Assembly: GCF_021631985.1 (NCBI RefSeq)
Contig: NZ_CP070225.1
Span: forward strand, 8,866,001-8,930,000
Reading direction: 5' to 3'
From: Sandaracinus amylolyticus
GTDB lineage: Bacteria; Myxococcota_A; Polyangia; Polyangiales; Sandaracinaceae
DNA length: 64,000 nt
How positions within the stretch are numbered: the stretch's first letter is position 1; each line of letters opens with the position of its first letter. Of this stretch, positions 1 to 64,000 are shown piece after piece. The notes under the pieces were generated by a model that was given only the letters and a program-made list of their open reading frames with translations, did no database searches and was not told where the DNA came from. A program made the translations under genes and the position numbers.

Positions 1-890
1 GCCATCCACGCGGCGATCTCGCTCGCGTGCGCGAGACCGCCGAATGCGCGCGCTGCGTCGTGCAGCGCGAGGCCGAGCGCCCGCGCGGTCGGCGTGCGCT
101 TCTCGCGATCCTTCGTCAGCGCGGCGAGGATCGGCGCGTCCACCGCGCGCGGCACGCCCGGTCTCGCCATCGAGGGCGGGCGCACCACGCCCGCGGCGAG
201 GGCGCGCAGCGTGTCCACCTCGCGATCGCGCCCGAAGAGATGCTCGCCGGTGAGCAGCTCCCACGCGAGCACCGCGATCGACCACACGTCGGCGCGCCGA
301 TCGATCTCGCGACCCTCGACGTGCTCGGGCGACATCGTCGCGAACGTGCCCTTCACCACGCCGGTCGCGGTGCGATGCGTCTTCTCCCTCGCGCGCGCGA
401 CGCCGAAGTCGAGCACCCGCGCGCACCCGTCGTCGCCGACGAACAGGTTCCGCGCCGAGACGTCGCGATGCACGACGCCGAGCTCGTGCGCCGCGTGCAG
501 CCCCTCGCACGCATCGACCACCACCCGCAGCACGCGCCGAGCGTGTGCGATCGGATCGTCGGGATACCCGCGCGCGATCGCGCCGACGATCGCCTCGACG
601 GTCTCGCCGCGCACCAGCTCCATCACGAGGTAGGGCGTTCCGCCGTCCTCGCCGTAGTCGAGCACCGGGCACACGTTCGGGTGCTGCACGCGCGCCGCGA
701 TGCGCGCCTCGTCGAGGAACATCTCGACGAACGCCTTCTCGCGCGCGAGGTGCGGATGGATGCGCTTGATCGCGACCACACGATCGAGCGGCGGACCGCC
801 GTGCGCGACGTGCACCGTCGCCATGCCGCCCGACGCGATCGAGGGCCCGAGCACGTAGGGCCCGAGCCGCTTGCCCGAGCTCGACGTCAC
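1..890 (-). CDS. Ser/Thr protein kinase, N-terminal part (runs off the left edge)
   Basis: Hanks-type protein kinase domain; about 296 residues are visible and the C-terminus lies outside the window. The glycine loop SIASGGMATV is near residues 17-26, the invariant lysine is in VVAIKR (about K42), the catalytic loop reads HRDVSARN (about residue 140) and the Mg loop is DFGVAR, followed by an activation segment ending in a SPEH variant of the APE motif. All catalytic residues are present, so an active kinase is expected. The start is GTG at 890-888, which overlaps the stop of the upstream gene in a GTGA. The two are therefore probably translationally coupled. Whether a sensor or TM domain follows cannot be seen. 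Confidence 0.9.
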   Translation of the reverse strand, partial: MTSSSGKRLGPYVLGPSIASGGMATVHVAHGGPPLDRVVAIKRIHPHLAREKAFVEMFLDEARIAARVQHPNVCPVLDYGEDGGTPYLVMELVRGETVEAIVGAIARGYPDDPIAHARRVLRVVVDACEGLHAAHELGVVHRDVSARNLFVGDDGCARVLDFGVARAREKTHRTATGVVKGTFATMSPEHVEGREIDRRADVWSIAVLAWELLTGEHLFGRDREVDTLRALAAGVVRPPSMARPGVPRAVDAPILAALTKDREKRTPTARALGLALHDAARAFGGLAHASEIAAWM

Positions 891-1684
891 GGCATCTCGA
901 CCGGGCGCGGCGCCGACAGGCGCGTGTCGTCGCCGGGCTGGGCGGTCGCCACGAGCACGATCGCGATCACGATCCCCGCGGTCGCGATCACGCCGCTGCC
1001 CGCGAGGATCCAGGGCCAGGGATCGCTCGGCTCGGCCACTGCGCCGGGCGCGACCTCGACGTGGCTCGTCACGAGCGCGGGCAGCGGCGCGTCCTCGGCG
1101 CCGTGCTCCACGATCAACGCACCGCCGATCCCGATCACGCGCGCGTAGTAGTCGACGCGCTCCCCGTCGCGCGCCTCGAGCGCCAGCGCGCCCTCGCTCG
1201 ACGACGACCACGGCCCGTCTCCGGCGCGCGCGAAGAGCGTCGCCTCGCGCACCAGACCGCCGGGATCGTTCGTCAGCGCGAGCTCGAGCCGCACCTGCGC
1301 TCCGTCGCGCCGCACCTGCACCCGCGCGCGCAGCCGCTCCGCGCCGCGCTCCCGCAGCACGCGGAACCGATGCGCGATCTCGGGAGGCACCCGCGCCGAG
1401 AACGTGTGCTGGGGCCGCAGCGCGGCGAGCCGTCGCAGATCGATCTCGATCTCGCCCTCGCGGCCCAGCGCGCGCAGCGCGAGGGCGCGGCCCTCGAGCA
1501 CCCGCACGACGTCGGACACGTCGAGATCGTCGCCCTGCGCGGCGCGATCGAAGAGCGCGAGCGCGGCGCCGAAGCGCGCCTCGTCGAGCTGTCGCTCCGC
1601 GTCGTCGACGAGCGGATGCGCGTGCGCCCGCGAGGCGAGCGCGAGAACGACGAGCGCGAGGAGCCACGACGCGAGCCGACCCAT
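887..1684 (-). CDS. Exported, C-terminally membrane-anchored protein coupled to the kinase
   Basis: 265 residues. It has an N-terminal signal peptide (about residues 1-22, ending in an AHA cleavage-like site), then a helical TPR-like stretch (residues 25-95, containing DEARFGAALALFDRAA), a beta-rich middle region, and one hydrophobic segment near residues 222-245 (PWPWILAGSGVIATAGIVIA) with a short polar tail. This layout resembles myxobacterial proteins encoded beside Ser/Thr kinases, where a periplasmic TPR/beta domain is tethered by one TM. That family placement is an inference. Its stop overlaps the kinase start by four bases, so the two are likely co-translated and may act together. No enzymatic motif was recognised. 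Confidence 0.75.
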   Translation of the reverse strand: MGRLASWLLALVVLALASRAHAHPLVDDAERQLDEARFGAALALFDRAAQGDDLDVSDVVRVLEGRALALRALGREGEIEIDLRRLAALRPQHTFSARVPPEIAHRFRVLRERGAERLRARVQVRRDGAQVRLELALTNDPGGLVREATLFARAGDGPWSSSSEGALALEARDGERVDYYARVIGIGGALIVEHGAEDAPLPALVTSHVEVAPGAVAEPSDPWPWILAGSGVIATAGIVIAIVLVATAQPGDDTRLSAPRPVEMP

Positions 1685-1772
1685 CCGGAGCGCGGCGATC
1701 CTAGCCGATCACGAACGCGCACGGCGCGCTCCTCGTGACGAGGAGCGCGCCGCGTCGATCTGCACCCGAGGA

Positions 1773-3323
1773 TCAGCGCCAGAGGCGCACCACGCTCCCG
1801 CGCTCTCCGTCGGACGAGCCCACGAGGACCCGTCGATCGCTCGTCATCGCCACCGCGATCGCGGCTTGCAGACCGGTCACCTCCGCGGGCGGAACGAAGG
1901 TCGGATCGAGCGCGCCGCCGCCGGTGATGTCGCCGATCAACAGCGCGTTCGCGTCGCGATCACCGACCGCGATCGCTTCGCCGGTCGCGCGGTCCACGTC
2001 GACACCGCGGAAGCCGCCGGAGATCGCGTCGTAGCGCATGCGCCCGCCCGCGGTGCCGAAGCCGTCGACGAGCTCGCCCGCATCGTCGACGCGCGCCGCG
2101 AACGGATGCGCACCTTCGCGACCGACCACCAGGAGCGAGCCATCGTGCATCAGCCCACCCGCGACGAGCATCACGGTGCCGTCCGACGTGATCGCGCGAC
2201 GGCCCGCCGCGAACGTCGAGTCGATCGCGCCCTCCGCGTCGACGCGCACGACGACGCCCGCGCTCGCCGCGAGGTCGGAGCCGATCACCACGAAGCGCCC
2301 CGACGCGTCGACCAGCACGTCGCTGCCCAACATCGACGGCAGCTCGCGGGTGATCACCGGCTCGGCCGCGAGGTCCTCGTAGACCTGCAGCACGCTCGTC
2401 GAGCCCGCGTCGTCGCTCGTCGAGAGCAGCGCCGCGATGCGATCGCCGGCGCGATCGAGGCCCCGCGCGCCGTACGCGCCGAGGTCGCGGGCGCCGCCCT
2501 CGAGCGGCGCGCCCGACGCGTCGAGCACGGCGAGGAACGCGTGCTGCGTGCCCTCGACCGAGGCGCTGACGAGGAGCACCACGCGTCCGTCGTCGTCGAC
2601 GACGATCCCACCGAGCGCGAGCCCGCTCCCCGAGGACAGCGGCACCCGCGACGGCGCGCCGCCGTTCCACGTCGCATCCGCCTGCCCGCGCCGATCGAGC
2701 CGCCGCACGAACACCCCGACCGTGTCTCCGTCGAGCGCGCCGTAGGTCGTGTAGATGCGCCCGAGCTCGTCGCTCGCGAGGCCGACCACCGAGTACGTCG
2801 CTTCTTCGTTCGCCGCGATGCCGCCGGTGCCGAAGCTCTCGTCGGTCGCGCCCGCATCGCCGGGGGTCACGACGAAGAGCTCGAGCGCGACCGCGTCGTC
2901 GCCGTCGGCCACCCGCACCGTGATCGGAGCTTCGCCGGGCTGCGCGATCGCCTCGGCGGAGAACGTGATCGTGGCGCTCTCGCCCGCCACGCCCGCGGGC
3001 GCGCTCGCCTGCACGTGCTCGGGCAGACCCTCGATGGTGATCGCGAGCGTCGCGTCGTAGCCGGCGTCGCGATCGATCGTGAGCTCGAGCGTCGCCGACT
3101 CGTTGCGGCGCACGACGACGGCGTGGCTCGCCGCGCTCACGCGGAACGACGCGGCGGGCGCCTCGCCGGCATCGGGATCGTCGATCGGATCGATCGCACC
3201 CCCGTCATCGGCGGTCTGCACGCCGGCATCGCCCATCGTGGCGGGCGGAACGGCGCCGGCGCGGCAACCTGCGATGGCGAGACAGAGCGCGAGCCAAGAA
3301 ACGACCGACGAGCGATGAGTCAC
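1773..3323 (-). CDS. Delta-60 repeat lipoprotein
   Basis: 516 residues with a lipoprotein signal: lipobox LAIAGC, lipidated Cys about residue 20. An Asp/Gly-rich linker follows (residues 25-55), then an Ig/cadherin-like beta domain (about 58-155) and a region of delta-60 repeats (TIGR02608-like) to the C-terminus. Those repeats show DESFGTGG near 160 and GFGTAGGRM later, with recurring phrases of the type DxxGRxxVxG. Such repeats are predicted to form a beta-propeller on the cell surface. The role is unknown, probably adhesion or a structural surface protein. It stands alone, about 210 bp from the divergent TetR gene at 3537. Confidence 0.85.
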   Translation of the reverse strand: MTHRSSVVSWLALCLAIAGCRAGAVPPATMGDAGVQTADDGGAIDPIDDPDAGEAPAASFRVSAASHAVVVRRNESATLELTIDRDAGYDATLAITIEGLPEHVQASAPAGVAGESATITFSAEAIAQPGEAPITVRVADGDDAVALELFVVTPGDAGATDESFGTGGIAANEEATYSVVGLASDELGRIYTTYGALDGDTVGVFVRRLDRRGQADATWNGGAPSRVPLSSGSGLALGGIVVDDDGRVVLLVSASVEGTQHAFLAVLDASGAPLEGGARDLGAYGARGLDRAGDRIAALLSTSDDAGSTSVLQVYEDLAAEPVITRELPSMLGSDVLVDASGRFVVIGSDLAASAGVVVRVDAEGAIDSTFAAGRRAITSDGTVMLVAGGLMHDGSLLVVGREGAHPFAARVDDAGELVDGFGTAGGRMRYDAISGGFRGVDVDRATGEAIAVGDRDANALLIGDITGGGALDPTFVPPAEVTGLQAAIAVAMTSDRRVLVGSSDGERGSVVRLWR

Positions 3324-3536
3324 GGGAACCTCCTGCGGCGCGCTCCCTCATCACGACGCGCGCCAACCTGCGGAGCCCGGATTTCCCAGCGATCGCCGCG
3401 ACCCGTGCCCGTGCGCGCACGTGCGCCGGGCGTGCGGACGATTCGGCCATCACCGCGCGCTCCGACGGACGAATCCGCTCCCGACCGGCCAATTCTCAGC
3501 CGATTCGTCCACCCTGCGCCGCGCTCGCATCGTGCG

Positions 3537-4139
3537 ATGCTCGGCGCTCCGATGACGTCTCGTGAACGCATCCTCGACGGCGCCGCGCGCGCGTTCGGTC
3601 GGCTCGGCTACGCGCGCACCCGCGTGGAGGACGTGCTGAACGCCGCCGACGTCTCGCGCCCGACCTTCTACAAGGAGTTCTCGAGCGCCGACGACGTGTT
3701 CGAGACGCTCGCGCGCCTGCACTTCCGCGAGCTCTCGAAGCGCCTCGTCGACGCGCTCGAGTCCACCGGCGATCCGAGCGGCAAGCTCTTCGCGATCGTC
3801 GACGCGTACTTCCGGTGGCGCTCCGAGCTCGGCCCGCTGGGGCGCGTGCTCGACGTCGAGGCGCGCCAGCCCCGCAGCGCGCTCGCGCGCATCCGCCGTC
3901 CGGTCACCGAGCGTCTGGTCGAGGCGTTCCGCGAGCAGATCGTCGCGCTCGGCAGGCCCGCGCCCGATCCGCTGCTGCTCGGCGCGCTCATCTCGGCGGC
4001 CGAGCACCTCGGCGACACGCTGCCCAGCGATCGCGCGCCGACCGCGCGCGAGATGACGCGCCGCCGCATCGCGATGCTGCGCCTCGCCGCGGGGGTGCTG
4101 ATGCCGCTCGAGCCGGAGCGGAAGCGCCGCAGGCGCTGA
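3537..4139 (+). CDS. TetR-family transcriptional regulator
   Basis: 200 residues from the ATG at 3537; a second in-frame ATG at 3552 is also possible, giving 195 residues. The N-terminal helix-turn-helix is typical of TetR: RILDGAARAFGRLGYARTRVEDVLNAADVSRPTFYKEFSS at about residues 9-48, where the PTFYKEF recognition helix is diagnostic. The C-terminal helical ligand domain (60-185) is generic, so the inducer cannot be named. The C-terminus is basic. It is divergent from the delta-60 lipoprotein gene and convergent, with a 3-bp gap, with the GIDE-like gene. The target could be itself or the divergent lipoprotein; no clear palindrome settles it. Confidence 0.88.
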   Translation: MLGAPMTSRERILDGAARAFGRLGYARTRVEDVLNAADVSRPTFYKEFSSADDVFETLARLHFRELSKRLVDALESTGDPSGKLFAIVDAYFRWRSELGPLGRVLDVEARQPRSALARIRRPVTERLVEAFREQIVALGRPAPDPLLLGALISAAEHLGDTLPSDRAPTAREMTRRRIAMLRLAAGVLMPLEPERKRRRR

Positions 4140-4142
4140 GGC

Positions 4143-5000
4143 TCAGCGCGTCAGCCAGGCGAGCAGCACGAGCACGCCGACCACCAGCGCGACCGCGCCG
4201 GTGAGCACGTGACCGGGATCGGGCGGTGGTCGCTCGCGCACCGCCGCCGCGGCGCGCCGTCGCGCGCGGGTCGAGGGCGGTGTCTCGCTCACGCCCGATG
4301 CGCCCACCCCGTGCGCTTCGAGCGTTCCTCCCGCGGGCGCGCGCAGCACGAGGCAGCTCGCGCGCTCGCGATATCCGCCGGCGCCGGTGCCCGGTGGTGC
4401 GGCCTCGAGCGCGCACTCGCCCTCGATCTCGACCTCGTCGCCCTCGGCGAGCACGACCTCCCACTGCTCGATCACGAGCCGCATCGTCGCGCCCGGGCCG
4501 GGCTCGGTGGTCTCGGCGTGCGCGCGGATCCACGCCTGCTGTCCCTCGAGCGAGCCCCCGACGTGCACGCGCCCACGAGCATGCGCGCGCGTCGCGCAGA
4601 GCAACGTCGCGAGCTCCGCGAGCCGGCGCTTCTCGGCGTGGAGCTCCTTCATCGCTCCGCCGCCGCCGCGGCGGAGCGCGTCCTTCACCGCGCGCTGCCG
4701 ACGCGCGACCTCGTCGATGTCGCGGTCGATCTTGCCGAGGACCTCCTGGGCTCGATGCGCGCGCGCCTCCACGCGGATCGACTCCGCGCGGATCAGCACG
4801 CGCCCGCTCGCGTCCTCGAGCCAGAAGTCGACCGCACCGCGCGCGTGGGGCGTGCTCGCGAGCCCTTGCCTCACGTCCCAGTAGACGCACGCGCGCTGAC
4901 CGAGCGACGACGTGACGAGCTCGCGCGCGCGTCGCACCCGGCCGCGCACCCGCGCGTGCGAGCCATCGCGCAGCGACGCGATCGGGACGATCTCGGACAC
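4143..5000 (-). CDS. GIDE-like domain protein with C-terminal TM anchor
   Basis: 285 residues, GTG start at 5000. Residues 1-60 carry MSEIVPIASLRDGSHARVRG followed by a CVYWDVR stretch. This pattern resembles the OB-fold GIDE/MULAN domain (a conserved GxxVxVxG beta hairpin and a YxxVR strand). A predicted coiled segment follows (about 95-135, rich in Arg, Lys and Glu), then a second beta-rich half and one TM helix near the C-terminus (about 262-283). No RING motif is seen, so this is the bacterial form without ligase activity. The RCC1 lipoprotein gene lies 9 bp upstream on the same strand, so they are probably co-transcribed. Family assignment is by motif resemblance only. Confidence 0.6.
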   Translation of the reverse strand: MSEIVPIASLRDGSHARVRGRVRRARELVTSSLGQRACVYWDVRQGLASTPHARGAVDFWLEDASGRVLIRAESIRVEARAHRAQEVLGKIDRDIDEVARRQRAVKDALRRGGGGAMKELHAEKRRLAELATLLCATRAHARGRVHVGGSLEGQQAWIRAHAETTEPGPGATMRLVIEQWEVVLAEGDEVEIEGECALEAAPPGTGAGGYRERASCLVLRAPAGGTLEAHGVGASGVSETPPSTRARRRAAAAVRERPPPDPGHVLTGAVALVVGVLVLLAWLTR

Positions 5001-5009
5001 CGCACGATC

Positions 5010-6944
5010 CTACAGGCAGACGCGGCCGGGCTCGACCGGAGCGCTGATCGGTGCGCGCCCGCACTCGCCCGTCGTGTTGTCGCCCCAGCACACGATCTCG
5101 CCACCCATCCCGACCGCGCAGGTGTGATCGCCGCCCGTCGCGATCGACTTCCACGTGCGCCCGACGAGCACCGGCATCGGCAGCGACGTGTCCGCGCCCG
5201 CCGCGGCGCCGATCTGACCGCGCGTGTCGTCGCCGAAGCACGAGAGGCGCCCCATCGTGTCGAGCACGCAGGTGTGCGCGGTGCCGAGCGCCATCGGGTA
5301 CGCGCCGTTGGGGAATTCCGCGAGCGGCACCGGGCGATTGCGATCCGTGCGATCGCCGAGCCCGAGCTGCCCGGTGTCGTTGCGACCCCAGCACTCCACG
5401 CGCTCGCGCACCGGCGTGCCGGTGAGCCTCCGCGCGCAGGTGTGATCGCCGCCCGCCGCGACCGCTGCGAACGTGCCGCTGATGCGGCTCGGCACCGCGA
5501 TCATCGCGTCGCTCGAGCCGGTGCCCACCTGGCCGTGATCGTTGGAGCCCCAACAAAAGAGCGCACCGTCGCTCGCGAGCGCGCACCCGTGGGCGCGGCC
5601 GACCGCGACCGCGACGAGATCGGGATCGCCCATGACCGGCACGATCGTCGGGCTGCCGCGATCCGAGGTCGCCGCGAGACCGAGCCGTCCCTCGGCGATC
5701 GAGCCCCAGCAATAGAGGCGCCCTTCGACCGCGGTCACCGCCATGTCGCGCGCGATCGCGCACGTGAACGCGTCGCCGGCCGCGACGTCGACCGCCCAGA
5801 GCATGCTGTCGGTCACGCCGAAGGGCCCGCCCGAGTACCCCGGGATCGACGTGCCCGACACCACGCCGCGCCCGAGCTGCAGGTGCTCGTTGCCGCCCCA
5901 GCACGCGACGCGATCGCGCCCACTGCTCGGGCGGATCGCGCAGGCGTGCGAGGTGCCGAGCGAGACGTCGCGCCAGTCCTCGCAGCTCGTCGAACCGTTG
6001 GTGCAGCGCACGATCGCGGGCGTCTCCTCGATCGTCGTCGCGTCGGTGCCGAGCCGCCCCGCGCGCCCGTCGCCCCAGCACTGCGCGCGCCCCGAGGCCT
6101 CGAGCGCGCAGGTGTAGTCGGGGCCCGCGACGATCTCGATCGCACCGCCGCGCTCGATGCACGCGCCCGCTTCGCACCCGTCGAGCGCGGGGCACCCGCA
6201 CGCGACGCACACGCCGCCCGGCACTCCGCACAAGCCGGGCGACGTGCCGGGCGCACACGCGTCACCGAGCGCGCAGCCGTTGCAGCACGCGCCGCGCACG
6301 CAGCGCCCCGGGCCCGCCGCGGTCGTGCACGCGGCCTCGTCGGTGACCGCGACGCAGCGCCCGGCGACGCAGCGCTCGCACTCGCCGCACCCGCCTTCTT
6401 CGCACGCGCACGCGCTGGTGCCCTGGCAGTCGTCGTCGCCGCAGTCGGTGGTGCGATCGCAGTCGTCGTCGCGCCCGTCGCTGCAGCTCGCGCCCGACTC
6501 GCGCGACGCGTTGCAGGTGTCGAAGGGCAGCGGCTCGGCGTCCTCGGGGCAGAGCCCCGCGTCGCACATCCCGCACGCGCTTCCGTCGGCGGGAACCAGC
6601 TCGACGCGCACGACCTGATCGGGCGCGCGCGGCAGATCGATCGCGCGGCACGCCGCGGCCACCGGACGGCAGGTCTCGTCGAGCGCGATCATGACGAGGC
6701 CGTAGCTGCCGGGCGGGAGGATCGGCGGCGCGCTCGCGCTCTCGCCCGCGCGCCAGCTCGTCCGCCATCGCACCGTCGCGTCGTCGTCGCACCCCTCGTC
6801 GAGCACCCGCGCTTCGTACGCGACCGCGAGCGCGGCGCGATCGGCGTCGCGCACGACGTACTCCCACTCGAGGGAGCGCTCCGAGGGCGCGCACGCCGAC
6901 ACGAGCATCGCTGCGACTGCGAGCGCTGGCGCGGCGCGGACCAT
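5010..6944 (-). CDS. RCC1-repeat lipoprotein with Cys-rich domain
   Basis: 644 residues. Lipoprotein signal with lipobox LVSAC (Cys about residue 18). A beta domain (25-110) is followed by a very Cys-rich stretch (about 115-260) with many CxxxxC pairs and a MopE-like DGRDDDCD segment. From about 265 to the end run RCC1-type repeats of the pattern HTCALxxxGxxxCWGxNxxGQLG, seven or more, which should fold into one beta-propeller. Each repeat has two cysteines, suggesting a disulphide per blade as expected for an extracellular protein. Likely anchored in the outer membrane, with unknown ligand. Expressed ahead of the GIDE-like gene. Confidence 0.88.
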   Translation of the reverse strand: MVRAAPALAVAAMLVSACAPSERSLEWEYVVRDADRAALAVAYEARVLDEGCDDDATVRWRTSWRAGESASAPPILPPGSYGLVMIALDETCRPVAAACRAIDLPRAPDQVVRVELVPADGSACGMCDAGLCPEDAEPLPFDTCNASRESGASCSDGRDDDCDRTTDCGDDDCQGTSACACEEGGCGECERCVAGRCVAVTDEAACTTAAGPGRCVRGACCNGCALGDACAPGTSPGLCGVPGGVCVACGCPALDGCEAGACIERGGAIEIVAGPDYTCALEASGRAQCWGDGRAGRLGTDATTIEETPAIVRCTNGSTSCEDWRDVSLGTSHACAIRPSSGRDRVACWGGNEHLQLGRGVVSGTSIPGYSGGPFGVTDSMLWAVDVAAGDAFTCAIARDMAVTAVEGRLYCWGSIAEGRLGLAATSDRGSPTIVPVMGDPDLVAVAVGRAHGCALASDGALFCWGSNDHGQVGTGSSDAMIAVPSRISGTFAAVAAGGDHTCARRLTGTPVRERVECWGRNDTGQLGLGDRTDRNRPVPLAEFPNGAYPMALGTAHTCVLDTMGRLSCFGDDTRGQIGAAAGADTSLPMPVLVGRTWKSIATGGDHTCAVGMGGEIVCWGDNTTGECGRAPISAPVEPGRVCL

Positions 6945-7062
6945 CCGCTCGCACGATAGCAGGCGCCACCTGGCGACAGTCGTGCGGGATGTTCACCACG
7001 CGGCGCGAGTCGACGTATCCTCGTCGATCTGGCGCGTTCCAACCCGCGCCGCGGAGGGCTGC

Positions 7063-8991
7063 ATGAGGCTTCGCTTGCTCCCGCTCGAAGGTCCGTTCGT
7101 CGCGCTGGTCGCGCTCTGTCTCACGAGCGCCTGCGACGACCCCTCGCCATCACGCCCGACGCGCGACAGCGGCCCTGGTGTCGTCGACGCCGGCGGGGGT
7201 GACGCGAGCACGGGGATCGACGGCGGTGTCCCCACCGGCCCGTGCGCGGGCCCCGACACCGACGGCGACGGAATCCCCGACGCGTTCGAGAGCACCGTCG
7301 ACAGCGACGGCGACGGCACGCCGAACTCGATGGACGACGACTCCGACGGCGACGGCGTCCTCGACTCGGTCGAGCGCCGCGACGCATGCCCGCCGCGCGA
7401 CTCCGATCGCGACACGATCCCCGACTACCTCGACGCCGACAGCGACAACGACGGCCTCACCGACGCCGAGGAGCGCGAGCTCGGCACCGACGCCACGCGC
7501 GTCGACACCGACGGCGACGGCGTGAGCGACCTCGGCGAGGTGCGCGGCTCGGGCACGAGCCCGACCGACGCGACGAGCACGATCCCCGAGGACGACTTCT
7601 TCGTGATCCTGCCCTACGAGGGAGACCACGAGATGCGCCCGCTGCGCTTCGGCACCGCGATCGCGCGCGCCGACGTGTACTTCCTGATCGACACCACCGG
7701 CTCGATGCAGGACGCGATCGACGACGTGAATTCGTCGCTCATGCGCATCGCGACCGAGGTCGCGCGCCTGGTCCCCGACGCCCAGTTCGGCGTGGGCCAC
7801 TACGACGACTTCCCGGTCGATCCCTACGGCGGCACGTCGGAGCCGACGCCGATCTTCTACGTCGACGGATTCGGCGATCCGATCTCGTGCACCCGCGACT
7901 CGCAGTGCCCGGGCCTGACGAGCGTCTGCGACACCCGCGACGGTCGTTGCGTCGAGCCCTGCACGTCGACCGCGCGCTGCGCGACGCTCTCGGCGGGCTC
8001 GACCTGCCCCAGCACCGCACCTCGTTACTGCTCGATCGCGCTGGCGCGCGACGACGCGCCGTACACCCACGACATCGACATCACCGGCGACCTCGCGCGC
8101 GTGAACGCGGCGCTCGCGCTCACGGTGAACGGCGGCGCCGACATCCCGGAGAGCGGCACCGAAGCGATCTATCTCGCGGCGACCGGGATGGGCCTCACCT
8201 ATCCCAACGATCGCACCGGCACGAGCACCATCGCCGCGAAGACGTGCGCGCCGGTCGCCGGCGAGACCGAGGCGCGGCGCGGATATCCGTGCTTCCGCCC
8301 GGGCGCGCTGCCGATCGTCGTGACCGTCACCGACGCGCCGTTCCACAACGGAACGACGACGAACGCGAGCTGGAGCGTGCCCTATGCCGGCCCGGTCGCG
8401 ACCTCGGCGCACTCGTTCGCCCAGGCGGTCACCGCGCTGAACGATCTCGGGGCGCGCGCGATCGGCGTGAACGTCGGCACCGGCACCGGTGGCACCGCCG
8501 CGGGGACCGATCTCCGCGCGCTCGCGATGCAGACCGGCACCGTCAGCTCGACGGGCATGCCGCTCGTCTACACCGGCGCGGCGTCGACGACCGCGAACCA
8601 GATCATCGAGGGCATCCGCAGCGTCGTCTCGGGCACGCCCCAGGACGTCTCGACGCGCACCGCGAACGTCGCGGGCAACCCCGACGAGTTCGACGCGACG
8701 ACGTTCATCAAGTCGATCGTGCCGCTCGAGGGATACGGTCCCGGCGGCGTCTCGGGCGCGATGCCCGGCGTGACGTACTCGAGCCGCGACGCGACCACGT
8801 TCTACGGCGTGATCCCGGGCACCGAGGTCGAGTTCACCGTCGACTTCTGGAACGACGTGCGCATGCCCGCGGCGACCGCGCAGATCTTCCGCGCGCGCAT
8901 CATCGTCGTGGGCAACGGGGTCGCGGATCTCGACGAGCGCCAGGTCTACATCGTCGTGCCGCCGGAGGGCGGCGACATCGTCCTCGAGTGA
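7063..8991 (+). CDS. Thrombospondin-3-repeat / vWA-domain lipoprotein
   Basis: 642 residues from ATG 7063. This start follows a CGGAGG ribosome-binding site and begins the signal peptide directly; an upstream in-frame start would bury the signal. Lipobox LTSAC, Cys about 24. Residues about 63-170 contain six calcium-binding thrombospondin type-3 repeats (DTDGDGIPD, DSDGDGTPN, DSDGDGVLD, DSDRDTIPD, DSDNDGLTD, DTDGDGVSD). A von Willebrand factor A domain begins near 205 with an intact MIDAS DTTGS at about 210. The vWA domain is interrupted at about 274-322 by an insertion with eight cysteines. A C-terminal beta domain follows. Predicted surface adhesin with Ca/Mg-dependent binding. Confidence 0.9.
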   Translation: MRLRLLPLEGPFVALVALCLTSACDDPSPSRPTRDSGPGVVDAGGGDASTGIDGGVPTGPCAGPDTDGDGIPDAFESTVDSDGDGTPNSMDDDSDGDGVLDSVERRDACPPRDSDRDTIPDYLDADSDNDGLTDAEERELGTDATRVDTDGDGVSDLGEVRGSGTSPTDATSTIPEDDFFVILPYEGDHEMRPLRFGTAIARADVYFLIDTTGSMQDAIDDVNSSLMRIATEVARLVPDAQFGVGHYDDFPVDPYGGTSEPTPIFYVDGFGDPISCTRDSQCPGLTSVCDTRDGRCVEPCTSTARCATLSAGSTCPSTAPRYCSIALARDDAPYTHDIDITGDLARVNAALALTVNGGADIPESGTEAIYLAATGMGLTYPNDRTGTSTIAAKTCAPVAGETEARRGYPCFRPGALPIVVTVTDAPFHNGTTTNASWSVPYAGPVATSAHSFAQAVTALNDLGARAIGVNVGTGTGGTAAGTDLRALAMQTGTVSSTGMPLVYTGAASTTANQIIEGIRSVVSGTPQDVSTRTANVAGNPDEFDATTFIKSIVPLEGYGPGGVSGAMPGVTYSSRDATTFYGVIPGTEVEFTVDFWNDVRMPAATAQIFRARIIVVGNGVADLDERQVYIVVPPEGGDIVLE

Positions 8992-9044
8992 TCACACGGC
9001 CGAGAGGGCCGGGTCGCGAGCGGCCCGGCCCCTCGAGCGCTTCG

Positions 9045-9527
9045 TCAGTCGACGTTCACCGTGATCTGATCGACCAGCACGTCGTCTTCGAAGAGCGAGA
9101 TCGTGGCCGGCCCGAACTCGACGTCGACGACCACCGCGTCCCACTGCGGGTTCGGGCACGTCGGCACGTTCGGCACGTCCGGGCTGACGGTCGCGAGGTT
9201 GAACCGGAACTGGCCGTTCCGCGGCGTCGGCTGCGGGCCGGTCCCGCCCTCCGCGTCGACCTCGGTGTCCTGCCCCGGAGCTCGGTTGCCGGCCGGGTTG
9301 ATGCACTCGACCTCGGCGAGACCCTCGGACTCGACCGTGATCTCGAACGTCGTGCCCCCGAGCCCGGCGACCTTGCCGACGCACCGGACCTGGGTCCCGG
9401 TGTCCGTGCACGTCACGTCGTTCCCACCGCCGGTGAGGAAATGACCGCTCTGCGCAACGACCGCGCTCGCGACGAGGAGCGTCGCTCCGCCCGCGACCGC
9501 GCTCAGCACCTTCCACTTCCGCTCCAC
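9045..9527 (-). CDS. Small exported protein of unknown function
   Basis: 160 residues from a GTG at 9527 with a good ribosome-binding site (AGAGG, six bases upstream). N-terminal signal peptide of about 22 residues ending AVVAQ; the mature protein starts SGHFLTGGGNDVTC. Four or more cysteines and beta-rich predicted character. I do not recognise a family. It stands alone, convergent with the vWA lipoprotein gene (53-bp gap) and divergent from the CxxCH lipoprotein gene set. Confidence 0.75.
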   Translation of the reverse strand: MERKWKVLSAVAGGATLLVASAVVAQSGHFLTGGGNDVTCTDTGTQVRCVGKVAGLGGTTFEITVESEGLAEVECINPAGNRAPGQDTEVDAEGGTGPQPTPRNGQFRFNLATVSPDVPNVPTCPNPQWDAVVVDVEFGPATISLFEDDVLVDQITVNVD

Positions 9528-9831
9528 GCACCACCTCTTTGGTCCGGGGTCCCGCGAGGGCGTCCCAGCCCCGCGCGAAACCGCTTGGTCTCGAAGCAGG
9601 CTCAAGCGCGATACAGGCATCGACATGCGGCCCGGGGGAGCGCTCGAAATCCGCATCTCGGGGTCGAGCAACGCGCATTCGGCGACCGCGCTCGGGGGCG
9701 CCTGCGACGGCGCGGTCGCATGCTCCTCGGAGCCCCGGCTCGCCTGCGACCACCGCGTCGCGCGCCGCTCGTGAACCTCGGGAATTCCCACCGCTCCCGC
9801 CTGGATCACGCCTTGCGATGTCGCGCTCCGC
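9528..9831. other. Divergent intergenic region
   Basis: About 300 bp between the divergent genes starting at 9527 and 9832. It should contain the promoters of both, but no convincing -35/-10 pair, palindrome, riboswitch or small ORF with a ribosome-binding site was found. Confidence 0.5.
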
Positions 9832-11292
9832 ATGCGGCACGCGATCGTCCTCGCGCTCCTCGCCACCGGCTGCGTCGGCCAGCTCGGCGGTGATCTCCGC
9901 GACGATCCACGTCCGATCGATCCCGACCCGCAGCCGATCCGCGTCTCGCTGGCGAGCGCGCCCGCGCTCGAGCCCGATGGCGCGTGCGTCACGCTGCGCG
10001 ACGGCGAGACGCTGCTCGACACCAGCCCCGAGGGCGACGCGTGGCTCGCGAGCGACGAAGGCCTGCGGGTCGTCGCGCGCGACGGCACCGAGTGGGCGCT
10101 CCCCTATGCGCCCGCCGCGCGCCCCACGTACCTCGTCGCGCACGACGCGCGCGCCGCGACGTGGATCGCGAACGGCCTCGTCGAGCGCGCCGTCCCCGGC
10201 GGCCTGCGCCGCGTGCACGTGCCCGCGGAGACCGGCACGCCCCGCTGGCTGTGCGGCGATCCCGAGGCCCACGGGCCCTTCTTCCTCGCGACCGAGCACG
10301 GCCTGCACGCGCGCGAGGGCGGGCAGTTCTGGCGCTACGCGGTCGACGGAGACGCGCTCTCGCCCGCGTTCCCGTTCGCGCTCGCGAGCGGCGCGTGCAC
10401 GAGCTCGACGCAGGAGCTCTGGCTCTCCGACGGAGCCGGTGCGTGGCGCCTCGATCTGAACGACGCAGCGCCCGCGCTGCGCGCGCTCGAGGCGATCCCC
10501 GCGGGCCTCGCGATCGTGCGCGAGGGCGTGCTCGCCGCCGCGGCGGGCGACGACGCGCTCTTCGTGATCGAAGGCAGCGCGTCGAGCGAGATCGTGTTCG
10601 AGGAAGGCGTGCCCGCGTCGGTGTCGATCGGCGGCGGTCGGGTGTGGGCGCGACTGCCCACCATGATCGCGCGCCGTGATCGCGACGGAGCGTGGTCGCG
10701 AATCGACCTCGCGAGCGACGACCTGCATGCCGATGCGACCGGCGCAGCGTGGTCGCTCGCGGGCACCGAGCTCTGCCGCCTCGAGACCGGCGCCACGCTC
10801 TCGATCACCGGCCTGGTTCCCGACGATCGTGTCAGCGGCGCGCGCGCGCTGGTGATCACGACCAGCGCGATGGCCGCGTCCACGCAGGTGACGATCGACG
10901 GCAACGTCGTGTTCGACGCCGACGACGCGTCGACCACGTTCGACGCGGGCGAGCTCCCGATGGGCGCGGCGGGCTGGCACGAGCTGGTCGCGACCGCGGA
11001 GATCGATGGAGCCGAGGTCTCGCGCACGCTCGCCTACGAGGTGATCGACACCGCGCCGCTCTCGTTCGAGCGCGACGTCGCGCCCTTCGTCGCGACCCAC
11101 TGCGTCGCTTGTCACGCCGAGGACGCGCCGAGCCGCGTGCGCCTCGACACCTACGACTCGTTCCGCGCGCGCGCGCCCTCGGCGCTCGCGCGGATGGGGC
11201 GCGGCGAGATGCCGCCGAGCCCGATGGATCCCGCGCCCGCGGAGATGGTCCGCACCGTCGAGCGCTGGATCGAGGGAGGGATGATGCCATGA
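9832..11292 (+). CDS. Lipoprotein with C-terminal CxxCH cytochrome-like domain
   Basis: 486 residues. Lipobox LLATGC (Cys about 14). The body (about 40-330) is a repetitive beta-rich domain that looks propeller-like. Residues about 335-405 look Ig-like, and the C-terminus holds one haem-binding motif CVACH at about 424-428, followed by MPPSPM, which could supply the distal Met ligand. This tail resembles the planctomycete-type cytochrome c domain (PSCyt1). It is the first gene of a four-gene set and overlaps the next start by ATGA. The haem assignment rests on one motif. Confidence 0.75.
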   Translation: MRHAIVLALLATGCVGQLGGDLRDDPRPIDPDPQPIRVSLASAPALEPDGACVTLRDGETLLDTSPEGDAWLASDEGLRVVARDGTEWALPYAPAARPTYLVAHDARAATWIANGLVERAVPGGLRRVHVPAETGTPRWLCGDPEAHGPFFLATEHGLHAREGGQFWRYAVDGDALSPAFPFALASGACTSSTQELWLSDGAGAWRLDLNDAAPALRALEAIPAGLAIVREGVLAAAAGDDALFVIEGSASSEIVFEEGVPASVSIGGGRVWARLPTMIARRDRDGAWSRIDLASDDLHADATGAAWSLAGTELCRLETGATLSITGLVPDDRVSGARALVITTSAMAASTQVTIDGNVVFDADDASTTFDAGELPMGAAGWHELVATAEIDGAEVSRTLAYEVIDTAPLSFERDVAPFVATHCVACHAEDAPSRVRLDTYDSFRARAPSALARMGRGEMPPSPMDPAPAEMVRTVERWIEGGMMP

Positions 11293-11975
11293 GCAGAACG
11301 CATACCTCGGCGCCCATCCATGCATGGCGCGCATACCTCCTGATCGCGCTCCTGAGCGCGTGCGGCGCGCCGGGGAGCGATCCCGACGCCGACGGGCCCG
11401 ACGATCCCGGGCCCGATCCCGGCGACGTGATCGACCGCGATCCCACCGGCCCCTCCGAGCTCCCGCCGGCGCGCGCGCCCGAGCGACTCTCGGCGCAGCA
11501 GATCCACGCATCGCTGCAGGTCGCGACCGGGCAGACGTGGGCGGGCTTCGAGGACGCCGCCGCGACCCTCGGTCGCCCCGACTACACGCAGACGACCGAA
11601 GAGGGCCGGCAGATGTCGGTCGCGTTCGAGACGCTGGTGGGCGATGCCGCGCGCGCGACGTGCCGCGCCGCGATCACCGCCGACCGCGCGCTCACGGTCG
11701 ACGACGAGGCGCGCGCGATCCTGCGCGGCATCGACCTCGACGCACCCGACGCCGAGGCGCGCCGCGCGAACCTGCGCCGACTGCTCCTGCGCTTCCACGG
11801 GCACGAGGTGATCGCCGACGACGATCCGCGCGTGACCCCGTGGCTCGAGCTGCTCGATGCGCCGATCGAGCCCTCCGACGTGAGCCGCACCGCGACCGCG
11901 GCCGACGTCGAGGCGGTGCGCTGGGAAGCGCTCTGCGTCGGCCTCGCGACCCACCCCGACTTCCTCACGTACTGA
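11289..11975 (+). CDS. Small lipoprotein of the CxxCH/DUF1501 gene set
   Basis: 228 residues from ATG 11289, which overlaps the stop of the preceding gene (ATGA). Lipobox LLSAC with Cys about 25, then an acidic Asp/Pro linker and a helical domain containing RLSAQQIHASLQVATGQTW. No haem motif. Proteins of similar size occur between CxxCH proteins and DUF1501 proteins in comparable sets, but I do not recognise a named family. Likely an outer-membrane or periplasmic partner of its neighbours. Confidence 0.7.
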   Translation: MSRTHTSAPIHAWRAYLLIALLSACGAPGSDPDADGPDDPGPDPGDVIDRDPTGPSELPPARAPERLSAQQIHASLQVATGQTWAGFEDAAATLGRPDYTQTTEEGRQMSVAFETLVGDAARATCRAAITADRALTVDDEARAILRGIDLDAPDAEARRANLRRLLLRFHGHEVIADDDPRVTPWLELLDAPIEPSDVSRTATAADVEAVRWEALCVGLATHPDFLTY

Positions 11976-11990
11976 CGAGGAGACGAAGCG

Positions 11991-13322
11991 ATGCATCTCG
12001 GACGACGACATCTCCTCCGCGGCGCGATCGGCATGGGCGCGGTCGCGACCTTCGGCGCGGCGCTGGGACCGATCGGACGCCTCGTCGCGCAGCCACGCCC
12101 GCTCGGGCGTCGCCTCGTCGCGTGTTACTTCGAGGGCGGCTGGGACGTGCTGCTCGGCCCCGATGCGCGCGACCCCGCGCGCTCGTACCCCGGCATCCAG
12201 CTCGGCACCGATCTGCTCGACGCGGAGATGCGCGAGCCGGTCGAGGTGAATCTCGGCGGCACGCGCGCGCTGTGGGGCGCGCCGATGGCGCCGATGCGCG
12301 CCCACGCCGACGTCACCACCGTGTTCCGCGGCATCAACATGAACACCGTCGCGCACCCGACCGGGCGCGCGTACGTGAACACGTTCATGTCGCCCGCGGG
12401 CAGCGCGCCGCGCGGCAGCTCGCTCGGCACCGTGTTCGCGACCGGCGGCGAGCTCGGGCCCGACGGACCGATCCTCCCGTTCGTCTCGGTCGGTCTGCCT
12501 GCGTTCAACCATCGCTACGCGCAGGAGGCGAACGCGCTGCAGCTCGATCGCCCGCGCGAGGTCATGCCGATGCTCTCGGGCCCCGCGCGTCGCATGCCCG
12601 TCGCGATCGAGGCGCTGCTCGCGGCGGCGCGCGAGGACTCGCGGGCCTGCATCGGTGCGGCCTACGAAGGACGCGATCCCGCGGAGGAGCAGCGCCTCTC
12701 GATCGCGCGCATGGAGCGGCTCGAGGCCGAGGGCCTCGCGTCGCGCTTCGACTTCGCCGGCGACTCGACCGAGATGCAGCAGATCCGCACCCGCTACGGC
12801 TTCGCGGCGAACGCGACCGATGGTGCCGGCCTCCAAGCCGCGGTCGCGGCGCAGCTCGTGAAGACCGGCCTCTCGCGCAGCGTGATGGTGCGCCTCTCGC
12901 GCGGGCACGACACCCACAACGCGAACTGGGCGACCGATCAGCCCACGCGCTTGTCGGAGGGATTCACCGCGATGGCCGCGTTGATCGACGATCTGCGCCA
13001 GGACGATCCCGATCTCGCGCGCACCACGGTGATCGCGTTCAGCGAGTTCTCGCGCACCCCGCGCCTCAACGGCACGCGCGGTCGCGACCACTGGTTCGCG
13101 GCGTCGATGGTGGTGTGCGGCGGTCTCCGTCCCGGCGTGTTCGGCGCGACGAACCCCGATGATCTCGGCCTGATCCGCGTCGATCCCGAGCTGGGCACCC
13201 AGGCCGACGACGGCATGCAGCTCATGCCCGAGCACGTCGCCGCGACGATCGTCGCCGCGGCGGGCCTCGATGCGACCGACTACCGCGTCGACCCGATCAC
13301 GAGCCTCTTCCCCGCCGCTTGA
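11991..13322 (+). CDS. DUF1501-family protein, Tat-exported
   Basis: 443 residues. The N-terminus has a twin-arginine signal (GRRHLLRG, residues 4-11, followed by a hydrophobic stretch to about 28), so it should be exported folded and probably metal-loaded. The rest matches the DUF1501 fold, which is related to sulfatases/alkaline phosphatases: early GGWD motif, a central helical region, and a late segment with SRGHDTHNANWA and FSEFSRTPRLNGTRGRDHW. DUF1501 proteins are usually encoded beside exported cytochrome-like proteins, as here. Substrate is unknown. Start ATG 11991 is preceded by GAGGAGACGAAG. Confidence 0.85.
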   Translation: MHLGRRHLLRGAIGMGAVATFGAALGPIGRLVAQPRPLGRRLVACYFEGGWDVLLGPDARDPARSYPGIQLGTDLLDAEMREPVEVNLGGTRALWGAPMAPMRAHADVTTVFRGINMNTVAHPTGRAYVNTFMSPAGSAPRGSSLGTVFATGGELGPDGPILPFVSVGLPAFNHRYAQEANALQLDRPREVMPMLSGPARRMPVAIEALLAAAREDSRACIGAAYEGRDPAEEQRLSIARMERLEAEGLASRFDFAGDSTEMQQIRTRYGFAANATDGAGLQAAVAAQLVKTGLSRSVMVRLSRGHDTHNANWATDQPTRLSEGFTAMAALIDDLRQDDPDLARTTVIAFSEFSRTPRLNGTRGRDHWFAASMVVCGGLRPGVFGATNPDDLGLIRVDPELGTQADDGMQLMPEHVAATIVAAAGLDATDYRVDPITSLFPAA

Positions 13323-13338
13323 ACGAGAGGGCACGACC

Positions 13339-14994
13339 ATGCGCACCACGATCGTTCTCTCCGTCGTCTTCACCCTCGCGATCGCGCCGCTCGTGCGCGC
13401 GCAGTCGCCGGTCGAGTGCGCGCCCACCGAGCGCACCGATCGACTGCGCCTCTTGCGCCAGCTCTCGCTCGACCTGCGCGGTCGCATCCCCAGCGAGGCC
13501 GAGTACGAGGCGATCCGCGCCCACGACGACGTGCCCGAGGACGTGCTCGCCGCGATGCTCACCAGCGACGACTTCTTCGCGACGATGCGCGAGTACCACC
13601 GCGGCATCCTGTGGTCGTCGCTGATCGAGATCGACGATCTCGTCGACAACCGTCGCGACCTGCGGGCGCAGCGCGTCGGCGCGAACAACGTCTACTACTC
13701 GGGCAACGCGGCGGGCACGTTCCGCGGCACCGGCCAGGTGAGCTGCGTCGACGTCGAGCACACGCGCTTCGACGCGGCGGGCCACGCGCTGCCGATCGTC
13801 GAGGGCTATCGCAGCGGCACCGTCTCCGGCGCGCCCGCTCCCCGCAACGCCGCGCGCTGCGCCGCCGCGACCAACGGGTGCCGCATCGACGGCTGGGTCC
13901 GGGTGCGTCCGTACTGGGCGCCCGACACCGAGATCCGCGTGTGCGCGTTCGACGCCCAGACCGCAGCGACCGGGCTCACCACCACCGCGGGCGCGCCCAC
14001 CTCGTGCCGCGCCGGCATCGTGCGCGACGCGGGCTGCGGCTGCGGACCGAACCTGCGCCAGTGCGTGAGCGGCGGCACCGGCGGGAGCGAGCAGACGATC
14101 GCGCGCGCGCTCGAGCAGGAGCCGCTGCGCATCTTCGATCGCGTGCTGCGCGACCCCGACGCGTCGTACTTCGATGCGTTCACCACCACGACGTCCGAGG
14201 TGAACGGCCCGATCGCGCACTACTTCCGCTACGCGTCGGCGGGCGTCGTCGAGGACGGATCGATGGCGACCACGATGCCCGACGTGGAGTTCGGCGACAC
14301 GACGTGGCGCGCGGTCGAGCGCAGCCCCGAGCACGCCGGCGTGCTCACGACGTTCTCGTACCTGCTCCGCTTCGCGAGCCATCGTGCGCGCGCGAACCGC
14401 TTCACCACCGCGTTCCTCTGCGAGCCGTTCCAGGCGCCGAGCGGAGGCCTCCCGCCCGCGACCGATGCCTGCTCGAGCGATCCGAACCTCTCGACCCGCT
14501 GCGGCTGCGAGTCGTGCCACGAGCGACTCGAGCCGATGGCCGCGCACTGGGGCCGCTGGCGCTTCAACGGCGACTACGGGTTCGTCAACGTCGCGCAGCT
14601 GCCGCGGTTCAACGAGACGTGCGCGAATTGCCGCGAGGGCGCGTGCTCGGCGTTCTGCGACGAGTTCTACGTCACGCGCGACACCAGCTCGCACCCGATG
14701 GAGCGCGAGATGTGGCTCGGCACGCTGCAGGTCGTCGCGTGGCGCTCCGAGGGCGAGGCGAACGCGATCGACGTGGGGCCGCGGGCGCTGATCGAGCAGG
14801 AGGGCACGATCGAGCGCATGGCCACGTGCAGCGCGCGCACCCTCGCCGAGCACCTGCTGCATCGCGAGCTGACGAGCGACGAGCAGCTCGAGTGGGTGCC
14901 CGAGCTCGCGCAGGCGTTCGCCGAGAGCGGGTACCGGTTCCCCGAGCTCGTGAGCGCGATCGTCACCGACACGCGGTACCGCGCGATTCGCTAG
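13339..14994 (+). CDS. DUF1549-like exported protein with CxxCH motif
   Basis: 551 residues from ATG 13339, preceded by GAGAGGG. Signal peptide about residues 1-22 (cleavage after VRAQ). The start of the mature protein, RLLRQLSLDLRGRIPSEAEYEA, resembles DUF1549 (PSCyt2-associated) domains. The C-terminal half has a haem-type motif CESCH near residue 395 and several extra cysteine pairs (CGCG, CANC), which suggest disulphides. Last gene of the set that starts at 9832; all four proteins are predicted to be exported. Function unknown, possibly periplasmic redox or hydrolysis of polymers as suggested for planctomycete relatives. Confidence 0.75.
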   Translation: MRTTIVLSVVFTLAIAPLVRAQSPVECAPTERTDRLRLLRQLSLDLRGRIPSEAEYEAIRAHDDVPEDVLAAMLTSDDFFATMREYHRGILWSSLIEIDDLVDNRRDLRAQRVGANNVYYSGNAAGTFRGTGQVSCVDVEHTRFDAAGHALPIVEGYRSGTVSGAPAPRNAARCAAATNGCRIDGWVRVRPYWAPDTEIRVCAFDAQTAATGLTTTAGAPTSCRAGIVRDAGCGCGPNLRQCVSGGTGGSEQTIARALEQEPLRIFDRVLRDPDASYFDAFTTTTSEVNGPIAHYFRYASAGVVEDGSMATTMPDVEFGDTTWRAVERSPEHAGVLTTFSYLLRFASHRARANRFTTAFLCEPFQAPSGGLPPATDACSSDPNLSTRCGCESCHERLEPMAAHWGRWRFNGDYGFVNVAQLPRFNETCANCREGACSAFCDEFYVTRDTSSHPMEREMWLGTLQVVAWRSEGEANAIDVGPRALIEQEGTIERMATCSARTLAEHLLHRELTSDEQLEWVPELAQAFAESGYRFPELVSAIVTDTRYRAIR

Positions 14995-15034
14995 GACCGG
15001 CCAGGAAAAAGCCGTCGCCGACCACGTCGCCGTT

Positions 15035-15061
15035 CACGTCCACGATCACGACGTGGACGTG
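15035..15061. terminator. Inverted repeat between convergent genes
   Basis: Arms CACGTCCACG (15035-15044) and CGTGGACGTG (15052-15061) are perfect complements around a 7-base loop. They lie between the convergent genes ending at 14994 and 15076. There is no long T tract, so it may be a bidirectional terminator of the GC-rich type or a protein-binding site. Its core GTCCACG/CGTGGAC is the same as that of the palindromes at 60642-60705. Confidence 0.5.
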
Positions 15062-15075
15062 GACGGCCGTCGTCC

Positions 15076-15747
15076 TTAACGCTCGCTGAGCCTCGGCTTC
15101 TTCGGCAGGTGCCGGAGCCCCATCCACGCGAGCGCGCTCATGTGCTGCGCGACCTCTTCGATCGGCGGCGTGCGGACCTCGGTCCACCACTTGCCGACGA
15201 ACGTCACCATGCCGACCAGCGCGTGCGCGTAGATCGGTGCCGGCTTCGCGTCGTAGCCCGCGTCCTCGAGGGCGCGCACGAACACGTGGCCCACTCGCTC
15301 CGCGAGATCGTTCAGCAGGCTCGACATCCGCCCGTGCGCCGAGGTCACGGGCGAGTCCTGCGAGAGCACCGCGAAGCCATCGGGGTGATCGCGGACGTAC
15401 GCCAGGAACGCGAGCGACGCGCGCTCCACGCGCTCGCGCGGCGATCCCGAGCCGATCGCCTCCACGATGCGGCGCACCACGTAGTCCATCTCGCGATCGA
15501 CCACGACCGCGTAGAGCCCCTCCTTGCCGCCGAAGTGCTCGTAGATGATCGGCTTGCTCACCTTCGCGCGCTTCGCGATCTCCTCGACCGACGTCGCCTC
15601 GTAGCCGCGCTTCGCGAACACCGCGCGGCCCACGTCGATGAGCTGCGAGCGCCGCTCGAGCGCAGGGAGCCTCTTCTGCTTGCGCGGGGCCGCGCTCCCG
15701 CTGCGCGGGAGAGCGCTCTTGCGTCGCGCGGGGGTGCGGGGCGCCAT
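15076..15747 (-). CDS. TetR-family repressor, probable desaturase regulator (DesT-like)
   Basis: 223 residues from ATG 15747; a longer in-frame start at 15789 is less likely. The basic N-terminal tail (about residues 1-30) precedes a TetR helix-turn-helix at about 36-82, with SVEEIAKRAKVSKPIIYEHFGGKEGLY. The C-terminal helical domain resembles TetR regulators that sense acyl-CoA, but this is inferred mainly from context: the gene is divergent from a ferredoxin reductase/fatty acid desaturase operon, the arrangement seen for DesT and desCB in Pseudomonas. Two palindromes between the genes (15909-15935) are the likely operator. Confidence 0.85.
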   Translation of the reverse strand: MAPRTPARRKSALPRSGSAAPRKQKRLPALERRSQLIDVGRAVFAKRGYEATSVEEIAKRAKVSKPIIYEHFGGKEGLYAVVVDREMDYVVRRIVEAIGSGSPRERVERASLAFLAYVRDHPDGFAVLSQDSPVTSAHGRMSSLLNDLAERVGHVFVRALEDAGYDAKPAPIYAHALVGMVTFVGKWWTEVRTPPIEEVAQHMSALAWMGLRHLPKKPRLSER

Positions 15748-15908
15748 CGCCGCGAACGCTAGCTCGGAGATCGCCCCTCGCGCCATCACGCCCGTCCCGG
15801 GCTGCCATGTTACGTGAGCGTTTCGATCGTATGGCGATTGCTCCGTCCGCGCCCACGTTCGTAGGACGTCGTCGTTTCTCGTGACCGATGCATGACTTGA
15901 ACCCGACC

Positions 15909-15935
15909 TACGGGGCCGTAACCTACGGTTCCGTA
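15909..15935 (+). promoter_or_regulatory. Tandem palindromic operator upstream of the desaturase operon
   Basis: Two copies of TACGG-N2-CCGTA lie 15 bp apart centre to centre: TACGGGGCCGTA at 15909-15920 and TACGGTTCCGTA at 15924-15935, each inside the direct repeat CCTACGGnnCCGTAA. They end just before the ribosome-binding site of the gene at 15951 and sit in the divergent region shared with the TetR gene. Position and symmetry fit a repressor site for that TetR protein. Binding is an inference. Confidence 0.75.
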
Positions 15936-15950
15936 ACGAGGAGATGCGAG

Positions 15951-17039
15951 ATGATCGGGTCCGAGAGCCTCGCGGGGCCGTGGCGCGTCGCCATGCGACG
16001 GATGTTCTTCGATCGTCAGCTCGAGCTCTGGCTCGGCGAGCTCGGCGCGCTCGATTCGCTCACCGAGATCCGCGCCCGCGTGGTCGACGTGATCCGCGAG
16101 ACGCCGGACGTGCGCACCTTCGTGCTGCGCCCGAGCCGGCGCTGGCAACCGCATCGCGCCGGCCAGTGGACCACGGTCGAGGTCGAGATCGACGGAGCGC
16201 GCGCCCGGCGCTGCTACTCGATCTCGTCGGCGCCCGGCGAGCCCCTGGTCGCGATCACCGTCAAGCGCGTGCCCGGCGGTCGGGTGTCGGGTTGGCTGCA
16301 CGATCGCGTGCGGATCGGGGACGTGCTCCGGCTCGACGTGCCACGCGGCGACTTCGTGCTCCCCGAGGGTCCCCTGCCGCCGCTGCTCATGCTGAGCGGG
16401 GGCTCCGGGATCACGCCGATGATGTCGATGCTGCGCGCTCTCGCGGCGCGCGAGGCGATGCCCGACGTCGTGCTGGTGCACCACGCGCGACGTCGCGGCG
16501 ACGTGATCTTCGAGCGCGCGATCGACGCGCTGGCGGCGCGGCATCCGACGCTGCGGCGGGTGTGGTGCCTCGACGACGAGCCGGGCGGGCCGGGCGGCTT
16601 CGACGAGGCGCGGCTCGCGGCGTTGGTGCCCGATCTCGAGGCGCGCGAGCCGTTCCTCTGCGGGCCTTCCGCGATGATGGCGCGCGTGGAGGCGATGTGG
16701 CGGCGCGAGGCCTTCGCGCGCCCGCTCCACGTCGAGCGCTTCGTCGCGGCCCCGAGCGCGCCGGTGGCCGAGGGCGACGACGCGCCCATCACGCTGCGCC
16801 TCGCGCGATCGAGCCGGACGCTCACCGCCCGCACCGCGGGCACGTTGCTCGATCAGCTCGAGCGCGCCGGCGAGCGACCCGCGTCGGGCTGCCGCATGGG
16901 CCTGTGCCGCACCTGCACGTGCACCAAGCGCAGCGGCACCGTGCGCCACGCGATCACCGGCGCGATCTCGAGCGCGCCCGACGAGCCGATCCAGCTCTGC
17001 GTGTCCGTCCCCTGCGGCGACGTCGAGCTCGCGCTCTGA
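15951..17039 (+). CDS. Flavodoxin/ferredoxin reductase-type oxidoreductase with 2Fe-2S domain (desaturase electron donor)
   Basis: 362 residues from ATG 15951. A longer frame start at 15888 would translate the operator, while 15951 has GAGGAG seven bases upstream, so the shorter start is preferred. The FAD-binding motif is RCYS (87-90), the NAD(P)H-binding loop is GGSGITPMM (150-158), and a plant-type 2Fe-2S domain lies at the C-terminus with cysteines 314, 319, 322 and 350 (spacing 4, 2, 27). The order FNR-like then 2Fe-2S matches DesC-type reductases that feed electrons from NAD(P)H to acyl-CoA desaturases. Followed after 13 bp by the desaturase, so co-transcribed. Confidence 0.9.
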   Translation: MIGSESLAGPWRVAMRRMFFDRQLELWLGELGALDSLTEIRARVVDVIRETPDVRTFVLRPSRRWQPHRAGQWTTVEVEIDGARARRCYSISSAPGEPLVAITVKRVPGGRVSGWLHDRVRIGDVLRLDVPRGDFVLPEGPLPPLLMLSGGSGITPMMSMLRALAAREAMPDVVLVHHARRRGDVIFERAIDALAARHPTLRRVWCLDDEPGGPGGFDEARLAALVPDLEAREPFLCGPSAMMARVEAMWRREAFARPLHVERFVAAPSAPVAEGDDAPITLRLARSSRTLTARTAGTLLDQLERAGERPASGCRMGLCRTCTCTKRSGTVRHAITGAISSAPDEPIQLCVSVPCGDVELAL

Positions 17040-17052
17040 AAGAGGGTTCACG

Positions 17053-18126
17053 ATGACGATGCAGAGCCGACCGCTCACCCGCGACGAGGCCGACGCGCTC
17101 GGCCGCGAGCTCGATGCGCTGCGCGCCGAGGTGCTCGCCGATCTCGGCGCGCGCGACGTCGAGCACATCCGCGCGGTGATGCGCGCTGCGAACGGGTGCG
17201 AGCTCGCGGGCCGCTTCCTCCTCCACTTCGGGATCGATCCCGTGACCTTCGCGGTCGGCGCGGGCGCGCTCGGCCTCGCGAAGATCCTCGAGAACATGGA
17301 GATCGGGCACAACGTGATGCACGGCCAGTACGACTGGACCGGCGATCCCGCGCTGCGCTCGAGCACGTACGAGTGGGACATCGCGTGCACCGGCGACGCG
17401 TGGCGCTCCTCGCACAACTTCGAGCACCACACGTTCACCAACGTCCTCGGCGCCGATCGCGACATCGGCTACCAGTTCCTGCGCGTGAGCGAGGAGCAGC
17501 ACTGGCGCCCGCACCACCTCGCGCAGCCCGCCATCGCGGTCGGGCTCGCGCTGCTGTTCCAGTGGGGCGTCGGGACGCACGACCTGCGCGTGATGGAGAC
17601 CCTCGACGGCGAGCAGTCGTGGCGCGAGCTCGCGCGGCGCGCCCGGCCCTTCCTCGCGAAGGCGGGATGGCAGCTCGCGAAGGACTACGCGTTCTTCCCG
17701 GCGATCGCGCTGTGGAACGCGCCTCGTGTCGTCGCCGGGAACCTGCTCGCCAACGCGATGCGCAACGTCTGGTCGTTCTCGATCATCTTCTGCGGCCACT
17801 TCCCCGAGGGCGTGCGCGTCTACCAGGCGGACGAGGCGCGCGACGAGTCACGCGGGCAGTGGTACGTGCGCCAGATCAACGGCTCCGCGAACCTCGACGG
17901 AGAGCGGTGGATGCATCTGCTCAGCGGGCACCTGAGCCACCAGATCGAGCACCACCTCTTCCCCGACGTGCCCGCGTCGCGGTACCCCGAGCTCGCGCCG
18001 CGCGTGCGCGAGATCTGCGCGCGCTACGGACAGGTGCACCGCAGCGGGACGCTGCCGAGACAGCTCGGCAACGTCGCTGCGCGCATCGTCACGCTCGCAT
18101 GGCCGCGGGCGCGCGCGGCGGCGTGA
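17053..18126 (+). CDS. Membrane fatty acid desaturase (acyl-CoA/acyl-lipid type)
   Basis: 357 residues. The three histidine boxes of membrane di-iron desaturases are intact: HNVMH (about 86-90), HNFEHH (121-126) and HQIEHH (296-301). Hydrophobic segments around residues 62-80, 165-185 and 228-260 fit the usual four-helix membrane core. The gene follows its reductase by 13 bp with AAAGAGGG as ribosome-binding site. Expected to introduce a cis double bond into a saturated acyl chain, using O2 and electrons from the 2Fe-2S reductase. It is presumably repressed by the divergent TetR gene. Regiospecificity cannot be read from the sequence. Confidence 0.93.
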   Translation: MTMQSRPLTRDEADALGRELDALRAEVLADLGARDVEHIRAVMRAANGCELAGRFLLHFGIDPVTFAVGAGALGLAKILENMEIGHNVMHGQYDWTGDPALRSSTYEWDIACTGDAWRSSHNFEHHTFTNVLGADRDIGYQFLRVSEEQHWRPHHLAQPAIAVGLALLFQWGVGTHDLRVMETLDGEQSWRELARRARPFLAKAGWQLAKDYAFFPAIALWNAPRVVAGNLLANAMRNVWSFSIIFCGHFPEGVRVYQADEARDESRGQWYVRQINGSANLDGERWMHLLSGHLSHQIEHHLFPDVPASRYPELAPRVREICARYGQVHRSGTLPRQLGNVAARIVTLAWPRARAAA

Positions 18127-18129
18127 CGA

Positions 18130-18315
18130 TCACGGCCACATCCACCATCCCAGCGACAGGAAGAGCTCGCCGAGCATGCTCGCGACGCGCACCCGTCTCG
18201 CGTCGCGGGCATCCACTTCGTCGTGCTCCGCACGCAGACGTGCGATGGCGATCGCGAGCTCGTCGCGCAGATCCGCCGGCGTCGCGGGCGGGCTCGGTGT
18301 TCGTTGGCCGCTCAC
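18130..18315 (-). CDS. Small hypothetical protein
   Basis: 61 residues, GTG start at 18315 with AGGA seven bases upstream. Amphipathic helical N-terminal half (PADLRDELAIAIARLRAEHD) and a hydrophobic aromatic C-terminus (ELFLSLGWWMWP). Codon use is like its neighbours. It lies 34 bp downstream of the VOC gene and is probably in the same transcript. No family recognised. Confidence 0.5.
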   Translation of the reverse strand: MSGQRTPSPPATPADLRDELAIAIARLRAEHDEVDARDARRVRVASMLGELFLSLGWWMWP

Positions 18316-18349
18316 GTACGTTCCTACGCGCGCGGGGAGCGGCGCCATG

Positions 18350-18739
18350 TCAGGCGCTCGCGAACGAGAGCACCGCCCACACGTGACCGTCGGGATCGGC
18401 GAACCCACCGGAGTAGCCCCAGGGCTGCGCGCCGGGCTTTCCGAGCACGCGCCCGCCCGCCTTCTCGACGCGCGCGACGAGCTCGTCGACGCCGCCGCGG
18501 CTCTCGGTCGCGATGCTCTGGATGATCTCCTGGGCGCGCCTGGCGTCGCAGACGTCGCCGGGGATCATCGACGCGAAGGCCTCGCGCCGGAACAAGCACA
18601 CCATCCCACCCGCGGCGTGCACGCTGATGCCGGGCGCACCGCCCGGCATGTCGCGCACCTCGAAGCCGATCGCGGCGTAGAACGCGCGCGAGCGCTCCAG
18701 ATCCTCGACCGCCAGTGTGTTCCAGAACGTCGTCGACAT
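18350..18739 (-). CDS. VOC/glyoxalase-superfamily protein
   Basis: 129 residues from ATG 18739, preceded by GAGAGGAGAGGACC. Two beta-alpha-beta-beta-beta repeats typical of the vicinal oxygen chelate fold: residues 1-60 begin STTFWNTLAVEDLERSRAFYAAIGFEV, and the second half has an FADPDGHVWAVLSF strand. It resembles lactoylglutathione lyase-like proteins of unknown substrate. Metal ligands cannot be assigned with confidence. Next to the small gene at 18130 and divergent from the FHA activator. Confidence 0.85.
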   Translation of the reverse strand: MSTTFWNTLAVEDLERSRAFYAAIGFEVRDMPGGAPGISVHAAGGMVCLFRREAFASMIPGDVCDARRAQEIIQSIATESRGGVDELVARVEKAGGRVLGKPGAQPWGYSGGFADPDGHVWAVLSFASA

Positions 18740-18986
18740 GGTCCTCTCCTCTCGCAGGCTCGAGCCTGCGCTCGACGGAACGACGAACGAGGACGTCGCT
18801 TTCAGACACGACCGCGAGGAGATTCGAAAAAAACTCGTCGCGATCGCTCGGTCGAGGGACGTCCGAACCGGCGCATCACCTCCGACACCGCCGCGACGAA
18901 CCCTGCGGCCGAGCGCGACGAGGGCCTCGTCGTGCGCATGTGCGAGCGCCCATCCTACCTCGCGACGCTGATACCCTGAGCACGCA

Positions 18987-20315
<1,329 letters not shown>

Positions 20316-22055
20316 TCAGAGCGCCGCACGGATCGCGCGCGAGATCTCGTTCTCGAATGCTCGGGTGGGATCCAATCGATCGAGGCCCTTCGTCACGTAC
20401 GACGCGGCTCTCGGATAGTGGCTCACGATCTTCGGCACGCTCTCCGGGTCGAACCACTGGCCCCAGTGGGGGCGCGCGCCGTGCGCGAGCGCGATCCGTT
20501 CGGTCCGCGCGAACACCTCGGGCGCGTCGTGGATCCCCGAGAGCGTGAGGATCTCGACGAACGCCGTGTCGCGCCCTTCCGCCATCGAGAGATCCGCGTC
20601 GTCGCCTCGCACGAAGCGCAGCGAGAGCGTGCCCGCGACCATCTTGGTGTCCCGCCACGCGAGCTCGTACATCGCGTCGAGGATCGCATCGAGCGCAGGC
20701 AGGAATCGATCGAGCGGGAATCCGTACTCGACCGAATATCCCTGGGGGAGCTCGCCTCTCCCGGCGAGCACTTCCCACCACGCGCCGTACTCGTTGGTCG
20801 TCGCGCGCATGGTGTCGATCGCCATGTCGAGCGCCCACGGGGTGAGCGCCGTCGCGTTGCCGAGGAACCGCGCGATGTCGAAGAGCAGCGGGCACCCGCC
20901 CGGTGGGGTCGGCGGCTCGGGCACCGGCGGCGGCCGGGACGCCACGTACGCGCGGGTCACCACGGCCTTCCGCGGCCCGGCGGGGCGGATCGGCCAGGGA
21001 TAGGGATTCATCAGGACACCCGCGCAATAGGTCCCGGCGAACGCAGTCGGATATCCACGCTCGTCGACGTCGGTGAGCAATGCGCGAATCGCATTCCAGT
21101 CGTGGTGAGTGCGATGGACGACCAGGTGATAGTGAGGAACGGTCTCGACCACCACGCTGGTGATCACTCCGAGATTTCCGATTCCCACCAATGCCGCGCG
21201 GAACGTGTCGTCGTCCTGGATCAACGCGCCGGGCGGCATCGTGCGCTGCGCGCTGATTCCCGCGCTGCGCTCGATGCGCAGGAGCCGCGGCGCGCGCGAC
21301 GCGTCGACGGTGACGATATCGATCGAGCGCACGCGGGTGTGCAGCGCGCCGTGATCGATGCCAGTCCCGTGGGTGCCGGTGCAGAGCGCGCCGACGTAGG
21401 TCTGTCCGGAGTACGCGCCGAGCATCGGCAGCGCGCGGCCGACCTTCGAGAGCGCCTCGGCGACCTCGCGCACCCGCAGCCCGGCGCCCACCCGCACCAG
21501 GCCCTCGGCGCTCACCCCGGGCGCGAGCTCCGAAGGGTCGAGCGCCATCATCCGTCGCAGCGCGCCCTTCGGTGCGATCGGCGCGACCAGCACGCCGGTG
21601 TCGACGATCGTTCCGCGGGTGGTCAGCACGTGCGACGACGAGTGACCGGTCCCGAGCGCGCGCGCCGCGCGGCGCCCCGAGTCACTCGCCGCGAGCGCCT
21701 TCGCCACGGCCTGCTGCACGTCGCTCGTCTCCGAGACCTCGAGCGCCGCGAGCGCGCCGCGCAGGTCGACGTTGCCGGCCCAGTTCGTCGCAGGCGGGGT
21801 CTCGGGCCGCGGCCCGACGGGGACGATCGCCGCGGCTGCGAGCGTCTCGGCCACCGGCGCCGGCGTGGGCTCGCGCATCAGCGGTGGCGGCGCGACCGGA
21901 GGGCGGGTGAGGAGCGCCTCGGAGAGCGCGGCGTCCACGTCGCGTCGATCGGAGATCGCGATCGTGTCGTAGAGCCGGCGCGCCGTCGCGGGATCGTCGG
22001 GGTGAGCGAGATGATCCCGGAACGCCTCGGTGAGCGTCTCGCGCGGAGTCGACAT
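20316..22055 (-). CDS. FAD-linked oxidase of the VAO/ALO family
   Basis: 579 residues from ATG 22055; a GTG at 22064 overlapping the upstream stop (GTGA) would add three residues. An N-terminal extension of about 100 residues with no recognised domain precedes the FAD-binding domain, whose pyrophosphate loop GTGHSSS (135-141; His138 could be the covalent FAD site) and GALCTGTHGTG (222-232) are clear. The C-terminal half matches the D-arabinono-lactone oxidase/cholesterol oxidase substrate domain, including HWGQW near residue 540. Substrate could be a sterol, sugar lactone or alcohol. It is translated with the lipoxygenase upstream, so an oxylipin or sterol substrate is plausible but unproven. 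Confidence 0.82.
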   Translation of the reverse strand: MSTPRETLTEAFRDHLAHPDDPATARRLYDTIAISDRRDVDAALSEALLTRPPVAPPPLMREPTPAPVAETLAAAAIVPVGPRPETPPATNWAGNVDLRGALAALEVSETSDVQQAVAKALAASDSGRRAARALGTGHSSSHVLTTRGTIVDTGVLVAPIAPKGALRRMMALDPSELAPGVSAEGLVRVGAGLRVREVAEALSKVGRALPMLGAYSGQTYVGALCTGTHGTGIDHGALHTRVRSIDIVTVDASRAPRLLRIERSAGISAQRTMPPGALIQDDDTFRAALVGIGNLGVITSVVVETVPHYHLVVHRTHHDWNAIRALLTDVDERGYPTAFAGTYCAGVLMNPYPWPIRPAGPRKAVVTRAYVASRPPPVPEPPTPPGGCPLLFDIARFLGNATALTPWALDMAIDTMRATTNEYGAWWEVLAGRGELPQGYSVEYGFPLDRFLPALDAILDAMYELAWRDTKMVAGTLSLRFVRGDDADLSMAEGRDTAFVEILTLSGIHDAPEVFARTERIALAHGARPHWGQWFDPESVPKIVSHYPRAASYVTKGLDRLDPTRAFENEISRAIRAAL

Positions 22056-22060
22056 GGTGA

Positions 22061-23740
22061 TCACATGTCGATCGAGTTGGGGATCACACGCGGAGTGAGA
22101 TCGTCGTAGCGGAGGAGCCGAGTCTCGTTCGCGCGATCGATCTGTTTGTCGATCGCTGCCAGTGAGGCGCGGAATCGCGCGGCGACCGACTCCGCCGCAG
22201 GATCGCGATAGGGCTGGCGGTAATAGCCCAGTCGCGCGAGCGGCTTCGACGCGAGGAAGCTCAGCGTGCTGATCTGTCCGAGCGACGCGTCCTTCCCGGG
22301 CAGGAGCGCGAGCAGGTCGCGCTCTCCACTGCCGCGCGGCGCCGGCATCGGATTGCGCCATACCGCCGCGGGCATGTTGGGCACGAAGGTCATGAAGTCG
22401 CCCTGCGTCGCGTTGATCGCGTTGTGCAGAGGGCCGTTCACGAAGACGAGCGTGGCGAGCATCGCGACGAGCTCTTCGCGCGTGCGCGGCACCTCCAGCC
22501 CTGCGATGCGACCTCCGTCCTCGGCGGCGACCTCGGTCGCGAACGCCGCGAGCTCGGGATCGGCGACGACGTTTGCATCGCCGTCGTAATAGACGGCGAC
22601 GTAGCCACGGACATACGCCTCGATGGCGGACCACACGCGGAGCCCGTCGTCGCGGAACGGGTAATTCGGGATCGACGTATCGGGATCGGCGACTCCCCGC
22701 GATGCGAGCTCGCGCGGGAACGACGCGCCCGAGAACGTCCACGTCGCGCGGGCGCGCCCGAGGATCTCGAGCGAGCCCTCGAGCGCTCCTCCGAGATATC
22801 GATCGACCGGGCCCCCCTCGGCGATCAGCGTGCGACGCCCGAGATCGTTGTTCGCGATCAGCGCGTCGAAGTGATTGTCGAGCAGGATCCCGATCGGGTG
22901 CTCGGGCGCGAGCGTTCGCGCGCGGCCCACCGCGAAGGGCTCCATCGCGAAGTGACAGCCCCACAGGTGCAGCGCCATCTCGTGCACGTTCATGTCCGCG
23001 ACCTGCACCATCAGCTTCGCGACGGCCCAGTCCGCCGGCGCGCTGCCCGGCGTGTAGATCGGGTTCTCGCGCGGGTGCGCGCGCCGCTCGATCTGGATCG
23101 CGACCGGCCGCAGCGCGTGATGCCCGGTGTGCGTGTCGGCGAGATGGAACAGCGCATAGGGCGCCGGCAGATAGCGCTGCGCGCCGTGCGGGATGCCGTC
23201 GAGGATCTCGTAGTCGAGCAGGTAGAGGCGGTGCTCCGCGGCCGCGCGCGAGAGCGTCGCGCCGGTGCCGGCGATCGCCGCGAGGTGCGCGTCGGTGACC
23301 GGGAAGTCCTCGGGCAGCGCTCCGTCGACGCGGCGGATCATCATCGGGTTCGTGCCCGCGATGCGCTGCCACGCGAACACGTCGTCGCGCGTGTGGCTCT
23401 GGATGATCGCGGTCGGCGCGCCGAGCACCGGGAACAAGCGCTCGTAGTCGCGGATCGAGTCGAACGGACGTGAGACGTCGTCGAGCACCGCATGGCCCGC
23501 GTTCGCCGCGATCTCGGCGCCGCGTCGGGCGCGTGCCGCGACGAAGCGCGGGCCGGGCACGGCCTCGTGCGGAACGCCCGCGCACACCGCCAGGGGTGGC
23601 ACCGACGTGACGTCCCAGCGGAACGCTCTCCGCATCGCGTCCAGCGTGGCAGTGCGGCGCGCGCGCCGGGGATCGCGCTGCGGAATGGTGGGAGTCGCCT
23701 CCGACGGTGCCGGCTGAGCGGACTCGACGAGATGATCCAT
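22061..23740 (-). CDS. Lipoxygenase (bacterial, no PLAT domain)
   Basis: 559 residues from ATG 23740 (AGG nine bases upstream; an in-frame TTG at 23788 is possible). Lipoxygenase catalytic domain: VHEMALHLWGCH (252-263) supplies iron ligands His258 and His263, and LHNAIN (438-443) supplies His439 and Asn443. The NPIYTPGSAPADWAVAKLMVQVAD region and the RDDGLRVW segment also fit. Predicted to insert O2 into polyunsaturated fatty acids to give hydroperoxides. The C-terminus ends IPNSIDM, where lipoxygenases usually end in Ile, whose carboxylate binds iron; here it is Met559. Upstream is a kinase gene, downstream the FAD oxidase. Cytoplasmic or unexported as read. Confidence 0.88.
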   Translation of the reverse strand: MDHLVESAQPAPSEATPTIPQRDPRRARRTATLDAMRRAFRWDVTSVPPLAVCAGVPHEAVPGPRFVAARARRGAEIAANAGHAVLDDVSRPFDSIRDYERLFPVLGAPTAIIQSHTRDDVFAWQRIAGTNPMMIRRVDGALPEDFPVTDAHLAAIAGTGATLSRAAAEHRLYLLDYEILDGIPHGAQRYLPAPYALFHLADTHTGHHALRPVAIQIERRAHPRENPIYTPGSAPADWAVAKLMVQVADMNVHEMALHLWGCHFAMEPFAVGRARTLAPEHPIGILLDNHFDALIANNDLGRRTLIAEGGPVDRYLGGALEGSLEILGRARATWTFSGASFPRELASRGVADPDTSIPNYPFRDDGLRVWSAIEAYVRGYVAVYYDGDANVVADPELAAFATEVAAEDGGRIAGLEVPRTREELVAMLATLVFVNGPLHNAINATQGDFMTFVPNMPAAVWRNPMPAPRGSGERDLLALLPGKDASLGQISTLSFLASKPLARLGYYRQPYRDPAAESVAARFRASLAAIDKQIDRANETRLLRYDDLTPRVIPNSIDM

Positions 23741-23789
23741 CGTGCGTGACCTGGGCGCCGTCGCACCCGTCGCACGGTCTGCGATCAAA

Positions 23790-25598
23790 TCACTCTCTGG
23801 TCTCGTCCTTCCGCTGCTTCGGCACCAGCTCGCCGAGCTGCCACGCGGTGATCGCCAGTCGCTCCTGGGCCTTCGTCAGCGCGTCGCGCACCCGGCCCGC
23901 TGCGAGCGCGGGCACCGCGGTCGCGGTGAGCGTCATCGCGATCATGAACACGAGCGTGCCCGTGGGGTCGTAGCCGAGGAGCCAGGGCACGATCACGATC
24001 GTCTCGTCGGTGATGGTGAACGACGAGGGGATCACCCCGAAGATCTCGAGCGCGTAGGGCACCACGATCGCGAGGCACGTGAAGAGGACGATCGCGCGCC
24101 TCTCGCGCGGCGCGACGTAGCCCGAGAAGAACATCACGTTGGTCGCCGCGAGCGACGCGACGATCACCAGCGGGCTGAACGCGCGCGAGAACATCGCGAG
24201 CGTCGTCGTGCTGGTCACGAACGCGAGGAGGCCCGCTCTCGTGGGCAATTTGCCCTTCCACACCAGGCCCATCAGCAGCGCGCTCGCCGCGGTGAGCGCG
24301 ACGATGATCGTGAACGTGACCCAGTCGCGCACACCCATCGCCGCGTACCACGGCGCGAACGAGAGCCAGAGCAGATAGCGGAACGTGCCGGTGCGCGCGG
24401 CCTCGCGCTCCGACTCCTCCTGCGTGCGCTCGAGCACGGCGCGCGCCTCCGCGGGCACCTCCGCGGGCGGCTCGAGCAACGAGCGACCGAGCAGCGCGCT
24501 CGCGACGTCGTGCGAGGGATCGAGCGCCAGCGCGCGCGCCAGCTCCTTCACCGCGGCGGGCCGCACCATCGCGCGCGCTCGCTCGTCCTGGATCGCCAGC
24601 ATGCGCTCGGCCTTGCGCACGCACTCGTCGGCGAGCTCGCGGCGTCGCTCCGCGTCGCGATCTCCGTCGAGATATCGCTGCACCGCCTCGGCGAGCTCGC
24701 GCGCGTTCGCGTAGCGAGTGCGGGGATCGCGCAGGGTCGCGCGGAGCACGACCGCTTCGAGCTCGGGTGGCATCTCGAGCTCGCGCGCTCGCTCGCGCAC
24801 CCGCAGCTCGACGCCCTTCATCGTCGCGGTCGCGCGCTCGCTCCGCGATCCCGGCGGCACCAGCGGGCCTCCGCCGAGGAGCTCGAAGAGGATCGCGCCG
24901 AGCGAGAACACGTCGGTCGCCGGGGTCACGTCGTCGCCGACGATCTGCTCGGGCGCCATGTAGCCGATCGTGCCGAGCGACTCGCCCTCGACGGTCGCGG
25001 TCGTCTCTCCGGCGTCGCTGCTCGTGCCGTCGAGGTGCTTCGCGATCCCCCAGTCGATCACGTGCACCTCGCCGAACGCGCCGAGCATCACGTTCTGCGG
25101 CTTCAGATCGCGATGCAGCACGCCGTGCGCGTGCGCGTAGTCGACCGCGCGACAGACCTGCACGAACGACGAGAGCAGGCGCCCGCGCCCCCACTCCGCG
25201 CGCGTCGTGTCGTCGCCCTCGGCGATCGCGTCGATCACGTCGCGCAGGGTGCGGCCGCGCACCCGCTTCATCGTGAAGTAGAGGCGATCGGGTGTGCTCT
25301 CGTAGTCGTAGACCGGAACGATCGCCGGGTGGTCGAGGCGCGCCTGGAGGAGCGCCTCGCGCTGGAATCGCTTGCGCAGCTCGGGATCGGCGGCCGCGGA
25401 TGCGCGCAGCACCTTGAGCGCGATCTCGCGCTGCAGCCGCCGATCACGCACGAGCGAGACCTCGCCCATCCCGCCCGATCCGAGCAGCGAGTCGAGCTCG
25501 TAGCGCGCCTGGAACTCGGGGTCCGAGATCTCGGCCGCCGACAGACGCAGGTCCGGGCCTCCGGCGTCCGTGAGATCGCGCGCCTCGTCGTCGCCCAT
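23790..25598 (-). CDS. Ser/Thr protein kinase with C-terminal membrane domain
   Basis: About 602 residues from ATG 25598; a GTG three bases earlier is possible. Kinase domain (about 33-310): glycine loop GSGGMGEV near 41, lysine in ALKVL near 62, catalytic loop HRDLKPQN near 163, and a DWG in place of DFG near 183. The rest of the domain looks intact. A helical linker (310-405) leads to about six TM segments (410-575). No extracellular sensor domain is present. The gene lies 49 bp upstream of the lipoxygenase on the same strand and 46 bp downstream of the sulfotransferase gene, so they may share a transcript. Confidence 0.88.
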   Translation of the reverse strand: MGDDEARDLTDAGGPDLRLSAAEISDPEFQARYELDSLLGSGGMGEVSLVRDRRLQREIALKVLRASAAADPELRKRFQREALLQARLDHPAIVPVYDYESTPDRLYFTMKRVRGRTLRDVIDAIAEGDDTTRAEWGRGRLLSSFVQVCRAVDYAHAHGVLHRDLKPQNVMLGAFGEVHVIDWGIAKHLDGTSSDAGETTATVEGESLGTIGYMAPEQIVGDDVTPATDVFSLGAILFELLGGGPLVPPGSRSERATATMKGVELRVRERARELEMPPELEAVVLRATLRDPRTRYANARELAEAVQRYLDGDRDAERRRELADECVRKAERMLAIQDERARAMVRPAAVKELARALALDPSHDVASALLGRSLLEPPAEVPAEARAVLERTQEESEREAARTGTFRYLLWLSFAPWYAAMGVRDWVTFTIIVALTAASALLMGLVWKGKLPTRAGLLAFVTSTTTLAMFSRAFSPLVIVASLAATNVMFFSGYVAPRERRAIVLFTCLAIVVPYALEIFGVIPSSFTITDETIVIVPWLLGYDPTGTLVFMIAMTLTATAVPALAAGRVRDALTKAQERLAITAWQLGELVPKQRKDETRE

Positions 25599-25647
25599 CA
25601 CCGACGATGGTACCGAGGAACGAGGCGCTGCGGATCTCGCCCCTTCG

Positions 25648-26652
25648 TCACGCGAGCTGGGCGTTGATCGCCGCGTCCACGCGGCGCTGCACCCGCTCTC
25701 TCCATCCTCTCGGTCCGCCGCGATGCGCGACCGCGCGCTCGATCCACAGCCGGACTCCGAGCGAGCGCGCGGCGTGGCGTGCGCGTCCGGCGCGACACTG
25801 CGCGCGCAGCGCGGCGCGCTCGAGCGCCGAGGGCTCGATGCGCTCGAGCCCGCTCGGCGCGTATCCGCGCGGCGCGAGCATGTCGTGCACGCGCGACTCG
25901 ACGAGCTGCACCTCGCGCGGCGTGAGCTTCGTGCGCCACTGCTCGACGAACGACGGGCTCGGCGCGCGGTAGGTCGAGCGGCTCGGGAAGTCGAGCATCG
26001 CCGGGTGGAACGGGATGCCCGCGAGGCGACAGACGCGCTCGAGCTCGCGCTGGGGATCGCGCACCAGATCTTCGTAGCGCACCGTGATCCAGCGATGGCG
26101 CGGCAACGACGCGCTCATCCGCTCCCAGAGCAGCTCCGCCTCGATCCAGGGCGCGACGCCGCTCCACACGTGACCGGCCCACCCCATTCCCACGCACGAG
26201 CGCGCGACGTCGCGCGGATCGCGCATCAGGTGCACGAAGCGCGCGTCGGGCCAGATGCGCAGCAGTCGATCGAAATTGCGATGCACGACTGCGCCCACGC
26301 GCGGCTTGCGATCGGCGCGCCGCTTCTGCTCGAGGAACGAGCGCACGAGGGACGGATAATCGAGCTCACGATCGATGTGCGGCGGCGGATCGACGAATCG
26401 ATACGTGCGCAGATATTCGTAGTACGTCTCGAGCTCGGGCCAGCCCTCACCGGGCGGCACGAGATCGACGGCCAGCTCGAATTCGTAGCGGAATGCGAGC
26501 TCGGGATGCCCGTCGAGCATCAAGCGCGTGAGCGTGGTGCCCGAGCGCTCGGCCCCGACGAGGAACGTGACGGGATGCGGCGAGACATCGTCCCTCGACT
26601 CGCGCGCAGTCTGCGAATTCCACAGTCGTTCTGCTCTCTGCGTATACGACAC
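25648..26652 (-). CDS. Sulfotransferase
   Basis: 334 residues, GTG start at 26652 with a strong ribosome-binding site (GGAGGAAGC). The PAPS 5'-phosphosulfate loop is GAERSGTTL (33-41) and the 3'-phosphate-binding motif is RDPRDVARS (144-152), followed by a WITVRYEDLVRDP segment typical of sulfotransferases. These place it in the Sulfotransfer_1/3 superfamily, which transfers sulfate from PAPS to an acceptor. The acceptor is unknown; lipids, glycans or small metabolites are all possible. No signal peptide, so cytoplasmic. Local GC content near the start is lower than in the neighbours. Confidence 0.88.
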   Translation of the reverse strand: MSYTQRAERLWNSQTARESRDDVSPHPVTFLVGAERSGTTLTRLMLDGHPELAFRYEFELAVDLVPPGEGWPELETYYEYLRTYRFVDPPPHIDRELDYPSLVRSFLEQKRRADRKPRVGAVVHRNFDRLLRIWPDARFVHLMRDPRDVARSCVGMGWAGHVWSGVAPWIEAELLWERMSASLPRHRWITVRYEDLVRDPQRELERVCRLAGIPFHPAMLDFPSRSTYRAPSPSFVEQWRTKLTPREVQLVESRVHDMLAPRGYAPSGLERIEPSALERAALRAQCRAGRARHAARSLGVRLWIERAVAHRGGPRGWRERVQRRVDAAINAQLA

Positions 26653-26730
26653 GCTTCCTCCGGAGGACGCGTATCGAACGCGAGCCTCCGGGGGTGCAGA
26701 TAGACCCGAGCCACGAACGACAATCGCTCT

Positions 26731-27921
26731 TCAGGGGACGCGCGAGGACACCGTCACGACACCCGACGGGTGCGGTCTCGCGAGCAGCGTGGTCGCCCCT
26801 TCGTCGCCGAGGAGCCACCGCGCGAAGAACGCACCAGCGGTGTCGGCGGCGATGTCGCGGGCAGTCGCGTTGTCGAGATATTCGAGCTCGACTCCCGACA
26901 TGGTCTGTCGCTCTCCGGTCCCACAGCCTGCGTCGAAGAGATCGATCAATCCGCAGTGGTCGGAGAAGGACCAGTGTCCGGCGTCGTCGACCTCGACGAG
27001 CCAGCTCGGCCCCGCGAGGCGCGCGAAATCGGTGCGGATGAGCCGATTGCCCACCTCGGTGATGCTGTTGTCCTCGCGCGCGACGAGGAACAGGAACGGA
27101 GTGTCGATGTCGCCCGCGCGCACACCGCCGCCGAGCGCGCCGATCGGCGCCGCGATCGCCATCGTCGCGACGAAGCGCGGCTCGCGCCCGGTGACGACAC
27201 CCGCCGTCGCCGCGCCGAAGCTGTGGCCCATCATGCCGGCGCGGGTCGCGTCGAATCGCCCGCGGAGCGCCTCGGGCAGCGCCTGGCTCGCATCGTCGAG
27301 CACCACGTCGAGCACGAAGCGCACGTCGGCGATGCGCACCTCGAGGAACTCGGCGCCGACCGGCGCAGCGTCGCCCTCGAGCTGATCCCAGAGCGTGTTG
27401 CCCTCGTGATCGGGCGCGACCACCGCGATGCCGAAGCTCGCGAGCCGCTCGCTCACCTCCGCGACGTCGAAGCGCGTGCACACGTGGCAGTGCGAGAACA
27501 CGACGAAGGGCCAGCGCGCGGGCCCAGCGCTCGGCTCCGCATCGCGCGCCGAGCGCGTCTGGGCACGGAGGCACGAGGCGGGCGCCTCGGAGATCAAGCG
27601 CGCGAGCTCGGTCGCTCGGGTGTCGCTCTCGAACTCGACCATCGGGTGGCCGGCGCTCGCCGCGTCGCGCGCGCCCTCGGCCGCGGGGTACCAGATCTCG
27701 ACCGGGAGCGTGCGACCCTCGCGCGCGTCGTCGACGAGCACCACGCGCGTGCTCGCGACGGGGTGCGGTCCCGGCGAGGAGTAGTCGGCCGCGGGCTCGG
27801 GCAATGGACCCGCGTCGCTGCCCGCGTCGACGAGCGCTGCATCGGGCGCGTCGTCGTCGTCGCCGCCGCACGCCGTGAAGAGGAGAGCGAAGAGAAGCGC
27901 GATGGATCGATGCGAAATCAC
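26731..27921 (-). CDS. Alpha/beta-hydrolase lipoprotein (PAF-acetylhydrolase/dienelactone hydrolase-like)
   Basis: 396 residues from GTG 27921, which overlaps the upstream stop as GTGA. Lipobox LFTAC with Cys about 18, followed by an Asp-rich linker. The hydrolase domain (about 55-385) has the nucleophile elbow GHSFGA (232-237, Ser234) and an oxyanion region with VVFSHC. A DNTARD segment near the end and a late GHWSFSD supply likely acid and histidine. Similar lipoproteins are esterases or platelet-activating-factor acetylhydrolase relatives. Exported and lipid-anchored, so it may act on lipids or esters outside the cytoplasm. Translated after the MYXO-CTERM-like gene. Confidence 0.82.
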   Translation of the reverse strand: MISHRSIALLFALLFTACGGDDDDAPDAALVDAGSDAGPLPEPAADYSSPGPHPVASTRVVLVDDAREGRTLPVEIWYPAAEGARDAASAGHPMVEFESDTRATELARLISEAPASCLRAQTRSARDAEPSAGPARWPFVVFSHCHVCTRFDVAEVSERLASFGIAVVAPDHEGNTLWDQLEGDAAPVGAEFLEVRIADVRFVLDVVLDDASQALPEALRGRFDATRAGMMGHSFGAATAGVVTGREPRFVATMAIAAPIGALGGGVRAGDIDTPFLFLVAREDNSITEVGNRLIRTDFARLAGPSWLVEVDDAGHWSFSDHCGLIDLFDAGCGTGERQTMSGVELEYLDNATARDIAADTAGAFFARWLLGDEGATTLLARPHPSGVVTVSSRVP

Positions 27922-28901
27922 GCGCGCGAGTATGCCCGTTCGCGCCGGCGACCGCGCAGCACGACCGCGAGGGTCAGCACGAGCCAGCTCGCGACGACGA
28001 GCGCGCGCGGGCGTGCACCGCTCGTCGCGCGACACGCGCACGAGCCCGCGCCGCCCTCGGCGGCGACGACACCCGCATCGAGACCGAGCCCGTCCGCCGC
28101 GTCGTGGAGCTCGACGCCGGGCGGCGTCACGTCGATCGACACCTCGCACGAGGTCGTCGTGCTCGCGGATGCCTCCACGACGTCGGTCTCGTCGAAGAAC
28201 GACGTCGCGCGGACGCGCACCGTCATCGCGCCGGGGGCGACCCGCGCGAACGCGGGATCGGCGTTCCCGCAGGCGATGGCGAAGCGCTCGCGGAGGCCCC
28301 GCGGTCCATCCGGGAGCCGCGGCGTCGAGGGTGTCGTGCCGAGCTCGCTCTCGGCGACGAAGTCGAGCATGTAGAGCCCGAGCCACGGCGCGAACCCGGC
28401 GTCGGGGTGCAGCGCCGTGTCGACGAAGAAGAACGGTTCGCCGACGTCGCTGTCGATGCGCTGCAGCGGCGAGATCTGCACGGTGCCGAGCGTCGTCGGC
28501 ACCGGCACCGCGTCGATCGCGTCGTACTCGAAGAGGGCCTCGCCGTGGCCGCCGACCGGCTGACACGTGGCGGCGCGCACGCCGTAGCGCACGCCGACTT
28601 CGAACGGCACCGACGGCACGACGCGCACCGCATCGGGCACGTTCGCGAGCCACTCGACGACCGACTCGAGCATCGTCTCGGTGCCGTCCTCCTCGATGCG
28701 CACCAGCCGCACCGTGCTCATCGGGTTGCCGCGCAGCGTGACCACGAACCCGGGGACGTTCACCGGCAGCGCGCCGGGCGAGGGCGAGATCGACGGCGCG
28801 GCACACCGGCCCGCGTCGACGGAGGCGCGCGCGTCGCTCACCCACGCCATCCACGTTCCGAGCACGAGCGCTGCGCCGACCAGGCCGATCCCACGAGGCA
28901 T
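27918..28901 (-). CDS. Exported protein with MYXO-CTERM-like tail (paralogue A)
   Basis: 327 residues. Signal peptide (residues 1-26, cleavage near ARAS), then two beta-rich domains with SPGALPVNVPGFVV near 45 and a strand region around 150-230. The C-terminus has a short Cys pair (SCACR), one TM helix and a basic tail (RGRRRERAYSRA), an arrangement resembling the MYXO-CTERM sorting signal. About 284-residue paralogue B at 31194 has the same layout and phrases such as PGAxPxNxPGFVV, PWLxxxxLxF and a VAPGAxTVRxRA segment. The stop overlaps the esterase start (GTGA). Function unknown. Confidence 0.78.
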   Translation of the reverse strand: MPRGIGLVGAALVLGTWMAWVSDARASVDAGRCAAPSISPSPGALPVNVPGFVVTLRGNPMSTVRLVRIEEDGTETMLESVVEWLANVPDAVRVVPSVPFEVGVRYGVRAATCQPVGGHGEALFEYDAIDAVPVPTTLGTVQISPLQRIDSDVGEPFFFVDTALHPDAGFAPWLGLYMLDFVAESELGTTPSTPRLPDGPRGLRERFAIACGNADPAFARVAPGAMTVRVRATSFFDETDVVEASASTTTSCEVSIDVTPPGVELHDAADGLGLDAGVVAAEGGAGSCACRATSGARPRALVVASWLVLTLAVVLRGRRRERAYSRA

Positions 28902-29001
28902 GCGCGCGCGTGCAGCACGCGTCGTGCCGCGCGGATCTCCTTGCGATCTCGTGCTGGGGGGTGTGCCACCTCACGCCGCGGTTCGCGGTACTGTCGCGCC
29001 C

Positions 29002-31191
29002 ATGCGCTCCGGCCTTCGCCTCGCTCTGCTGCTCGCTCCGTTCGTCCTCGTCGCGTGCGGCGACGACGACGCTCCAGCGATGGACGCGTCGTTCGCCGAC
29101 GGTCCACGTTGCACGACGGACGAGGAGTGCGACGACGGCGACTTCTGCGACGGAGCCGAGCGCTGCCAGCCCTCGTCCGCTTCCGCCGATGCGCGCGGCT
29201 GCATCGAGCCCGCACGCACGGGGTGTCTCGAGGGCCAGATCTGCGACGGCGAAGCGCGCACCTGCACCACCGACTGCGCGGTGATCGACGACGCCGACGG
29301 CGACGACGCGATCGCGATGGAGTGCGGCGGCGACGACTGCGACGACTCCGACGATCAGCGCTTCCCGAGCGCGACCGAGGTCTGCGACGTCAGCGGGCGC
29401 GACGAGGACTGCAACGCGAGCACGTTCGGGTTCCGCGATGCCGACGGAGATCGTTTCGGCGACGCCACGTGCTGCAACGGCGACGTGTGCGGCGACGACT
29501 GCGACGATCAAGCGCCCTCGGTGAATCCGACCGGCGCCGAGATCTGCAACGCGCGCGACGACGACTGCGACGATCTCGTCGACGAGCAAGCCGGCATCGC
29601 GTGCTGGCCCGATCTCGACTCCGACGGATACGCGCGCTCCGACTCGACCGAGGTGCGCGTGTGCGGCAGCTGCGGCGCGCAACAGACCTCGCGCGCGCCG
29701 ACCGAAGGCGCGACCGACTGCGACGACGCGACCGCCGCGGTGCACCCCGGCGCCGCCGACGATCAGTGCGACGAGCTCGACAACGACTGCGACGACGCGA
29801 TCGACGAGGACGCGACCGCGGCGTCGCATCGCCTGTTCTACGTCGACGCCGACGGCGACGGATTCGGCGACGCGAGCGACGTGGGCATGCGCGTCTGCGC
29901 GGCGAGCGTGCCGGGCCGCACGCTGCAGCCCGGCGACTGCGACGACGAGGTCGCGACGACGTATCCCGGCGCGCCCGAGCTCTGCAATCGCCTCGCGGAA
30001 GACTGCACCGCGTGGCCCAGCGGCGCGACGACCGCACCGGCGCGCCTCGAGGAAGACCGCGACGGCGACGGGATCGCGGCGATCGACGCGACGTGCGCCG
30101 GCGGTCCGTACCCGAAGCTCGACTGCGCCGACGACAACGTGCGTCGCGTGCACTGCGACCCGATCCCGCACGACGTTGTGAACGAGGCGTTCCAGCGCGT
30201 GCGCGCCGGGGACGTCGACGCCGACGGGGACGTCGACGTCGTCGCGTGGACGACGAGCGCCGCGATCGTGTTCCGCAACGACGGGACCGGCGTGACGTTC
30301 GTGCGCGAGCCGATCGGCAGCGCCGATCCCACGCGCGCCGCGGCGCTGGTCGACGTCGACGACGAAGGGGATCTCGACGTGCTCACGCACACGACGACCC
30401 TCGGCGGGCGCCTCGGGTGGTACGAGCGCGCGCCCGCGGGCACGTGGACGTGGCACGGGCTCAGCAGCAGCGATCGCACCGGCACGAGCCGCGTTCCGGC
30501 CGCCGACGTCGACGGCGACGGGCTCGTCGAGATCGCCGCGACCGACGGCGACGATCTCGTGCTCTGGCATCGCGTCTCCGGTGCGTGGCAGCGCCAACCG
30601 ATCGCGACCGGCGTCGGCGTGCAGCTCGCGAACCCGTTGCTCGTCGACGTCGACGGCGGCGGCACGATCGAGATCGTCGTCGCGACCCCGGATCGCACCT
30701 GGATCTATCGTTCCTCGGGCGCGATCACCGGCACCTGGACGCGCTCCGACGTGTGCCAGGGTGGCGAGGACGATCTCGACGTGTTCGACCTCGAGCCCGA
30801 CGGCGATCTCGACGTCGCGTTCACGCCGAGCGGGACGTTCGGCAGCGTCGCGCGCTGCACCAACACCGGGATCACGAGCACCTGGACCGGCCGCGGCGTG
30901 ACGATCACCGGGTACGCCGAGGACATCGAGGGCGGCGATCTCGATCGCGACGGCGACGGTGATGTCCTGATCGCCGGCTCTGCGGAGCTGCAGTGGCTCG
31001 AAGGGCGCCCGCTCGCTCTCGAGCGCCACGTGCTCGCGGCCGATCCGCCGGGCAGCTCGAACATGACGGTGGCGATCGGCGATCTCGACGGCGACGGCGA
31101 CAACGACGTCGTCGTCGCCCAGCGCGCGTCGACCTCCACCGGCCGCCTCTACTGGCTCGAGATGTCCGGCGGCGTGTTCTCGATCCCCTGA
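29002..31191 (+). CDS. FG-GAP/VCBS and MopE-like repeat lipoprotein
   Basis: 729 residues, ATG 29002. Lipobox LVAC, Cys about 19. Residues about 30-330 are Cys- and Asp-rich with four MopE-like motifs of the pattern GDCDDxxxxVxPGAxExCNxxDDDCDxxxDE, a putative metal-binding element common in myxobacterial lipoproteins. Residues about 380-729 hold FG-GAP/VCBS-type repeats with phrases GDVDADGDVDVVAW, DVDGDGLVEIAATD and DLDGDGDNDVVV, each a likely Ca-binding propeller blade. Surface-exposed adhesion or matrix protein is the likely class. Between the two MYXO-CTERM-like paralogues, which flank it on the opposite strand. Confidence 0.85.
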   Translation: MRSGLRLALLLAPFVLVACGDDDAPAMDASFADGPRCTTDEECDDGDFCDGAERCQPSSASADARGCIEPARTGCLEGQICDGEARTCTTDCAVIDDADGDDAIAMECGGDDCDDSDDQRFPSATEVCDVSGRDEDCNASTFGFRDADGDRFGDATCCNGDVCGDDCDDQAPSVNPTGAEICNARDDDCDDLVDEQAGIACWPDLDSDGYARSDSTEVRVCGSCGAQQTSRAPTEGATDCDDATAAVHPGAADDQCDELDNDCDDAIDEDATAASHRLFYVDADGDGFGDASDVGMRVCAASVPGRTLQPGDCDDEVATTYPGAPELCNRLAEDCTAWPSGATTAPARLEEDRDGDGIAAIDATCAGGPYPKLDCADDNVRRVHCDPIPHDVVNEAFQRVRAGDVDADGDVDVVAWTTSAAIVFRNDGTGVTFVREPIGSADPTRAAALVDVDDEGDLDVLTHTTTLGGRLGWYERAPAGTWTWHGLSSSDRTGTSRVPAADVDGDGLVEIAATDGDDLVLWHRVSGAWQRQPIATGVGVQLANPLLVDVDGGGTIEIVVATPDRTWIYRSSGAITGTWTRSDVCQGGEDDLDVFDLEPDGDLDVAFTPSGTFGSVARCTNTGITSTWTGRGVTITGYAEDIEGGDLDRDGDGDVLIAGSAELQWLEGRPLALERHVLAADPPGSSNMTVAIGDLDGDGDNDVVVAQRASTSTGRLYWLEMSGGVFSIP

Positions 31192-31193
31192 GG

Positions 31194-32048
31194 TCAGCCA
31201 GCGTGTCTGCGGCGCGCGCGCGTGACGAGCCACGCGAGCGCGGCGAGGACCAGCACGCTCCCGTCGGCCCCACCACCGACGGCGCATCCACGGGGTGAGG
31301 GCGCGGGAGCCGGCGTCGCCTCGTCGCACACGGTGGTCGTGCTGGCGGCGGCCTCGAGGAACATGCCCGTGAAGAGCTCCTCGGCACGTGCTCGGACGGT
31401 GAGCGCGCCGGGCGCGACGATGCCCGACTCCGGCCGGGCCAGCTCGCCGCATGCGACGCGCACGCGCGTCCGGAACGGAGGCCGCGCGCCGAGCACGCTG
31501 CCGACGTTCGCGGTCGCGCCGCCCGCTTGGGCCGAGAAGCTCAGGCGATGGAACGCGAGCCACGGCACGATGCCGGGATCGGGCTCGAGCTCCGCCTCGA
31601 CGTAGTACGTCGCGTCGCGCTGTCGGAGCTCGGACAATCGGAGCGTCCCCAGCTCCGTGGGCGCGGGCTGCGGGCCCACGACTTCGTACGCGAACCCTGG
31701 CCACGTGACCGTCGGGTCGATCACGCAAGGGCCGATGCGCACCTCGTATCGTGCTCCCTCGACCAGCGGCGCCGCGGGCTCGAGGAGGACCACCTCGCGC
31801 GAGCCCGTGTCGCGGACCGACGCTTCGACCTCCGTCTCGTCGCCCCCGTCGACCCGCACCAGGCTGAGCGTGCTCGCGAAGCTTCCCCCCGGCTCCACCA
31901 CGAACCCCGGCAGGTTCGCGGGGATCGCGCCCGGTGCGGGCCAGACGAGCGGCGGGTTGCAGGCGCCGGCATCGCTGGCCGCGAACGCGACACCCGGAAG
32001 AAACGAGACACCCAGGCAGATCGCCGCGAGTGGTCGAGCCGTGCGCAT
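31194..32048 (-). CDS. Exported protein with MYXO-CTERM-like tail (paralogue B)
   Basis: 284 residues from ATG 32048. Signal peptide (1-24), beta-rich body with APGAIPANLPGFVV near 40, and C-terminus RGCAVGGGADGSVLVLAA followed by a basic tail (TRARRRHAG). Cys-Gly-rich stretch, TM helix and Arg cluster match the layout of MYXO-CTERM domains, which are thought to be processed and retained at the envelope. It is a diverged copy of the protein at 27918-28901. Convergent with the FG-GAP lipoprotein (2-bp gap), and 70 bp downstream of a second FG-GAP lipoprotein gene on the same strand. Function unknown. Confidence 0.78.
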   Translation of the reverse strand: MRTARPLAAICLGVSFLPGVAFAASDAGACNPPLVWPAPGAIPANLPGFVVEPGGSFASTLSLVRVDGGDETEVEASVRDTGSREVVLLEPAAPLVEGARYEVRIGPCVIDPTVTWPGFAYEVVGPQPAPTELGTLRLSELRQRDATYYVEAELEPDPGIVPWLAFHRLSFSAQAGGATANVGSVLGARPPFRTRVRVACGELARPESGIVAPGALTVRARAEELFTGMFLEAAASTTTVCDEATPAPAPSPRGCAVGGGADGSVLVLAALAWLVTRARRRHAG

Positions 32049-32118
32049 AACGGGGGCAGAGCAAGCCGTATGCACACGGATCTCTCGGGAATTCGCAGTG
32101 CCATCTCGTGCCGCGCGA

Positions 32119-34584
32119 TCAGAACAAGATCGAGCAGCTCGCGGTCGTCTCCGCGACGTTGTTCGCGTCGCGGCACTCGACCACGTCGTCGGCGCTCGGA
32201 TCGCCGTCGTCGTTCGCGACCACGCGGAAGCGCACCGTCTCGCCGGGCTCGCGACCGTCGAGCGGGTAGGGCACGCCGAAGCGCTCGCTCTCGCCGGGCA
32301 GCAGCGCGCGCGTCGTGGTCACGCGTGTGATCAGCGCGAAGCTCCCCGCCTCTTCGGCGTACACCGCGATCGTCGCGCCCGCGGGGATCGCCGACCAACC
32401 GTCGTTGCGCACCGAGAAGTAGAGGGTCATCGACGCACCGCACGCGCGGAGATCGACCGCGAGCTCGATCGGCGTGGGATCGGGCAGGTTCGTCGCGCCG
32501 GGCTGCACGTTGAGCCGGAAGTCGTTGAGCCCCGGCACCAGCCAGTTGGGTCGCTCGCCGCGCGGGATCTCGCCGCGCTCGCTCACGTTCGTCACGTGAT
32601 AGGTGTGCTGGTTCCAGATGCGCCGCGTGCCGACCCAGTCGCGCGTCGGGCTCGCGAACACGCGCACGCCGTGGGTCCCGAGGTTCTCGCCCGCGGTGAT
32701 GCGCGCCATCTCGCACTCGCCGAGCTCGGGGCGCAGCGGGCACGTCGCGTAGCCACTGCCGTAGTCGTTCGACGCGACGACGATCTCGGCGTGACCATCG
32801 GTGTCGACGTCGACGACCACCGGATACTCCCAGAGCGTCGCAGTCGTGTTGCAGAGACAGAAGCGCACGTCTCCGTCGCTCCCGTCGTACACGCGAAGCC
32901 AGTAGTGATCGTTGTAGACGACCTCCGCGACACCGTCTCCGTCGAAGTCGAACACGCTCGATCCGGTCTTGCGCGAGCTGCGATCGTCGGAGATCGACGC
33001 CCAGCGACGCGTGCCGTCGGGCTCGAACACCGCGTATGCGTACGCGCCCGCGACGCCGATCTCGGGATCGGGATCGTCGTCGAAATTCGCGATCGTCGGC
33101 GGTCCGCCGCCGCCCACGGTGCCCGCGGTGACGTCGGCCGCAGGCGCGAGCCCGGCGTTGATGTCGACCGGCGCGGGCCAGAAGTCGGTGCCGTCGTTGC
33201 GCAGCACGCGCAGCCAGTGATCGCCGGCGTAAGGCGCAGGCGTGAACGCCGAGTGCACGACGATGATCTCGGGCGTGCCGTTGCGATCGAGATCGCCGAT
33301 CGCCGGATATCCGTCGTTGAAGTCGGCGGTGCGATCGTAGAGGACGCTCCCGTCGGCGCGATATGCCGCGTTGCCGCCGACGATCTCGAGATCGCCGTCG
33401 CCGTCGAGATCGGCCGCGGTCGTGTAGTCGCAGGGGTTGTGCGCGCTGGTGGCCCAGCCGCCGGTGCCGACGCAGTCGTGGTGCGACTCGACGTTCCCGC
33501 TCCGCGCGTCGAGCACCGTGTAGCGCACGAACACCTCGGGCACTCCGTCGGCGTCGAGATCCGCGATGCTCGGCGCGGCCTGCGCGCACGACACGCGCGC
33601 GTCGGTCGACCGCCAGTAGAACGAGCCGTCGTGGTGGAACGCGATCACACCGCCGATGCCGTCGCCGTCCGACGCGCAGGTCACGATCTCGTTCCACCCG
33701 TCGCCGTCGATGTCGCCGATCGCGACCTGCGATCCCGGGATGGTGCGATGCGCGGGGTCGACGACGTCGAACACGCTCGATCCGTCCGCGCCGCTCACCG
33801 CGCGCAGCACGCCGTCGGACGAGTAGTTGCCGTGGGAGCAGCCCATCCCCGCGATGCCGCAGAACGAGTTGAACACCACGTCGGGCACGTCGTCCGCGTC
33901 GGCATCGCCATCGCCGTCGTCGTCGTCGAGCGACGCGACCATCGGCGCCATCATCACCTGGTTGTACGCAGGCAGCGCCGCGCCCGCGCCGGTCCAGTGC
34001 CAGAGCAGCGTGGGCCGCACCTCGCCGCCGGTCGGACGCGCGACGCACTCCTCGCCGGTCGGCTGCGGGAGACAGCGACCGAGCGTGGGCTCGCAGTACT
34101 CGCCCGCTTCGCAGTCGATGAAGTCCTCGCACTCGGTGTCGGGCCGGAAGCAGCGATCGCTCGCGCACACCTCGCCCTCGCCGCAGCAGATCTCGGCGCC
34201 GCTCTCGTCGTGGCACCGCGCGCGCGCGCCGCACTCGGTGCGACAGACCGCCTGCTCGCAGATCTGACCTTCGTCACAGCACACGCTGCCGCAGAGCGAC
34301 TCGCGCGCGCAGCACTCGACGTCGGTGCCGCAGACCTCGCCCTCGGCGCAGCACGCCTCGCCGCACGCGCGTGCCGTGGCGCCGCACGCGGTCGCGGCGT
34401 CCGCGCCGCCGTCCGGGCTCACGGCACCGTCCATCCCCGCAACGCACATCCCGTCGATGCACGCCTGACCACGACCGCAGTCGCTCGCGCTCTCGCACGT
34501 TCGCGCGGGCCCACCTCCGCAGTCGCATCCGACGGCCAGCACCGCGAGCACCACGCACGCACACCACGACGAAGCGCGAAGCAT
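32119..34584 (-). CDS. FG-GAP repeat lipoprotein with Cys-rich N-terminus and CARDB-like C-terminus
   Basis: 821 residues. Lipobox LAVGC, Cys about 20. Residues 25-190 are Cys-rich with repeated CCAEGEVC- and CxxDxRC-type units, probably disulphide-bonded. Residues about 195-640 are VCBS/FG-GAP repeats (DLDADGVPEVFV, DIDGDGWNEIVT, DFDGDGVAEVVYND) fitting a calcium-binding beta-propeller. A conserved IWNQHxYHVTNVxExGxIP block follows, then a CARDB-like beta domain to the end (last motif ECRDANN). The same block and order occur in the gene at 49200-51506, so the two are paralogues. Surface-anchored; likely adhesion or matrix role. Confidence 0.86.
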   Translation of the reverse strand: MLRASSWCACVVLAVLAVGCDCGGGPARTCESASDCGRGQACIDGMCVAGMDGAVSPDGGADAATACGATARACGEACCAEGEVCGTDVECCARESLCGSVCCDEGQICEQAVCRTECGARARCHDESGAEICCGEGEVCASDRCFRPDTECEDFIDCEAGEYCEPTLGRCLPQPTGEECVARPTGGEVRPTLLWHWTGAGAALPAYNQVMMAPMVASLDDDDGDGDADADDVPDVVFNSFCGIAGMGCSHGNYSSDGVLRAVSGADGSSVFDVVDPAHRTIPGSQVAIGDIDGDGWNEIVTCASDGDGIGGVIAFHHDGSFYWRSTDARVSCAQAAPSIADLDADGVPEVFVRYTVLDARSGNVESHHDCVGTGGWATSAHNPCDYTTAADLDGDGDLEIVGGNAAYRADGSVLYDRTADFNDGYPAIGDLDRNGTPEIIVVHSAFTPAPYAGDHWLRVLRNDGTDFWPAPVDINAGLAPAADVTAGTVGGGGPPTIANFDDDPDPEIGVAGAYAYAVFEPDGTRRWASISDDRSSRKTGSSVFDFDGDGVAEVVYNDHYWLRVYDGSDGDVRFCLCNTTATLWEYPVVVDVDTDGHAEIVVASNDYGSGYATCPLRPELGECEMARITAGENLGTHGVRVFASPTRDWVGTRRIWNQHTYHVTNVSERGEIPRGERPNWLVPGLNDFRLNVQPGATNLPDPTPIELAVDLRACGASMTLYFSVRNDGWSAIPAGATIAVYAEEAGSFALITRVTTTRALLPGESERFGVPYPLDGREPGETVRFRVVANDDGDPSADDVVECRDANNVAETTASCSILF

Positions 34585-34645
34585 GTCCTCACGCTCTCAC
34601 GCGCCGAGGCGCGCGGTCCAGACACCGCGCGCCTCGTGAGATCCG

Positions 34646-35635
34646 TCAACGCGACGCGACGTGCGAGGGCGGCGGCGTGTACTGCTCGACCACGTTGTGC
34701 ACCGGCTCCTGGGTGCGCAGGAACGCGTAGATCGCCGCGAGATCCTCGTCGCTCATCCCCGCGTACGCGCTCCACGGCATCGGCGAGCTGCGCCCGTCCT
34801 CGCCCACCATCGCCTGCTCGCCGCGGTGCGCGCGGAAGCGGTTCACGAAGCCCTCCTCGGTCCACAGGCCGAGCCCGGTCTCGCGATCGGGGGTGAGGTT
34901 CGCGGTGCGATGGATCGCGCCGTTCGGCATGCGCATCTCGTTGCCGCCCGCGAAGGGCTCACCGACGACCTCGATGCCCTCGCGGCGCGTGTGGCAGTCC
35001 GCACAGCCCGCGATGCGCACGAGATAGCGGCCGCGCTCCTCGCGCGACGAGCTCGCGTCGGGGCACGCCCAGGGCTCGGCCGCGTCGGGCACGGTGCGCA
35101 GCAGCAGCGTCAGCGGGAAGTCGACCTGGGGATCGGGCACGTCGTTCTCGATCGGCTCGAGCGAGCGCATCCACGCGACGACCGCCTCGACGTCCTCGCC
35201 GCAGAGGTGCCGGTAGTTCTCGTAACGCATGATCGGAACCAGCGCGTCGCCCTCGCGATCGACGCCGACCGTGAGCGCGCGCGCGAGCTCGCCGTCGGTC
35301 CACTCGCCGAGCGCGGCGGGCGTGATGTTCGCGGACCACGCCTCGAAGGGCAGCCCTTCCGCGGCGCCGAACCCCTGACCGCCGCGCCCGATCGTGCCCG
35401 GCACCACGGGGCCCGAGAAGCGCGTGCGATCGACGTCGGAGTGGCAGGTCGTGCAGTGCGCCACGTGCTCCGCGATGTAGCGCCCGCGCTCGACCTGCTC
35501 CGCGGTGCGCGCGACGTGCAGATCGGCCGGCGGCGGCGTGTATGGCGTGGCTCCCAGGAACCCTGCGAGCGCCGCGCCCGCGAGCCCGACCGTCACGCCC
35601 ACTCCGATCGCGATCCTCCTGCCGACCTTGCCCAT
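34646..35635 (-). CDS. Di-haem cytochrome c
   Basis: 329 residues. N-terminal signal/anchor helix (about 8-30). Two haem c motifs: CTTCH (61-65) and CADCH (211-215), each in a domain of about 100-120 residues with the usual late Met region (MRYENY near 136; MPWSAYAGMSDEDLAAIYAFLR near the end). This matches di-haem cytochromes of the alcohol dehydrogenase-subunit or cytochrome c family. Likely an anchored or periplasmic electron carrier. Its partner dehydrogenase is not in the window. The RRM gene upstream is separated by about 190 bp containing two hairpins. Confidence 0.88.
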   Translation of the reverse strand: MGKVGRRIAIGVGVTVGLAGAALAGFLGATPYTPPPADLHVARTAEQVERGRYIAEHVAHCTTCHSDVDRTRFSGPVVPGTIGRGGQGFGAAEGLPFEAWSANITPAALGEWTDGELARALTVGVDREGDALVPIMRYENYRHLCGEDVEAVVAWMRSLEPIENDVPDPQVDFPLTLLLRTVPDAAEPWACPDASSSREERGRYLVRIAGCADCHTRREGIEVVGEPFAGGNEMRMPNGAIHRTANLTPDRETGLGLWTEEGFVNRFRAHRGEQAMVGEDGRSSPMPWSAYAGMSDEDLAAIYAFLRTQEPVHNVVEQYTPPPSHVASR

Positions 35636-35746
35636 CTCGACCTCTCCTCGCGCACGCCGTCGTGCGCGACATGGAGTTGGCGAGGGGGCCTTCGACCTGG
35701 TTCCTGAATGATCGCTAGCGCGCGTTAGGGTTCTTTAGGAAGACGA

Positions 35747-35784
35747 AGAGGCCGCGACCCGAGCGAGCTCGAGCCGCGGCCTCT
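35747..35784 (-). terminator. Stem-loop downstream of the RRM gene
   Basis: Ten-base arms AGAGGCCGCG (35747-35756) and CGCGGCCTCT (35775-35784) are perfect complements around an 18-base loop. On the minus strand the stem is followed by a short pyrimidine-rich stretch (TCGTCTTCCT), so it could end transcription of the gene stopping at 35825. Confidence 0.5.
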
Positions 35785-35796
35785 CCGCGTTCCTCA

Positions 35797-35818
35797 CGCT
35801 CCCGAGATCACGGGAGCG
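35797..35818 (-). terminator. Short stem-loop just after the RRM gene stop
   Basis: Arms CGCTCCCG (35797-35804) and CGGGAGCG (35811-35818) with loop AGATCA, six bases beyond the stop codon of the RRM gene. It has no T tract and may be a 3' stabilising hairpin or the first part of a tandem terminator. Confidence 0.5.
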
Positions 35819-35824
35819 CGTCGA

Positions 35825-36232
35825 TCACCAGCGGCCGCCGCCGCCGCCGCCGCGACCACCACGGTCGCCGCCGCGATCGCCACCGCGACCGCCGCCGCCG
35901 CCGTAGCCGCCGCCGCCCCCACGGCCGCCGCCGCCGAAGCCGCCGCCGCCGCCGCCGCCGAAGCCGCCACCGCCGCCGCCGCGCGGGCGATCCTCGGCGA
36001 CGTTCACGCGGAGGGGACGGCCATCGAGCATCGAGCCGTCGAGATCACCGATCGCGCGCTTCGCGTCGTCGGCGCTGCCCATCGTCACGAACGCGAAGCC
36101 GCGCGGACGACCGGTCATGCGGTCCATGGGGACGTCGACGCGCTCGACGGTGCCGATCGCCTCGAACGCCGCGCGGAGCGCGTCCTCGGTGGTGTGGAAC
36201 GAAAGATTGCCGACGTAGAGGCGATTGCTCAT
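35825..36232 (-). CDS. RRM RNA-binding protein with Gly-rich tail
   Basis: 135 residues from ATG 36232, preceded by GAGGACTC; an in-frame upstream codon would add 13 residues without a site. One RNA recognition motif at 3-80: RNP2 RLYVGNL (4-10) and RNP1 RGFAFVTM (44-51). A low-complexity tail rich in Gly, Arg and Asp follows (83-135). Such small RRM proteins are cold-shock-like RNA chaperones in cyanobacteria and myxobacteria. It should bind single-stranded RNA in the cytoplasm. Divergent from a second RRM protein at 36616. Confidence 0.92.
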   Translation of the reverse strand: MSNRLYVGNLSFHTTEDALRAAFEAIGTVERVDVPMDRMTGRPRGFAFVTMGSADDAKRAIGDLDGSMLDGRPLRVNVAEDRPRGGGGGGFGGGGGGGFGGGGRGGGGGYGGGGGRGGDRGGDRGGRGGGGGGRW

Positions 36233-36615
36233 GAGTCCTCGAATCCAGCTCTCTAGAGACGCGTGACCCACCGAGAGAGCCTCGAGCCCGGCGGGAACGC
36301 CGCGATCGCAACTGACATACGCTTCCTGTTGGAAGCCGCGATCGCAGCACGTGACATCCGTCCGAGCGAGGCGAGGACCGAGGAGACGTGCGAGCCGGGA
36401 CTATGCGCGCGTCGGCGCTTCGTCGCAAACTCGGGGCCCGCTGGACCTCGTCCGCGCGGGCTCCATGATGGAATGCCGAGCCGTCTGCTCGCTCGCGGCG
36501 CGCGGACGCGCTACGGATCCCGACACAGGAAGGAAGGCCCAGGTTTGTCGAACACCCCCAACCACACCGCATCGCTCACGGTTCGCCCCATCAACCACGT
36601 GCCCGGAGGCGAGTC
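36233..36615. other. Divergent regulatory region between two RRM genes
   Basis: About 380 bp separating the divergent RRM genes. It holds a 12-bp direct repeat and a palindrome (36299-36346, described separately). Ahead of the rightward gene there is a C/A-rich, poorly structured leader (about 36551-36600) and a CGGAGG ribosome-binding site. No small ORF with a good start is visible. Long leaders fit autoregulated RRM genes, but that is inference. Confidence 0.5.
36299..36346. repeat. 12-bp direct repeats flanking a palindrome
   Basis: GCCGCGATCGCA occurs at 36299-36310 and 36335-36346. The second copy overlaps the end of a perfect inverted repeat GCTTCC-TGTT-GGAAGC (36321-36336). Each 12-mer is followed within a few bases by TGACAT (36313-36318 and 36352-36357). 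It sits in the region between two divergent RRM genes. Likely a regulatory site; which protein uses it is unknown. Confidence 0.6.
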
Positions 36616-37089
36616 GTGAATCGCGGCTACGGTCAGGGGAAGCGCCAGCGCGAGGACGAAAAGGCGCGCAAGCAGAAGGAAAAGGACCGCCGCCGCATGG
36701 AGCGTCGCGAGATGGGCCCGGGCGAGATCCCGGTCCAGAGCGCGGCCGAGCTGCAGGAGGCGTCCCCGTCGATCGAGGACATCATGCGCTCGCTCGAGCG
36801 CGGCGGCGGCGGCGAGGATCGCTCGGCGAGCTCGGTGCCGGCGCGTCTCTTCGTCGGCGGTCTCTCCGACGAGGTGACCGAGGACGACCTGGCCCAGGCG
36901 TTCGGTCAGTTCGGCCGCATCGCCGACTGCATCGTGATGCGCGACCGTGACAGCCGTCAGCCGCGCGGCTTCGGGTTCGTGACCATGGCGGACCGCAAGG
37001 ACGCGCCGCGCGCGATCGCGGGCCTCGACGGCACCGACCTGAAGGGCCGCACGCTCGTCGTGAACGTCGCGACCGAGCGCGGTCGCTGA
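36616..37089 (+). CDS. RRM RNA-binding protein with basic N-terminus
   Basis: 157 residues, GTG start with GGAGGCGAGTC upstream. A highly charged helical N-terminus (2-33, repeated K/R/E; KARKQKEKDRRRMERRE) and a linker precede one RRM at about 76-153: RNP2 RLFVGGL (77-83), RNP1 RGFGFVTM (117-124). No Gly-rich tail, unlike its divergent neighbour. The two probably bind different RNAs or act at different growth phases. The charged N-terminus could contact the ribosome or RNA non-specifically. Followed by a hairpin at 37099. Confidence 0.9.
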   Translation: MNRGYGQGKRQREDEKARKQKEKDRRRMERREMGPGEIPVQSAAELQEASPSIEDIMRSLERGGGGEDRSASSVPARLFVGGLSDEVTEDDLAQAFGQFGRIADCIVMRDRDSRQPRGFGFVTMADRKDAPRAIAGLDGTDLKGRTLVVNVATERGR

Positions 37090-37098
37090 GGTTGGCGG

Positions 37099-37120
37099 GA
37101 GGGGTCTTGGAAGACCCCTC
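37099..37120 (+). terminator. Strong stem-loop after the RRM gene
   Basis: Perfect 10-base arms GAGGGGTCTT (37099-37108) and AAGACCCCTC (37111-37120) separated by GG, ten bases after the stop codon at 37089. A second imperfect GC-rich inverted repeat follows (about 37126-37146). No T tract, but the position fits a terminator of a high-GC genome. On the other strand it would also face the histidine kinase gene. Confidence 0.6.
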
Positions 37121-37194
37121 CCCCCGACCGGCGGAGCCGGATCGGGGCCCCCCACCCCAAACGCTGCGCGCGGGGCCCCAGCCCCGCTTGCTCT

Positions 37195-37272
37195 TGCTCG
37201 GTGGCGGCCCCTTGGATTCGGCGATCTGCGAGCGCCCTCGCCCTGCTCGGCGGGGACCTCTTGGATTCGGCG
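37195..37272. repeat. Imperfect direct repeat in the intergenic region
   Basis: Two related segments begin TGCTCGG (37195 and 37244) and both end CTTGGATTCGGCG (37211-37223 and 37260-37272), 49 bp apart. They lie beyond the 3' ends of the convergent RRM and kinase genes. They may be a short duplication of intergenic sequence; no function is apparent. Confidence 0.5.
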
Positions 37273-37311
37273 CGCTGGTGCGGCCACCGCAGGCCCCGAC
37301 AGCGATCGAGC

Positions 37312-40300
37312 TCACGCGGTGCGCGGGAGGACGACGCCGAACGTCGTGGTCTCGCCGGGGGTGCTCTGGGCGTGGATGCGTCCTCCGTGCGCTTCCACGA
37401 TGCCGCGGCAGATGTAGAGGCCCAGGCCGAGGCCCTCGGTGGTGCTGCTGCGCGCGGCGCGCGATCGGTTGAAGCGATCGAACACGCGCGGGAGCTCCTC
37501 CGGCGTGATGCCGCGGCCCTGGTTCGAGACCAGGATCTCGACCTCGTCCGGCTCCGCGCGCGCGACGACCTCGATGCGGATCGCCGTGCCGGGATCGCCG
37601 TATTTGTGCGCGTTCGAGATCAGGTTCACGAGCACCTGCTCGAGGCGCTGCGGGTCGCCGCGCACCGTCGCCACGCCGTGCTCCACGAGCTGCAGCTCGT
37701 GCCCCGCGAGCAGGTTCGTGTTGCGCTCGACCACCTCGCGGGCGAGCACGCCGAGGTCGATCTCGCGCCGCGTGATCGAGAGCTGGCGCGCCTCGATGCG
37801 CGACGCGTCGAGGAGATCCTCGACCATGCGCGTCAGCGTGCGCGTCGACGACTGGATGCGATCGAGCGTCTTGCGCTCGCTCGGGCGCAACGTGATCACG
37901 TGCCGCAAGAGGCCGGTCGACATCGTGATCACGCTGAGCGGCTGACGCAGATCGTGCGCGATGATCGACGACCACTCGTCGCGCATGCGCTCGAGCTCCT
38001 TCACCACCGAGATGTCGCGGAACACCAGCACCGCGCCGACCACGCGCTCACCGACCCGCACCGGCGTCGCGCTCGCGAGGATCGGTACCGCGCGCCCATC
38101 GGGGGTGCGCACCGCGAGCTCGATCCCCGCGGCGCTCTCGTGGTGCTCCAGCGCGCGAGAGAGCGGGCGCTCGTCCTCGGGCAGCGGCGCGCCGCGCGCG
38201 TCGACCAGCTCGTAGAGCGCGTCGAACGCCTTCGTTCCCGGCGCGGCGTCTCGCGCGAGCCGGCGCGCAGCTTCGTTCTGCGAGACGATCGCGCCGTGCG
38301 CGTCCGCGAGCACCACGCCCTCGGGCATCTGCTCGATCACCGCCGAGAGCCACGCGCTCTTCAACGAGACCACCTCGTACGCGCGTGCGGTCTCGATCGC
38401 CGGGCCGACCCGCGCTGCGAGCATGCGCAGCACGCGCACGTCGGCCTCGCCGAACGTCACGCCCGGGTTCGTGCTCGCGACGAAGAGGCTGCCCACCGGT
38501 CGCCCGCGGTGCAGGATCGGCACCGCCGCGAGCGCGTGCAGCTGCGGGTGTCCGTCGGGAAAGCCGTGGAAGGCCGCGTGCGTCGCGACGTCGCCGGTCA
38601 GCACGACCTCGCCGTTCGCCGCGACCGCGCCGAGGGTTCCGATCGCGTGCGGGCGCCCGAGCTCGCGCTCGAGCTCGGGATCGGCGCCGATCACCGCCCA
38701 GTCCTCGAAGCGCTGCCCTGGATCGCTGCCGATCGCGACTGCGACCGCGTCGGCGCAGGTGAGCAGCTGCGCCTGCAGCGCGATCGTGTGCAGCAACGAT
38801 CCGCGGCTCGTGTCGGGCAGTGCCGCGAGCTCGTCCGCGACCACGCTGCTCGCGCGGGTCACGCGCTCGAGCTCGTCGCGCAGGCTGCGCTCGGTCTCGG
38901 ATGCGCGGCGCAGCTCGTTCTCCATCTCCTTGCGCTCGCTGATGTCGCGCGCGCTCGCCGAGATCATCAGGACCCGGCCGTCGCGCCCGAGCACCGGCCA
39001 CACCGTGACCGAGATCGGGATGCGGCGGCCGTCCTTGTGCATGATCACCGTCTCGTAGGGCGCGACGCGCTGGCCGCGCCTCAGCCGCGCGAAGAGGCGC
39101 TCGGTCTCGTCGTGGAGCTCGGGCGGGACCAGCGGCGCATACGTCTCGCCGATCATCTCGCTCGCGCGCCAGCCGTAGAGCCGCTCCGCCGCGGGGTTCC
39201 ACTCGGTCAGGTGCCCGTCGAGCGTGAACGCGACGACCGCGTCCTCGGCCGACTCGACCATGCTCTCGAAGCGCGCGCGCTGCGCCTCGACCGCGCGCTC
39301 CTCGCTGACGTCGTCCACCTGGACCGCGTGGAAGAGCAGGCGCCCCGCGCGATCGCGCAGGGCCGTCGTCGCGATGCGCACCGGGAACGTCGAGCCGTCC
39401 TTCCGCACGTGCTCGGACACGACGCGCGCGTGGCCGTTCGCGTCGTTCATCGCGAGCAGCGAGCGCGCGTCGTCGCGATGATCGGGCGCGTAGAGCGCCT
39501 CGATGCTCCGCCCGCGCAGCTCGTCCACGCTTCCTCCGCGCTGCGCCGCGAGCGCGTCGTTCACGAGCTCGAGCGTTCCGTCCGGGCGCGCCAGCGCCGC
39601 GCCCCAGTCGGCGTGCTCGAAGAAGAGCTTCCACTTCGCGGCCTCGGCCGCCGCGACGTCGCGCGCCTCGTCGGCGCGGTCGAGCGCGCGCGCGGTCGAC
39701 ACGATCCACGCGCCGCCGAGCAGCGTCGCAGCCACCGCGAACAACGCCGCGGACTCGGGCTGCGTGTAGAGCCCTCGCGTGTGCCCCACCGTCACCAGCA
39801 GCCCGAGCACCGGCACCGCGAAGAGCGCGGCGAAGAGCCGGCGCGCCATGTGCCCCGCGGTTCGCTTCTCCGCGAGCATGCGCGCGACCGCCGGGCGAGG
39901 CTGCGCGAGCACCACCGCGATCGAGAGCGAGAGCAGCACGATCGCGGTCACGACGCTCATCCCGGTCGTGCGCAGCGAGCGCGTCGCCGTGTGCAGCGCG
40001 GCCGCGCCGTACACGTGCCCGTAGAACGCGGTGAGCGCGATGATCCCGCTCACCGCGGCCGCGCCCTCCGCGATGCGCGCCCCCCGCGCCCTCGCCGGCT
40101 CGATCGCGAACAGCGCGATCCCGAGCGCGGTCACTGCCGTCGCGGTGTTCGGTGCGGGCACGAGCTGCGCGCCCGATGCGCGCCCGAGGCACGCGATGCG
40201 CTCGAGCGCGAGGTCGATCCCGAGCACGTACTGCACGAGCGTGAGCGCGCCGATCAGGGTCACCACGGTCGCGAGCACGCGCGAGATCGCCGTGCGCGTG

Positions 40301-40545
40301 CCGTGGTCCGGGGCCGACGTCGCGCGCAGCGCGAGCGAGCTGCCGGCGAGCACCGCGACGAGCGCGGTCGTGGGCAGCATCGCGGGCTGCGCGCCGGTGC
40401 TCAGCGGGGCGCGGGCCCACCACGCGACGAGCATCGCGGTCCCGACGAACGCCGCCACGATCCCGATCGCGCCTGCGATGCGCGGCAGATCGATCACGAG
40501 CGCGGGCGCCACGAGCGGGCGCGTGAGCGACGCCTGCGCGCGCAT
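37312..40545 (-). CDS. Multi-PAS/GAF membrane sensor histidine kinase
   Basis: 1077 residues from ATG 40545, which has an ideal GGAGGCGTC site; an ATG at 40572 overlapping the upstream stop (ATGA) would add nine residues. An N-terminal membrane region with about eight TM helices (20-285) is followed by PAS domains at about 300-420 and 425-545, a GAF domain (570-720) and a third PAS (730-850), then HisKA with AHDLRQPL (His864) and HATPase with N box LVNLISNAHKY (972-982), GRG and GLGLGLY. All catalytic boxes are intact. No receiver domain is fused and no response regulator is adjacent. It probably integrates membrane and cytoplasmic signals. Downstream of a short overlapping gene (40569). Confidence 0.92.
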   Translation of the reverse strand: MRAQASLTRPLVAPALVIDLPRIAGAIGIVAAFVGTAMLVAWWARAPLSTGAQPAMLPTTALVAVLAGSSLALRATSAPDHGTRTAISRVLATVVTLIGALTLVQYVLGIDLALERIACLGRASGAQLVPAPNTATAVTALGIALFAIEPARARGARIAEGAAAVSGIIALTAFYGHVYGAAALHTATRSLRTTGMSVVTAIVLLSLSIAVVLAQPRPAVARMLAEKRTAGHMARRLFAALFAVPVLGLLVTVGHTRGLYTQPESAALFAVAATLLGGAWIVSTARALDRADEARDVAAAEAAKWKLFFEHADWGAALARPDGTLELVNDALAAQRGGSVDELRGRSIEALYAPDHRDDARSLLAMNDANGHARVVSEHVRKDGSTFPVRIATTALRDRAGRLLFHAVQVDDVSEERAVEAQRARFESMVESAEDAVVAFTLDGHLTEWNPAAERLYGWRASEMIGETYAPLVPPELHDETERLFARLRRGQRVAPYETVIMHKDGRRIPISVTVWPVLGRDGRVLMISASARDISERKEMENELRRASETERSLRDELERVTRASSVVADELAALPDTSRGSLLHTIALQAQLLTCADAVAVAIGSDPGQRFEDWAVIGADPELERELGRPHAIGTLGAVAANGEVVLTGDVATHAAFHGFPDGHPQLHALAAVPILHRGRPVGSLFVASTNPGVTFGEADVRVLRMLAARVGPAIETARAYEVVSLKSAWLSAVIEQMPEGVVLADAHGAIVSQNEAARRLARDAAPGTKAFDALYELVDARGAPLPEDERPLSRALEHHESAAGIELAVRTPDGRAVPILASATPVRVGERVVGAVLVFRDISVVKELERMRDEWSSIIAHDLRQPLSVITMSTGLLRHVITLRPSERKTLDRIQSSTRTLTRMVEDLLDASRIEARQLSITRREIDLGVLAREVVERNTNLLAGHELQLVEHGVATVRGDPQRLEQVLVNLISNAHKYGDPGTAIRIEVVARAEPDEVEILVSNQGRGITPEELPRVFDRFNRSRAARSSTTEGLGLGLYICRGIVEAHGGRIHAQSTPGETTTFGVVLPRTA

Positions 40546-40568
40546 GACGCCTCCGAGGAGGCAGTTAG

Positions 40569-40760
40569 TCATCGCGAGCGCTGGCTCAACGCCGGCGCGC
40601 CCTCGGCTCGCGGCGCGCGCAGCGCGTCGGCGACCTGCTCGCCCTTCTCGGGGCTCGTGAAGCGCGCGACCACGGTCGCGAGGTGCGGCACGAGCCGCTC
40701 GACGTCGGTCTTCGAGAGCGACGTCGGATCGAGATCCTCGCGGCGACACTGCGCCTGCAT
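40569..40760 (-). CDS. Small hypothetical protein preceding the histidine kinase
   Basis: 63 residues from ATG 40760. Charged, probably helical; includes LSKTDVERLVPHLATVVARF. The stop TGA (40569-40571) overlaps an ATG of the kinase gene at 40572-40570. No family recognised. The frame is open and codon use is typical, but its start lacks a strong ribosome-binding site, so it may extend upstream (an in-frame GTG is two codons away) or be spurious. Confidence 0.45.
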   Translation of the reverse strand: MQAQCRREDLDPTSLSKTDVERLVPHLATVVARFTSPEKGEQVADALRAPRAEGAPALSQRSR

Positions 40761-41055
40761 CACCGGCCACGGAACGACGTGAAGCGCGCGAGATCGTCCC
40801 GAGCTGCACGCCCTGCGGCGACGTGCGCTGCGCGAAGCCTTCATCGTCCGAGAACGGCTCCTGCGCTCTCGAGCACGAGGACGGTCGTACCGGAGCGAGA
40901 ATACCCACCACGACGGAAATGCCGTCCTTCTACTGGAACTGGCAGGTGGCGCGCGTCGTGCTCGAAGAGCGTCCGAGGTCCCGACCGTGGGGCGAGGACG
41001 GAGGACGATGCGACGCTGCGAGACGAAGCGGCGCTGCGAGGTGCCGCGGCGTGTG

Positions 41056-42078
41056 ATGGAGCGAGCCCGTGATCGACGCGGCGCCGGTCCAGCCGTGATG
41101 CTGATGGTGCTCGGCGCGCTCGCGAGCGGCGCGGCGGGTTGCAGTGCGAGCCCGACGACGCTGCTCGTGGTGGTCACCGCCGATCCAGAGGTTCGCGCGC
41201 GCAGCACATCGGTGCGCCTGCGCGTCAGCGGCGGGCCCGAGGGCGACACGTCGGAGCTCGACGAGACGCGCGAAGCAGGCGACGACGCGTGGCCGCTGCG
41301 CGCGGTGATCGTGCCGATGTACGGCGATGCGTCGCGGCCGGTGGAGATCTCGCTCGAGGCGCTCGACGCGGGCGCGCGACCGCTCGCACGCATCGGCGCG
41401 GCGCCTGCGTTCGAGGCGGGGCGCACGCGCGTCGTCGCCCTGCACTTCGAGGCGGCGTGCCTCGGCGTGCTCTCGTGCGCAGCGGGGCAGACGTGCTCGG
41501 AAGGTCGCTGCGTGGCGGTCCCGCGTGAGACGCCGGACGCAGGGACGCCCTCGATGCGCGACGACGGCGGGGTGCCGGTGCCGCGCACCGATGCGGGCCC
41601 TTCGTGCCGTGCGGTGACGAGCTATGCGGACGTCGACGGCGACGGATGGGGCGACGGTGCGCGCACCCGCTCGAGCTGCGAGGTGCCCGCGGGTTACGTC
41701 GCGCGCGCCGGTGACTGCGACGACGCGTGCGCGGACTGCACCCCGCGCGGCGGCGAGGTCTGCGACGGCAGGCGCGACGAGGACTGCGACGGCCGGGTCG
41801 ACGAGGACTGCGAGTGCGTCATCGCGCGCACGCGCGCCTGCCCCGGTGGCGACGACGTGTGCGTGCCCGGCGTGCAGACGTGCCTGCTCGGCAGCTGGGG
41901 CGAGTGCCAGGGACGCATCGAGCGTCACGACGAGACCTGCAACGCGCGCGACGACGACTGCGACGGCGACGTCGACGAGGATCTGCGCCGAGGGTGCGGC
42001 CACGGATGTCACTCGACGTGCGTGCTCGGGCTGTGGGGCCCGTGTCGCGACGACGGAGAGCTCTGCGACAGCGACTGA
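41056..42078 (+). CDS. Lipoprotein with MopE-like metal-binding motifs
   Basis: 340 residues from ATG 41056. Another ATG at 41008 with GGAGG close upstream would give a 16-residue longer, very basic N-terminus; the shorter form gives a more normal signal peptide. Lipobox SGAAGC. A beta domain (30-150) precedes a Cys/Asp-rich region with two MopE-like motifs, GDCDDACADCTPRGGEVCDG and DETCNARDDDCDGDVDED. It resembles the other repeat lipoproteins here. The first gene of a short rightward run; the AgmX-like lipoprotein follows after 16 bp. Confidence 0.75.
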   Translation: MERARDRRGAGPAVMLMVLGALASGAAGCSASPTTLLVVVTADPEVRARSTSVRLRVSGGPEGDTSELDETREAGDDAWPLRAVIVPMYGDASRPVEISLEALDAGARPLARIGAAPAFEAGRTRVVALHFEAACLGVLSCAAGQTCSEGRCVAVPRETPDAGTPSMRDDGGVPVPRTDAGPSCRAVTSYADVDGDGWGDGARTRSSCEVPAGYVARAGDCDDACADCTPRGGEVCDGRRDEDCDGRVDEDCECVIARTRACPGGDDVCVPGVQTCLLGSWGECQGRIERHDETCNARDDDCDGDVDEDLRRGCGHGCHSTCVLGLWGPCRDDGELCDSD

Positions 42079-42094
42079 GGGTACGCTCGCGCGT

Positions 42095-42778
42095 ATGGGA
42101 TGGCGCGCGGGCGTGCTCGGGTTCGTGATCGTGATCGGGAGCGCGTGCGGCGCGCGCGACGCCGCGCCCACGCCCGAGCCTCCTCCTCCTCCTCTGCCCC
42201 CACCTCCGGTGGTCGACACGCCGCCACCGCACGGCCCGCCGATCCCCGCGCCCACCTCGCGATCGATCGTGCGCACCGAGCGACCGTTCGAGGTCACCGG
42301 CGAGATGGCGGGCGCGGAGGAGCTCGTCGAGCGCGCACGCCAGCACGCGTCGGTCTGCTACGCGCAGGTGCCGAGCCCCGAGGGCGTGATGGAGCTCGCG
42401 ATCGACGTCGCCGAGGGACGGGTGCGCGAGCTGCGCGTCGTGCGCGACGAGCTCGCCAACACGACCGTGCTCGCGTGCCTGCGCGAGCGTGTGCTCGCGA
42501 CGCCGGTGCAGGCTCGGTCCGCGGCGTCGATCCAGGTCGCGTGGCGCTTCGGGAGCGCGCCGATCGACGTCGAGCACGACTGCAGCGAGGACCGCGAGTG
42601 CGTGCTCGTGAGCGGCGTGTGCGGCGAGCCGGTCTCGGTGCGAGAGGCGGTCAGGGACACCGCGCAGGCGCGCTACCGCCGGATGAGCTCGGTCGCGACG
42701 TGCGCGGGGAACGTCCCCACCGTGCCCACGGTCGCGCGGTGCCGCGAGGGGCTCTGCACCGCGGTGCCGGCGCCGTGA
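42095..42778 (+). CDS. Proline-rich lipoprotein with AgmX/TonB-C-like domain
   Basis: 227 residues from ATG 42095. Lipobox IGSAC, Cys about 16; then a Pro-rich linker (about 23-45, PEPPPPPLPPPPV). Residues about 75-140 contain MELAIDVAEGRVRELRVVRD and CLRERVLATPV, resembling the AgmX/PglI C-terminal (TonB-like) domain, and a Cys-rich end follows. AgmX/PglI proteins of Myxococcus take part in gliding and envelope structure, so an envelope role is plausible. Stop overlaps the next start (GTGA at 42775). Confidence 0.7.
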   Translation: MGWRAGVLGFVIVIGSACGARDAAPTPEPPPPPLPPPPVVDTPPPHGPPIPAPTSRSIVRTERPFEVTGEMAGAEELVERARQHASVCYAQVPSPEGVMELAIDVAEGRVRELRVVRDELANTTVLACLRERVLATPVQARSAASIQVAWRFGSAPIDVEHDCSEDRECVLVSGVCGEPVSVREAVRDTAQARYRRMSSVATCAGNVPTVPTVARCREGLCTAVPAP

Positions 42779-43902
42779 CCGAGCGCGGCGCGGTGATGCA
42801 ACGCGTTCATCGCTACGTCGGCCCGCCCGAGATCGCGTCGCACGCCCGCACCGAGCCGGCGGGCGCTGCGATCTCGAGCGCGCACGATCTCGAGCGCGTC
42901 GCGCGGGCCCTCGATCGCCGCGGCGTGGTGACGACGACCTACGTGGTCGATCTCGACGGCGTGCTGCGCATCGCCGATCGCGCGAGCGAGCACGTCGCGT
43001 GCGCGGGTGGTCGGCCGGTGCTCGCCGCGGGTGAGCTCGAGGTGAGCGGTGGGCGCGTCGTGTCGGCGACGAATCTCTCGACCGGCTACTGCCCCGAGCC
43101 CGGATGCTGGAGCGCGCTCGCGGAGAGCCTCGATCGTGCGGGCATCGCGCGCCCCGACGCGCTCGCGCACGCGTTCGAGATGCGCCGCTGCGAGGCGTGT
43201 GGAGCGCGCCAGGTGATCAAGGACGGCGAGCTCGAGTGTCTCGAGTGCGGCGCGGCGCTCCCCGCGCGCTGGAATTTCGATCCGGTGCGGTGGCGCCGTG
43301 CACGGGTGGGTGCGTGGGTGATCGACGTGATCGAGGCGCCCACCGCCCGCGACGAAGATCGAGTCGAGCTCGCGATCGCGCGCGATCACGTGCGTCTCGC
43401 GCTCTCCGACGGTGCCGGCGGCACGGCGCACGGTGCGAGCGCGGCATCGCGGGTCGTGCGCCTCGCGTTCGATCGTGACGCGACGAGCGACCCCGTCGCC
43501 GCGATCGCGCGGGTCGACGCGGAGCTCGCGTCGCAGGCCTCGGGCGAGGCGACCGCGGTCGTGATCGAGGTCGAGCTCGGCGCGACGTCGCTCGTCGGTC
43601 GCGGTGCGAGCGCCGGCGACTCGCGCGCCTGGATCGTGAGCTCGGATCGGATCGACGAGCTCACGGCCGGGCAACGTCGGAAGCCGCTCGTCGGCTCGGG
43701 GCGCGTGGTGGCAGTGCCGTTCTTCGGTGAGGGCCCGTCGCTGCTCGTCGCGAGCGACGGCCTCGGGGCGTCCGAGGCCGTGCTCGCGAGCTGTGTGCGC
43801 GAGGGCGGTGATGCGCTCGGCTGGTCGCTCGTCGACACCGCGCGCCTGCCCTCGGGCGCGCTGGGCGACGATGTCTCGGCGATCGTGATCCGGCGCGCGT
43901 GA
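42775..43902 (+). CDS. Zinc-ribbon and PP2C-like phosphatase domain protein
   Basis: 375 residues from GTG 42775, overlapping the upstream stop; an ATG at 42796 is an alternative. The N-terminal half (1-170) is a beta domain with CPEPGCW (106-112) and a zinc ribbon (Cys139, 142, 155, 158). The C-terminal half (180-375) has PP2C signatures: SDGAGG (211-216), GDSRAW (281-286), ASDGL (326-330) and GDDVSAIV (364-371). Metal-binding Asp residues are largely kept, so an active Mn-dependent Ser/Thr phosphatase is possible. No signal peptide, so cytoplasmic. Could reverse the Hanks kinases elsewhere in the window; this is inference. Confidence 0.75.
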   Translation: MTERGAVMQRVHRYVGPPEIASHARTEPAGAAISSAHDLERVARALDRRGVVTTTYVVDLDGVLRIADRASEHVACAGGRPVLAAGELEVSGGRVVSATNLSTGYCPEPGCWSALAESLDRAGIARPDALAHAFEMRRCEACGARQVIKDGELECLECGAALPARWNFDPVRWRRARVGAWVIDVIEAPTARDEDRVELAIARDHVRLALSDGAGGTAHGASAASRVVRLAFDRDATSDPVAAIARVDAELASQASGEATAVVIEVELGATSLVGRGASAGDSRAWIVSSDRIDELTAGQRRKPLVGSGRVVAVPFFGEGPSLLVASDGLGASEAVLASCVREGGDALGWSLVDTARLPSGALGDDVSAIVIRRA

Positions 43903-45186
43903 TCAGCGCGTCAGGATCGCCTCGTCGGCCGGGGTCGCCGGCGCGTCGATCTGCGGCGGGCGCATCGACGCGAAGCGCGCGTCGTGATCGGGCGTGACCT
44001 CCTCGGGCGTCGCGCTCGCCTGCTCGTCGACCGCGGCCCCGACCAGCGCCGCCGCGCTCTCGTAGCCCCACGAGAGCACCTTCGCGATCACCACCGGATC
44101 GATCACGGTCTGCGGGTGCCACACCGTCGTCCGCAGCGTCGGCGCATCGCCGCCGGCGCGCAGCGACTCGAGCGGCACCACGAAGTCGCCCGCGCCGTAG
44201 CCCGCGACCCGCAGCCGTCCGTTCGCGCCGCGCTCCACGCCGATCTTCGTCGGGTACCAGCTCGAGTAGAAGCGCACGGCGCGCTGCACGAGCGGGCTCG
44301 CGAAGAGCGTCTCGTGCAGCGCATCGCGCATCGTGCGCAGCATCGCGCGCGGCGCGCGGCCGGGCTCCCAGCACGTCTCGTCGTCGACGAGGCGCGCGTC
44401 GAACACCGCGCGATGCGGGAAGAGCTGCATCAGCCCGGGCCACGACGACGCCATCGCGCGCACGTCCTCGAACGTCTCGTCGATCGACGCCGCCCCGAGC
44501 GCGTGCATCAGCCACGGCTCACCGAGGTGCGCCGCGACCGCGTCGAAGCTGCCGCCGAGCGGCACCGCGACGAACGCCACGCGCGAGAACGCGTCGAGAT
44601 CGGCGTCGCCCCGCTGCGACCAGACGCTCGCGACGAGCCCGCCCATCGAGTGCGCGACGAGGATCATCGGGCGCCCGTGCTTGGCGCGCAGCGCGCGCAC
44701 CTGCTCGCCGAAGCGTCGCGCCTCGTCGCGCACGTCGCGCCGCCAGTCGTACGTGATCGTCTCGACGTGCATGCCGCAGAGCTGCCACGCCGTGATCGCG
44801 GGACCGTACGCGAGGTAGAGCGGCGCGCGCTCGGGCACCACGTCGGACTCTTCGTGGGGCCGCGCCCACGACGCCTCGGGGATCGCGAGCCGCCGCGCGA
44901 CGCTGCCGTTCACGGTGCGCCCTGGGTGGAGCCAGATGCGCGCGCTCGGATCGCTGCGCTCCGCGAGGTGTCCGCCGAGGATGCCGTGCACGAGCACCAC
45001 GACCGGCCGCTCTTCGTCGGTCGCGTCGAGCGTGTCGAGGGGCGCCTCGTTCGCGATGGCGCGCAACAGCGCCAGCGTCTCGTGTGGGAACAGCGCCGGT
45101 AGGTTCGTGTCCTCGGCGGAGCCGAATCGCTCCGCGAGCGCGTCGAGCGATGCGCGCTCGAGCAGCTCGAGCAGCGTTGTCGTCAT
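43903..45186 (-). CDS. Alpha/beta-hydrolase (LCAT/PGAP1-like lipase or acyltransferase)
   Basis: 427 residues from ATG 45186 with GGAGGG five bases upstream. The oxyanion region HGILGGH (67-73) and nucleophile elbow AHSMGG (178-183, Ser180) place it in the lipase/LCAT-like branch; large insertions follow the elbow. The Asp and His of the triad are probably in the 370-400 region (VWHPQTV near 358) but cannot be fixed by eye. No signal peptide. Convergent and directly abutting the PP2C gene. Could act on membrane lipids or polyesters. Confidence 0.78.
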   Translation of the reverse strand: MTTTLLELLERASLDALAERFGSAEDTNLPALFPHETLALLRAIANEAPLDTLDATDEERPVVVLVHGILGGHLAERSDPSARIWLHPGRTVNGSVARRLAIPEASWARPHEESDVVPERAPLYLAYGPAITAWQLCGMHVETITYDWRRDVRDEARRFGEQVRALRAKHGRPMILVAHSMGGLVASVWSQRGDADLDAFSRVAFVAVPLGGSFDAVAAHLGEPWLMHALGAASIDETFEDVRAMASSWPGLMQLFPHRAVFDARLVDDETCWEPGRAPRAMLRTMRDALHETLFASPLVQRAVRFYSSWYPTKIGVERGANGRLRVAGYGAGDFVVPLESLRAGGDAPTLRTTVWHPQTVIDPVVIAKVLSWGYESAAALVGAAVDEQASATPEEVTPDHDARFASMRPPQIDAPATPADEAILTR

Positions 45187-45353
45187 TCCAACCCTCCCGC
45201 GCGGCAGCATAACGCGCGTCCTCTCGCGACTGGCGAAGAAGATCCGCGCTCGAGGGTCGTTCGATCGAGCACCCTCCGGGGTGAGGCCTCGTGCCGCACT
45301 GCGCGCGTGTTCGTCGAGGATGTCCCCGACACGCCGTCACGCGCCGGCCGCGA

Positions 45354-45929
45354 TCACCAGGTCACGACGTAATTGCAGGTCGCGCCGTTCGCGTAGCGAC
45401 ACTCGGTGTGCCGCACCGACGCGTTGGTCGCGCCCGCCAGCTTGAGGCCCATCTCGATCCACGCCGGGCACCCGGGCCCACAGAAGAGCTGGTTCGGCGC
45501 GAGGTCGTCGCCCACCGGCGAGTCGAGCGTGAGGCGCCAGTGGCGCGGCCCGATCTCCTTCGGCGTGAGCGTCCCGCTGTCGAAGTAGCGGCTCCAGAGC
45601 GAGCCGGTGCGACCGAGCAGGAATTCGGGCGACCCGAAGCGCAGCGCCATCTTGTAGACGGTGCCGAGATCGTTGTCGGCGATGAACGCGGAGAGCTTCC
45701 GCATCTCCTCGTCGCGCGCGCGGTGCTCGCCGAGCAGCGCGGTGACTGCGCGGTTCACGATGCCGATCGGGACCCATCCCCCGGCGAGCAGCACCCCGGA
45801 CAGCACCTCTCGGTCCTCGCGACTGGCGCGCTCGAGCACCCCGTTCCACGCCCGCTCGCCATAGCTCTGCACGGCGTAACTGCGCATGTGGAGGACGAGA
45901 CTGGCTTTGCCGCGGGCTTGTCTCAGCAT
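45354..45929 (-). CDS. DUF2378-like (TIGR02265) protein
   Basis: 191 residues. Helical domain with SYGERAWNGVLERASREDRE, ADNDLGTVYKMALRF and LWSRYFDSG followed by a small Cys-containing C-terminus (TECRYANGATCNYVVTW). Length and the RYFDSG-type region fit the Myxococcota-restricted DUF2378 family, and the tail recalls V4R/haem-associated small-molecule domains. Function of the family is unknown. Divergent from the lipoxygenase-like gene, so they may share a promoter. Family assignment by pattern only. Confidence 0.6.
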   Translation of the reverse strand: MLRQARGKASLVLHMRSYAVQSYGERAWNGVLERASREDREVLSGVLLAGGWVPIGIVNRAVTALLGEHRARDEEMRKLSAFIADNDLGTVYKMALRFGSPEFLLGRTGSLWSRYFDSGTLTPKEIGPRHWRLTLDSPVGDDLAPNQLFCGPGCPAWIEMGLKLAGATNASVRHTECRYANGATCNYVVTW

Positions 45930-46044
45930 CTTTGCGGCGAGAGTACACCCGGAGCACGCGAATCGAGCGGTCGATTGAGGTCCTCGGCAAAACAGCCGTC
46001 ATCTCCGTACTGAAAATCCACCGTTCTCATAGACCCTCGAATGG

Positions 46045-47556
46045 GTGCACTATCAGGGCGGAATGTTCCTCCAGAACGCTGGGCGTATCGGAAATGTCCC
46101 CAAGAAGAAGTTCCTGTATTCGCGCAAGGGCCCTTGGCCGCAGCCCTCGCCCACCGAGCCCCTCGGGACCGCGCCCGAGGTGCTGCACCTCCCGTGGCAG
46201 GAGGTCCTCGATTTCCAGGTCCACATCGGGCTGCGCTACATGCGCGACCTCTTCGTGTGTGGGCCCGCCGCGCTGGTGAAGGCGCTCGGCTTCCGGGAGC
46301 TGCCGGAGATCCCCGACGACGCGCTGGCGAGCGCGCTCACGCGCGGGCTCTACTCGCGCTTCCTGTCGCCGCTCGATCCCGCGGATCTCACGACATTCGG
46401 GGTCGATCCGAGCGACGGCGTGTTGCGCTACAAGATCGACTTCTCGCCCATCGCGAGCGTCGATCCCTACGAGGGCATGTACGTCGCGCCGACGATCACG
46501 CTGCTGCGGCGCGAGGGCCCGACGAGCCCGACGTTCGCCGTCGAGGCGGTCGCGATCGGCGAGACCGAGCTCGTGCTGCGCCCCGGCGACGGCCCGTCGT
46601 GGGAGCTCGCGAAGTACTTCGTGCTGCAGGGCTGCAGCTACGGGACGCTCTTCACCGAGCACCCCAACGTCCACTTCCCCTACGACACGATCAACGCGAT
46701 CACGAAGGGCTCGATCCCCACCGATCACCTGCTCTTCCAGCTGCTCCACCCGCACCTGCGGTTCTCGCTCGTGCTGGACAATTCAGTGCTGCAGTCGCCC
46801 GCGTCGGTGATCAGTGAATTCCGGCACACCATCTACGATCCGTTCACTGCGCGTGCGAGTGATGGTCTGATGTCGTTCTTCATCGCCGGGTACAAGGGCA
46901 TTCGAGACAATGCCGCATATCCCGGCTATCGATATGCGGAATCGACTGCCACGCTCGGACTGCCTCCCACGGACTACGGTCGTTTTCTCGAGTCCTATTT
47001 CGGCCCGTTCCACTGGCTCACGCAGCAGGTCGTCGCGGCGATGGACGACGACGAGATGTCGTACTGCGAGGAGTGGGCGCGCTGGATCCGGGTGTGGATC
47101 GAGTCGTTCCCCGAGCTCCACCACCGCCACGTCGACGCTGCCGAGCGGCAGCGGACGCGCGAGAAGCTCGCGTTCGCGCTCGCGGTGATGCTCTGGGACG
47201 TGACGGTCGTGCACTCGACCGATCACCACGACTTCGCGACCGACATCCCGGTCGAGTGGAAGTGCTTCCGCCTGCGTGTGCCGCCCCCGGTCGCGCGCGA
47301 CGGAGGCACGGTCGATCGCGGCAAGCTCTCGCGGCGCATCGACCTGTTCAAGTCGCACCTCGCGCATCGCATGTTCTTCGCACCGACCACGGTCACGAAG
47401 CTGATCGACACCGAGTACGACTTCGGCACCGACGCGCTGCGCGCCGTGCACAACGAGTTCATCGAGCGCCTGCGCCGCGTCGACGCGGACCTCCCGTCGC
47501 GCGGCATCAAGCGCTTCATCCCCCTCGGCGAGATCGCCGCCAGCATCCAGTACTGA
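46045..47556 (+). CDS. Divergent lipoxygenase-superfamily protein with altered metal ligands
   Basis: 503 residues from GTG 46045; ATG 46063 is an alternative with an AGGGCGG site close by. The domain aligns with lipoxygenases: AKYFVLQGC (189-197), a His pair HPNVH (206-210) followed at the same 17-residue distance by DHLLFQLLHPHLRF (227-240), GPFHWLT, a WIxxWIESF region, and the late His block VVHSTDHHDF (388-397). By comparison with the lipoxygenase at 22061, His210 and His390 match iron ligands, but the other helix-9 His is Glu205 (or a shifted His206) and the usual Asn is His394. The C-terminus is Tyr503, not Ile. Iron use and activity are uncertain. A central segment has low GC. Confidence 0.7.
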   Translation: MHYQGGMFLQNAGRIGNVPKKKFLYSRKGPWPQPSPTEPLGTAPEVLHLPWQEVLDFQVHIGLRYMRDLFVCGPAALVKALGFRELPEIPDDALASALTRGLYSRFLSPLDPADLTTFGVDPSDGVLRYKIDFSPIASVDPYEGMYVAPTITLLRREGPTSPTFAVEAVAIGETELVLRPGDGPSWELAKYFVLQGCSYGTLFTEHPNVHFPYDTINAITKGSIPTDHLLFQLLHPHLRFSLVLDNSVLQSPASVISEFRHTIYDPFTARASDGLMSFFIAGYKGIRDNAAYPGYRYAESTATLGLPPTDYGRFLESYFGPFHWLTQQVVAAMDDDEMSYCEEWARWIRVWIESFPELHHRHVDAAERQRTREKLAFALAVMLWDVTVVHSTDHHDFATDIPVEWKCFRLRVPPPVARDGGTVDRGKLSRRIDLFKSHLAHRMFFAPTTVTKLIDTEYDFGTDALRAVHNEFIERLRRVDADLPSRGIKRFIPLGEIAASIQY

Positions 47557-47661
47557 TTGCGACGCGCTCTCGCGCTGACGCTCGAGAGCGCTGCAATCAG
47601 CCCCGTTTTTTCTCTCCCGACCGCTCGCGTCGGGTTCGACGCGAGTGGTCTTCGCGATGAC

Positions 47662-48495
47662 TCAGCTGCGCACCAGCACCAGGCGCGTGTAGAGCAGAGC
47701 GAAGCCCGCCTTCTGCGCGTTGTGCTGGGAGCGCGAGCCGGGCTGGGTCGTGACCACCGCGAGAGCGCAGCCTGCTTCCACCGCGTCGAGCAGTCGCGCG
47801 CGGAGCAGCGCGCTCTGCACACCGCGGCGGCGATGGGCGGGCAGCGTCGCCGCGCCTGCGAGCTGGGCGATCGCGCCGTGCTCGTCGCGATGCACGCGCA
47901 GGCTCGCGCCGCCGGCGATCGCGCCCTCGTGTGTCGCGAGGTAGCGCCGGTACCCGGTCGCGCTCGCGATGTCGTGGAAGACCTGGACCAGCGCGTCGCG
48001 CGCGAACGTCTCGTGCGCCGCGGCCGGCCCGCTGTCGGGGTGCTCGAAGCCGGTCACGACGGCGTCGATCCACGCGTCGCCCTCGTCGTCGCGCGCGCGT
48101 CGCACCTCGATGGCAGGAGCGGAGAGCGCGTCGCGATCGAGCCGCATCCCGAGCACGTTCTCCACCCCGACCAGCGTGTACCCGCGCGCGATCAGCGCGT
48201 CGGCGCGCGAGAGATCGGCGAGCGTCGAGAGCTCGAGCTGCACCGCGCCCTCGCGCGATCGCACCGCGTCCTCGAACGCGCGCAGCCCCGCGTTCTCGGC
48301 CTCCGGGTCGCCGAAGCCCCAGCCGATCACCTTGTCGAACGGCGATCCTCCGATCCATACGCCGACGCCGAGCCCACCGAGCGGGCGCATCAGCACCTCG
48401 CGCTCGCCCTTGGCGCGCACCGCCTGCGCGACCTCGCGGGTCAGACCCGCTTCCGCCGCTTCGATGCGGCGCGCCAGCACGACGTCGGCGAACAT
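47662..48495 (-). CDS. GNAT-family N-acetyltransferase
   Basis: 277 residues from ATG 48495, with GAGG eight bases upstream; a GTG at 48504 is also in frame. The acetyl-CoA-binding motif is seen in AGAATLPAHRRRGVQSALL (about 215-233) in the C-terminal half. The N-terminal half looks like a second, degenerate GNAT repeat. Substrate is unknown. Its start is ten bases beyond the stop of the peroxiredoxin gene, so both are likely co-transcribed. Confidence 0.82.
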   Translation of the reverse strand: MFADVVLARRIEAAEAGLTREVAQAVRAKGEREVLMRPLGGLGVGVWIGGSPFDKVIGWGFGDPEAENAGLRAFEDAVRSREGAVQLELSTLADLSRADALIARGYTLVGVENVLGMRLDRDALSAPAIEVRRARDDEGDAWIDAVVTGFEHPDSGPAAAHETFARDALVQVFHDIASATGYRRYLATHEGAIAGGASLRVHRDEHGAIAQLAGAATLPAHRRRGVQSALLRARLLDAVEAGCALAVVTTQPGSRSQHNAQKAGFALLYTRLVLVRS

Positions 48496-48505
48496 CGATC
48501 TCACC

Positions 48506-48991
48506 TCATCCGATCTTCGAGCACATCGACTCGGCGCTCGACACCGTGAGGCCGCGACCGGGCTCGACCTCGAGCGCCTTCACCACGCCGTCCTCCGCGT
48601 AGAGCGCGAAGCGCCGGGTGCGCGTGCCCATGCCGGCGTCCGACGCGTCGAGCTCGAGGCCGAGCTTCTTCGTCAGCTCCGCGTTCCCGTCGGCGAGCAT
48701 CAGCACCTTGCCGTCGACCTCTTGGGCCTTGCCCCACGCGCTCATCACGAACGCGTCGTTGACCGCGATGCAGGCGACGGTGTCGACGCCCTTCGCGACG
48801 AGCTCGCCGTGGCGATCGAGATAGCCGGGCAGGTGGTGCGCCGAGCAGGTCGGCGTGAACGCGCCGGGCACTCCGAAGAGCACGACGTTCTTGCCCGCGA
48901 ACACGTCGCGTGTGGCGAGCGGCTTGGGCCCGTCGGCGGTCATGTGCATGAGGGTCGCGTCGGGGATGCGGTCGCCGATCTGGATCGTCAT
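48506..48991 (-). CDS. Peroxiredoxin (Prx5-type)
   Basis: 161 residues from ATG 48991. The peroxidatic site is PGAFTPTC (42-49, Cys49) followed by SAHHLPG, the Prx5/AhpC-TSA signature. A C-terminal Cys158 (SMCSKIG) may be a resolving cysteine. It reduces hydroperoxides, including lipid hydroperoxides, in the cytoplasm with thiol donors. The gene lies near a lipoxygenase-like gene, which is suggestive but not proof of a shared pathway. Longer in-frame upstream starts have no support. Confidence 0.92.
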   Translation of the reverse strand: MTIQIGDRIPDATLMHMTADGPKPLATRDVFAGKNVVLFGVPGAFTPTCSAHHLPGYLDRHGELVAKGVDTVACIAVNDAFVMSAWGKAQEVDGKVLMLADGNAELTKKLGLELDASDAGMGTRTRRFALYAEDGVVKALEVEPGRGLTVSSAESMCSKIG

Positions 48992-49199
48992 GGGTCGTCT
49001 CGTCTCCTCCGCGGCCTCGGCCGCGCGAGAGGCATGACGGAATCGTCTCGCCGCGTCCAATCCGGCGAATCGTCGCGATCGCGCCCGTCGCGCTGATCGC
49101 GCGCGCACCGAGAGGTGCGACCCACGCGCCCATGCAGGCGCGGCACCCACGTGCGCTCGCGCGTCACGCGCGGCGTCGTCTCTTCCGCACGAGGTCTGG

Positions 49200-51506
49200 A
49201 TGCTCGTTCGTCGCTCGTTCCCTGCTCTCTTCGTCTCCGGATTCGTCGCGCTCGTGCTCGCGGGCTGCGAGTGCTCGAGCGGCGGCGCCGCACGCGACTG
49301 CGAGACCGCGGCCGACTGCGGCGGCGGCGCCTGCATCGAGGGCGAGTGCGTCGCGCGCGACGACGGCGGCACGAGCGATGGGCTCGATGGATCCACGGCG
49401 GACGTCGATGCGCGCACGCCGGGCGCCGACGCGAGCGGTCCACCCTGCGACGAGGGCTCGTGCTCCGGGGACGCGCGCTGCGTCGAGGGTCGCTGCGTCG
49501 CGTTCGAGCCCGGTGAGTACGACGATACCTGCACCCGCCCCGAGAGCTCGGGCCCGGTGCGCCCGCAGATCCAGTGCGCGTTCGAGAGCGCGCCCGCCGG
49601 CGATCCGCGCCCCGACGCGATCCGCGCGCTGGGCACGCCGCTCGTCGCGAACCTCGGGATCGGCACGCCGTCGCGCCCGAGCATCGTGTACGTCGCGGAC
49701 TACGCGTACACCGACGGCACGCCGCGCGGATGCACCGCGTCGGGCGTGCTGCGCATCCTCGACGGATCGACGTGTCGCTCGCAGTCGGTCTCGACCGAGG
49801 TCGTGCTCAACTCGCCGGTCACCCCGGCGATCGGCGATCTCGATCTCGACGGTCGCCCCGAGATCGTCGCGGCCGCGACCGAGGGCGGGCTGGTCGCGTA
49901 CCGCGTCGCAGCCGATGGCGCGATCACCATCGCGTGGCGCACCACGCTCGAGGACGGCGCGCCCGATCTCTGGGGGAGCGATCAGTGCCAGTGGGGCGCG
50001 GTCTCGCTCTACGATCTCGACGACGACGCGCGCCCCGAGGTGCTCTTCGAAGGCGCGGTGTGGGACTCGAACGGCGTGCGCGTCACGACGCTGCCGGGCT
50101 GGGTGCACATCGGCAACGGCACGCCGGTCCCGGTCGGCGACTTCGACGACGATGGTCGCGTCGAGGCGGTCGCGGGCAACGCGACGTGGGAATTCGATCC
50201 CGCGACTCACACCTTCGCGATCGAGAGCGGCTTCTCGACGACGGTCCGCGCGGGCTTCACCGCGATCGCGGATCTCGGCGACTTCCCCACCGTGCGCGGC
50301 GATGCGCCGGGACGCCCCGAGGTCGTCACCGCGATGTACGGCGAGGTCTCGGTGCGCACCCTCGCGGGCGGCTTGATCGTCGAGTACGACCGGACCTCGG
50401 AGGGCAACGGCGGACCGCCGACGATCGCGGACTTCGACGGCGACGGCGTGCGCGAGATCGGCGTCGCGTTCGGCGACAGCTACGAAGTGTTCGATCTCGC
50501 CGAGGACGACGGACGCCTGTGGAGCCAGCCCTCGCAGGACAGCACGAGCCAGCGCACCGGATCGTCGGTGTTCGACTTCAACAACGACGGGCGCGCCGAG
50601 GTGGTCTACGGCGACGAGTGCTTCGTGCGCGTGTACGACGGAACGACCGGTGACGTCGTGTTCTCGCAGGCGCGCTTCTCGTGGACGTGGACCGAGAACC
50701 CGATCGTCGTCGACTCCGACGCGGATGGATCCGCGGAGGTGATCATGGGCGCGAGCGAGGCGTGCAACCCCGGGTACTGTCCGGCGATCGATCCGCTCTT
50801 CGCCGGCGTCGGCTGCGAGTCCGACGCGGACTGCGTGTCCGGCGCGTGCGACGAAGGGCTCTGCCGCTGCACCACCGACGCGCACTGCGGCACGACGTAC
50901 GGCTGCGTCGCGCCGCTCGCGGGCACGCCCGGCGACGGCAACGTGTGCCGCGCCCTCCATCGCGACTGCGTCGCCGGCATCCGCGTCTATCGCGACGGCA
51001 GCGATCGCTGGTCGTCGTCGCGCACGATCTGGAACCAGCACGGCTACCACGTGACGAACGTCGAGGAGGACGGGACGATCCCGCGCACCAGCGAGATGCG
51101 CGCGAATTGGGCCGACGACTCGCTCAACAACTTCCGCCAGAACGTGCAGGGCGAGGGCGCGCGCACCGCGGGCCCCGATCTCACGATCCAGTCGATCACC
51201 GCGCTCTGCAGCGTGACCGACGGAAGCACCGACATGCGCGCGACGCTGTGCAACCGCGGTCAGGTGTTCCTCGACACCGGCATCCCGGTCGTCTTCGATC
51301 AGATCGCCGAGGACGGCGCGCGCACGCGGCTCTGCGATCTGCGCACCACCGAGCCGGTGCCGCCCGGCGTGTGCACGACCGTGAGCTGCACCGCGCCGGT
51401 GCCCGCGGATGGAGTGTTCGAGGCGACCGCCGACGACGCGCGCATGATCGGCGAGTGTCGCGAGGCGAACAACTCGGCGCGCGACATGGCCGACTGCCTG
51501 GAGTGA
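49200..51506 (+). CDS. FG-GAP repeat lipoprotein with CARDB-like C-terminus (paralogue of 32119)
   Basis: 768 residues. Lipobox LAGC, Cys about 22. Short Cys-rich N-terminus (25-100), then VCBS/FG-GAP propeller repeats (about 120-510; DLDLDGRPEIVA, DFDDDGRVEAVAG, DFDGDGVREIGVAFG), a Cys-rich insert with CxxDADCVSGACDEGLC-type spacing, and the IWNQHGYHVTNV block (about 610). It ends in a CARDB-like beta domain with ECREANN. Architecture is the same as the protein at 32119-34584. Surface lipoprotein with calcium-binding propeller. Confidence 0.86.
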   Translation: MLVRRSFPALFVSGFVALVLAGCECSSGGAARDCETAADCGGGACIEGECVARDDGGTSDGLDGSTADVDARTPGADASGPPCDEGSCSGDARCVEGRCVAFEPGEYDDTCTRPESSGPVRPQIQCAFESAPAGDPRPDAIRALGTPLVANLGIGTPSRPSIVYVADYAYTDGTPRGCTASGVLRILDGSTCRSQSVSTEVVLNSPVTPAIGDLDLDGRPEIVAAATEGGLVAYRVAADGAITIAWRTTLEDGAPDLWGSDQCQWGAVSLYDLDDDARPEVLFEGAVWDSNGVRVTTLPGWVHIGNGTPVPVGDFDDDGRVEAVAGNATWEFDPATHTFAIESGFSTTVRAGFTAIADLGDFPTVRGDAPGRPEVVTAMYGEVSVRTLAGGLIVEYDRTSEGNGGPPTIADFDGDGVREIGVAFGDSYEVFDLAEDDGRLWSQPSQDSTSQRTGSSVFDFNNDGRAEVVYGDECFVRVYDGTTGDVVFSQARFSWTWTENPIVVDSDADGSAEVIMGASEACNPGYCPAIDPLFAGVGCESDADCVSGACDEGLCRCTTDAHCGTTYGCVAPLAGTPGDGNVCRALHRDCVAGIRVYRDGSDRWSSSRTIWNQHGYHVTNVEEDGTIPRTSEMRANWADDSLNNFRQNVQGEGARTAGPDLTIQSITALCSVTDGSTDMRATLCNRGQVFLDTGIPVVFDQIAEDGARTRLCDLRTTEPVPPGVCTTVSCTAPVPADGVFEATADDARMIGECREANNSARDMADCLE

Positions 51507-52085
51507 TCATCGGCTCGGGACGGCGCGCGAGCCGATGAAGCTCCGCGCCGGCTGACGCGCCTCTCGCCAGGCGCGCGCCGTGAGATCCGGAGCGCCCGTC
51601 TCGAGCTCGTCGATGCGCGCTCGGATGTCGGCGGCCTCCTCCACCAGCGCATCGAGCTCTCGCGTGGCCAGCGAGAGCTCGATGTGGCGATGGATCGTGT
51701 TGTACTGCGCCGCCGCGATGCGGTGTTTCTCGGCGCGCTCGGCGTAGCGGAGCACCGTCTGCAGCGCGGCGAGCACCGCCGCGAGCACGCTGGTGATGCC
51801 GACGGCGACCTTCGCTCCGAGCTCGATCGACGTGTCGAGCGACGCGAACACGGTCGAGCCGACGATCGCCGAGAGCACCACCGCGGGCACGCCGAGCTGG
51901 TAGTGACGCGCGGAGAGTCGCGTCGCAGCGAGGAGGTGCGCGCGCTTCCGATCCTCGACGCGGTGCTTCCAGTCGATCAGCAGATCGACGATCCGCTCGT
52001 CCTGTCCGACCACCGACTCGCGCACCCCGACCTCCGAGAGATCGTCCTCGTCGACCTCGTCGTGCACGTCGTCGGCGTCGCTCAT
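51507..52085 (-). CDS. SLATT-like two-TM protein
   Basis: 192 residues from ATG 52085 (AGG nine bases upstream). Acidic N-terminus, then two TM helices (about 63-82 and 91-112) followed by RYAERAEKHR (113-122) and QYNTIHRHIE (127-136) and a coiled-coil-like tail. Order and motifs match the SLATT domain, a predicted membrane-disrupting effector often linked to SMODS/CBASS or SLOG systems. No nucleotidyltransferase, SLOG or other partner is adjacent. Convergent with the FG-GAP gene, divergent from a methyltransferase-like gene. Assigned by motif; activity is unproven. Confidence 0.7.
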   Translation of the reverse strand: MSDADDVHDEVDEDDLSEVGVRESVVGQDERIVDLLIDWKHRVEDRKRAHLLAATRLSARHYQLGVPAVVLSAIVGSTVFASLDTSIELGAKVAVGITSVLAAVLAALQTVLRYAERAEKHRIAAAQYNTIHRHIELSLATRELDALVEEAADIRARIDELETGAPDLTARAWREARQPARSFIGSRAVPSR

Positions 52086-52159
52086 CGTGCAGGACCTAGG
52101 CCCGTCGTGCTCGCGCCCACGCTTGATGTGCACCGGCGTCTGACCACAGCCTCTGCGCG

Positions 52160-52948
52160 ATGCGACGCATGCACCTCGTCGAGCTCGAGGACCTGCCCTG
52201 GGTCCCTGCCGCGATCCGCGATGGAGGCACCGACCTGCTGGACCTCGGGTTCGAGCGTGTCGGGTTCTATCGCGGCGTCGTGCCGCGACTGCGCGCGCTG
52301 CTCGCCGACACGAAACGTGCGCGGGTGATCGACGTGTGCTCGGGCGGTGGCGGCGGCGCGCTCTACGCGCACGGGACGCTGCGCGACGCGGGCATCGAGA
52401 TGGTGCTGACCGATCGTTATCCGAACGAAGCGGGGCGCGCGCGTGTCGCGTCGCGCGGCGATGCGGCGCTCACCTATCGCGAGAGCCCGGTGGACGCGCT
52501 GCAGTTGCCGGCCGAGCTCACCGGCGTCCGCACGATGTGGGGCGCGCTCCATCACTTCCCGCCCGATGCGATCGCTGCGCTGCTCGCCGCGATCGTGCGC
52601 AGCGGTGAGCCCCTCGCGTTCTTCGACGTCGCGGCGTCGCCCGCGATGCGCAAGCTGCCGGTCGTGCTCGCGCCGATCGCGATGAGCCTCAACATGCTGA
52701 TGCTCTTCGTGGGCTCGCTCTTCCTCGTGCCGCTGGTGCGTCCGGTGCGCGCGTCGCGTCTCGCGCTCACGTACCTCGTGCCGCTGATCCCGCTGCTGGT
52801 CGCGTGGGACGGAACGGTGTCGGCGCTGCGCGCCTACACGCCCGACGAGCTGCTCGCGATCGCGCGCGGGGTGCCGGGGGGCGAGGGCTACGAGTGGGCA
52901 TCGGGCGTCGAGGGCAACGCGCTCTATCTCACCGGTCGCCCTCGCTGA
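52160..52948 (+). CDS. SAM-methyltransferase-like protein with hydrophobic segment
   Basis: 262 residues. The motif I region VIDVCSGGGGGALYAHG (56-72) fits a Rossmann-type SAM-binding fold, with LTDRYPNEAGRAR next (motif II-like) and a MWGALHHFPPD strand-turn (motif IV-like). A hydrophobic stretch follows (about 172-215), unusual for a soluble methyltransferase, so it may be membrane-associated. Substrate unknown. Divergent from the SLATT gene with 74 bp between starts. Confidence 0.7.
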   Translation: MRRMHLVELEDLPWVPAAIRDGGTDLLDLGFERVGFYRGVVPRLRALLADTKRARVIDVCSGGGGGALYAHGTLRDAGIEMVLTDRYPNEAGRARVASRGDAALTYRESPVDALQLPAELTGVRTMWGALHHFPPDAIAALLAAIVRSGEPLAFFDVAASPAMRKLPVVLAPIAMSLNMLMLFVGSLFLVPLVRPVRASRLALTYLVPLIPLLVAWDGTVSALRAYTPDELLAIARGVPGGEGYEWASGVEGNALYLTGRPR

Positions 52949-53007
52949 ACCTGCGCGCCGTGATCGCGCCGTGAGCCGTTTCGCCACGGTCGCGGTACCG
53001 ACGCGAC

Positions 53008-54636
53008 ATGACGCTCTTCCGGCCGAATCCAGCGCTCTCGATTCCAGCGCTCGCGCTGCTGAGCGGCTGCATCGGGAGCCTCGCCGACGGAGCCGCGGGT
53101 CCACGCGGGCAGATGCGCGATCCAGGTGGGCCCACCTCACCTTCCGCGTGCGAGGACGCGCCGCGCGAGGCCGAGGTGCCGATGCGGCGCCTCACGCCGC
53201 ACGAGTACCAGGAGACGCTGCGCGCGCTCTTCGGCGATGCCGCGCCCGACGTGATCGACCTCCTGCCCGCGCCCTCGAGCGGCAACGCGTACTCGACGTT
53301 CGCGAGCGGGCATCGAGTGGGCGAGACCGAGGCGCGCGCCCTGCTCGAGGCCGCGGAAGAGATCGCGATCGCGGTCGAGCCGACGTTGCCCGACTGCGCC
53401 GGTGCTGCGATCGCCGAGTGCGCGCGCGCGACGATCACGCCCTGGGCCGCGACCGTGTATCGACGCCCGCCCGAGGCCGAGGAGATCGATCGCCTGATCG
53501 CGCTCGCAGTCGCGGCCAACGGAGAGGGACTTGCGGCGCGCGAAGCGCTCGCGGTCGCGCTGATCGCGCTCTTGCAGGAGCCGCGCTTCCTCTACGTCGT
53601 CGAGTCGCGCGCCGACGTCGAGACGTGGTCGCTCGATGGGCACGAGCGCGCGCAGCGCCTCGCGTACACCTATCTCGGTGCGCCGCCCGACGACGCGCTG
53701 CGCGAGGCTGCGGAGTCCGGTGCGCTCCTCACGCCCGAGGGCATGCGCGAGCAAGGCGCGCGCGTCACCGGCGACCCGCGCGCCCGCGCGACGTTCCATC
53801 GCTTCGTGCGCGAGTGGCTCGGCATCGCGACGCTTCCGACGAGCCACTCCGCCGAGGTGCGCGCCGCGCTCGACGAGGAGCTGCGCCGATTGATCGACGA
53901 CGCGTGGGACGCCGACGACGGCTTCGCGGCGCTGCTCACCTCCGACGTCGCCTACGTCGACGCGGTGCTCGAGGGCTTCTACGGACTTCCGCGCGAGAGC
54001 AGCGGACCCGGCGACTTCCGCCGCGTGACGATGCCGGGCACGCGCGTCGGCGTGCTCACGCATCCGCTGGTGCTCGCCGCCGCGTCGCACGGCGAGCAGT
54101 CGTCGCCGATCCTCCGCGGCAAGCTGATCCGCACGCGCCTGCTCTGCACCGACATGCCTCCGCCGCCCGTCGACGCGCAGGAGAGCGAGCCCGCGCTCCC
54201 CGCGACCGCGACCGCGCGCGAGCGCTACGAGGCGCGCATCGCGAGCTCGCGCTGCACCGGCTGTCACGTGCTGCTCGATCCCGTGGGCTTCGGGCTCGAG
54301 GCGTACGACGGGCTGGGCCGGTTCCGCACCGAGCTCGGCGAGCGCGCGATCGACGATCTCGGGGAGATCGCGGCGGGCGGCGACGCGACCGGCACCTTCG
54401 ACGGCGCGAGCGAGCTCTTCGCGCTGCTGGTCGCGAGCGACGACGCGTCGCGCTGCTTCGCGCAGCAGTGGACCGAGTACGCGCTCGGCCGCGAGGTGCG
54501 CTCCGATCTCACGTGCAGCGTCGGCGATCTCGGTGACGCGTTCGTCGGCTCCGGCCGCGCGATGTCGGTGCTCTTCGAGTCGCTCGCGACCCATCCCTCG
54601 TTCGTCGAGCGCCGCGCGCAGGAGGTCTCGCCGTGA
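53008..54636 (+). CDS. DUF1592/DUF1588-type lipoprotein with CxxCH motif
   Basis: 542 residues. Lipobox LLSGC, Cys about 19. RRLTPHEYQETLRALFGD (about 58-75) begins a DUF1587/1592-like region. The rest includes FHRFVREWLG (DUF1592-like) and the haem-type motif CTGCH in RCTGCHVLLDPVGFGLEAYD (about 415-434), typical of DUF1588. These exported proteins are paired with DUF1552 proteins in planctomycetes and myxobacteria, as here. The stop overlaps the next start (GTGA at 54633). Role unknown; possibly redox-linked breakdown of polymers. Confidence 0.85.
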   Translation: MTLFRPNPALSIPALALLSGCIGSLADGAAGPRGQMRDPGGPTSPSACEDAPREAEVPMRRLTPHEYQETLRALFGDAAPDVIDLLPAPSSGNAYSTFASGHRVGETEARALLEAAEEIAIAVEPTLPDCAGAAIAECARATITPWAATVYRRPPEAEEIDRLIALAVAANGEGLAAREALAVALIALLQEPRFLYVVESRADVETWSLDGHERAQRLAYTYLGAPPDDALREAAESGALLTPEGMREQGARVTGDPRARATFHRFVREWLGIATLPTSHSAEVRAALDEELRRLIDDAWDADDGFAALLTSDVAYVDAVLEGFYGLPRESSGPGDFRRVTMPGTRVGVLTHPLVLAAASHGEQSSPILRGKLIRTRLLCTDMPPPPVDAQESEPALPATATARERYEARIASSRCTGCHVLLDPVGFGLEAYDGLGRFRTELGERAIDDLGEIAAGGDATGTFDGASELFALLVASDDASRCFAQQWTEYALGREVRSDLTCSVGDLGDAFVGSGRAMSVLFESLATHPSFVERRAQEVSP

Positions 54637-56060
54637 ATCGCTTCTCCCGACGTCAGGTGCTGCGCGGGGCGGGCGTCGCGCTCGCGCTGCCGATGCTCGA
54701 GTCGCTGATGCCGCGCACCGCGCGCGCGGGGACGATGCCGACGCGCTTCGTCGTGATCACGACGGGGCAGGGCACACTGCTCCCGCGCTGGACGCCGCCG
54801 GTGCGCGCGGGCGAGGCGCTCGAGCTCTCCGAGCTGCTGATGCCGCTCGCCGCGCATCGCGACGATCTCGTCGTGGTTTCGGGCATCGACAACCTGATGC
54901 CGCGTTATCACGTCTCGAACGGCCACAACGCGGCGGGGCACACGCTGCTCAACGCGCACCTGGCCACGACGTCGGCGACCAGCGACGGCAGGCTCTTGCC
55001 CGAGGGATCACGCAGCGAGGTCGGTCAGCCGACGCTCTGCGTCGGGCCCTCGATCGATCACCATCTCGCGGATCGCATCGGCTCGCCGCTCCCGCTCAAC
55101 CTCGCGGTGAACGGGACGAACGTCGGCGAGAACCGCATGTACTACCGGGTCACGCCGGAGAACAGCTCGGCGCCGAACGGCGCGCGCGCCGAGGCGCGGT
55201 TGATCGGCGATCCGGTGCGGGTGTTCGACGAATTCCTCGCGGGCTCGAGCGGCGCGCCCACGACGCTGCGCGATCGACTGCGCGGGCAGCGCGGGCGTGT
55301 GCTCGATGCGCTCGGTGGCTCGTACTCGGCGCTCGCGCGTCGGGTGAGCGCGGCGGATCGCGCGCGGCTCGAGGCCCACGCCGAGCGCCTCGCGGAGCTC
55401 GAGGCGTCGCTCGGTGCCCCGGCGATCACCTGCGAAGATCCGACGCTCTCGCTGCCTCCGGGCTATCCGAGCGCGGGGCGATCGGACCTGCTCTGGCGCG
55501 CGCAGATCGACGTGATGGTCACCGCGCTCACGTGCAACGTCACGCGCGTCGCGTCGATCCACGACACCGACTACGGCGGACCGGCGTTCGAGTTCCTGCG
55601 TGCGCCGATGCCGAGCGAGCTGGTCGAGGCGGGTGCGCGCGCGCTGCCGGGCGATGCGATCGCGGACTGGCACGCTCAGGTGCACGGCGACACCGGCGGT
55701 GCGCCGAACGAGAATGCCAATCTGATCGCGGGATTCACGTTCTACGCGACGCAGGTCGCGTATCTGCTCGAGCGCATGAAGTCGGTGGTCGAGCCCGACG
55801 GGAGCACGCTGCTCGACAACAGCGTGGTGCTGTGGATCTCGGAGTTCGGCAACGGCGGCGCGCACTCGACGGACGATCTCCCGGTGGTCCTCGCGGGCCG
55901 CGCCGGTGGTGCGCTGCACACGGGGCGACACCTCGCTCGTCCCGATCGCACCACCGGCGATCTCTACACGTCGATCCTGCAGCTCTTCGGCGTCGACGAG
56001 GACTCGTTCGGGCTCGTCGGCGACAGCGATCTGCAGCATGGCGGCCTCGGGGGGCTCTGA
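54633..56060 (+). CDS. DUF1552-family protein, Tat-exported
   Basis: 475 residues from GTG 54633 with AGGAGG upstream. Twin-arginine signal SRRQVLRG (5-12), hydrophobic to about 32. The body matches DUF1552: GHNAAGHTLLN near 97-107, SIDHHLAD near 145, and a late WISEFGNGGAHSTDDLPVVLAG region. DUF1552 proteins are usually partners of DUF1592/1588 proteins. It should be exported folded. Second such pair in the window; the first, at 11991/13339, uses DUF1501. Confidence 0.86.
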   Translation: MNRFSRRQVLRGAGVALALPMLESLMPRTARAGTMPTRFVVITTGQGTLLPRWTPPVRAGEALELSELLMPLAAHRDDLVVVSGIDNLMPRYHVSNGHNAAGHTLLNAHLATTSATSDGRLLPEGSRSEVGQPTLCVGPSIDHHLADRIGSPLPLNLAVNGTNVGENRMYYRVTPENSSAPNGARAEARLIGDPVRVFDEFLAGSSGAPTTLRDRLRGQRGRVLDALGGSYSALARRVSAADRARLEAHAERLAELEASLGAPAITCEDPTLSLPPGYPSAGRSDLLWRAQIDVMVTALTCNVTRVASIHDTDYGGPAFEFLRAPMPSELVEAGARALPGDAIADWHAQVHGDTGGAPNENANLIAGFTFYATQVAYLLERMKSVVEPDGSTLLDNSVVLWISEFGNGGAHSTDDLPVVLAGRAGGALHTGRHLARPDRTTGDLYTSILQLFGVDEDSFGLVGDSDLQHGGLGGL

Positions 56061-56120
56061 TCTGCGCCTCGGCCGGAGTGCTCGTCCCGCACGTCCCATA
56101 CGGGACCGGCGGGCGTCGGC

Positions 56121-57086
56121 TCACGCGCTCGCGCGCGTATGCGGGCCCGCCTCGAGCGCGCTCTCGGCGCGGCCCTCGCGCGCGGCGCGCCGGTAGTGCC
56201 GCGGCGCGTGCCCGGTGACGCGCTTGAACGCGTTGCTGAACGCGCTCTCGGACCGATAGCCGAGCGAGGTCGCGAGCTCGAGCACCGAGGCGTCGTCCTC
56301 GCGGAGCCGCTTCTGCGCGAGGCGCATCCGCCACTCCGTGAGGTACTCGAGGGGCGCGACGCCGGCGACGGCCTTGAAGCGCACCGCGAAGCTGGTGCGC
56401 GACATCGCGGCGATCTTCGCGAGCTCGGCGAGCCGCCACCCGCGCCCCGGCTCGGCGTGCATCGCGCGCAGCGCGGGGCCGATCCGCTCGTCGCGCACCG
56501 CGCGCAGCCAGCCCGAGGGCAGCGCGCCCGCGCTCGCGAGGTGCGCCCGCATGACGTGCACGAACACGAGCTGCGCGAGCTGCGCGCACGCGACCTCCGC
56601 GCCCGGCAGCGTCGAGCCGTGCTCGCGCATCATCTGCTCGAAGAGCCAGCGCAGCGCCGCGGCCTCGGGCGATGCCGCGCGCACGTGCACGAGCGGGGGC
56701 AGCACGTCGGTGAGCAGCGCGCTGCCTGCGGGGTGGAGCGACACCATGCCGCCGATCAACCAGCAGTCGGCGCCGTTGCCGATCGTCGGGACGCTCCGTC
56801 CGTCGCGGTAGAGCGAGCGCGCGCTGGTCACCTTCGCGGTGAGGTTGCTCGTGACCAGGAAGTCCTCGCGCCCGCGGAAGAGGAAGACGTCGCCTTCCTC
56901 CATCTTGGTCGCGCGCTTCTGCTTGCCGACGCGCACCCAGCACTGGCCCCTCGCGACCGCGAAGAGCTTGATCCGGTGGGGCGCCGGGAAGTGCACGGCC
57001 CACGCGCCGCCCGCGCGAAGGCCGCCCGACACCACGGTGCTCGCGTCGGTGAGGCGCAGGACGTCGGAGAAGGGATCGTGGGACAC
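56121..57086 (-). CDS. AraC-family transcriptional regulator (cupin type)
   Basis: 321 residues from GTG 57086; longer in-frame starts have no support. N-terminal cupin-like effector domain (about 15-120: PHRIKLFAVARGQCWVRV, MEEGDVFLFRG) and a C-terminal AraC HTH pair (about 225-310: AKIAAMSRTSFAVRFK and LATSLGYRSESAFSNAFK). Downstream of an SDR gene on the same strand, 32 bp away. It may control that gene or itself. Effector unknown. Confidence 0.9.
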   Translation of the reverse strand: MSHDPFSDVLRLTDASTVVSGGLRAGGAWAVHFPAPHRIKLFAVARGQCWVRVGKQKRATKMEEGDVFLFRGREDFLVTSNLTAKVTSARSLYRDGRSVPTIGNGADCWLIGGMVSLHPAGSALLTDVLPPLVHVRAASPEAAALRWLFEQMMREHGSTLPGAEVACAQLAQLVFVHVMRAHLASAGALPSGWLRAVRDERIGPALRAMHAEPGRGWRLAELAKIAAMSRTSFAVRFKAVAGVAPLEYLTEWRMRLAQKRLREDDASVLELATSLGYRSESAFSNAFKRVTGHAPRHYRRAAREGRAESALEAGPHTRASA

Positions 57087-57118
57087 GGGAGCACGATCGC
57101 TCGGAGGACGCGGCTCGC

Positions 57119-58018
57119 TCAACACGCGTAGACGGTGCGGATGTCCTCGAGGAGCCCGGGCCCGATCGGGGACCACCCGGTGAGCTCGCGCGTGATCGCC
57201 GACGACGCCCGCACGTCGAGCGCCGCGAACCGCGAGAACCAGCCGAAGTGCTCGTCGCCGCGCGAGACCGGCGCACCGAGCCCGAGCCGCTCGCCGATCG
57301 CGGCGGCGATCGCGCGCATCTCGATCCCGCTCTCGCCGACCGCGTGCAGCGCGCTCCCGGCCGGCACCCTCCCGGCGGCGAGCTGCTCGATCGCGAGCCG
57401 ATAGAGCACGGCGGCGTCGTCGCGGTGCACCGCAGGCCAGCAGTGAGAGCCGTCGCCCTGGTGCGCCGAGACGCCGCTGCGTCGCGCGAGATCGATCAGC
57501 ACCGGGACGAAGCCGTGATCGCCGGGCCCGTGCACCGACGGCGGCAGGCGCAGCACCACGGAGCGGACGCCGCGCTGCGCCGCGCCGCGCACCAGGACCT
57601 CGGCGGGCTGGCGCGGCGAGCTGGGCGCGACGTCGTCGTGCTCGGTCGTCACGCGCCCGGCGGGCAGGCCGGCGACGCCCGAGGTGGACACGAGGACCTT
57701 GCTCGTGCCGGCGGGCTGCTGCGCGAGGCCCTCGATCAGCGCCTCGATCGCGGCGTGGTCGACCCGCACCGACTCCGCGAAGCTCGCGAAGTCGTGGATG
57801 AAGCCGCAGTGGACCACTGCGTCGGCCTCGGTCGCCGCGGTGCGCAGCGTGCCGAGGTCCGCGAGGTCGCCGCGCACCGGGCTCGCGCCTGCCGCGCGCA
57901 GCGTCTCGGCGGCGGCGTCGCTGCGCGCGAGGCCGCGCACGGTGTGCCCCGCCGCGAGCAGCTCACGCACCACGCCGGTGCCCACGAACCCGGTTCCTCC
58001 GGTGACGAAGACGCGCAT
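57119..58018 (-). CDS. NAD-dependent epimerase/dehydratase (SDR family)
   Basis: 299 residues from ATG 58018 with GGAGGAG upstream. Rossmann motif VTGGTGFVG (4-12) at the N-terminus and HCGFIHDFASF near 75. The Tyr-x3-Lys pair expected of a classic SDR is not obvious, so it is probably an atypical/extended SDR (SDR_a5-like) using NADP. Substrate unknown. Shares a transcript with the AraC gene that follows. Confidence 0.82.
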   Translation of the reverse strand: MRVFVTGGTGFVGTGVVRELLAAGHTVRGLARSDAAAETLRAAGASPVRGDLADLGTLRTAATEADAVVHCGFIHDFASFAESVRVDHAAIEALIEGLAQQPAGTSKVLVSTSGVAGLPAGRVTTEHDDVAPSSPRQPAEVLVRGAAQRGVRSVVLRLPPSVHGPGDHGFVPVLIDLARRSGVSAHQGDGSHCWPAVHRDDAAVLYRLAIEQLAAGRVPAGSALHAVGESGIEMRAIAAAIGERLGLGAPVSRGDEHFGWFSRFAALDVRASSAITRELTGWSPIGPGLLEDIRTVYAC

Positions 58019-58159
58019 CTCGATGCTCTCCTCCGCGCCCACGACGGGCGCAGGACGAACATGCGGCGAGGACGTCGAACGATGAATGCGTGAACGGCCC
58101 GAAGACGTGCGCGATCGTTCGAGCGGTGCTCGACGAAGGAGCGCTGACGTGCACGGGGG

Positions 58160-59104
58160 TCAGCTGCGCTTCAGCGAGCCCGGAGACACTCCCACATAGC
58201 GCTTGAACGCTCTGCTGAACGCGGCCTCCGACGAATAGCCGAGCTTCCCCGCGACCTCGCCCAGGCCCGCCCGCTCGCGCGCGAGCATGCCGTGCGCGAT
58301 CTGCATCCTCCATCGCGCGACGTAGGTCATCGCCGGCTCGCCCAGCAGCTCGGTGAACCGCGCCGCGAACGCGGAGCGCGACATCCCGACCGCGCGCGCC
58401 AGCGTCTCGAGGGTCCACGGGCGCGACGGGTCGCGATGCACCAGCGCGAGCGCGCGTCCGATCTGGGGATCGCGCAGCCCCGCGATCCATCCCTCGTGCT
58501 CGCGCGGCGCGCGCTCCATCCAGTCGCGGATCGCGTGCACCACCAGCAGGTCGGCGAGCCGCGCGAGGATCGTCTCGCCACCGGGGCGCATCGCCTTCGC
58601 CTCGCTCGCGAGCAGCGCGATCGTGCTGCGCATCCACTCGTGCTCCGGCGCGCTCGACGCACGCACGTGGATCACCCGCGGCAGCAGCTCGACCAGCACA
58701 CGCGCGCTCTCGTGCTCGAAGCGCACCGAGCCGCACACGAGGCTCGTCGGCGCGCCGCCGGTGCCGTGCACCAGGTACGCGTAGCGCTCGCGCACCTCTT
58801 CGTGCGGCAGCTCGTCGATCCGATACGCGCGCACCCCGGGCTCGCTCACCAGGCGATGGCCGCGATCGTGCGGGACGAGCGCGAGGTCGCCCGCTTCGAG
58901 GCGCAGCGGAGGCTCGCCGTCGAGCTCGAGCCATCCGCCGCCCGCGGTCACGACGTGGAAGCTCATGGTCTCGTCGATCGCCGGCAGCGCGAGACCCCAC
59001 GACGCGGTGAGCTCGGAGCGACAGCAGAACACGCCGCTCATCCGCAAGAAGCCCAGCGCATCGCCGAGGGGATCGATCGGCGCGAACACGTCGCGGACCT
59101 TCAT
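58160..59104 (-). CDS. AraC-family transcriptional regulator (cupin type), second copy
   Basis: 314 residues from ATG 59104. N-terminal cupin domain (about 30-125: WGLALPAIDETMSFHVV, RLEAGDLALVPHDRGHRL) and C-terminal HTH pair (about 225-310: ARAVGMSRSAFAARFTELLG and GKLGYSSEAAFSRAFKRYVG). Same architecture as the regulator at 56121. Divergent from the NAD(P)-binding gene at 59228, so it likely controls it. Confidence 0.9.
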   Translation of the reverse strand: MKVRDVFAPIDPLGDALGFLRMSGVFCCRSELTASWGLALPAIDETMSFHVVTAGGGWLELDGEPPLRLEAGDLALVPHDRGHRLVSEPGVRAYRIDELPHEEVRERYAYLVHGTGGAPTSLVCGSVRFEHESARVLVELLPRVIHVRASSAPEHEWMRSTIALLASEAKAMRPGGETILARLADLLVVHAIRDWMERAPREHEGWIAGLRDPQIGRALALVHRDPSRPWTLETLARAVGMSRSAFAARFTELLGEPAMTYVARWRMQIAHGMLARERAGLGEVAGKLGYSSEAAFSRAFKRYVGVSPGSLKRS

Positions 59105-59227
59105 GCCCCGAGCATGCGCGACCGTGGACGAACGGGCATGTCGCGTGGACGCACGGTCAAGGCGCGGATCGCGCAGCGAGGCCAGGTTCTCCGTGTCGAT
59201 GCGACGGCGCGTCGCGAGGAGGACGAG

Positions 59228-59878
59228 ATGAAGGTGTTGGTGGTGGGCGCGACGGGCGGCTCGGGACGTGCGGCGGTCGATGCGCTCCTGCGCGCGGGGC
59301 ACGAGGTGACGGCGTTCGTGCGCAGGCCCGAGCTGATCGAGGCGCGACCGGGGCTGCACGTCGCGGTCGGGGACGCGATGCACGCCGAGGACGTCGAGCG
59401 CGCGGTCGTGGGGCACGACGCGGTGATCGTCACGCTCGGGATCCGCGAGAACGCGGTGCTGGTGCGGCTGCGCGGCAGCGCGGGCACGCCGATCGACGTG
59501 CGCTCGGCGGGCACCAAGAACGTGATCGCGGCGATGCGCGCGCAGGGCGTGCGACGGCTCGTGGTGCAGACGTCGTACGGCGTCGGCGAGACCAAGAATG
59601 GGCTGCGCTGGATCGACGCGATGCTGTTCCGCGTGTTGCTGCGCGATCAGATCGCGGACACCGAGGAGCAGGAGCGCGCGGTCCGCGCGAGCGGGCTCGA
59701 CTGGGTGCTCGTGCAGCCGGTGCACCTCACCGACGCGGAGCGCGAGGAGACGGTGTTCGCGTCGGCGCGCGGCGAGGCGCGCAAGACGAGCATCTCGCGC
59801 AGGAGCGTCGGGAGGTTCCTCGCGGAGTGTGTCGGGGGACGCGCGAGCCGGGAGTCGATCGCGCTCTCGACCGCGTGA
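59228..59878 (+). CDS. NAD(P)H-binding NmrA/SDR-like protein
   Basis: 216 residues from ATG 59228 with GAGGAGGACGAG upstream. The N-terminal Rossmann motif is VVGATGGSGRAAV (5-17; GxxGxxG). The RRLVVQTSYGVG (about 99-110) and GLDWVLVQP strands fit the NmrA-like family. It lacks the SDR catalytic tyrosine motif and could be a redox sensor or a reductase. Divergent from an AraC regulator, which makes a regulator/enzyme pair like the one at 56121-58018. Confidence 0.82.
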   Translation: MKVLVVGATGGSGRAAVDALLRAGHEVTAFVRRPELIEARPGLHVAVGDAMHAEDVERAVVGHDAVIVTLGIRENAVLVRLRGSAGTPIDVRSAGTKNVIAAMRAQGVRRLVVQTSYGVGETKNGLRWIDAMLFRVLLRDQIADTEEQERAVRASGLDWVLVQPVHLTDAEREETVFASARGEARKTSISRRSVGRFLAECVGGRASRESIALSTA

Positions 59879-59894
59879 GCGCAGGAAGCCGCGT

Positions 59895-60608
59895 TCACCG
59901 GCGGGGCGTGATCGTGACGCGATCGAGGAGCTCGGCGGGGAGCTCGAGGCGGACCCACCAGCCGTCGGCGCGGCGGGTGGGGACGATCGTGAGCTCCTTC
60001 TTCGAGGCCTTCTCGAGCTTCGCCTCGATGCGGGCCGCGGCCGCGCGCGCTTCGTCCTCACCGGGGCGCGACGGACGCTTCTTGGTGCCGCGGACGCGTG
60101 CGTCGCGCGCCGCTTCTTCGATGCTGCGCGCGGTGTGCTGCGAGAGCGGCTTGCCCTCGATCGATGCGTCGGTGCGCGCGAGGGTCTCGGCCTGGTCGTC
60201 GGCGGTCGTCGCGTCGACGAGCTGGATCACCGAGCGCGCGCGCTCCGAGCCGAGCTTCACCGCCATCTCGCGCGAGAGGTGCTCGGGGATGCGCACCAGC
60301 TCGAACGCCGTCGAGCGCGACAGCGAGGTCCGACTCTCGACCAGCTCGGCGAACGAGCTGGCGCCGAGCGCCGAGTAGATCTCCTTGCGTTGCAGGATCT
60401 GCAGCGCGAGCGCGATGTCGTAGAACGCCTCGGCGATCTGCTCGACCTTGCGGCCGATCAGCGCGAGCGCGTCGTCGCCCTTCTGCTTGTTGCGTTGCAC
60501 GGCGGCGCGCGCGGTGCGGGCGATCAGCGAGAGGTCCTTCTTGCTGGTGGCCTTCTTCTTCGGCGCGGTGACGGTCTTCTTGGTCGCGGCCTTCTTCGCC
60601 TTCTTCAT
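59895..60608 (-). CDS. Lys-rich N-terminal, probable DNA/RNA-associated hypothetical protein
   Basis: 237 residues from ATG 60608. The N-terminal 25 residues are almost all Lys, Ala and Thr (KKAKKAATKKTVTAPKKK), histone-H1-like. A helical domain follows with QILQRKEIYSALGASSFAEL and SLSRSTAFELVRIPEHLSREMA, resembling the HTH of ParB/KorB-type or other DNA-binding proteins. Function not established. The iterated palindrome at 60642-60705 lies just upstream and may be a binding site for this or another protein. Confidence 0.65.
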   Translation of the reverse strand: MKKAKKAATKKTVTAPKKKATSKKDLSLIARTARAAVQRNKQKGDDALALIGRKVEQIAEAFYDIALALQILQRKEIYSALGASSFAELVESRTSLSRSTAFELVRIPEHLSREMAVKLGSERARSVIQLVDATTADDQAETLARTDASIEGKPLSQHTARSIEEAARDARVRGTKKRPSRPGEDEARAAAARIEAKLEKASKKELTIVPTRRADGWWVRLELPAELLDRVTITPRR

Positions 60609-60641
60609 GTCGCGACTCTATCCCGCGAGGTGCGGGACGAC

Positions 60642-60705
60642 GGAGTCCACGGCGTGGACTTCCGAGTCCACGCACGTGGACTTCCGAGTCCACGCCGTGG
60701 ACTCC
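60642..60705. repeat. Three tandem palindromes with TCCG spacers
   Basis: Three near-identical palindromes AGTCCACG-n-CGTGGACT lie at 60644-60660 (centre G), 60665-60682 (centre CA) and 60687-60703 (centre C), separated by TCCG each time. Together the outer arms form a perfect 19-bp inverted repeat: the first arm is 60642-60660, the second 60687-60705. It lies between the stop of the gene at 60712 and the start of the gene at 60608, both leftward. Probable operator or hairpin terminator; no protein known to bind it. Confidence 0.85.
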
Positions 60706-60711
60706 TCCGTC

Positions 60712-61557
60712 TCAGCGTCCGATCACGTGATCGAAGGTCTCGAGGGTGGGGAGCTTCTTGTAGTCGCGCAGCTCCTCCGGCATCACGCGCAGCGCTTCGC
60801 GCACCACGTCGCGCTGCGCTTCGTCGAGCGTCGCGACGTCGTAGAGGTACGTGCGGATGAGGAACACGCTCGCGCCCTCGAGCGGCACCGTGATCTGTCG
60901 CTCGACGCGCAACCAGGCGCGCGCGGCGTCGTCCCAGCCGCGGCGCAGCCCGGCGTCGGGATGGTGATCGAGCGCGTCGTCGGCGGAGAGCGTCCACACG
61001 AAGCGCACGTAGGGGCCGCGGCCGATCATCGAGGCGACCATGCTGCGCGAGACCCGATCGTCCTTCGCGAAGCCGGGCACCGGCGCGTGGATGCGCGAGA
61101 ACGACGCGCCCGCGAGCAGCTCGGGGCGCCAGCCGCTCGGGAAGCGCACGTCGAGCGCGACCGCGCGACCTTCGCCCCCGCCGTGCTCGAGCACCGCGAG
61201 ATCTTCCTGCACCGCGCGCGCGATCGCCTCGAGCGGATCACGCGCGTCGCGATCGGCGTCGGCCTCGCGCAGCACGTCGGGCGCTTCGGTGGCGAGGGTG
61301 TCGCGCATCCAGGCGAGCGCAGCGTCGCGCGCTCGCTGCGCGATCGCGTCCTCGCCCGCGATGACGTGGCGGCTCGGAGGCGACGCGCGCTTGGCGGCGA
61401 GGTAGCGCGGGCGCTCGTCGTCGATCTGGAAGAACAGGCGATCGCGCGCGCCGTTGCCGAGATCGGTGCCGAAGCGGATCAGCCCCGCCTGCATGCGCAG
61501 CGGCGTGGGCTCGACCGGGAAGTAACGCGCGGGCGCGGTCACTCCCCGAGCATGCAT
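60712..61557 (-). CDS. DUF3445 family protein (haem-dependent oxidative N-demethylase-like)
   Basis: 281 residues from ATG 61557. YFPVEPTPLRMQAGL (12-26) near the N-terminus, IHAPVPGF near 164 and the late block LRVERQITVPLEGASVF followed by RTYLYD (about 235-258) match the DUF3445/HODM alpha-subunit-like family, whose members bind a haem and demethylate N-methyl groups. The multi-subunit HODM partners are not seen nearby. Cytoplasmic. Assigned by motif. Confidence 0.75.
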   Translation of the reverse strand: MHARGVTAPARYFPVEPTPLRMQAGLIRFGTDLGNGARDRLFFQIDDERPRYLAAKRASPPSRHVIAGEDAIAQRARDAALAWMRDTLATEAPDVLREADADRDARDPLEAIARAVQEDLAVLEHGGGEGRAVALDVRFPSGWRPELLAGASFSRIHAPVPGFAKDDRVSRSMVASMIGRGPYVRFVWTLSADDALDHHPDAGLRRGWDDAARAWLRVERQITVPLEGASVFLIRTYLYDVATLDEAQRDVVREALRVMPEELRDYKKLPTLETFDHVIGR

Positions 61558-61583
61558 CGATCACCGCGTCCGAAGCAGGATTC

Positions 61584-63500
61584 TCAGATCTCGAGCTGCA
61601 TGCCCACTTCGACGACCCGGTCGGGCGGCAGCTTGAAGAAGTCGGTGGGGGCGCGGGCGTTGCGCGAGAGGAACGCGAAGACCGACTTGCGCCATGCGGC
61701 GAGGCCCGGGCTCGCGGTCACGACGAGCTTCTCGCGGCCGAGGAAGAAGCTCGTGTCCTCGGGACGGGTGTGCAGGCCTCGGCTCGCGCAGGCGCGCAGG
61801 ATCTCGGTGACCCGCGGCGACTGCATGAAGCCGTAGTGCGCGGTGACGCGGAACACGCCATCGCGCATGCGCTCGACCTCGACACGATCGGCGCGCGGCA
61901 CGTGCGGGACGTCGTCGGTCACGATGCGCAGCAGCACGAGCTGCTCGTGCAGCACCTTGTTGTGCTTGAGGTGGTGCAGCAGCACCGGCGGGCTGCCGCC
62001 CGGGGTCGACGTCATGAACACCGCGGTGCCGGGGACCCGCGCGTACTTGCGGGTGTCGAGATCGACGAGCAGCGCGTCGAGCGGCTTCGAGCGACCGCGG
62101 AGGAACTCGGCGACGCGATCGCGACCGCGCTTCCAGGTCGTCATCACCGCGAGCAGCACGCCCGCGACCACCAGCGGGATCCACCCGCCGGTCTGCAGCT
62201 TCTCGACGTTCGCGACGAAGAACGCGAGGTCGACGATCAACATCCCGCCGCACACGAGCACCGCGCGCGGCGTGCCCCACCACCGCTTCACCACCGTGAA
62301 GAAGAGCAGCGTGGTGATGGTCATCGTGCCCGTCACCGCGATGCCGTACGCAGCGGCCATGTTCGACGAGCTCTGGAACACGAGGACGATCACGATGCAC
62401 GCGATCATCAACAAGCGGTTGATCTCGGGGACGTAGATCTGTCCCTCGGCCTCGCTCGAGGTGTGGCGCACCTCCATGCGCGGCAGATAGCCGAGCTGGA
62501 TCGCCTGCCGCGTCAGCGAGAACGCGCCCGAGATCAGCGCCTGCGACGCGATCACCGTCGCCGCGGTCGCGAGGAGCACGAGCGGCACGCGGAGCGCGGG
62601 CCCGACCAGGCGGAAGAAGGGCGCCTCGATCGCGCTCGGGTCGTCGAGCAGCAGCGCGCCCTGTCCGAAGTAGTTGAGCAGCAGCGCGGGGAACGCGAGC
62701 GCGACCCACGCGCTCATGATCGGCTTGCGCCCGAAGTGCCCCATGTCGGCGTAGAGCGCCTCGCCGCCGGTGATGCAGAGCACGACGCTGCCCAGCACCC
62801 AGAACCCGCTGCCGTGGCCCGAGAGCAGGAACGCGATCGCGTGGTGGGGCGAGACCGCGGCGAGGATCGAGGGGTGCCCCACGATGTGCACCGCGCCCGC
62901 GGCGCCGATCACGACGAACCACAGCGCGACCACCGGCCCGAACACCGCGCCGACCTTCGCGGTGCCGCGGCTCTGCTGCAGGAAGAGCAGCACGAGGATG
63001 ACGATCGAGATCGGGACGACGTAGGGGCGCAGCACGTGCCCGACGCCCTCGACGTTCTCGATGCCCTCGACCGCCGAGACCACGGAGATCGCGGGGGTGA
63101 GCATGCCGTCGGCGTAGAGCAGCGCCGCGCCGAAGAGGCCCGCGAGCACGAGCCATCCGGTGTGCTTGCTGCCGGCCGGCACGATCAGCGCGAGCAGCGC
63201 GAGGATGCCGCCCTCGCCGTGGTTGTCGGCGCGGGTGACGAAGACCAGGTACTTCACCACGACGACCAGCGTCAGCGCCCAGAAGAAGAGCGAGAGGATG
63301 CCGAGCACGTTCGCCTCGGTCGGCGCGATGCCGTACGACGCGTGGAACGACTCGCGCATCGCGTAGAGCGGCGAGGTGCCGATGTCTCCGTAGACGACGC
63401 CGAGGGCGGCGATCGCGAGCTTGAGCACGTTGGCCTGCGGGCCGTGCGGCGCGGGCTGCACGTCCGCCCGTTCCGCGCTGGTCTCGCTCGCGATCGACAT
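61584..63500 (-). CDS. kup: Kup-type potassium uptake protein
   Basis: 638 residues, close to the E. coli length of 622. Twelve TM helices fit the Kup/HAK/KT fold. The signature GDIGTSPLYA lies near residues 38-47, and DNHGEGG marks the first cytoplasmic loop. The C-terminal cytoplasmic domain (about 450-638) is present. It moves K+ with H+ into the cell. Next to a small TM protein and a KdpD-like sensor at the right edge, which also suggests potassium. Confidence 0.95.
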   Translation of the reverse strand: MSIASETSAERADVQPAPHGPQANVLKLAIAALGVVYGDIGTSPLYAMRESFHASYGIAPTEANVLGILSLFFWALTLVVVVKYLVFVTRADNHGEGGILALLALIVPAGSKHTGWLVLAGLFGAALLYADGMLTPAISVVSAVEGIENVEGVGHVLRPYVVPISIVILVLLFLQQSRGTAKVGAVFGPVVALWFVVIGAAGAVHIVGHPSILAAVSPHHAIAFLLSGHGSGFWVLGSVVLCITGGEALYADMGHFGRKPIMSAWVALAFPALLLNYFGQGALLLDDPSAIEAPFFRLVGPALRVPLVLLATAATVIASQALISGAFSLTRQAIQLGYLPRMEVRHTSSEAEGQIYVPEINRLLMIACIVIVLVFQSSSNMAAAYGIAVTGTMTITTLLFFTVVKRWWGTPRAVLVCGGMLIVDLAFFVANVEKLQTGGWIPLVVAGVLLAVMTTWKRGRDRVAEFLRGRSKPLDALLVDLDTRKYARVPGTAVFMTSTPGGSPPVLLHHLKHNKVLHEQLVLLRIVTDDVPHVPRADRVEVERMRDGVFRVTAHYGFMQSPRVTEILRACASRGLHTRPEDTSFFLGREKLVVTASPGLAAWRKSVFAFLSRNARAPTDFFKLPPDRVVEVGMQLEI

Positions 63501-63604
63501 CGGGCGCGCAGCCTAGTGCTCGCCGCAGGACGCGCCTTGATGCGTTCTTAGCGCCGTTTCGACGGCGATTTAGCGGCGCGCGAGGGAGGATCCGCGCGGC
63601 GAGC

Positions 63605-63865
63605 ATGCACGGAGGTCCGTACCGCACGCGCGCTCCGGGCGCGCGGGAGCCCACGACGCTCGATCGCGAAGCGCTGGTCGTGCTCGCGGTCGCGCTGATC
63701 GGGTTCTCGATCCCGCTGGTCGCGGTCGTGCTGGGCGTCGCGGTGTCCGGCCCGGTGCTCGGGATCGCGCTCGTCGCGCTGATCGTGATCGTGCGGCTCG
63801 GAGTGGCGACGCTGCGCGAGGCACGCGTGACACGCGCGTCGCGGCGAAGAACGCTAGGGGAATGA
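63605..63865 (+). CDS. Small two-TM membrane protein
   Basis: 86 residues. Two hydrophobic segments (about 24-47 and 49-66; VVLAVALIGFSIPLVAVVLG) and a basic C-terminus. No family recognised. Its stop overlaps the next start in an ATGA, so the two are coupled. Divergent from kup. Confidence 0.6.
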   Translation: MHGGPYRTRAPGAREPTTLDREALVVLAVALIGFSIPLVAVVLGVAVSGPVLGIALVALIVIVRLGVATLREARVTRASRRRTLGE

Positions 63866-64000
63866 AGCGCGGAGCGAGGGACTACCTCGGCGCGGTGGGC
63901 GCGGTGGCGATCGCGGTCGCGATGGGCACCGCGATCGCGCCCTACGTCGATCTCGCCGACCTCGCGATGCTGCACCTCGCGGCGATCGCGGTGGTGGGCA
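63862..64000 (+). CDS. Probable DUF4118/KdpD-like membrane sensor (5' end only)
   Basis: Open to the right edge; about 46 residues seen. ATG 63862 overlaps the stop of the preceding gene (ATGA). The visible part has two TM-like stretches (DYLGAVGAVAIAVAMGTAI, then HLAAIAVVG) around APYVDL, which resembles the DUF4118 membrane domain of KdpD-type histidine kinases. The rest lies outside the window, so this is tentative. Confidence 0.5.
   Translation, partial: MKRGARDYLGAVGAVAIAVAMGTAIAPYVDLADLAMLHLAAIAVVG

Follow-up and report, generated by a model that had tools for sequence, protein, structure and literature searches.

Gene content, fold and family

The window, i.e., the whole stretch of DNA analysed here, comprises 64,000 nucleotides from Sandaracinus amylolyticus; the features discussed are collected in Table 1. 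The gene of interest encodes a protein referred to below as LOX-like, and faces away from a smaller gene on the opposite strand, referred to as the partner. A canonical lipoxygenase (LOX) gene is found elsewhere in the window.

Table 1. Features of the window, with positions counted from its first nucleotide; residues are those of the LOX-like protein unless stated otherwise
Feature	Position	Strand	Evidence or remark
Canonical LOX	22061-23788	-	PF00305 4e-53; Cyanothece LOX 3e-95
LCAT-like lipase adjoining the partner gene, membership uncertain	43903..45210	-	PF02450 1.5e-5; kept in same-genus L056 only
H-NOX-fold partner, 191 aa, with C150/H174/C177/C185 and Trp112 at the proximal heme His position	45354..45929	-	AF2, Foldseek/VIA; heme column from a weak hhalign
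Intergenic region, 115 bases, possible shared control region	45930..46044	.	divergent order also in L056, L057, L060
LOX-like protein	46045..47556	+	GTG at 46045 gives 503 aa; ATG at 46063 gives 497 aa
Codon of Thr201, iron ligand 1 column	46645..46647	+	hhalign pairing with H269; His in none of 57 members
Codon of His206, ligand 2 column	46660..46662	+	57/57; hhalign
Codon of His210, third LOX-motif His	46672..46674	+	57/57; H-x3-H replaces H-x4-H
Codons of His390-x2-Asp393-His394	47212..47226	+	columns of ligand 3 and ligand 4, with a conserved acidic residue just before the latter
Codon of C-terminal Tyr503	47551..47553	+	VIA-align: at the C-terminal Ile ligand; Y/F/W in 56/57

As a single sequence, the LOX-like protein matched no Pfam or NCBIfam family at E<=1, while phmmer returned leukocyte 12-lipoxygenase (E = 0.0037). 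The curated cut-off of PF00305 (23.6 bits) was not reached by the window protein, and half of 20 LOX-like sequences scanned matched this family weakly (best E = 1.8e-4). A profile built from 20 rows of relatives found only lipoxygenases in the PDB (45/45 matches, best E = 2.7e-11), and hhalign of the family against an alignment of canonical LOXs gave a probability of 99.7% (E = 1.4e-25). The AF2 model (pLDDT 91.7, pTM 0.91) agreed with this; all 50 PDB matches listed by Foldseek were lipoxygenases (best E = 1.3e-13), and VIA-align superposed the model on human 12-LOX (8ghc_A) with Z = 30.4 over 456 residues (rmsd 3.1), pairing model residues 9..497 with 8ghc_A through to residue 663, and thereby reaching the C-terminal residue of both proteins. 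The preliminary description had taken the product of this gene for a diverged protein of lipoxygenase fold whose metal site had changed, and the superposition and the family profile upheld the claim of fold. The missing Pfam match is outweighed, because the family profile and the fold both indicate a relationship to lipoxygenases.

According to the model, therefore, the window protein has a complete lipoxygenase catalytic fold in a single domain, with no PLAT domain. Lipoxygenases are enzymes that add oxygen to fats; the protein is a member of their fold superfamily, but is named LOX-like rather than lipoxygenase because it lacks the full set of three histidines that defines a catalytic lipoxygenase and falls below the Pfam cut-off.

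When 84,980 species genomes were scanned, they yielded 20 LOX-like relatives with 29–38% identity, from Bacteriovoracaceae, Bacteroidota (Algoriphagus and Saprospiraceae), the Pseudomonas syringae group, Yersinia rohdei, an actinobacterium and a planctomycete. Within the order there were 13 matches at E<=1e-100 in 10 of 97 genomes, counting the genome of the window itself; further searches found the family in 9 of 284 genomes of the phylum, 2 of 345 Bacteroidota and 21 of 241 Bdellovibrionota. The 57 members assembled from these sources (Myxococcota, Bdellovibrionota, Bacteroidota, Pseudomonadota and others) were separated from 14 other LOX homologs in a maximum-likelihood tree with full support (100/100), and constitute a separate, well-conserved bacterial family. 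Reading frames were intact throughout the order-level and Bdellovibrionota sets, and comparison of the window gene with its ortholog from a sister species of the same genus gave a dN/dS of 0.116, which indicates purifying selection. A search of plasmids produced no match. Searches of the open-licence literature returned no report of the family or of a LOX/H-NOX pairing, and nothing relevant on pseudo-lipoxygenases, on lipoxygenase with H-NOX, or on lipoxygenase with Bdellovibrio.

The central part of the LOX-like gene (46861-46980) had previously attracted attention for its base composition, which was interpreted as a sign of separate ancestry. The low value is real (GC = 0.575, against 0.722 for the window, and among the lowest 0.4% of 120-base windows), but the interpretation was rejected, because the same stretch is equally low in the sister-species ortholog (0.592); moreover, the window protein grouped with its own order in the tree.

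A remodelled, putative metal site

Ligand columns were assigned by hhalign against the alignment of canonical LOXs, with residues numbered as in the canonical LOX of the window, in which all four side-chain ligands are present and the classic H-x4-H-x4-H-x17-H-x8-H motif begins with His 269, 274 and 279 (counted from TTG). Thr201 of the LOX-like protein was paired with H269 (ligand 1) and His206 with H274 (ligand 2); a gap of one residue followed, after which His210 was paired with H279, the third His of the motif and not a ligand. Downstream, H390 corresponded to H455 (ligand 3) and H394 to N459 (ligand 4). The same register was obtained by a gap-free count from the conserved Trp186, which put T201 at W+15 and H206 at W+20. 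The earlier view that ligand positions were altered was therefore right about a real change in the site, but had misnamed the columns. Glu205 (or a shifted His206) had been placed at ligand 1, a position belonging to Thr201, with His206 at ligand 2; similarly, His263 of the canonical protein and His210 had been taken for the second His of helix 9, when they are the third of the motif, the first two being at 253 and 258 in the same numbering (from the Met at residue 17). The other elements of that comparison, i.e., the spacing of 17 residues and the LL-x2-H block common to the two proteins, the His390-x3-His394 arrangement and the terminal Tyr503, were all present. The canonical protein of the window, which had been thought to end in Ile, ends in Met (IPNSIDM), and so in neither Ile nor Val.

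Across the 57 LOX-like sequences the ligand-1 column was occupied by A, I, L, T, S, M, V, C or F, and by His in none. H206, H210, H237, H390 and H394 were each invariant (57/57), D393 was kept in 56 members, and the last residue was Y, F or W in 56, compared with Ile or Val in canonical LOXs. Hence, of the three iron-binding histidines of a lipoxygenase (H-x4-H in helix 9 plus the His of helix 18), ligand 1 is gone while ligands 2 and 3 are kept, and the fourth position, Asn or His in lipoxygenases, is filled by His394 in every member. The presence of His here had been counted among the alterations, but it is not unusual; known mammalian LOXs combine three His, an Asn or His and a C-terminal Ile, and rabbit ALOX15 has His545 at ligand 4 (PMC11593649). 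Tyr503 was structurally aligned with the C-terminal Ile ligand, although the residue type is Tyr or Phe, not Ile or Val. DSSP assignment of the AF2 model placed a break in helix 9 precisely at His206, which is residue 200 in the 497-aa numbering of the model.

Taken together, alignments and model indicate a putative metal site that is remodelled and conserved, having lost the ligand-1 His and one residue of helix 9 after ligand 2. The change is more than chance, because all 57 members show it, and the claim of a changed site is stronger than when first made, because the trait is family-wide. The coordinating set, as judged by alignment, would likely consist of three histidines (206, 390 and 394) and the carboxylate of the C-terminal aromatic residue, with His210 close by; through the shortening of helix 9 by one residue, His210 may itself enter the metal sphere. 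In known LOXs the first three histidines count as essential, and because of this the LOX-like site may have no activity or may take a different metal. A four-ligand site (H206/H390/H394/COO-) would nonetheless be chemically plausible by analogy with human ALOX15B, because that enzyme manages with four protein ligands (3 His + Ile) plus two waters, having Ser at the fourth-ligand position (PMC11593649).

Loss of ligand 1 was also observed outside the family. Five of the 14 other LOX homologs of the order lacked this His, having Gln (L034, L049), Ala (L038, L040) or Trp (L039) instead, and L038 and L040 also had the shortened H-x3-H. Ligand 1 is thus the most changeable ligand in this set, and its loss recurs in bacterial LOX homologs; the LOX-like family is for this reason a well-conserved example rather than a unique one.

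The partner and other gene neighbours

The partner matched no Pfam or NCBIfam family, HNOB (PF07700) included, and genome G000 gave no match to PF07700 at E<=1e-10. Its AF2 model (pLDDT 93), however, retrieved H-NOX or guanylate cyclase heme domains as the first 41 Foldseek matches, and VIA superposed it on S. oneidensis H-NOX (4u99) with Z = 17.5. C150, H174, C177 and C185 were invariant among partner orthologs (alignment A3), with the spacing H-x2-C-x7-C of the H-NOX zinc site; this site is formed by Cys139, His161, Cys164 and Cys172 in S. oneidensis and is present in a subset of H-NOX proteins (PMC7108781). The column of the proximal heme His was paired with the invariant Trp112, in a weak hhalign alignment (probability 20%), and no conserved His occurred in the proximal-heme region of alignments A3 and A4. 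The partner combines an H-NOX fold with a zinc/redox Cys-His motif and apparently lacks the heme His. In V. cholerae H-NOX, oxidation of the zinc site regulates histidine kinases without heme (PMC7108781, PMC12329717). In the H-NOX described in PMC12329717, which we read as that of Caulobacter, such oxidation regulates them whatever the heme state. Small proteins of H-NOX/V4R fold are strongly expanded in the myxobacteria of this order, with matches in 51 of 97 genomes and up to six in each (e.g., L074-L092); most of those aligned carry a C-terminal Cys pair.

LOX-like and partner genes were distributed together. Seven order-level genomes had a LOX-like match below E = 1e-130, and exactly these had a partner match at E<1e-80, out of 97 genomes that are phylogenetically non-independent and whose kinship this figure ignores. 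The next partner-like match was at 6.5e-28, a partner ortholog being absent from all 90 other genomes, and the two genes were adjacent in 7 of 7. Their order was divergent in the window, L056, L057, L058 (from coordinates) and L060, and tandem in L061 and L062. Because the pairs of tandem order fall in another part of the LOX-like tree, the link between the two genes is probably old. Some genomes of the order also carry further LOX-like subfamilies without an H-NOX-like partner (L029/L030 and L047/L048, from G058 and G061; L046, from G043), with C-termini such as SGVHY and QSIQY.

Beyond the order, the neighbours were different. In Bacteroidota a gene of 1707–1793 aa lay directly downstream of the LOX-like gene on the same strand at all six complete loci; at the four loci scanned, its product had a protein kinase-AAA-GAF arrangement ending in a histidine kinase or guanylate cyclase domain, and full-length genes of this kind numbered only two per genome in the two genomes tested. 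In Bdellovibrionota a histidine kinase adjoined 7 of 24 LOX-like copies, where approximately 0.6 would be expected (from ~46 HATPase domains per genome and an assumed ~3,650 genes), and a response regulator adjoined one more; beside 17 of the 24 there was neither a histidine kinase nor an H-NOX-like gene. The Pseudomonas and Yersinia loci and the other myxobacterial subfamilies likewise had neither in an adjacent position. Among the Bdellovibrionota kinases, L004, L009, L110, L111 and L112 clearly share an N-terminal domain, as L117 does weakly, for which there was no Pfam match; kinases sharing this domain stand in different orientations beside LOX-like genes. In a planctomycete (L019:1057-3095), the LOX-like gene was followed after ~23 bases by an NTE/patatin phospholipase with cyclic-nucleotide-binding domains. 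The LCAT-like lipase of the window is a possible supplier of substrate.

These surroundings suggest a lipid- or oxygen-related signalling system beside LOX-like genes, and lend unexpected support to the idea, raised in the preliminary description, of a regulatory relative of lipoxygenases.

Interpretation and known systems

Fold, family, site residues and gene pairing are established, and what follows on the metal, on catalysis, on the substrate and on which way the signal runs is inferred. The LOX-like protein would most likely still bind a metal, either iron or manganese, and oxidise a hydrophobic substrate; its product, or a change in its redox state, would then be read by a co-encoded sensor. 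In the window this sensor would be the H-NOX-fold protein with its Cys/His zinc-redox motif, in Bacteroidota the giant kinase-AAA-GAF-cyclase/histidine kinase, and in many Bdellovibrionota a membrane histidine kinase. A metal-dependent, LOX-type oxygenase within a signalling module is given a probability of about one half. It counts against a module that the partners differ between phyla, that many loci have no such neighbour, and that adjacency of kinases or sensors is by itself no proof of a shared pathway. A larger claim can be put forward tentatively: the LOX fold would have been repurposed as a receptor or signal generator, its conserved three-His site being short of ligand 1, and would act on an H-NOX-fold redox sensor, or directly on kinases and cyclases, in a bacterial oxylipin- or oxygen-sensing pathway of which the open-licence literature searched gave no account.

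It is somewhat unlikely that the protein is instead a non-catalytic receptor, binding lipid, O2 or NO at an incomplete metal site and regulating the neighbouring kinase or H-NOX-like protein directly. Such a role would suit the loss, in 57 of 57 members, of a ligand deemed essential, as well as the consistent pairing with sensor and kinase genes, in a layout resembling the H-NOX/HnoK pairs in which H-NOX regulates a histidine kinase (PMC12329717). However, the remaining positions of the active site do not vary and the C-terminal carboxylate keeps its place, which fits retained metal chemistry, and lipid-cleaving genes are found at some loci (the NTE-like phospholipase of L019 and the LCAT-like lipase of the window). 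More doubtful still is the reading that takes the protein for a common fatty-acid lipoxygenase whose ligand set has changed a little and whose gene neighbours are incidental; the family branches apart with full support, has the aromatic C-terminus, H-x3-H and H-x2-D-H nearly throughout, and shows gene adjacency far beyond chance, all of which speak against this, even though the LOX fold and channel-forming domain are intact, ligand 1 is also missing from L034, L038, L039, L040 and L049, and ALOX15B works with four protein ligands (PMC11593649). Finally, the missing ligand 1 and the single sequence without a Pfam match might recall a decaying pseudo-enzyme left from a canonical lipoxygenase, but this was rejected as extremely improbable given remodelled residues that are invariant across phyla, a low dN/dS and intact frames.

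Lipoxygenases are defined by their iron ligands. The loss of ligand 1 across a whole conserved family tests which ligands the LOX fold needs and what else the fold can do. Furthermore, H-NOX-fold, GAF-kinase and histidine-kinase genes recur beside LOX-like genes, and through them a possible bacterial system of lipid or oxygen signalling can be approached by experiment, in hosts that include groups of predatory and social bacteria.

Compared with lipoxygenases (PF00305; e.g., human 12-LOX, 8ghc; Cyanothece CspLOX2, 5med; Enhygromyxa salina LOX, 8x8f), the LOX-like protein is alike over the whole catalytic fold, and has in common H-x17-H-x8-H, His ligands 2, 3 and 4 and the position of the C-terminal carboxylate. 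The family differs in having no ligand-1 His (57/57), a one-residue deletion after ligand 2, a conserved Asp before ligand 4, an aromatic C-terminal residue and no PLAT domain. MX-LOX and MF-LOX1 are also LOX homologs from myxobacteria, according to the available excerpts of PMC6612559, which describe no signalling partner gene for either. As given there, MF-LOX1 differs from the LOX-like protein in having both iron-ligand clusters and is an arachidonic acid 12S-lipoxygenase, with a low iron occupancy of 5.6%; its description with 'His376 + His372' in the same excerpts may be a misprint, or may denote a second H-x3-H lipoxygenase.

The partner, for its part, has a weak profile match to MopR (E = 0.048) and resembles PoxR by fold, both being phenol sensors of the V4R/XylR_N type. 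Domains of this type bind small hydrophobic ligands. Unlike MopR and PoxR, the partner is a stand-alone domain without transcription-activator parts, and its match to H-NOX is clearly stronger. With the H-NOX/HnoK systems of Shewanella, Vibrio and Caulobacter (PMC7108781, PMC12329717) it shares the H-NOX fold and the Cys...His-x2-Cys-x7-Cys motif; unlike them, it reads Trp at the proximal heme His in a weak profile alignment, and where those systems are linked directly to HnoK, its own gene pairs with a LOX-like one.
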